A DNA stretch of 13,253 nucleotides. It comes from an uncultured Alphaproteobacteria bacterium (GTDB taxonomy: Bacteria > Pseudomonadota > Alphaproteobacteria > Micavibrionales > Micavibrionaceae). Shown piece by piece: positions 1-13,253 of the stretch. The stretch lies in the NCBI GenBank assembly GCA_946481105.1, contig CAMLMM010000056.1, positions 1 to 13,253 of the forward strand, read 5' to 3'. The number at the start of each line of letters is the position of its first letter. The first letter of the stretch is position 1. Made by a program: the position numbers and the translations under genes. The notes below the pieces were generated by a model, which saw only the letters and a program-made list of their open reading frames with translations, ran no database searches and was not told where the DNA came from.

Positions 1-1395
1 CTCGTCGGTGGGGACGGGAATGACGAACTGTACAGCGGGGATGGCAATGATACGCTCTATGGCGGCAGTGGTGATGACCTGCTCTATGGCAGTCTCGGCA
101 ATGATACGTATTTCTTTACCTCGGGCACGGATACGATAGAAGATACGGGCGGCACGGATATCCTCACCCTGGCTGATAATATCACGCTGGAAGAGGTAAC
201 TTTTACAATTAACAACAATAATCTGGTGATCGGCCTGACCGGTGCAACGGCGGGGACGATTGTTCTGACCAACCATATGCTGGGGGGTGCATCAGCCATC
301 GAAACCCTGCGTTTTGATGATGGCACAGACTTTAATCTGGCGAACTATACCACATGGCTGCGCGGCGCAGGCGGCACGCTGAATGGGACCGTGGCGGCTG
401 ATTTTATGCTCGGGTCGGCTCTAACTGATACGCTGGATGGGTCAAGCGGAAATGACATAATTTACGGCATGGCCGGGGTCGATACGCTGTATGGCGGGGC
501 AGACAGTGACACGCTACACGGTGGCAGCGGCAACGATACTATCTATGCCTATAGTAATAACGGGTCAGATGCCAGCAATGACATTGCCTATGGCGATGAC
601 GGGGATGACGATCTCTATGGCAGTAATGGCCATGACACCTTGTATGGGGGAGCCGGTATTGATGTCCTCAAAGGCGGCCTGGGCAATGACAGCCTGTATG
701 GCGATGCCGGGGATGATGAGGTGCGCGGTGATGACGGGGATGATCAGCTGTTCGGGGGTGATGGCGTTGACAAACTCATTGCCGGGGCCGGGGATGATAC
801 GCTGTATGGCGGGTATGATGATGACTCGGTCTATGCCGGCGATGGCATTGATACTATCTATGGCGAGTCCGGGAAAGATACATTGCGTGGTGAGAACGGC
901 AACGACTACATAAATGGCGGGGCCGGGGACGATGTCATCTATGGCGGCAACAGCACGAGCGGCTCTGCCGCCGATGGGGATGACGTTATTGTGGCAGGTT
1001 CCGGCAATGACACTATTTATGCCGGTGGGGGGAATGACATTATCAATGGCGGAAATGGTCTGGACTATTTCTATGGCGGGTATGGGAGCGATACGTTCCG
1101 GTTTACGGCAGAACTTCTGGAAGACTCGAAGATCGATGATGTGGACCGGATCAAGGATTGGGGTACGGGTGGTGCCACAGACAAGCTGACGATTGAGGGG
1201 ATACTGATCGGCTATGACCCGGTAAACTCGGCGATCAGTGATTTTGTTCACTCCACCTATAACGGCTCAACAACGATCTCGGTCGACCGTGATGGGGCAG
1301 GAACCAGCTATCAGTTCGCCGATATGGTTGTGGTTGAGAGTAAAAACCTCAACATCGCTACCATGATGACTAACGGGCAGCTTGAGGTGATTTAG
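1..1395 (+). CDS. RTX calcium-binding exoprotein, C-terminal part (5' end outside window)
   Basis: The reading frame is open from base 1 to the TAG at 1393-1395, giving 464 residues with no start in view. It begins in RTX nonapeptides (GGDGNDELY, GDGNDTLYG). A non-repeat segment follows at about 120-360 (TDTIEDTGGTDILTLADN onward), resembling the haemolysin-type calcium-binding-related domain. A long second block of GGxGxDxLx repeats spans about 420-1090. The last 100 residues, with FRFTAELLEDS and the SVDRDGAGTSYQFADMVV stretch, resemble the C-terminal target domain of type I-secreted RTX proteins. Such proteins are exported unfolded through an ABC-MFP-TolC channel and fold on binding calcium outside. 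Repeats at both ends show that only the tail is present, so the activity (adhesin, S-layer, enzyme or toxin) cannot be told. No secretion genes are visible. It converges on the next gene with 9 bp between stops and no visible terminator. Confidence 0.93.
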   Translation, partial: LVGGDGNDELYSGDGNDTLYGGSGDDLLYGSLGNDTYFFTSGTDTIEDTGGTDILTLADNITLEEVTFTINNNNLVIGLTGATAGTIVLTNHMLGGASAIETLRFDDGTDFNLANYTTWLRGAGGTLNGTVAADFMLGSALTDTLDGSSGNDIIYGMAGVDTLYGGADSDTLHGGSGNDTIYAYSNNGSDASNDIAYGDDGDDDLYGSNGHDTLYGGAGIDVLKGGLGNDSLYGDAGDDEVRGDDGDDQLFGGDGVDKLIAGAGDDTLYGGYDDDSVYAGDGIDTIYGESGKDTLRGENGNDYINGGAGDDVIYGGNSTSGSAADGDDVIVAGSGNDTIYAGGGNDIINGGNGLDYFYGGYGSDTFRFTAELLEDSKIDDVDRIKDWGTGGATDKLTIEGILIGYDPVNSAISDFVHSTYNGSTTISVDRDGAGTSYQFADMVVVESKNLNIATMMTNGQLEVI

Positions 1396-1404
1396 AATTG
1401 ATAA

Positions 1405-1698
1405 TTAGTTTACGAATGTACAACGATAATCAGCGCGCCAATTCTTTTGCTTCATCAATTGGACCATTTCATTCTGACAGCCTGACATATTATCGGCATA
1501 ACCGAAAATTAAGCCTATTTTAGCCCAGGCACCTAAGACTGTGAGTTTTTCGAGATAGACTGGTTTGTTGTTTTCATGGTTAGATGAGTAATCTTCAATG
1601 AACTGCTTAAGATATCCTGTTTGATCATTAAGTTGGTTATCTGCATTAGCATGAAGGCTGAAAATTAAAAGCAATAGACATATGAGTAATATTTTCAT
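1405..1698 (-). CDS. small secreted protein with two cysteines, function unknown
   Basis: This encodes 97 residues. A short positive N-terminus and a leucine-rich core (MKILLICLLLLIFSLHANA) are followed by an A-x-A cleavage site before DNQ, so a Sec signal peptide of about 19 residues is likely. The mature part of about 78 residues contains a GYADN motif, then MSGCQNE and a terminal YRCTFVN. Its only two cysteines could form a disulfide in the periplasm or outside. The start is supported by GGGAG (1709-1713 on this strand), 10 nt before ATG. The gene lies directly downstream of a structured RNA with an intrinsic terminator, so it may be expressed only by read-through. I do not recognise a named family. 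It could be a periplasmic stress or binding protein, or cargo of the neighbouring island. Confidence 0.75.
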   Translation of the reverse strand: MKILLICLLLLIFSLHANADNQLNDQTGYLKQFIEDYSSNHENNKPVYLEKLTVLGAWAKIGLIFGYADNMSGCQNEMVQLMKQKNWRADYRCTFVN

Positions 1699-1716
1699 TT
1701 TTTAGATTCTCCCGAA

Positions 1717-1744
1717 TAAAAAATCACCAGTGGGCTCTGGTGAT
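1717..1744 (-). terminator. intrinsic terminator in front of the small secreted-protein gene
   Basis: On the minus strand an 8-bp perfect stem ATCACCAG/CTGGTGAT (arms 1737-1744 and 1723-1730) closes a 6-nt loop and is followed at once by six T residues and then ATT. This is a complete Rho-independent terminator read leftwards. No T tract follows in the plus direction. Its distal end lies only 18 nt from the ATG of the 97-residue gene. Confidence 0.85.
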
Positions 1745-1900
1745 CGGGAAGTTGATATCCGTGCAATGACGGCGCAGCGTATTTACGCTATGCGCTATTG
1801 TATTCCGCCGCCTTCCCAACCGGAGTCGAAAAAGCAGCATCGTTTAACGGCATGATGCTAAGTTGCCGCATTGCAGGGGATATCAAGCCCCGAACCGTTG
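1745..1900 (-). ncRNA. candidate structured RNA: leader (riboswitch-like) or small RNA
   Basis: Three stacked helices close the region. Bases 1745-1760 pair with 1878-1892 (CGGG, a bulge/mismatch, then TTGATATCC with GGATATCAA). Bases 1762-1768 pair with 1869-1875 (TGCAATG/CATTGCA). Bases 1770-1773 pair with 1865-1868 (CGGC/GCCG). Within this rod of about 24 bp lie smaller hairpins, AGCATC/GATGCT and AGCGT/ACGCT. The minus-strand terminator abuts the 3' side, giving a transcript of roughly 175 nt with the 5' end near 1895-1905. No convincing promoter was found. It contains no ORF of note and matches no riboswitch consensus I know (not TPP, cobalamin, FMN or glycine). The length and rod shape would also suit a 6S-like RNA, but the sequence is not recognisably 6S. 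Confidence 0.55.
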
Positions 1901-2046
1901 CCCAGAACGATCTAAAATCACTGTAGAACATTATGAATTTATAAAAAAGAGCTGATTTTACTTTGAAACTGACAAGTGCGAGATTTTTATGGGATCACTA
2001 TGGCAATATCTGGGGTTCTCTACCTTTATGGGGGTTGCGAAAAGAG
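1893..2046. other. intergenic stretch between the structured RNA and the island genes
   Basis: No gene is supported here. The left part must hold the promoter of the structured RNA. A TTCATA/TAGATC pair spaced 17 bp on the minus strand (about 1908-1936) is the only candidate and is weak. I see no copy of the tRNA-Cys 3' end, which would mark the far end of the island. Confidence 0.3.
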
Positions 2047-2090
2047 GGCGCATGAATTTTTTTGATGTAAAAATCATAGCATCATGCGCC
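2047..2090. repeat. 9-bp perfect inverted repeat at the end of the island operon
   Basis: GGCGCATGA (2047-2055) and TCATGCGCC (2082-2090) are perfect inverted arms separated by 26 AT-rich bases. The right arm lies inside the last codons of the 126-residue gene, which stops at 2074. The loop is long and no T tract follows on the minus strand, so it is not a typical terminator. It may stabilise the 3' end of the operon transcript or be a protein-binding or replication site. Confidence 0.45.
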
Positions 2091-2454
2091 GATACCAGGT
2101 GGGCAAGTCTGGGTAATATGCGCTTAGACAGCGCATAATTTTTGCTTTATCGGTGGGACAAAGCTCATCATAAGGCAACTGTCTAATCCGCTGAATTTCG
2201 TCTCTATACGGTCTGCCGCTCCACTTATAGATGAATTCTGGCCTGCCGATTTTTGATCTCGTGAGATGCCTTGGTTTGTGCGCTCTTAAAATGTGACCGC
2301 TCTTGATCAAACGTATCAGATCGCAAGTTGGCTTTATATCCCGTCCCAGCTCCGCTTTCAGATGTGCAGTGATTGCACGCGAAGAAAACCATTTTTGGGA
2401 ATTAGCAGTCATCAACCGCATGATTGATCCTTTGACGGATTGCAATTCTTTCAT
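2074..2454 (-). CDS. small winged-helix-like protein of the island, possible regulator
   Basis: This encodes 126 residues. The N-terminal half reads as a helix-turn-helix (WFSSRAITAHLKAELG, then a recognition-helix-like CDLIRLIKSGHILRA), followed by a basic segment and GRPEFIYKW, which looks like a wing. The C-terminal third (YDELCPTDKAKIMRCLSAYY) is helical and not assigned. AAGGA lies 7 nt before the ATG, a good ribosome site. It is the last gene of the minus-strand block, 62 bp after the primase-helicase gene, and may share its transcript. A DNA-binding or transcriptional control role in the island is inference from fold-like pattern only. The short gap upstream carries three imperfect 8-9 bp units (GGGTTAATC, GGGTTTATC, GGATAATC at about 2493-2518) that could be an operator. 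Confidence 0.7.
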   Translation of the reverse strand: MKELQSVKGSIMRLMTANSQKWFSSRAITAHLKAELGRDIKPTCDLIRLIKSGHILRAHKPRHLTRSKIGRPEFIYKWSGRPYRDEIQRIRQLPYDELCPTDKAKIMRCLSAYYPDLPTWYRRMML

Positions 2455-2516
2455 TTTTTAATCCTTTGTGTATTTTCTAAGATTGAAGCAGGATTATCCG
2501 ATAAACCCGATTAACC

Positions 2517-4955
2517 CTATTTGACTTCCTCCACCCTCCACAGGACAGTATTCGTGCTGACACTGGCGCGGGTAAATCTGAGGCCGTTGACGACTTTTCC
2601 CTCATTGCGCTTGATCCAGCGTCCGAGACGCGTATTGTTGATCGTGCCGTATTTATCACCCGCAATTTCTTTCAGGATGTCATCTCCATCAAACTCCCTT
2701 TCGCCAGCGTCCAGAGCGAAAGACGCGATTTTCGTGGGTGTATTGCCGCATGAATCCCACCAAAGTTTCAGGATGCGTCCCAGAAGTTCCCGATCGGGAT
2801 CATCCATGATCGTGTTGAACAGGGATTGTACAGGGTCAGGCAATCCCAGCCAGAGGAGTGGTTGTCGGCAAAAATCTGACCATGCGCCGTAGCTGGCGAC
2901 TGTCCGACATTCGGTTTTCGGCCTGCCCGCGACGATCCATGCTCTGATGATTGTCAGGGCGTAGGATACATATTCACGCCGCTGTTGGTACAACATCCCC
3001 AGCAGATCGGGGTTTTTGAATGTCCGTGCGGCGGGAATTTCACAGACCGGATCAAGATTGATCGTGATGCAGCGGCGGGCCATATCCCGCACCGGCCCGA
3101 CATTGTTACCGCTGGAAAGAAAAAGGGCGCGGGTGCTGACCGATACCGTTTTTGACACGCCCAGAATGCGCCCCGTCATATATTCTGAAGTCAGGGCCGC
3201 GCACAGGCTTTTATGCGCGATAAGATCGCCTGTCAGATTGTCAAACTCGATTACTGAGGCCCCGCGCATAAATTCAGCCAACAGGACTTTTCGGCATTCC
3301 TCATCGTCTTGCGGAAAGGTCGTCGGCGTTCCTGTTTGATCGGACGCGAATCCTCCAACAATACGGCAAAGATAGGATTTGCCGGAACTGATTTGAGGGG
3401 CTTTGACATGAAACATGGGCGCAAGTGGCAGGCTAGGGCGAATAGTCGCCGTCAGCATTCCACATATCGCAGCAGAGCGATCATATTCATTCTTGAAGGG
3501 GAATTCTTCGACAAGGGCCTGTAATTTTCTCAGGGCATCTCGCGCTTGCGCTTCCGTAGGATGTTCCGGAACCGAGAAATTTTCCGATTTGAACGCCCCA
3601 TACATACCCGTTGCAGCGTCATAACCTGAAACGGTTGCAAGACTTCCATCGTTTCGCAGATAGGGTTGATGGGCAATGCCGTTTAGTGCGGGAAGATGCT
3701 GATAGTCTTCCGCCCCGTCCACTGCCATACAAATACGTTCGGGCGGATCGCACTTGATACGTCCTCCGGCTCGACCATCGAATTTCTCCCAAACGGCAAC
3801 GCTGGAAAGAGCCGAAACAAGAGCATTCTTTGGTAAGGTTTTGATTGTTGTTTCATGCGTGATGGGATCGTGCTTGACCGTAGAGATTGTCCCGCCCCTT
3901 TGAAAATAGCGTCCCGTAGCGGCAAGTTCTTTTTCGGCGCACTCAACAATGTGATGAATTTCGCCCTGCACCAGTCGGATCGTTGGCTTTGTGCGCGTAT
4001 CGGCAACATTCAAGCCCAGGTATTCAAGAAGAGTATGAATGTTTCTTCCTTTGCAGTGACCGTGAAAGCAGTGAAAGCCGCCGATAGGGAAATTCGGGCC
4101 AGGCTCAAAATAACCCGTGCCGCCGTCAATCTCGCCTGTGTGTTCATGACACCAAGGGCAGGTCATGTCATGCTTTCCGTCACCAAGGGCGGATTTGTAC
4201 AGATTGCGCTTTGCCAACTCTGCCAGAATGCGGTTTTCATGCGGACGTGGAATGTAAATGGGATCGCCCTCATTCAATGCCCGCACTATCTGTACTTTCT
4301 CCTGGCCCTTGACTGCCGTGCTGATACTCAATCCTAGCCCGTTGATCAACTGCCCGATTGTAAACATGCGCTCAGGATGCCATTCCTCCAATTCGCATTG
4401 AAAGACCGGATCATGCTTTCCGTTGATTCCGACCGGCAACCTCGCCAGTCTCGTGCATGGCCCGCTGAGTCCAGGATCACACAATCCGGCCTCAATGATC
4501 GCATTCATCAAATTGTCAGCGGCTTTTGAATGCGTGATGGGGGCTTTCAAGATATAGCCGTATTGATAGTTTCCAAATGATGTTTCGTTTTTCCATGACG
4601 GCTTTAAACCGATAGAATCAGTGGGAATTTTTGTGCCGATGTCATCCAAAACAATCGCACACAGTCCCCAAAACTGTTTCTTTTTCCTCTGATATTTACC
4701 GCTTCCATCAGGGTTAAAAGCCGATAAAGTCATATAATTATTGTTGTGCTCTGAAATATCCGCATAATCGTATAATGGTTCGGCATCCCAAAAACCCTTT
4801 GGTTTAAAATCAGGATTGCCCGCTGAACTTACGATCATACCACGAACGTCCTCCGGCAAGTCACGGAATATCGCCTGTAAAAATTCTTGATTTGTGATCG
4901 AATAGGGTTTGTCGGTTTTATCGGGTCTGATCGCCTCGGTTTGAAGATTTGTCAT
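2517..4955 (-). CDS. island primase-helicase (AEP-like primase, zinc motif, AAA+/SF3-like helicase)
   Basis: This encodes 812 residues and probably both primes and unwinds DNA for island replication. Order of parts: residues about 95-210 contain IVLDDIG (D104, D105) and CTRLARLPVGING, consistent with an archaeo-eukaryotic primase-like fold. Residues 266-301 hold a zinc-binding cluster (CPWC, then HCFHGHC). Residues about 490-640 form an ATPase with Walker A APQISSGKS (K526), Walker B ASVIEFDN (D572), a sensor stretch LFLSSGNN and MARRC as possible arginine finger. The last 55 residues (TRLGRWIKRNEGKVVNGLRF) look like a winged helix. The first glycine of a classical GxxxxGKS is replaced. The ATG at 4955 is chosen because it overlaps the stop of the preceding gene (ATGA) and has GGGGAG upstream; a longer frame to 4994 exists but lacks this support. 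Confidence 0.85.
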   Translation of the reverse strand: MTNLQTEAIRPDKTDKPYSITNQEFLQAIFRDLPEDVRGMIVSSAGNPDFKPKGFWDAEPLYDYADISEHNNNYMTLSAFNPDGSGKYQRKKKQFWGLCAIVLDDIGTKIPTDSIGLKPSWKNETSFGNYQYGYILKAPITHSKAADNLMNAIIEAGLCDPGLSGPCTRLARLPVGINGKHDPVFQCELEEWHPERMFTIGQLINGLGLSISTAVKGQEKVQIVRALNEGDPIYIPRPHENRILAELAKRNLYKSALGDGKHDMTCPWCHEHTGEIDGGTGYFEPGPNFPIGGFHCFHGHCKGRNIHTLLEYLGLNVADTRTKPTIRLVQGEIHHIVECAEKELAATGRYFQRGGTISTVKHDPITHETTIKTLPKNALVSALSSVAVWEKFDGRAGGRIKCDPPERICMAVDGAEDYQHLPALNGIAHQPYLRNDGSLATVSGYDAATGMYGAFKSENFSVPEHPTEAQARDALRKLQALVEEFPFKNEYDRSAAICGMLTATIRPSLPLAPMFHVKAPQISSGKSYLCRIVGGFASDQTGTPTTFPQDDEECRKVLLAEFMRGASVIEFDNLTGDLIAHKSLCAALTSEYMTGRILGVSKTVSVSTRALFLSSGNNVGPVRDMARRCITINLDPVCEIPAARTFKNPDLLGMLYQQRREYVSYALTIIRAWIVAGRPKTECRTVASYGAWSDFCRQPLLWLGLPDPVQSLFNTIMDDPDRELLGRILKLWWDSCGNTPTKIASFALDAGEREFDGDDILKEIAGDKYGTINNTRLGRWIKRNEGKVVNGLRFTRASVSTNTVLWRVEEVK

Positions 4956-5152
4956 TGAGCATTCTCCCCAATGGCAGGAAGACTGTTGAGCCATTCGGAA
5001 AGTGCTTCGGCTGTAACCAGCGTCCGCTTGCCCAGTTTGATCGCACGGAGGCGACCGGCTTTAATTTCGGCATAAAGTTTTGTCCGGCCCGTGTGAGAGG
5101 CTTTTGCTGCCGCATCTATCGAATAGGCAACAATATCGCTAGGATTTTGCAT
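4952..5152 (-). CDS. AlpA-like helix-turn-helix excisionase/regulator
   Basis: This encodes 66 residues. The core (YSIDAAAKASHTGRTKLYAEIKAGRLRAIKLGKRTLVTAEALSEWLNSL) fits the excisionase/MerR-like winged helix: HTH, KLYAEIKAGRLRAIKLGKRTLV for recognition helix and wing, then a final helix. In P4-like elements AlpA proteins activate or modulate integrase and help excision. AGGAG at 5160-5164 lies 7 nt before the ATG. Its stop overlaps the primase-helicase start by 4 bp, so the two are probably translationally coupled. The 117-bp gap upstream contains an inverted repeat that could be its operator. Excisionase and transcription factor roles cannot be told apart from sequence. Confidence 0.85.
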   Translation of the reverse strand: MQNPSDIVAYSIDAAAKASHTGRTKLYAEIKAGRLRAIKLGKRTLVTAEALSEWLNSLPAIGENAQ

Positions 5153-5233
5153 TGATAAACTCCTGTGTCATGTACGGCTGAATTGCCGCGCACATTCGAT
5201 TATTCACAGGCGTTCGGATGTGTCATTTTCATA

Positions 5234-5270
5234 AATTGCACAAAATAGTCTAAGATAATTATGTGCAAAT
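5234..5270. promoter_or_regulatory. inverted repeat upstream of the alpA-like gene, candidate operator
   Basis: TTGCACA (5236-5242) and TGTGCAA (5262-5268) are perfect inverted arms with a 19-bp AT-rich centre, flanked by AATT-like ends that extend the match with one bulge. The site lies about 85 bp upstream of the alpA-like start and touches the stop codon of the 171-residue gene. On the minus strand TTGCAC and TATTTT are 15 bp apart, a poor promoter-like pair, so the repeat could overlap a promoter for alpA and the primase-helicase. Confidence 0.45.
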
Positions 5271-5785
5271 TATTTGGTGTTTACGATAAATTCATCAGGA
5301 TCAAAAGGGGCGTTTTCAAGTTTCTTGAATTCGTCTTGCGCCAACCGTTTAAGCTGTTCCCTGTTATGTTTATTTTTCAAGATGCCCCTGATTTTGCTGG
5401 GCTTGATTTTTTTGCCGTATTTTTCTGACAGGCTATCGGCAATAAAATTGTGTACTTCGTTATCATAAAAATCGGGTAATTGCTTATATGTCGTTTCCTT
5501 GGTTTTGTCCTTATCATTAAAAATTTCAACCCGTCCAAAATCCGTATATAGCGCATATTGTCGCCTGACATCATCAACGAATTCATCTTGATTAGCCTTA
5601 CGCCCCGACCTATAGCGTTGATTTACATCCACGCCGCACATCGCCAGAATCAGCTTTTGCCAGCCGACAAGCCCAACACCGCCCTGAATGCTAAATTTTT
5701 CAATGCCGTGCCGGTTACACAATTCATTAAGCCTGTCTTGTGCCGCTTGTATTTCGTCATTGGTCATGCTTTGAAAGACAGACAT
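5270..5785 (-). CDS. unrecognised island protein between integrase and AlpA
   Basis: This encodes 171 residues from the ATG at 5785. A TTG one codon upstream is possible but less likely. The start is 6 nt after the integrase stop, so it is probably co-transcribed with int; only a weak AAGAGA-like ribosome site is present. The sequence is charged and soluble, with no signal peptide or membrane segment. The N-terminus (MTNDEIQAAQDRLNELCNRHGI) is helical. The middle contains QRYRSGRKANQDEFVDDVRRQY, and the lysine-rich stretch KKIKPSKIRGILKNKHNREQ could form a small DNA-binding helical unit. AT content is visibly higher than in the host genes. I do not recognise a family. Its place suggests excision control, immunity or host interference, but this is inference. 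Confidence 0.75.
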   Translation of the reverse strand: MSVFQSMTNDEIQAAQDRLNELCNRHGIEKFSIQGGVGLVGWQKLILAMCGVDVNQRYRSGRKANQDEFVDDVRRQYALYTDFGRVEIFNDKDKTKETTYKQLPDFYDNEVHNFIADSLSEKYGKKIKPSKIRGILKNKHNREQLKRLAQDEFKKLENAPFDPDEFIVNTK

Positions 5786-5791
5786 CAAAAA

Positions 5792-7027
5792 TTATCTCTT
5801 TCTTCCAGCCTTAAAGTTTGGTGTGATAATCTGGCCTTTCGCGGCAACGGTATCAAGATAATCACTCCATTCCTGCATCATCACGGTACGCTGTTGCAGG
5901 AATTGGGCACGGTTATAAGCTTCACCGAGGGGGCCCGCCGCCTTGTGCGCCAACTGACATTCGATGACATCGGGTTCATAGTCCAGCTTTTCACGGATAG
6001 CAGTCCGTGCCAGAGCACGAAATCCGTGTGCGGTCATACGATCTTTAAATCCCAGTTTTTGCAGGGCAATTCTAACCGTCCCGTCGCTCATAGGGTCTTT
6101 GGGACGTATCTGGCTTGGGAATACCAAATTGGTGCTGAGGTGGTTTGTTTCCTCTTTTTGTTCCTTCAAAATTTCAATCGCTTGGCGGGAGAGGGGAACA
6201 ATATGATCGCGGCGCATTTTCATACGCTCTGCCGGAATGAGCCATCGTTTAGCTTGAAAGTCAATTTCATCCCAAGTTGCTTTGCGCAGTTCCCCAGGGC
6301 GAACGAATGTCAGCAGGGATAGCTTGATGGCGCGGCGTGTACGGGCATAAAGACGGGCATCATTACGCTCTAAAGCAGCCAGTAGTTCGGGGATTTCTTT
6401 TGTTTCTATGGCCGCAAAATGTTCTGTTTTTCTGGTTTTCAATGCACCTTGCAGATCACGTGAGGGGTCGTGTTTGCATCGGCCTGTCTGGATGCCATAA
6501 CGAAATACCTGCCCGCATAATTGCCGTGTGCGTCCGGCTATATCCAATGCACCGCGCTTTTCGATTTTCCTGAGCATGTCCAGCAGGTGCAAGGCTTCCA
6601 GATCGGCGATAGAGTCAGAACCGATATAAGGAAAAACATCGGTTTCCAAACGGTGCAGGACATTTTGTGTATGGTTTTCGCTCCACCGGCTTTTTTGATT
6701 GTCGTGCCATTCGCGGGCAATGGCTTCAAAGGTGTTATTGGCATTAATTGTTGCTTTGCGCTTTTCGTGCCGTTTGTTTTTTGATGGATCAATACCGTCC
6801 TTGAGCAGCTTTCTCGCTTGCGCTCTGGCCTCCCGTGCGTCTTTCAGGGTGATTTCAGGATATATGCCTATGGCGAGCAGCTTTTGTTTGCCGTGAATCC
6901 TGTAGGCCATGCGCCAGTATTTTGAGCCGTTCGGCCTGATTTCGAGATACATGCCTTGCCCATCAGTTAGCTTATAGGCTGTTTCCTTGGGTTTTGCATT
7001 CGCACAAGCCGTATTGGTCAGCTTCAT
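5792..7027 (-). CDS. int: P4-type tyrosine integrase (DUF4102 arm-binding N-terminus)
   Basis: This encodes 411 residues, the usual length for the family. Residues 1-90 form the DUF4102 arm-binding domain (KLTDGQGMYLEIRPNGSKYW; LAIGIYPEITLKDAR). Residues about 98-185 are the SAM-like core-binding domain. The catalytic domain carries R243 in FVRPGELR, a lysine near 270 (RMKMRRDH), H334 and R337 in AHGFR, H361 in LAHK and the nucleophile Y371 in EAYNRAQF, so all expected catalytic residues are present and the enzyme looks intact. It would recombine the element with the adjacent tRNA-Cys gene. No Shine-Dalgarno is seen before the ATG; instead a repeated TTGGTA motif abuts it. An extended -10 (TGATATAAG; TATAAG at 7058-7063) lies between the repeat copies, suggesting that a protein binding them controls int. 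Confidence 0.95.
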   Translation of the reverse strand: MKLTNTACANAKPKETAYKLTDGQGMYLEIRPNGSKYWRMAYRIHGKQKLLAIGIYPEITLKDAREARAQARKLLKDGIDPSKNKRHEKRKATINANNTFEAIAREWHDNQKSRWSENHTQNVLHRLETDVFPYIGSDSIADLEALHLLDMLRKIEKRGALDIAGRTRQLCGQVFRYGIQTGRCKHDPSRDLQGALKTRKTEHFAAIETKEIPELLAALERNDARLYARTRRAIKLSLLTFVRPGELRKATWDEIDFQAKRWLIPAERMKMRRDHIVPLSRQAIEILKEQKEETNHLSTNLVFPSQIRPKDPMSDGTVRIALQKLGFKDRMTAHGFRALARTAIREKLDYEPDVIECQLAHKAAGPLGEAYNRAQFLQQRTVMMQEWSDYLDTVAAKGQIITPNFKAGRKR

Positions 7028-7083
7028 TTTGTTGGTATCTTTTTGTTGGTATTTGACCTTATATCAACAAATGTACCAACATT
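7027..7083. promoter_or_regulatory. int: four-copy TTTGTTGGTA array over the integrase promoter and start
   Basis: Two direct copies of TTTTGTTGGTAT lie at 7027-7038 and 7041-7052. Two inverted copies lie at 7062-7071 (TATCAACAAA, one mismatch) and 7074-7083 (TACCAACATT). On the minus strand the extended -10 TGATATAAG falls between the pairs, and transcription would start near 7050, inside a copy. The array could be arm-type integrase sites, an operator, or both. Confidence 0.6.
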
Positions 7084-7118
7084 TTTGACGGCTGTAAATG
7101 AATGCGGGTGAGTGCAGG

Positions 7119-7179
7119 ATTGTTCAGATAACAAAAAATCCGCTGTTTTTAGCTGGTTTTGCGAATATCTATGAACAAT
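7119..7179. repeat. 8-bp inverted repeat in the attachment region
   Basis: ATTGTTCA (7119-7126) and TGAACAAT (7172-7179) are perfect inverted arms 45 bp apart, with a further ATGAAC at 7180-7185. They lie between the integrase promoter and the tRNA 3' end, where excisionase or integrase accessory sites are expected. Chance is possible in AT-rich DNA. Confidence 0.35.
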
Positions 7180-7203
7180 AATGAACGTGGGGAAAGTAGA
7201 TAA

Positions 7204-7277
7204 TGGAGGCACGAGCCGGAATCGAACCGGCGTGGGAGCTTTTGCAGAGCTCAGCCTGACCACTCGGCCATCGCGCC
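7204..7277 (-). tRNA. tRNA-Cys (GCA)
   Basis: The 74-nt gene folds as a full cloverleaf. The acceptor GGCGCGA pairs with TCGTGCC (one G-T pair), with discriminator T and an encoded CCA (7204-7206 on the complement). The anticodon stem GAGCT/AGCTC closes the loop CTGCAAA, giving anticodon GCA. The T arm contains CCGGTTCGATTCCGG. The 3' end points toward the integrase gene about 180 bp away, and the intact gene with encoded CCA suggests the island restores the tRNA 3' end on integration. Confidence 0.97.
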
Positions 7278-7295
7278 ACAGCCGTCCCAGCTTTA

Positions 7296-7365
7296 TTTTT
7301 CACAGCGTTGCTTCGCCGCTTACGTAGTTTACTTCTACGCTGCGCGTCTTGCGCCTTGTGAAAAA
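7296..7365. repeat. 70-bp imperfect palindrome, possible dispersed REP/ERIC-like element
   Basis: TTTTTCACA (7296-7304) and TGTGAAAAA (7357-7365) are perfect inverted ends. Inside, GCG/CGC blocks and CGTAG/CTACG (around TTTACTT) continue the symmetry, so one strand can fold into a long interrupted hairpin. It lies between the 5' end of tRNA-Cys and the pcm-like gene and contains no ORF. The form resembles small non-autonomous palindromic repeats of bacterial intergenic regions. Alternatively it is only an RNA processing or terminator structure. Confidence 0.5.
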
Positions 7366-7495
7366 CAAACCTGATTAGGCTGTCATATACCCCTGTTTTT
7401 AGGGGCGAGGCGGGACAATTAGCATTTTTCACCATGGAAATCCAGCGTAAATTCCTGTAAAACAGGCGTGAAATTGTCTTTTTAAGGATTTACCT
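7366..7495 (+). promoter_or_regulatory. leader region of the pcm-like gene with a small hairpin
   Basis: This region holds no gene. A 5-bp hairpin CCCCT/AGGGG with loop GTTTTT lies at 7390-7405; it has no T tract after it and is not a clear terminator. AAGGA at about 7484-7488 is the ribosome site of the next gene. I could not pick a confident -35/-10 pair. Confidence 0.35.
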
Positions 7496-8167
7496 ATGAC
7501 CTTGCAAAACTTTGAAAAATCACGCGAAGCGATGGTCGTATCGCAGCTTCAGCCCTCTGGCATCGTGAATGAAACGATTATGGACACCTACCGCGCCGTG
7601 CCGCGCGAAATGTTTGTTCCCAACACGTTGCGCGGGGTTTGCTATATGGATGACGATATCCAACTGGCGGATGGACGGGTTCTGATGGAGCCGCTTATCC
7701 ATGCGCGCATGGTGCAGGATGCGGACATCCATGGGTCGGATAAAGTCCTGGATATCGGCGGGGGCAGCGGCTATTCTGCGGCCATTCTGGCCAAACTGGC
7801 CGGACAGGTGGTCGCGCTGGACCAGGACGAAAAATTGCTGCAATCTGGGCCGCAACACTGGGCGGAACTGGGGCTTACGAATATTTCGCCCATTATCGGC
7901 AACCATGCGGATGGGTATGCACAAGGTGGCCCGTATCAGCTTATTCTGGTCAACGGCGCAGTCGGACAGGTGCCGGAAAATCTGATTGGTCAGTTGGCTG
8001 ATGGTGGACGTTTATATTTTGTGCTGCGCCCCGACCGCGAAATCGGTACTGGTCGGCTGATTGTCCTGATGCGCGAAGCCAGCGGCCAGATTCTGCAAAA
8101 AGATCTGGGGGATGCGTCGACAGCCTATTTGAAAGGGTTTGAGCCATCACAGGCGTTTGCATTCTGA
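7496..8167 (+). CDS. Pcm-like SAM-dependent methyltransferase (protein-L-isoaspartate O-methyltransferase family)
   Basis: This encodes 223 residues with a seven-beta-strand methyltransferase fold. Motif I is VLDIGGGSGYSAA (residues 84-96), the acidic ribose-binding end of strand 2 is VVALDQDE (105-112), and YQLILVNGAVGQVP (147-160) matches the conserved Pcm strand-4 region. The N-terminus (VPREMFVP, then DDDIQLADGRVLMEP) is typical of the alphaproteobacterial Pcm-like group that lies beside popZ and valS. It differs from classical Pcm, which has an SQP-Y-x-V motif where this protein has LMEPLIHARMV, so isoaspartyl repair should be treated as a family label and not a proven activity. The start has AAGGA upstream. 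A 116-bp gap with a possible promoter separates it from popZ, so the two need not be one transcript. Confidence 0.85.
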   Translation: MTLQNFEKSREAMVVSQLQPSGIVNETIMDTYRAVPREMFVPNTLRGVCYMDDDIQLADGRVLMEPLIHARMVQDADIHGSDKVLDIGGGSGYSAAILAKLAGQVVALDQDEKLLQSGPQHWAELGLTNISPIIGNHADGYAQGGPYQLILVNGAVGQVPENLIGQLADGGRLYFVLRPDREIGTGRLIVLMREASGQILQKDLGDASTAYLKGFEPSQAFAF

Positions 8168-8220
8168 AAAATAACCTCACAGAGATGTGGATAGTCACCC
8201 CTCAGGCATTAAATCCTGCT

Positions 8221-8254
8221 TTGACAAGGCGTTAGCATTCGGTCACACTATACC
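8221..8254 (+). promoter_or_regulatory. candidate promoter for popZ
   Basis: A perfect TTGACA lies at 8221-8226. The best downstream -10-like sequences are CACACT at 8244 (17-bp spacing, weak) and TATACC at 8249 (good start but 22-bp spacing). The position, 30-60 bp before the gene, is right, but the elements do not combine into a strong promoter. Confidence 0.3.
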
Positions 8255-8283
8255 GTCTTAAAGATTACTAAGGAACTGTTTCT

Positions 8284-8922
8284 ATGGCTGGCAATAAACC
8301 CGAGCAAGAACCGTCGATAGAAGAAATTCTTGCGTCGATCCGCCAGATTATTTCCGACGATGATGAAACGCGTCCGGCAGGCGAGATCGAGCTTCCGAAA
8401 GATGAGGCATTTGACATCCCGCTGCACCAGCCGGAAGAGCCAAAAGAGGAGCCAACCCGGCAGTCTTTTGCCGATGTGCTGGACCTGACCAATGAAATCA
8501 CCGATGGCGAAGAGAAAGTCATCGATTACAGCGAAGAAAAATTTGAGATTCCGCTGGCTGAACCGATTGTTGAGCCAGAGCCTGCGCCACGCACATCGAC
8601 CCTCGATTTGTCGGCAACAGCCGAGGCTACCCGTGCCAGCGATCTGGATCTGTCGGCGTCCGCTGATGATATTGATGCGTTGTTTTCAACGCCGGCGGCC
8701 GATGCGACAACCCAAGCCTTTTCACGCCTTCTGGGCAATATCCCGGTTGAGCGTGAAGAGAATAAACGCCTCTACGCTGATGGCCGAATTACGCTCGAAG
8801 ATATCGCCAAAGATTTGCTGCGCCCGATGCTGCGCCAGTGGGTGGACGACAATGTACCGCGTCTGGTCGAGCGTCTGGTCGAAAAAGAGCTGGAAAAACT
8901 CTCCCGTCAGGCTCGGGATTAA
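8284..8922 (+). CDS. popZ: PopZ-like polar organizing protein (DUF2497 family)
   Basis: This encodes 212 residues. The N-terminal helix EPSIEEILASIRQIISDDD (residues 9-27) is the PopZ signature that binds client proteins. The middle, about 28-155, is acidic, proline-containing and low in complexity, as expected for the disordered linker. The C-terminal 50 residues (ITLEDIAKDLLRPMLRQWVDDNVPRLVERLVEKEL) match the helices that drive oligomerisation into a polar matrix. In Caulobacter PopZ anchors the chromosome centromere through ParB at the cell pole and recruits cell-cycle proteins. AGGAA lies about 9 nt before ATG. The usual valS neighbour is separated from it here by a minus-strand gene. The link to the Caulobacter function is by family; linker length and sequence vary widely. 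Confidence 0.9.
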   Translation: MAGNKPEQEPSIEEILASIRQIISDDDETRPAGEIELPKDEAFDIPLHQPEEPKEEPTRQSFADVLDLTNEITDGEEKVIDYSEEKFEIPLAEPIVEPEPAPRTSTLDLSATAEATRASDLDLSASADDIDALFSTPAADATTQAFSRLLGNIPVEREENKRLYADGRITLEDIAKDLLRPMLRQWVDDNVPRLVERLVEKELEKLSRQARD

Positions 8923-8928
8923 TTTCCC

Positions 8929-9795
8929 TTATTTCGCCACATAGGCATGTCCCTGAAATAATGCACCATCAGGTCCAGTTGCGACTTCGCGGCATAGATT
9001 CTTAATAAGGGCCCGGATTAATTCGTTGATAATATCCTGTGTCTCTTTGTTTTGCGCATAGAAGCGGCTCTGTTCAATCATATCCCATTCTGAGCTGCTC
9101 ATAACATCTTTATAGATGAGAATGAATCCTGTGCGCATACCGGATTTTGTATGATGCGTATAAAGGGATTCGCGTGATGCAATATGGGCAGTTTTTTCAA
9201 TAAGGAAATCAACATGGTCTTTGAGGCCATCCTGACGCATCTGCTGGAAAAGGAGCGCAGATGTGTCGGCAAGGGCCTGGCTAAGTACTTTGTCGAGATG
9301 TGAATCAGGTAGCATATGAATAGGCGGAACCAAGGCGCGTTCGCGGCCACGCGGCGGTGAGAAGGCCAGTATACCTGTCATGATGCTGATGGCCGGATCA
9401 TAGCGGTTGAGATGAACCTCGTTACGGCGTTCGGCAACAACGGCGGCGGCATGGGTCAGTACAGCATGATGGAGGAGGTTGCACATTGCGTGATAGGCGT
9501 CACGATGATGGCGAGCCATGGTTTCGCATTGTGATGTGAGGAAAGGAAAAACACGCCGGATTTGCTGCCCAAAGACAATGAGTTCGTCTCTTTCTTCTTT
9601 GGGCAGTTTTGGGTCCAGCAATCTTGCCAGAGGTTTGGCGCCATGATGCCACTGTTTCATGATTTGGCCAAAGGCCTTGAGGGCGGCAGGCGTATGGGGG
9701 CTAGATAAATATGCTTTCAGAGGGGAAGGGACTTGTGGTTGTGCCGCAGGACGGAAGTTGTCCCGTGCAGGCTTAACGCAGAGCTGTCGAAGCAT
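8929..9795 (-). CDS. unrecognised 288-residue cytoplasmic protein
   Basis: This encodes 288 residues without signal peptide or membrane segment. It is rich in helix-forming residues and histidine: YHAMCNLLHHAVLTHAAAVVAERRNEVHLNRYD near residues 100-135, ARHHRD, and TAHIASRESLYTHHTKSGMR. The N-terminal 30 residues are proline-rich. SPPRGRERALVPPIHMLPDS is probably a loop. The end (IINELIRALIKNLCREVATGPDGALFQGHAYVAK) is helical then hydrophobic. I do not recognise a family. It lies opposite to and between popZ and valS, converging on popZ with 6 bp between stops and diverging from valS. The ATG at 9795 has no clear Shine-Dalgarno. The reading frame is long and uninterrupted with normal composition, so it is a real gene, but any function would be a guess. 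Confidence 0.8.
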   Translation of the reverse strand: MLRQLCVKPARDNFRPAAQPQVPSPLKAYLSSPHTPAALKAFGQIMKQWHHGAKPLARLLDPKLPKEERDELIVFGQQIRRVFPFLTSQCETMARHHRDAYHAMCNLLHHAVLTHAAAVVAERRNEVHLNRYDPAISIMTGILAFSPPRGRERALVPPIHMLPDSHLDKVLSQALADTSALLFQQMRQDGLKDHVDFLIEKTAHIASRESLYTHHTKSGMRTGFILIYKDVMSSSEWDMIEQSRFYAQNKETQDIINELIRALIKNLCREVATGPDGALFQGHAYVAK

Positions 9796-9940
9796 GGTGG
9801 ATACTCAATCCCTGTTTAGTTTTTTATGATTCTGCCTTGCAAAATAACATAGCTTTGGCTTATGTCAACATACAGAATTCTTGCTCAAAACCGCAGATAA
9901 CGCTATGAAAGGGCTGGATTTTATAAGGAAGACGCCCGTT
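9796..9940. promoter_or_regulatory. divergent control region of valS and the 288-residue gene
   Basis: For valS, TTGCTC (9881-9886) and TATGAA (9904-9909) are 17 bp apart and would start transcription near 9916. A second pair, TTGCAA/TATGTC, ends at 9866. A small inverted repeat ACATAGC/GCTTATGT (9847-9865, one bulge) lies in the middle. No T-box or other tRNA-sensing leader is seen. Confidence 0.35.
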
Positions 9941-12601
9941 ATGCTCGATAAAACTTTTGACCATACCCAGATCGAAAAACACCATTACAAAAAATGGGAA
10001 GATTCGGGGCTTTTTGACGCCAATCCCAAAAGCGATAAAACGCCATATTGTATCATGATGCCGCCACCCAATGTGACGGGGACGCTGCACATGGGCCATG
10101 CGTTCACGATGACGCTGCAGGACATCCTGACACGTTATAATCGCATGAACGGACGCGACGCGCTGTGGATGCCGGGAACGGACCATGCGGGTATCGCGAC
10201 GCAGATGGTCGTCGAGCGTAAACTAGCCGCCGAAGGCAGTAACATGTCACGCCGTGATATGGGGCGTGACGCATTCCTGGAAAAAGTTTGGGAATGGAAA
10301 GAATATTCCGGCGGCACGATTACGAGTCAGCTGCGCCGCCTGGGGACGACGCCGGACTGGAGCCGTGAGCGCTTCACCATGGATGAAGGTTTGAGCAAAG
10401 CCGTCCGTAAAGTATTCGTCGATTTATTCAAGGAAGGCCTGATTTATAAGGACAAGCGCCTGGTCAACTGGGACCCGAAACTCCTGACCGCTGTATCCGA
10501 CCTTGAGGTGGAACACCGCGAAATCAAAGGCAAAATGTACCATGTGCGTTATCCGCTTGAGGACGGCAGCGGGTCGATCAGCATTGCCACGACGCGTCCG
10601 GAAACAATCCTCGCCGATGGTGCGATTGCGGTGCATCCGGATGATGAACGCTATACCGATCTGGTTGGCAAGTTTGCCGTGGTACCAGTCTGTAACCGGA
10701 TTATCCCGATTGTCGCGGATGAGTATGTGAAGTCGGACTTCGGGTCGGGCGCGGTGAAGATTACGGCGGCGCATGACTTCAACGACTTTGAAGTTTACAA
10801 GCGCCATAAAGATAAAGGCATTCCGCTTATCAATTTGATGACGCCGGACGGGCACATGAATGAAAACTGCCCGCATGATTATGTCGGGTTGGATCGTTTC
10901 GAAGCCCGCAAGAAAATAATCGGCGACCTTGAGGAACTGGAATATCTCGAGAAAGTCGTCGACCATGTGCATCAGGTGCCGTATGGCGACCGTTCGGGCG
11001 TGGTGATTGAGCCATACCTGACCGACCAGTGGTATTGCAACGCCGGTGTTCTGGCGAAGCCCGCGATTGAAGCGGTACGCACAGGCAAAACCGAATTCGT
11101 GCCGAAGAACTGGGAGAATACATTCTTCGATTGGCTCGAAAATATTCAGCCATGGTGTATCTCGCGCCAATTGTGGTGGGGCCACCAGATTCCGGCCTGG
11201 TATGATGAAGACGGTAGTGTGTATGTGGCTGAAACGGAAGAAGAAGCCCAGAAACAAGCCGGGGCAGGAGTCAAACTCCGCCGTGATGAAGACGTGCTGG
11301 ATACGTGGTTCTCATCGGCGCTGTGGCCATTCTCAACGCTTGGCTGGCCGGACAAAACACCGGAATTGTCGCGTTACTATCCCGGTGATGTACTGATTAC
11401 CGGTTTCGACATTATCTTCTTCTGGGTGGCCCGGATGATGATGATGGGTATTCACTTCATGGGCGATGTGCCTTTCAAAAAGGTCTATATCCATGCGCTG
11501 GTCCGTGATGCCAAAGGGCAGAAGATGTCGAAGTCGAAAGGCAACGTCATCGACCCGCTGGAAATCATCGAGAAATACGGGGCCGACGCGCTGCGTTTCT
11601 GCATGACCGCGATGGCGGCGCAGGGCCGTGACGTGAAGCTGTCCGAGGAGCGCATCGAAGGCTACCGCAACTTCGCAACGAAACTCTGGAACGCCACGCG
11701 TTACTGTGAAATGAATGGCGCCAACCCAAATCCGGATTTCAAACCGGGGCAGGCAACGGATACGGTCAACCGCTGGATTATCAGCGCGCTGATGGATGCC
11801 AAGAAAGGCATTGAGCAGAATTTGGCCGATTACCGTTTCAACGATGCGGCGAATTCGATCTATCAATTCGTGTGGGGCACGTTCTGTGACTGGTATCTGG
11901 AATTCACCAAGCCATTGCTGGGTGAACAGAACACCAACAACGCATTAAAACAGGAAACACGCGACACGATTGGCTGGGTGTTGGACCAGATTCTGGTGTT
12001 GCTCAACCCGTTCATGCCGTTTATTACCGAAGAACTGTATGAAAGCATCGCAGTGCGCCCGACCGGAAGCCTGTTAATGGGTCAGGCTTGGCCGCAATAT
12101 GATGCCAAATTGTATAGCGGCGCGGCACAGACGGAAATCAGCTGGCTGATTAAAACCATTACGGAGATCCGTTCCGTCCGTTCGGACATGAATGTCCCGG
12201 CATCGGCAAAAATCAAGATGCTGGTGAAGGATGCGAATGCCGATACCGCCGCGCGTCTGAAAACCTATGGCGAGATTATCGGCCGCATGGCGCGGATCGA
12301 GGCTATCGACATGACGTCCACCGCGCCGAAAGGCTCGATCCAGACCATCGTGGATGAAGCGACGATTATCCTGCCGATTGCCGAGATTATCGACCTGGAT
12401 AAAGAACGTGATCGCCTGAAAAAGGAAATCGACAAGCTGCAGGTCAATATCGGTAAAATCGACCAGAAGCTGAGCGATGAGAAATTCGTGGCGAACGCTC
12501 CGGCTGAAATCATTGCCGAGCAGAAGTCGCGCCGTGCCGAGAACGAGGCCATGCTGGCCAAGTTTTCATCCGCGCTGAAGCAGTTACAGGAAGCGGCCTA
12601 G
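9941..12601 (+). CDS. valS: valyl-tRNA synthetase
   Basis: This encodes 886 residues and charges tRNA-Val with valine. The HIGH motif is HMGH at residues 50-53 (within PPPNVTGTLHMGHAF), and KMSKS is at 528-532. GTDHAGIATQMVVERKL and the WENIQPWCISRQLWWGHQIPAW-type region (seen as DWLENIQPWCISRQLWWGH) are characteristic of ValRS. The editing CP1 domain contains TTRPETILAD and GAVKITAAHDFNDFEV. The C-terminal 70 residues (DLDKERDRLKKEIDKLQ onward) form the arginine- and lysine-rich coiled coil that grips the tRNA. The ATG at 9941 is preferred because AAGGAAG lies just upstream and the protein then begins in the normal place; the open frame continues upstream to 9881, but those 20 residues look non-coding and overlap a likely promoter. 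It is complete and unremarkable, and ends at a strong hairpin terminator. Confidence 0.97.
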   Translation: MLDKTFDHTQIEKHHYKKWEDSGLFDANPKSDKTPYCIMMPPPNVTGTLHMGHAFTMTLQDILTRYNRMNGRDALWMPGTDHAGIATQMVVERKLAAEGSNMSRRDMGRDAFLEKVWEWKEYSGGTITSQLRRLGTTPDWSRERFTMDEGLSKAVRKVFVDLFKEGLIYKDKRLVNWDPKLLTAVSDLEVEHREIKGKMYHVRYPLEDGSGSISIATTRPETILADGAIAVHPDDERYTDLVGKFAVVPVCNRIIPIVADEYVKSDFGSGAVKITAAHDFNDFEVYKRHKDKGIPLINLMTPDGHMNENCPHDYVGLDRFEARKKIIGDLEELEYLEKVVDHVHQVPYGDRSGVVIEPYLTDQWYCNAGVLAKPAIEAVRTGKTEFVPKNWENTFFDWLENIQPWCISRQLWWGHQIPAWYDEDGSVYVAETEEEAQKQAGAGVKLRRDEDVLDTWFSSALWPFSTLGWPDKTPELSRYYPGDVLITGFDIIFFWVARMMMMGIHFMGDVPFKKVYIHALVRDAKGQKMSKSKGNVIDPLEIIEKYGADALRFCMTAMAAQGRDVKLSEERIEGYRNFATKLWNATRYCEMNGANPNPDFKPGQATDTVNRWIISALMDAKKGIEQNLADYRFNDAANSIYQFVWGTFCDWYLEFTKPLLGEQNTNNALKQETRDTIGWVLDQILVLLNPFMPFITEELYESIAVRPTGSLLMGQAWPQYDAKLYSGAAQTEISWLIKTITEIRSVRSDMNVPASAKIKMLVKDANADTAARLKTYGEIIGRMARIEAIDMTSTAPKGSIQTIVDEATIILPIAEIIDLDKERDRLKKEIDKLQVNIGKIDQKLSDEKFVANAPAEIIAEQKSRRAENEAMLAKFSSALKQLQEAA

Positions 12602-12606
12602 AAATA

Positions 12607-12637
12607 AAAAAACACCCCGCGATGGCGGGGTGTTTGA
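12607..12637. terminator. bidirectional terminator between valS and the small secreted-protein gene
   Basis: AACACCCCGC (12611-12620) and GCGGGGTGTT (12625-12634) form a 10-bp GC-rich stem with loop GATG. T residues follow on the plus side, and the A run at 12606-12612 gives a T tract on the minus side, so both convergent genes can stop here. Confidence 0.92.
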
Positions 12638-12649
12638 TTTTATAACAAT

Positions 12650-12671
12650 CAGATTACTGGCAGATTACTGG
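12650..12671. repeat. perfect 11-bp tandem duplication at a stop codon
   Basis: CAGATTACTGG occurs twice head to tail (12650-12660, 12661-12671). The second copy contains the stop codon of the minus-strand gene (12665-12667). It looks like a recent slippage duplication. The copy after the stop has no coding effect. Confidence 0.85.
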
Positions 12672-12940
12672 TTGTATTCGCCAGTAGCGATACCAACGGT
12701 ACCTTCAGCATCTTCTGGCTTGGCGGATTTAAATTCCGGGCCGTTATATTTTGGCGCACGCATGTCAAAGCCAGCAGCTGGTTCCATTTTGGATGGTTCC
12801 ATGTTTGCTTGCTGCTGGGAAACGGACACTTCATAGGTGCCGGTTGCAATGCCAACGGTGCCTTCGGCATCGTTCATGTCAGCTGCGAAAGCAGGGGCGG
12901 AAACAGCCATAATGGCCAGGGCAGTCATAAGAGTACGCAT
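12665..12940 (-). CDS. small secreted protein with a duplicated 13-residue motif
   Basis: This encodes 91 residues. A clear Sec signal peptide (MRTLMTALAIMAVSAPAFA, cleavage after A-F-A) leaves a mature protein of about 72 residues. DAEGTVGIATGTY occurs just after the cleavage site and DAEGTVGIATGEY at the very C-terminus, 53 residues apart. The two copies differ at many third codon positions, so the duplication is old or kept by selection. The middle (QQQANMEPSKMEPAAGFDMRAPKYNGPEF) is hydrophilic, rich in P, M and Q, and has no cysteine. AAGGAG lies 7 nt before ATG, a strong ribosome site. It shares its terminator with valS. I know no family for it; a periplasmic or surface-binding peptide is possible. 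Confidence 0.8.
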   Translation of the reverse strand: MRTLMTALAIMAVSAPAFAADMNDAEGTVGIATGTYEVSVSQQQANMEPSKMEPAAGFDMRAPKYNGPEFKSAKPEDAEGTVGIATGEYNQ

Positions 12941-13092
12941 GTTGAATCTCCTTCATAGGTTTTAGCGACAAGTAACAACTAAAGGATATAACGAAGGTTT
13001 CAACCCTTTGGTTACATTAAAATCCTGTTTTTAATCAAATATTATTTATTTCCATATAAAATTGGTCGTAAGGTTAGGGAAAGAGGGGTTTT
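12941..13092. promoter_or_regulatory. divergent intergenic region, AT-rich
   Basis: This region lies between the starts of the 91-residue gene (minus) and the last gene (plus). It is AT-rich from about 13010 to 13060. A TATATC on the minus strand (about 12980) could be a -10, but no matching -35 was found. No operator or hairpin stands out. Confidence 0.3.
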
Positions 13093-13253
13093 ATGGCAGG
13101 GCCGACACGTAAATTAACCGCCGCTGAAGTGGCCGAAGCAACGGGCCGTTCTGTTGCTGATGTTGAACGTGAGTCGAAGCAAAGACGTCAGGAGACCCTG
13201 GATCGGCATAGACAGGTATCGGAGGCCTATGCCAAGCCGCCGCAGGAACAAAC
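13093..13253 (+). CDS. unknown protein, N-terminal part (3' end outside window)
   Basis: The frame opens at ATG 13093 with GAGGGG 5 nt upstream and runs to the window edge, giving 53 residues. The sequence begins MAGPTRKLTAAEVAEATGRSVADVERE and continues with a highly charged stretch rich in R, K, E and Q (SKQRRQETLDRHRQVSEAYAKPPQEQ). The AAEVAEATGRSVADVERE segment has the rhythm of a short helix-turn-helix, but this is weak. It has no signal peptide. The strong ribosome site and unbroken frame support a real gene, and the function cannot be told from this fragment. Confidence 0.65.
   Translation, partial: MAGPTRKLTAAEVAEATGRSVADVERESKQRRQETLDRHRQVSEAYAKPPQEQ

Follow-up and report, generated by a model that had tools for sequence, protein, structure and literature searches.

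A structured leader RNA related to sRNA-Xcc1 as a candidate gate of cargo genes in an alphaproteobacterial mobile element

Introduction

The CI RNA of P4 is carried by a satellite of the integrase/AlpA type, and complementary copies located upstream and downstream within one leader cause early termination. The RNA described here resembles it by this description.

The C4 RNAs of phages P1 and P7 (RF01695; c4-2, RF02944) are cotranscribed upstream of their target and pair over its ribosome-binding site (RBS). According to the accessible parts of the sources, RNase P cleaves C4 RNA, which acts by RBS occlusion (PMC5320573, PMC8198154), and Acinetobacter genomes contain many copies (PMC5320573). 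IsrK of Gifsy-1 (RF01394) is a small RNA that ends at a terminator; RNA polymerase partly reads through this terminator into a translationally locked mRNA, and IsrK in trans activates translation via an upstream ORF, as far as the accessible text describes (PMC4825925).

sRNA-Xcc1 (RF02221) was found by cloning, Northern blotting and RACE as an RNA of 88 nt (PMC2996969). It travels in integron cassettes and is linked to symE, and the accessible text of the report on these cassettes leaves its 'divergent regulatory mechanism' open (PMC12444791). In Xylella, seven sRNA-Xcc1 homologues are transcribed and were read as possible virulence sRNAs, and a genome table in the same paper places C4, isrK and sRNA-Xcc1 within 400 bp (PMC12189769). 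As far as the accessible literature goes, the family stands in Rfam and in papers on plant pathogens without an agreed mechanism; no RBS-gating role for sRNA-Xcc1 was found in that literature, in which few subscription papers are included and the sRNA-Xcc1 publication of 2011 is not.

Results

Genomic context of the RNA locus

The window, i.e., the whole analyzed stretch of 13,253 nucleotides from an uncultured member of the Alphaproteobacteria (contig CAMLMM010000056.1), carries a minus-strand gene run that begins with a tyrosine integrase (5792-7027; PF00589, E 4.4e-24) adjoining tRNA-Cys (7204-7277). The run includes an HTH_17 protein (4952-5152; PF12728, E 4.7e-08), which we take to be AlpA-like, an 825-aa protein with no Pfam match (2517-4994), presumably primase/helicase-like, and a 126-aa element protein for which no family is named (2074-2454). 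Its last gene (1405-1698) is the cargo gene, encoding a 97-aa secreted protein with a signal peptide recognized by eye and no Pfam match. We infer that the run is an integrative element; a search of 1-7100 for its left boundary yielded no exact copy, at least 11 nt long, of any part of 7196-7245. The plus strand has an ORF with RTX/haemolysin-type calcium-binding repeats (226-1395, seven HemolysinCabind stretches), the end of which is 10 bp away from that of the 97-aa gene.

Between the 126-aa gene and the cargo gene lies a leader or small RNA locus of about 200 nt on the minus strand (1717-1930, with presumed transcript ends). The minus strand of 1700-1920 folds at -89.3 kcal/mol against a shuffle mean of -62.8 (z -6.02; 0 of 200 shuffles as good), and the plus strand of the same stretch also folds strongly (z -4.4), as expected for inverted repeats. 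The locus ends in an intrinsic terminator (1717-1745) composed of a 9-bp stem (1737-1745 with 1722-1730; -12.1 kcal/mol, z -5.2), a loop (1731-1736) and a U tract, i.e., a T tract on the minus strand. A terminator scan of 1300-2700 listed 5 sites versus 1.1 expected; one of them is weaker and falls within the RNA (1776-1796), on the plus strand. An earlier note, made from the sequence alone, had proposed a structured minus-strand RNA ending in a terminator before the 97-aa gene, and both the fold and the listed terminator bear this out.

Only 19 nt separate the run of six U from the ATG (1698), a gap that disfavors a separate promoter there; a promoter inside the RNA that serves the cargo gene is possible. 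The gap contains the Shine-Dalgarno sequence (SD) CGGGAG (1709-1714), complementary to CUUCCCG (1745-1751), the 3' strand of an acceptor-like stem described below, and the two are paired in the minimum free energy (MFE) structure; the complementarity in the window amounts to 6 pairs, one of them G-U. On the 5' side of the RNA, an A+T-rich conserved stretch (1918-1960, minus strand) presumably represents the promoter or start region, from which the window copy would be transcribed; the scan listed no sigma-70-like site in it.

The search with the 126-aa protein returned 31 rows, including the window's own, and led to two loci of alphaproteobacterial metagenome-assembled genomes with related elements (L001 and L002); no relative of this protein was confirmed in viral_contigs. 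In both loci the RNA follows the homologue of the 126-aa gene, in the same place as in the window; in L002 this homologue lies in two frames (L002:1604-1980). The 1918-1960 stretch is near-identical in the window, L001 and L002, and similar in a further locus, L119. The cargo, in turn, differs: L001 and L002 each have a 238-aa protein, not the 97-aa one; by eye, that of L001 resembles a lipoprotein and that of L002 a membrane protein. A weak GYAD..C motif is common to the 97-aa protein and a 110-aa ORF after the first cargo gene of L001 (L001:9470-9802; BLASTP E 0.005, single comparison).

Relation to sRNA-Xcc1

The sole Rfam match at the place and strand of the window RNA is sRNA-Xcc1 (1735-1820, minus strand), a weak, end-to-end alignment that covers model positions 1-87 completely and scores 35.2 bits, below the gathering score of 53 (E 0.0044 for the whole window). 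All outer-stem pairs in this alignment are standard, and the non-standard marks fall on inner pairs; the 10-bp stem equivalent to the outer stem covaries among the 39 aligned copies described below. The earlier note, which had recognized no riboswitch consensus, is thus to be amended by this sub-threshold match; 6S RNA, which it named as an alternative, dropped out, with no 6S covariance-model match at E<=5. A plus-strand match to snoZ112, a eukaryotic family, scored below its own threshold and was taken as chance.

The same model scores 34.9 bits (E 0.01) in L001 and 27.7 bits (E 0.52) in L002. Among relatives of the L001 genome, 71 of 143 contained RF02221 matches at E<=0.01, and 38 of these 71 had at least two copies, with a maximum of 8. 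At least three of the 143 were above the gathering score, and the matches listed ranged from about 28 to 58 bits. Such numerous intermediate scores bear out the sub-threshold match of the window. In a sample of the phylum, 51 of 299 genomes matched at E<=0.001 and 35 of 299 were above the gathering score, with the matches listed at about 35 to 77 bits; the L001 genome itself is counted in both sets. None of 14 control genomes had a match in the main genome searches, and a looser two-genome search (E<=1) gave a match in 2 of the 14. DNA similar to the window RNA was found in none of the plasmid, phage and E. coli collections, and a degenerate pattern of the RNA had no match in viral_contigs.

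The 3' 87 nt of the window RNA thus align end to end with the Rfam model, including AAUACAAUA and the outer stem, and the window RNA sits before a gene, as do its relatives at symE in Xanthomonas (PMC12444791) and at ant in phage Rac-SA53. In contrast to the model, which represents the 3' part only, from the 5' strand of the acceptor-like stem onward, the window RNA has a further 5' domain of about 100 nt with an H-type pseudoknot and a rod arm. It also differs in having a terminator downstream and cargo unlike SymE or antirepressors. The window RNA thus appears to be related to sRNA-Xcc1 as a diverged and longer form, and the sequences point to an architecture in the alphaproteobacterial branch more than twice as long as what Rfam models.

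RNA copies, their types and their cargo

A set of 113 RNA copies, mostly the best-scoring of the matches listed, was assigned by a motif test to type I (42 copies, including the window), type II (19) and type III, the phage type (52); by appearance, L060 and L068 in the type II set belong to type III, and a number of type III-filed copies found in relatives of the L001 genome (e.g., L106, L107, L114 and L115) belong to type I. Six duplicates (L037, L044, L046, L047, L053 and L055) and L085a were left out. The copies examined mostly lie directly before a small gene, and this gene varies. In 98 of the 113 copies, fewer than 70 nt separate the RNA domain from the start of the chosen downstream ORF, with a median of 40-41 nt in each type; these figures have no null, and the ORF choice behind them favors ATGs that are close by and preceded by an SD. 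The word TTGAC, which resembles the sigma-70 -35 element, is over-represented upstream of the RNA in all types (13/42 in type I, 3/19 in type II and 13/51 in type III; shuffle means 3.1, 1.1 and 3.5).

Type III copies differ in the placement of T-runs: a T-run lies 3' of the domain in 8/52, and a T-run (T5+) lies upstream of it instead in 22/52; copies such as L062 and L117 show a terminator-like hairpin with a T-run within the 5' half, ahead of the sRNA-Xcc1 domain. In phage Rac-SA53 a gap of about 35 nt separates the end of the match from ant, annotated as an antirepressor gene, and in Vibrio phage VPBES an annotated sRNA-Xcc1 lies 30 nt upstream of a small ORF, after which comes a gene for a DNA-binding protein. 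The cargo proteins scanned from 36 of 42 copies filed under type III matched SymE (4), Rha (2), P22_AR_N (1), KilA-N (1) and Bro-N (1). Among 58 cargo proteins from relatives of the L001 genome, L002 and the window (types I and II plus L106, L107, L114 and L115), 11 families were matched in all, with at most 4 members each, e.g., DUF2846 (4), Sel1 (2) and GIY-YIG (2); L091 and L099 were outside both scans. The 97-aa protein has three homologues in the protein database. Its only match in the 143 genomes, in G049 and probably one of these three, begins 37 nt downstream of an RF02221 match, and the terminator there is arranged as in the window.

Across 1700-1960, the window in comparison with L119 looks like a mosaic, with a type I core inside type-II-like flanks, terminator and cargo. 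The flanks resemble those of L119, L001 and L002, which have a type II core, and this suggests that RNA cores are exchanged between copies. At L041:9001-9369, two RNA copies start 278 bp apart, and the ORF chosen for the first extends into the second. In three genomes (L004, L110 and L112), type II RNA precedes one conserved protein of about 270 aa (about 70-74% identical); here the RNA was perhaps inherited rather than being a mobile copy.

Structure conserved among type I copies

Pairing was counted in an alignment of 39 type I copies including the window (L015, L040 and L097 of the 42 were omitted). The rod, the P2 hairpin, the pseudoknot, the P4 hairpin, the acceptor-like stem and the terminator exceed both shuffled and slid controls, over the latter with some advantage because one of the aligned copies served as the template for the structure. 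The rod joins a 5' arm ('seqA', 1869-1891) to a 3' arm ('seqB', 1752-1768), which in phage-type relatives is the strand complementary to the RBS. Its two main helices, which lie in the rod of the earlier note, pair perfectly in the window (1878-1886 with 1752-1760 and 1869-1875 with 1762-1768), and 13 of their 15 pairs are changed on both sides among the copies. P2 (1848-1868; 1864-1868 with 1848-1852) is paired in 98.4% of cells with double changes at 3/5 pairs, and its loop (1854-1859) pairs with 1836-1841 to form an H-type pseudoknot (1836-1859; 92.1% of cells, double changes at 4/7 pairs). The acceptor-like stem (1742-1821; 1812-1821 with 1742-1751) is paired in 94% of cells with double changes at 6/10 pairs, and the terminator in 95.9% with double changes at 10/10. 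The rod crosses the acceptor-like stem and thereby makes a second pseudoknot, and G-U is among the pair types in the covarying helices.

Of the two inner hairpins in the earlier note, the one at 1772-1795 (P4) is conserved: 1792-1795 with 1772-1775 and 1785-1789 with 1776-1780 are paired in 96% and 80% of cells. The other, P3 at about 1800-1836, is the MFE alternative to the acceptor-like stem and was set aside, since the equivalent helix is 70% paired with a double change at 1/8 pairs. Adjacent to P4, AAUACAAUA (1796-1804, minus strand) is conserved in type I and fits the RF02221 consensus. RCCA occurs near the 3' end of the acceptor-like stem in 27/42 type I, 17/19 type II and 16/52 type III copies (shuffle means 4.1-5.2), where its bases are shared with the terminator arm; by a strict helix-end criterion it was counted in 9, 4 and 2 copies, respectively.

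Covariation among the homologues, proposed earlier as a check, is strong and points to an RNA composed of a rod, an H-type pseudoknot and a terminator, with a stem that resembles a tRNA acceptor. The idea of a terminator-bearing leader directly before the gene, on an island, is thereby supported at the RNA level.

Complementarity to the downstream ribosome-binding site

For copies with 15-70 nt between the domain and the chosen ORF, pairing of the RNA with the RBS of its own gene was compared with that of swapped partners, in permutations that ignore phylogeny. The effect was largest in type III, where own partners gave -17.7 and swapped ones -12.5 kcal/mol (z -12.0, n=42) and the signal came from the rod 3' strand (z -10.8). 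In type I the overall z was -3.2, with the signal in the acceptor 3' strand (-4.5) and -0.7 for the rod 3' strand (n=38), and in type II the corresponding values were -2.6, -3.3 and -1.9 (n=17); a control in the coding region gave z -0.1 to 0.2. A scan of 33 twelve-base windows placed the type I peak at the acceptor strand (z -5.1; next -2.3). The type II peak lay at the same strand (-3.2, -3.3; one other window at -3.0), and the type III peak in the rod 3' strand (-8.5, -4.7; weaker upstream windows -3.7, -4.4). After thinning of related copies, z was -6.7 in type III (n=16), -3.2 in type I (n=14) and -2.6 in type II (n=6), and the control segment gave -0.4 to 1.9; the strictest thinning of type I left n=7 and z -1.9.

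The two arms of the rod also match better within than between copies in type I (z -5.3) and type III (z -12.6), and no matched complementarity of the arms was detected in type II (z -0.6). The RBS region of type III repeats the rod 5' arm, as seen by eye in two named phage leaders (L117 and L118), so that two partners compete for the rod 3' strand; the SD there lies between two complementary blocks, which differ from copy to copy. In types I and II the effect is modest, since the complementarity is short and the SD is GGAG-rich anyway. The sequences thus indicate an RNA complementary to the RBS of its own gene, strongly in type III, before antirepressors and SymE, and modestly in the type of the window.

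The 5' end and the terminator

The earlier note had also pointed to a switch between TGGGC near the 5' end and GCCCA in the terminator loop. The window holds both, TGGGC at 1900-1904 within a 5' segment (1898-1907, minus strand) equivalent to the site of a candidate antiterminator in type II; they form a match of 5 nt at most. The duplex calculation for the window picks partners other than TGGGC (-13.0), and the MFE structure puts it in a 5' hairpin. In type I, no 5'-end/terminator covariation was seen at that place (z -1.0). The corresponding places covary in type II, where the 5' segment and the terminator loop plus 3' arm gave z -5.7 (n=20, best of nine windows), and -5.6 (n=15) after removal of L005, L006, L119 and two misfiled copies; windows misplaced or only partly covering the 5' segment gave 0.4, 1.1 and -3.0. 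Predicted type II duplexes reach -18 kcal/mol or lower in 6 of 20 copies and -10 or lower in 11 of 20, and are weak in the other 9; in L119 and L052 the pairing extends over 11-12 bp. The proposed switch therefore finds support in type II, whose 5' end would be a candidate antiterminator, and not in the type to which the window belongs.

Discussion

Considering these patterns, we regard it as fairly probable that a leader/antisense RNA gates the cargo gene of the mobile element by early termination combined with RBS occlusion. Transcription from the upstream promoter would yield a pseudoknotted RNA of about 200 nt that mostly stops at the terminator, the first off state. In read-through transcripts, the cargo RBS would be covered by the RNA just upstream, the second off state, with the acceptor 3' strand as the covering strand in types I (the window) and II and the rod 3' strand in type III. 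In type II, pairing of the 5' end with the terminator loop and arm may favor read-through. The released RNA could act likewise in trans on sister copies, resulting in silencing akin to phage immunity.

This gate logic is C4- and IsrK-like by analogy, yet the models make the RNA a member of neither family. Among 13 loci, ten of them type III and the others the window, L001 and L002, neither C4 nor c4-2 matched at the RNA (E<=5 in the window, E<=0.5-1 in the 12 others), and IsrK had no match in the same loci. A sub-threshold c4-2 match (34.8 bits) lies at L064:2890-2958 on the minus strand, about 1.3 kb from the sRNA-Xcc1 copy of that locus. The likeness to C4 is one of working, i.e., cotranscription upstream of the target and pairing over the RBS, and extends to a stem whose 5' end, according to the accessible accounts, is the RNase P site in C4; RNase P-type processing of the 5' end may likewise occur here. 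Unlike C4, types I and II have a terminator between the RNA and the gene. With IsrK, as far as its accessible description goes, the RNA shares the layout of a small RNA ending at a terminator with partial read-through to a locked mRNA; the proposed effect of the window RNA is repression, whereas IsrK in trans activates, and by analogy the sign of the trans effect could be reversed here, to activation.

The trans-acting picture drawn in the sRNA-Xcc1 papers, whose accessible parts predict many distant targets (PMC2996969, PMC12189769), would apply if the true targets lay elsewhere, with the downstream gene a mere neighbor and the RBS complementarity a by-product of SD and anti-SD motifs. CUCCCC is indeed a generic anti-SD and GGGGAG an SD-like motif; however, pairing with the own partner beats swapped partners in each type, the type III blocks flank the SD and vary by copy, and the 19 nt between U tract and ATG are too few for a separate promoter there, so that we consider this explanation unlikely. 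A large conserved core, pseudoknots, a terminator and the possible type II antiterminator would also suit a ligand-sensing riboswitch or a protein-sensing attenuator. In this case the AAUACAAUA core plus pseudoknot would be the signal-binding part, and the pairing partners no more than its expression platform. Such sensing is decidedly unlikely given the cargo: a scan of 94 downstream proteins revealed no common metabolic theme, which does not support a metabolite riboswitch, and phage-type copies precede antirepressors and SymE-like genes.

The locus might instead be a structured DNA or RNA site for recombination or cassette-like cargo capture, with no regulatory role. Cargo differs between related elements, sRNA-Xcc1 is found in integron cassettes according to the accessible text (PMC12444791), and an integrase lies within 7 kb of 14 of the best 40 of 49 listed RNA matches versus 3.8% expected, in 12 genomes chosen for having copies. 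The U tract, the covariation of the terminator, the RBS complementarity and the G-U pairs nevertheless indicate an RNA, and a purely recombinational role appears highly improbable.

If the RNA gates its neighbor as proposed, the comparison places the target of sRNA-Xcc1 probably at the adjacent RBS, which would account for its travel with SymE and antirepressors. It is an even bet that sRNA-Xcc1 and its alphaproteobacterial kin form one large class of mobile-element gate RNAs, distinct from C4 and IsrK by sequence model, each with a complement to the RBS of the neighboring gene. Such a class would replace the picture of sRNA-Xcc1 as a virulence-linked trans-acting sRNA, and dozens of small genes of no named family, many of them near integrases, would be flagged as gated cargo. 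SymE toxins, phage antirepressors and secreted or membrane cargo would then be silent until a signal or titration by sister copies opens the gate.
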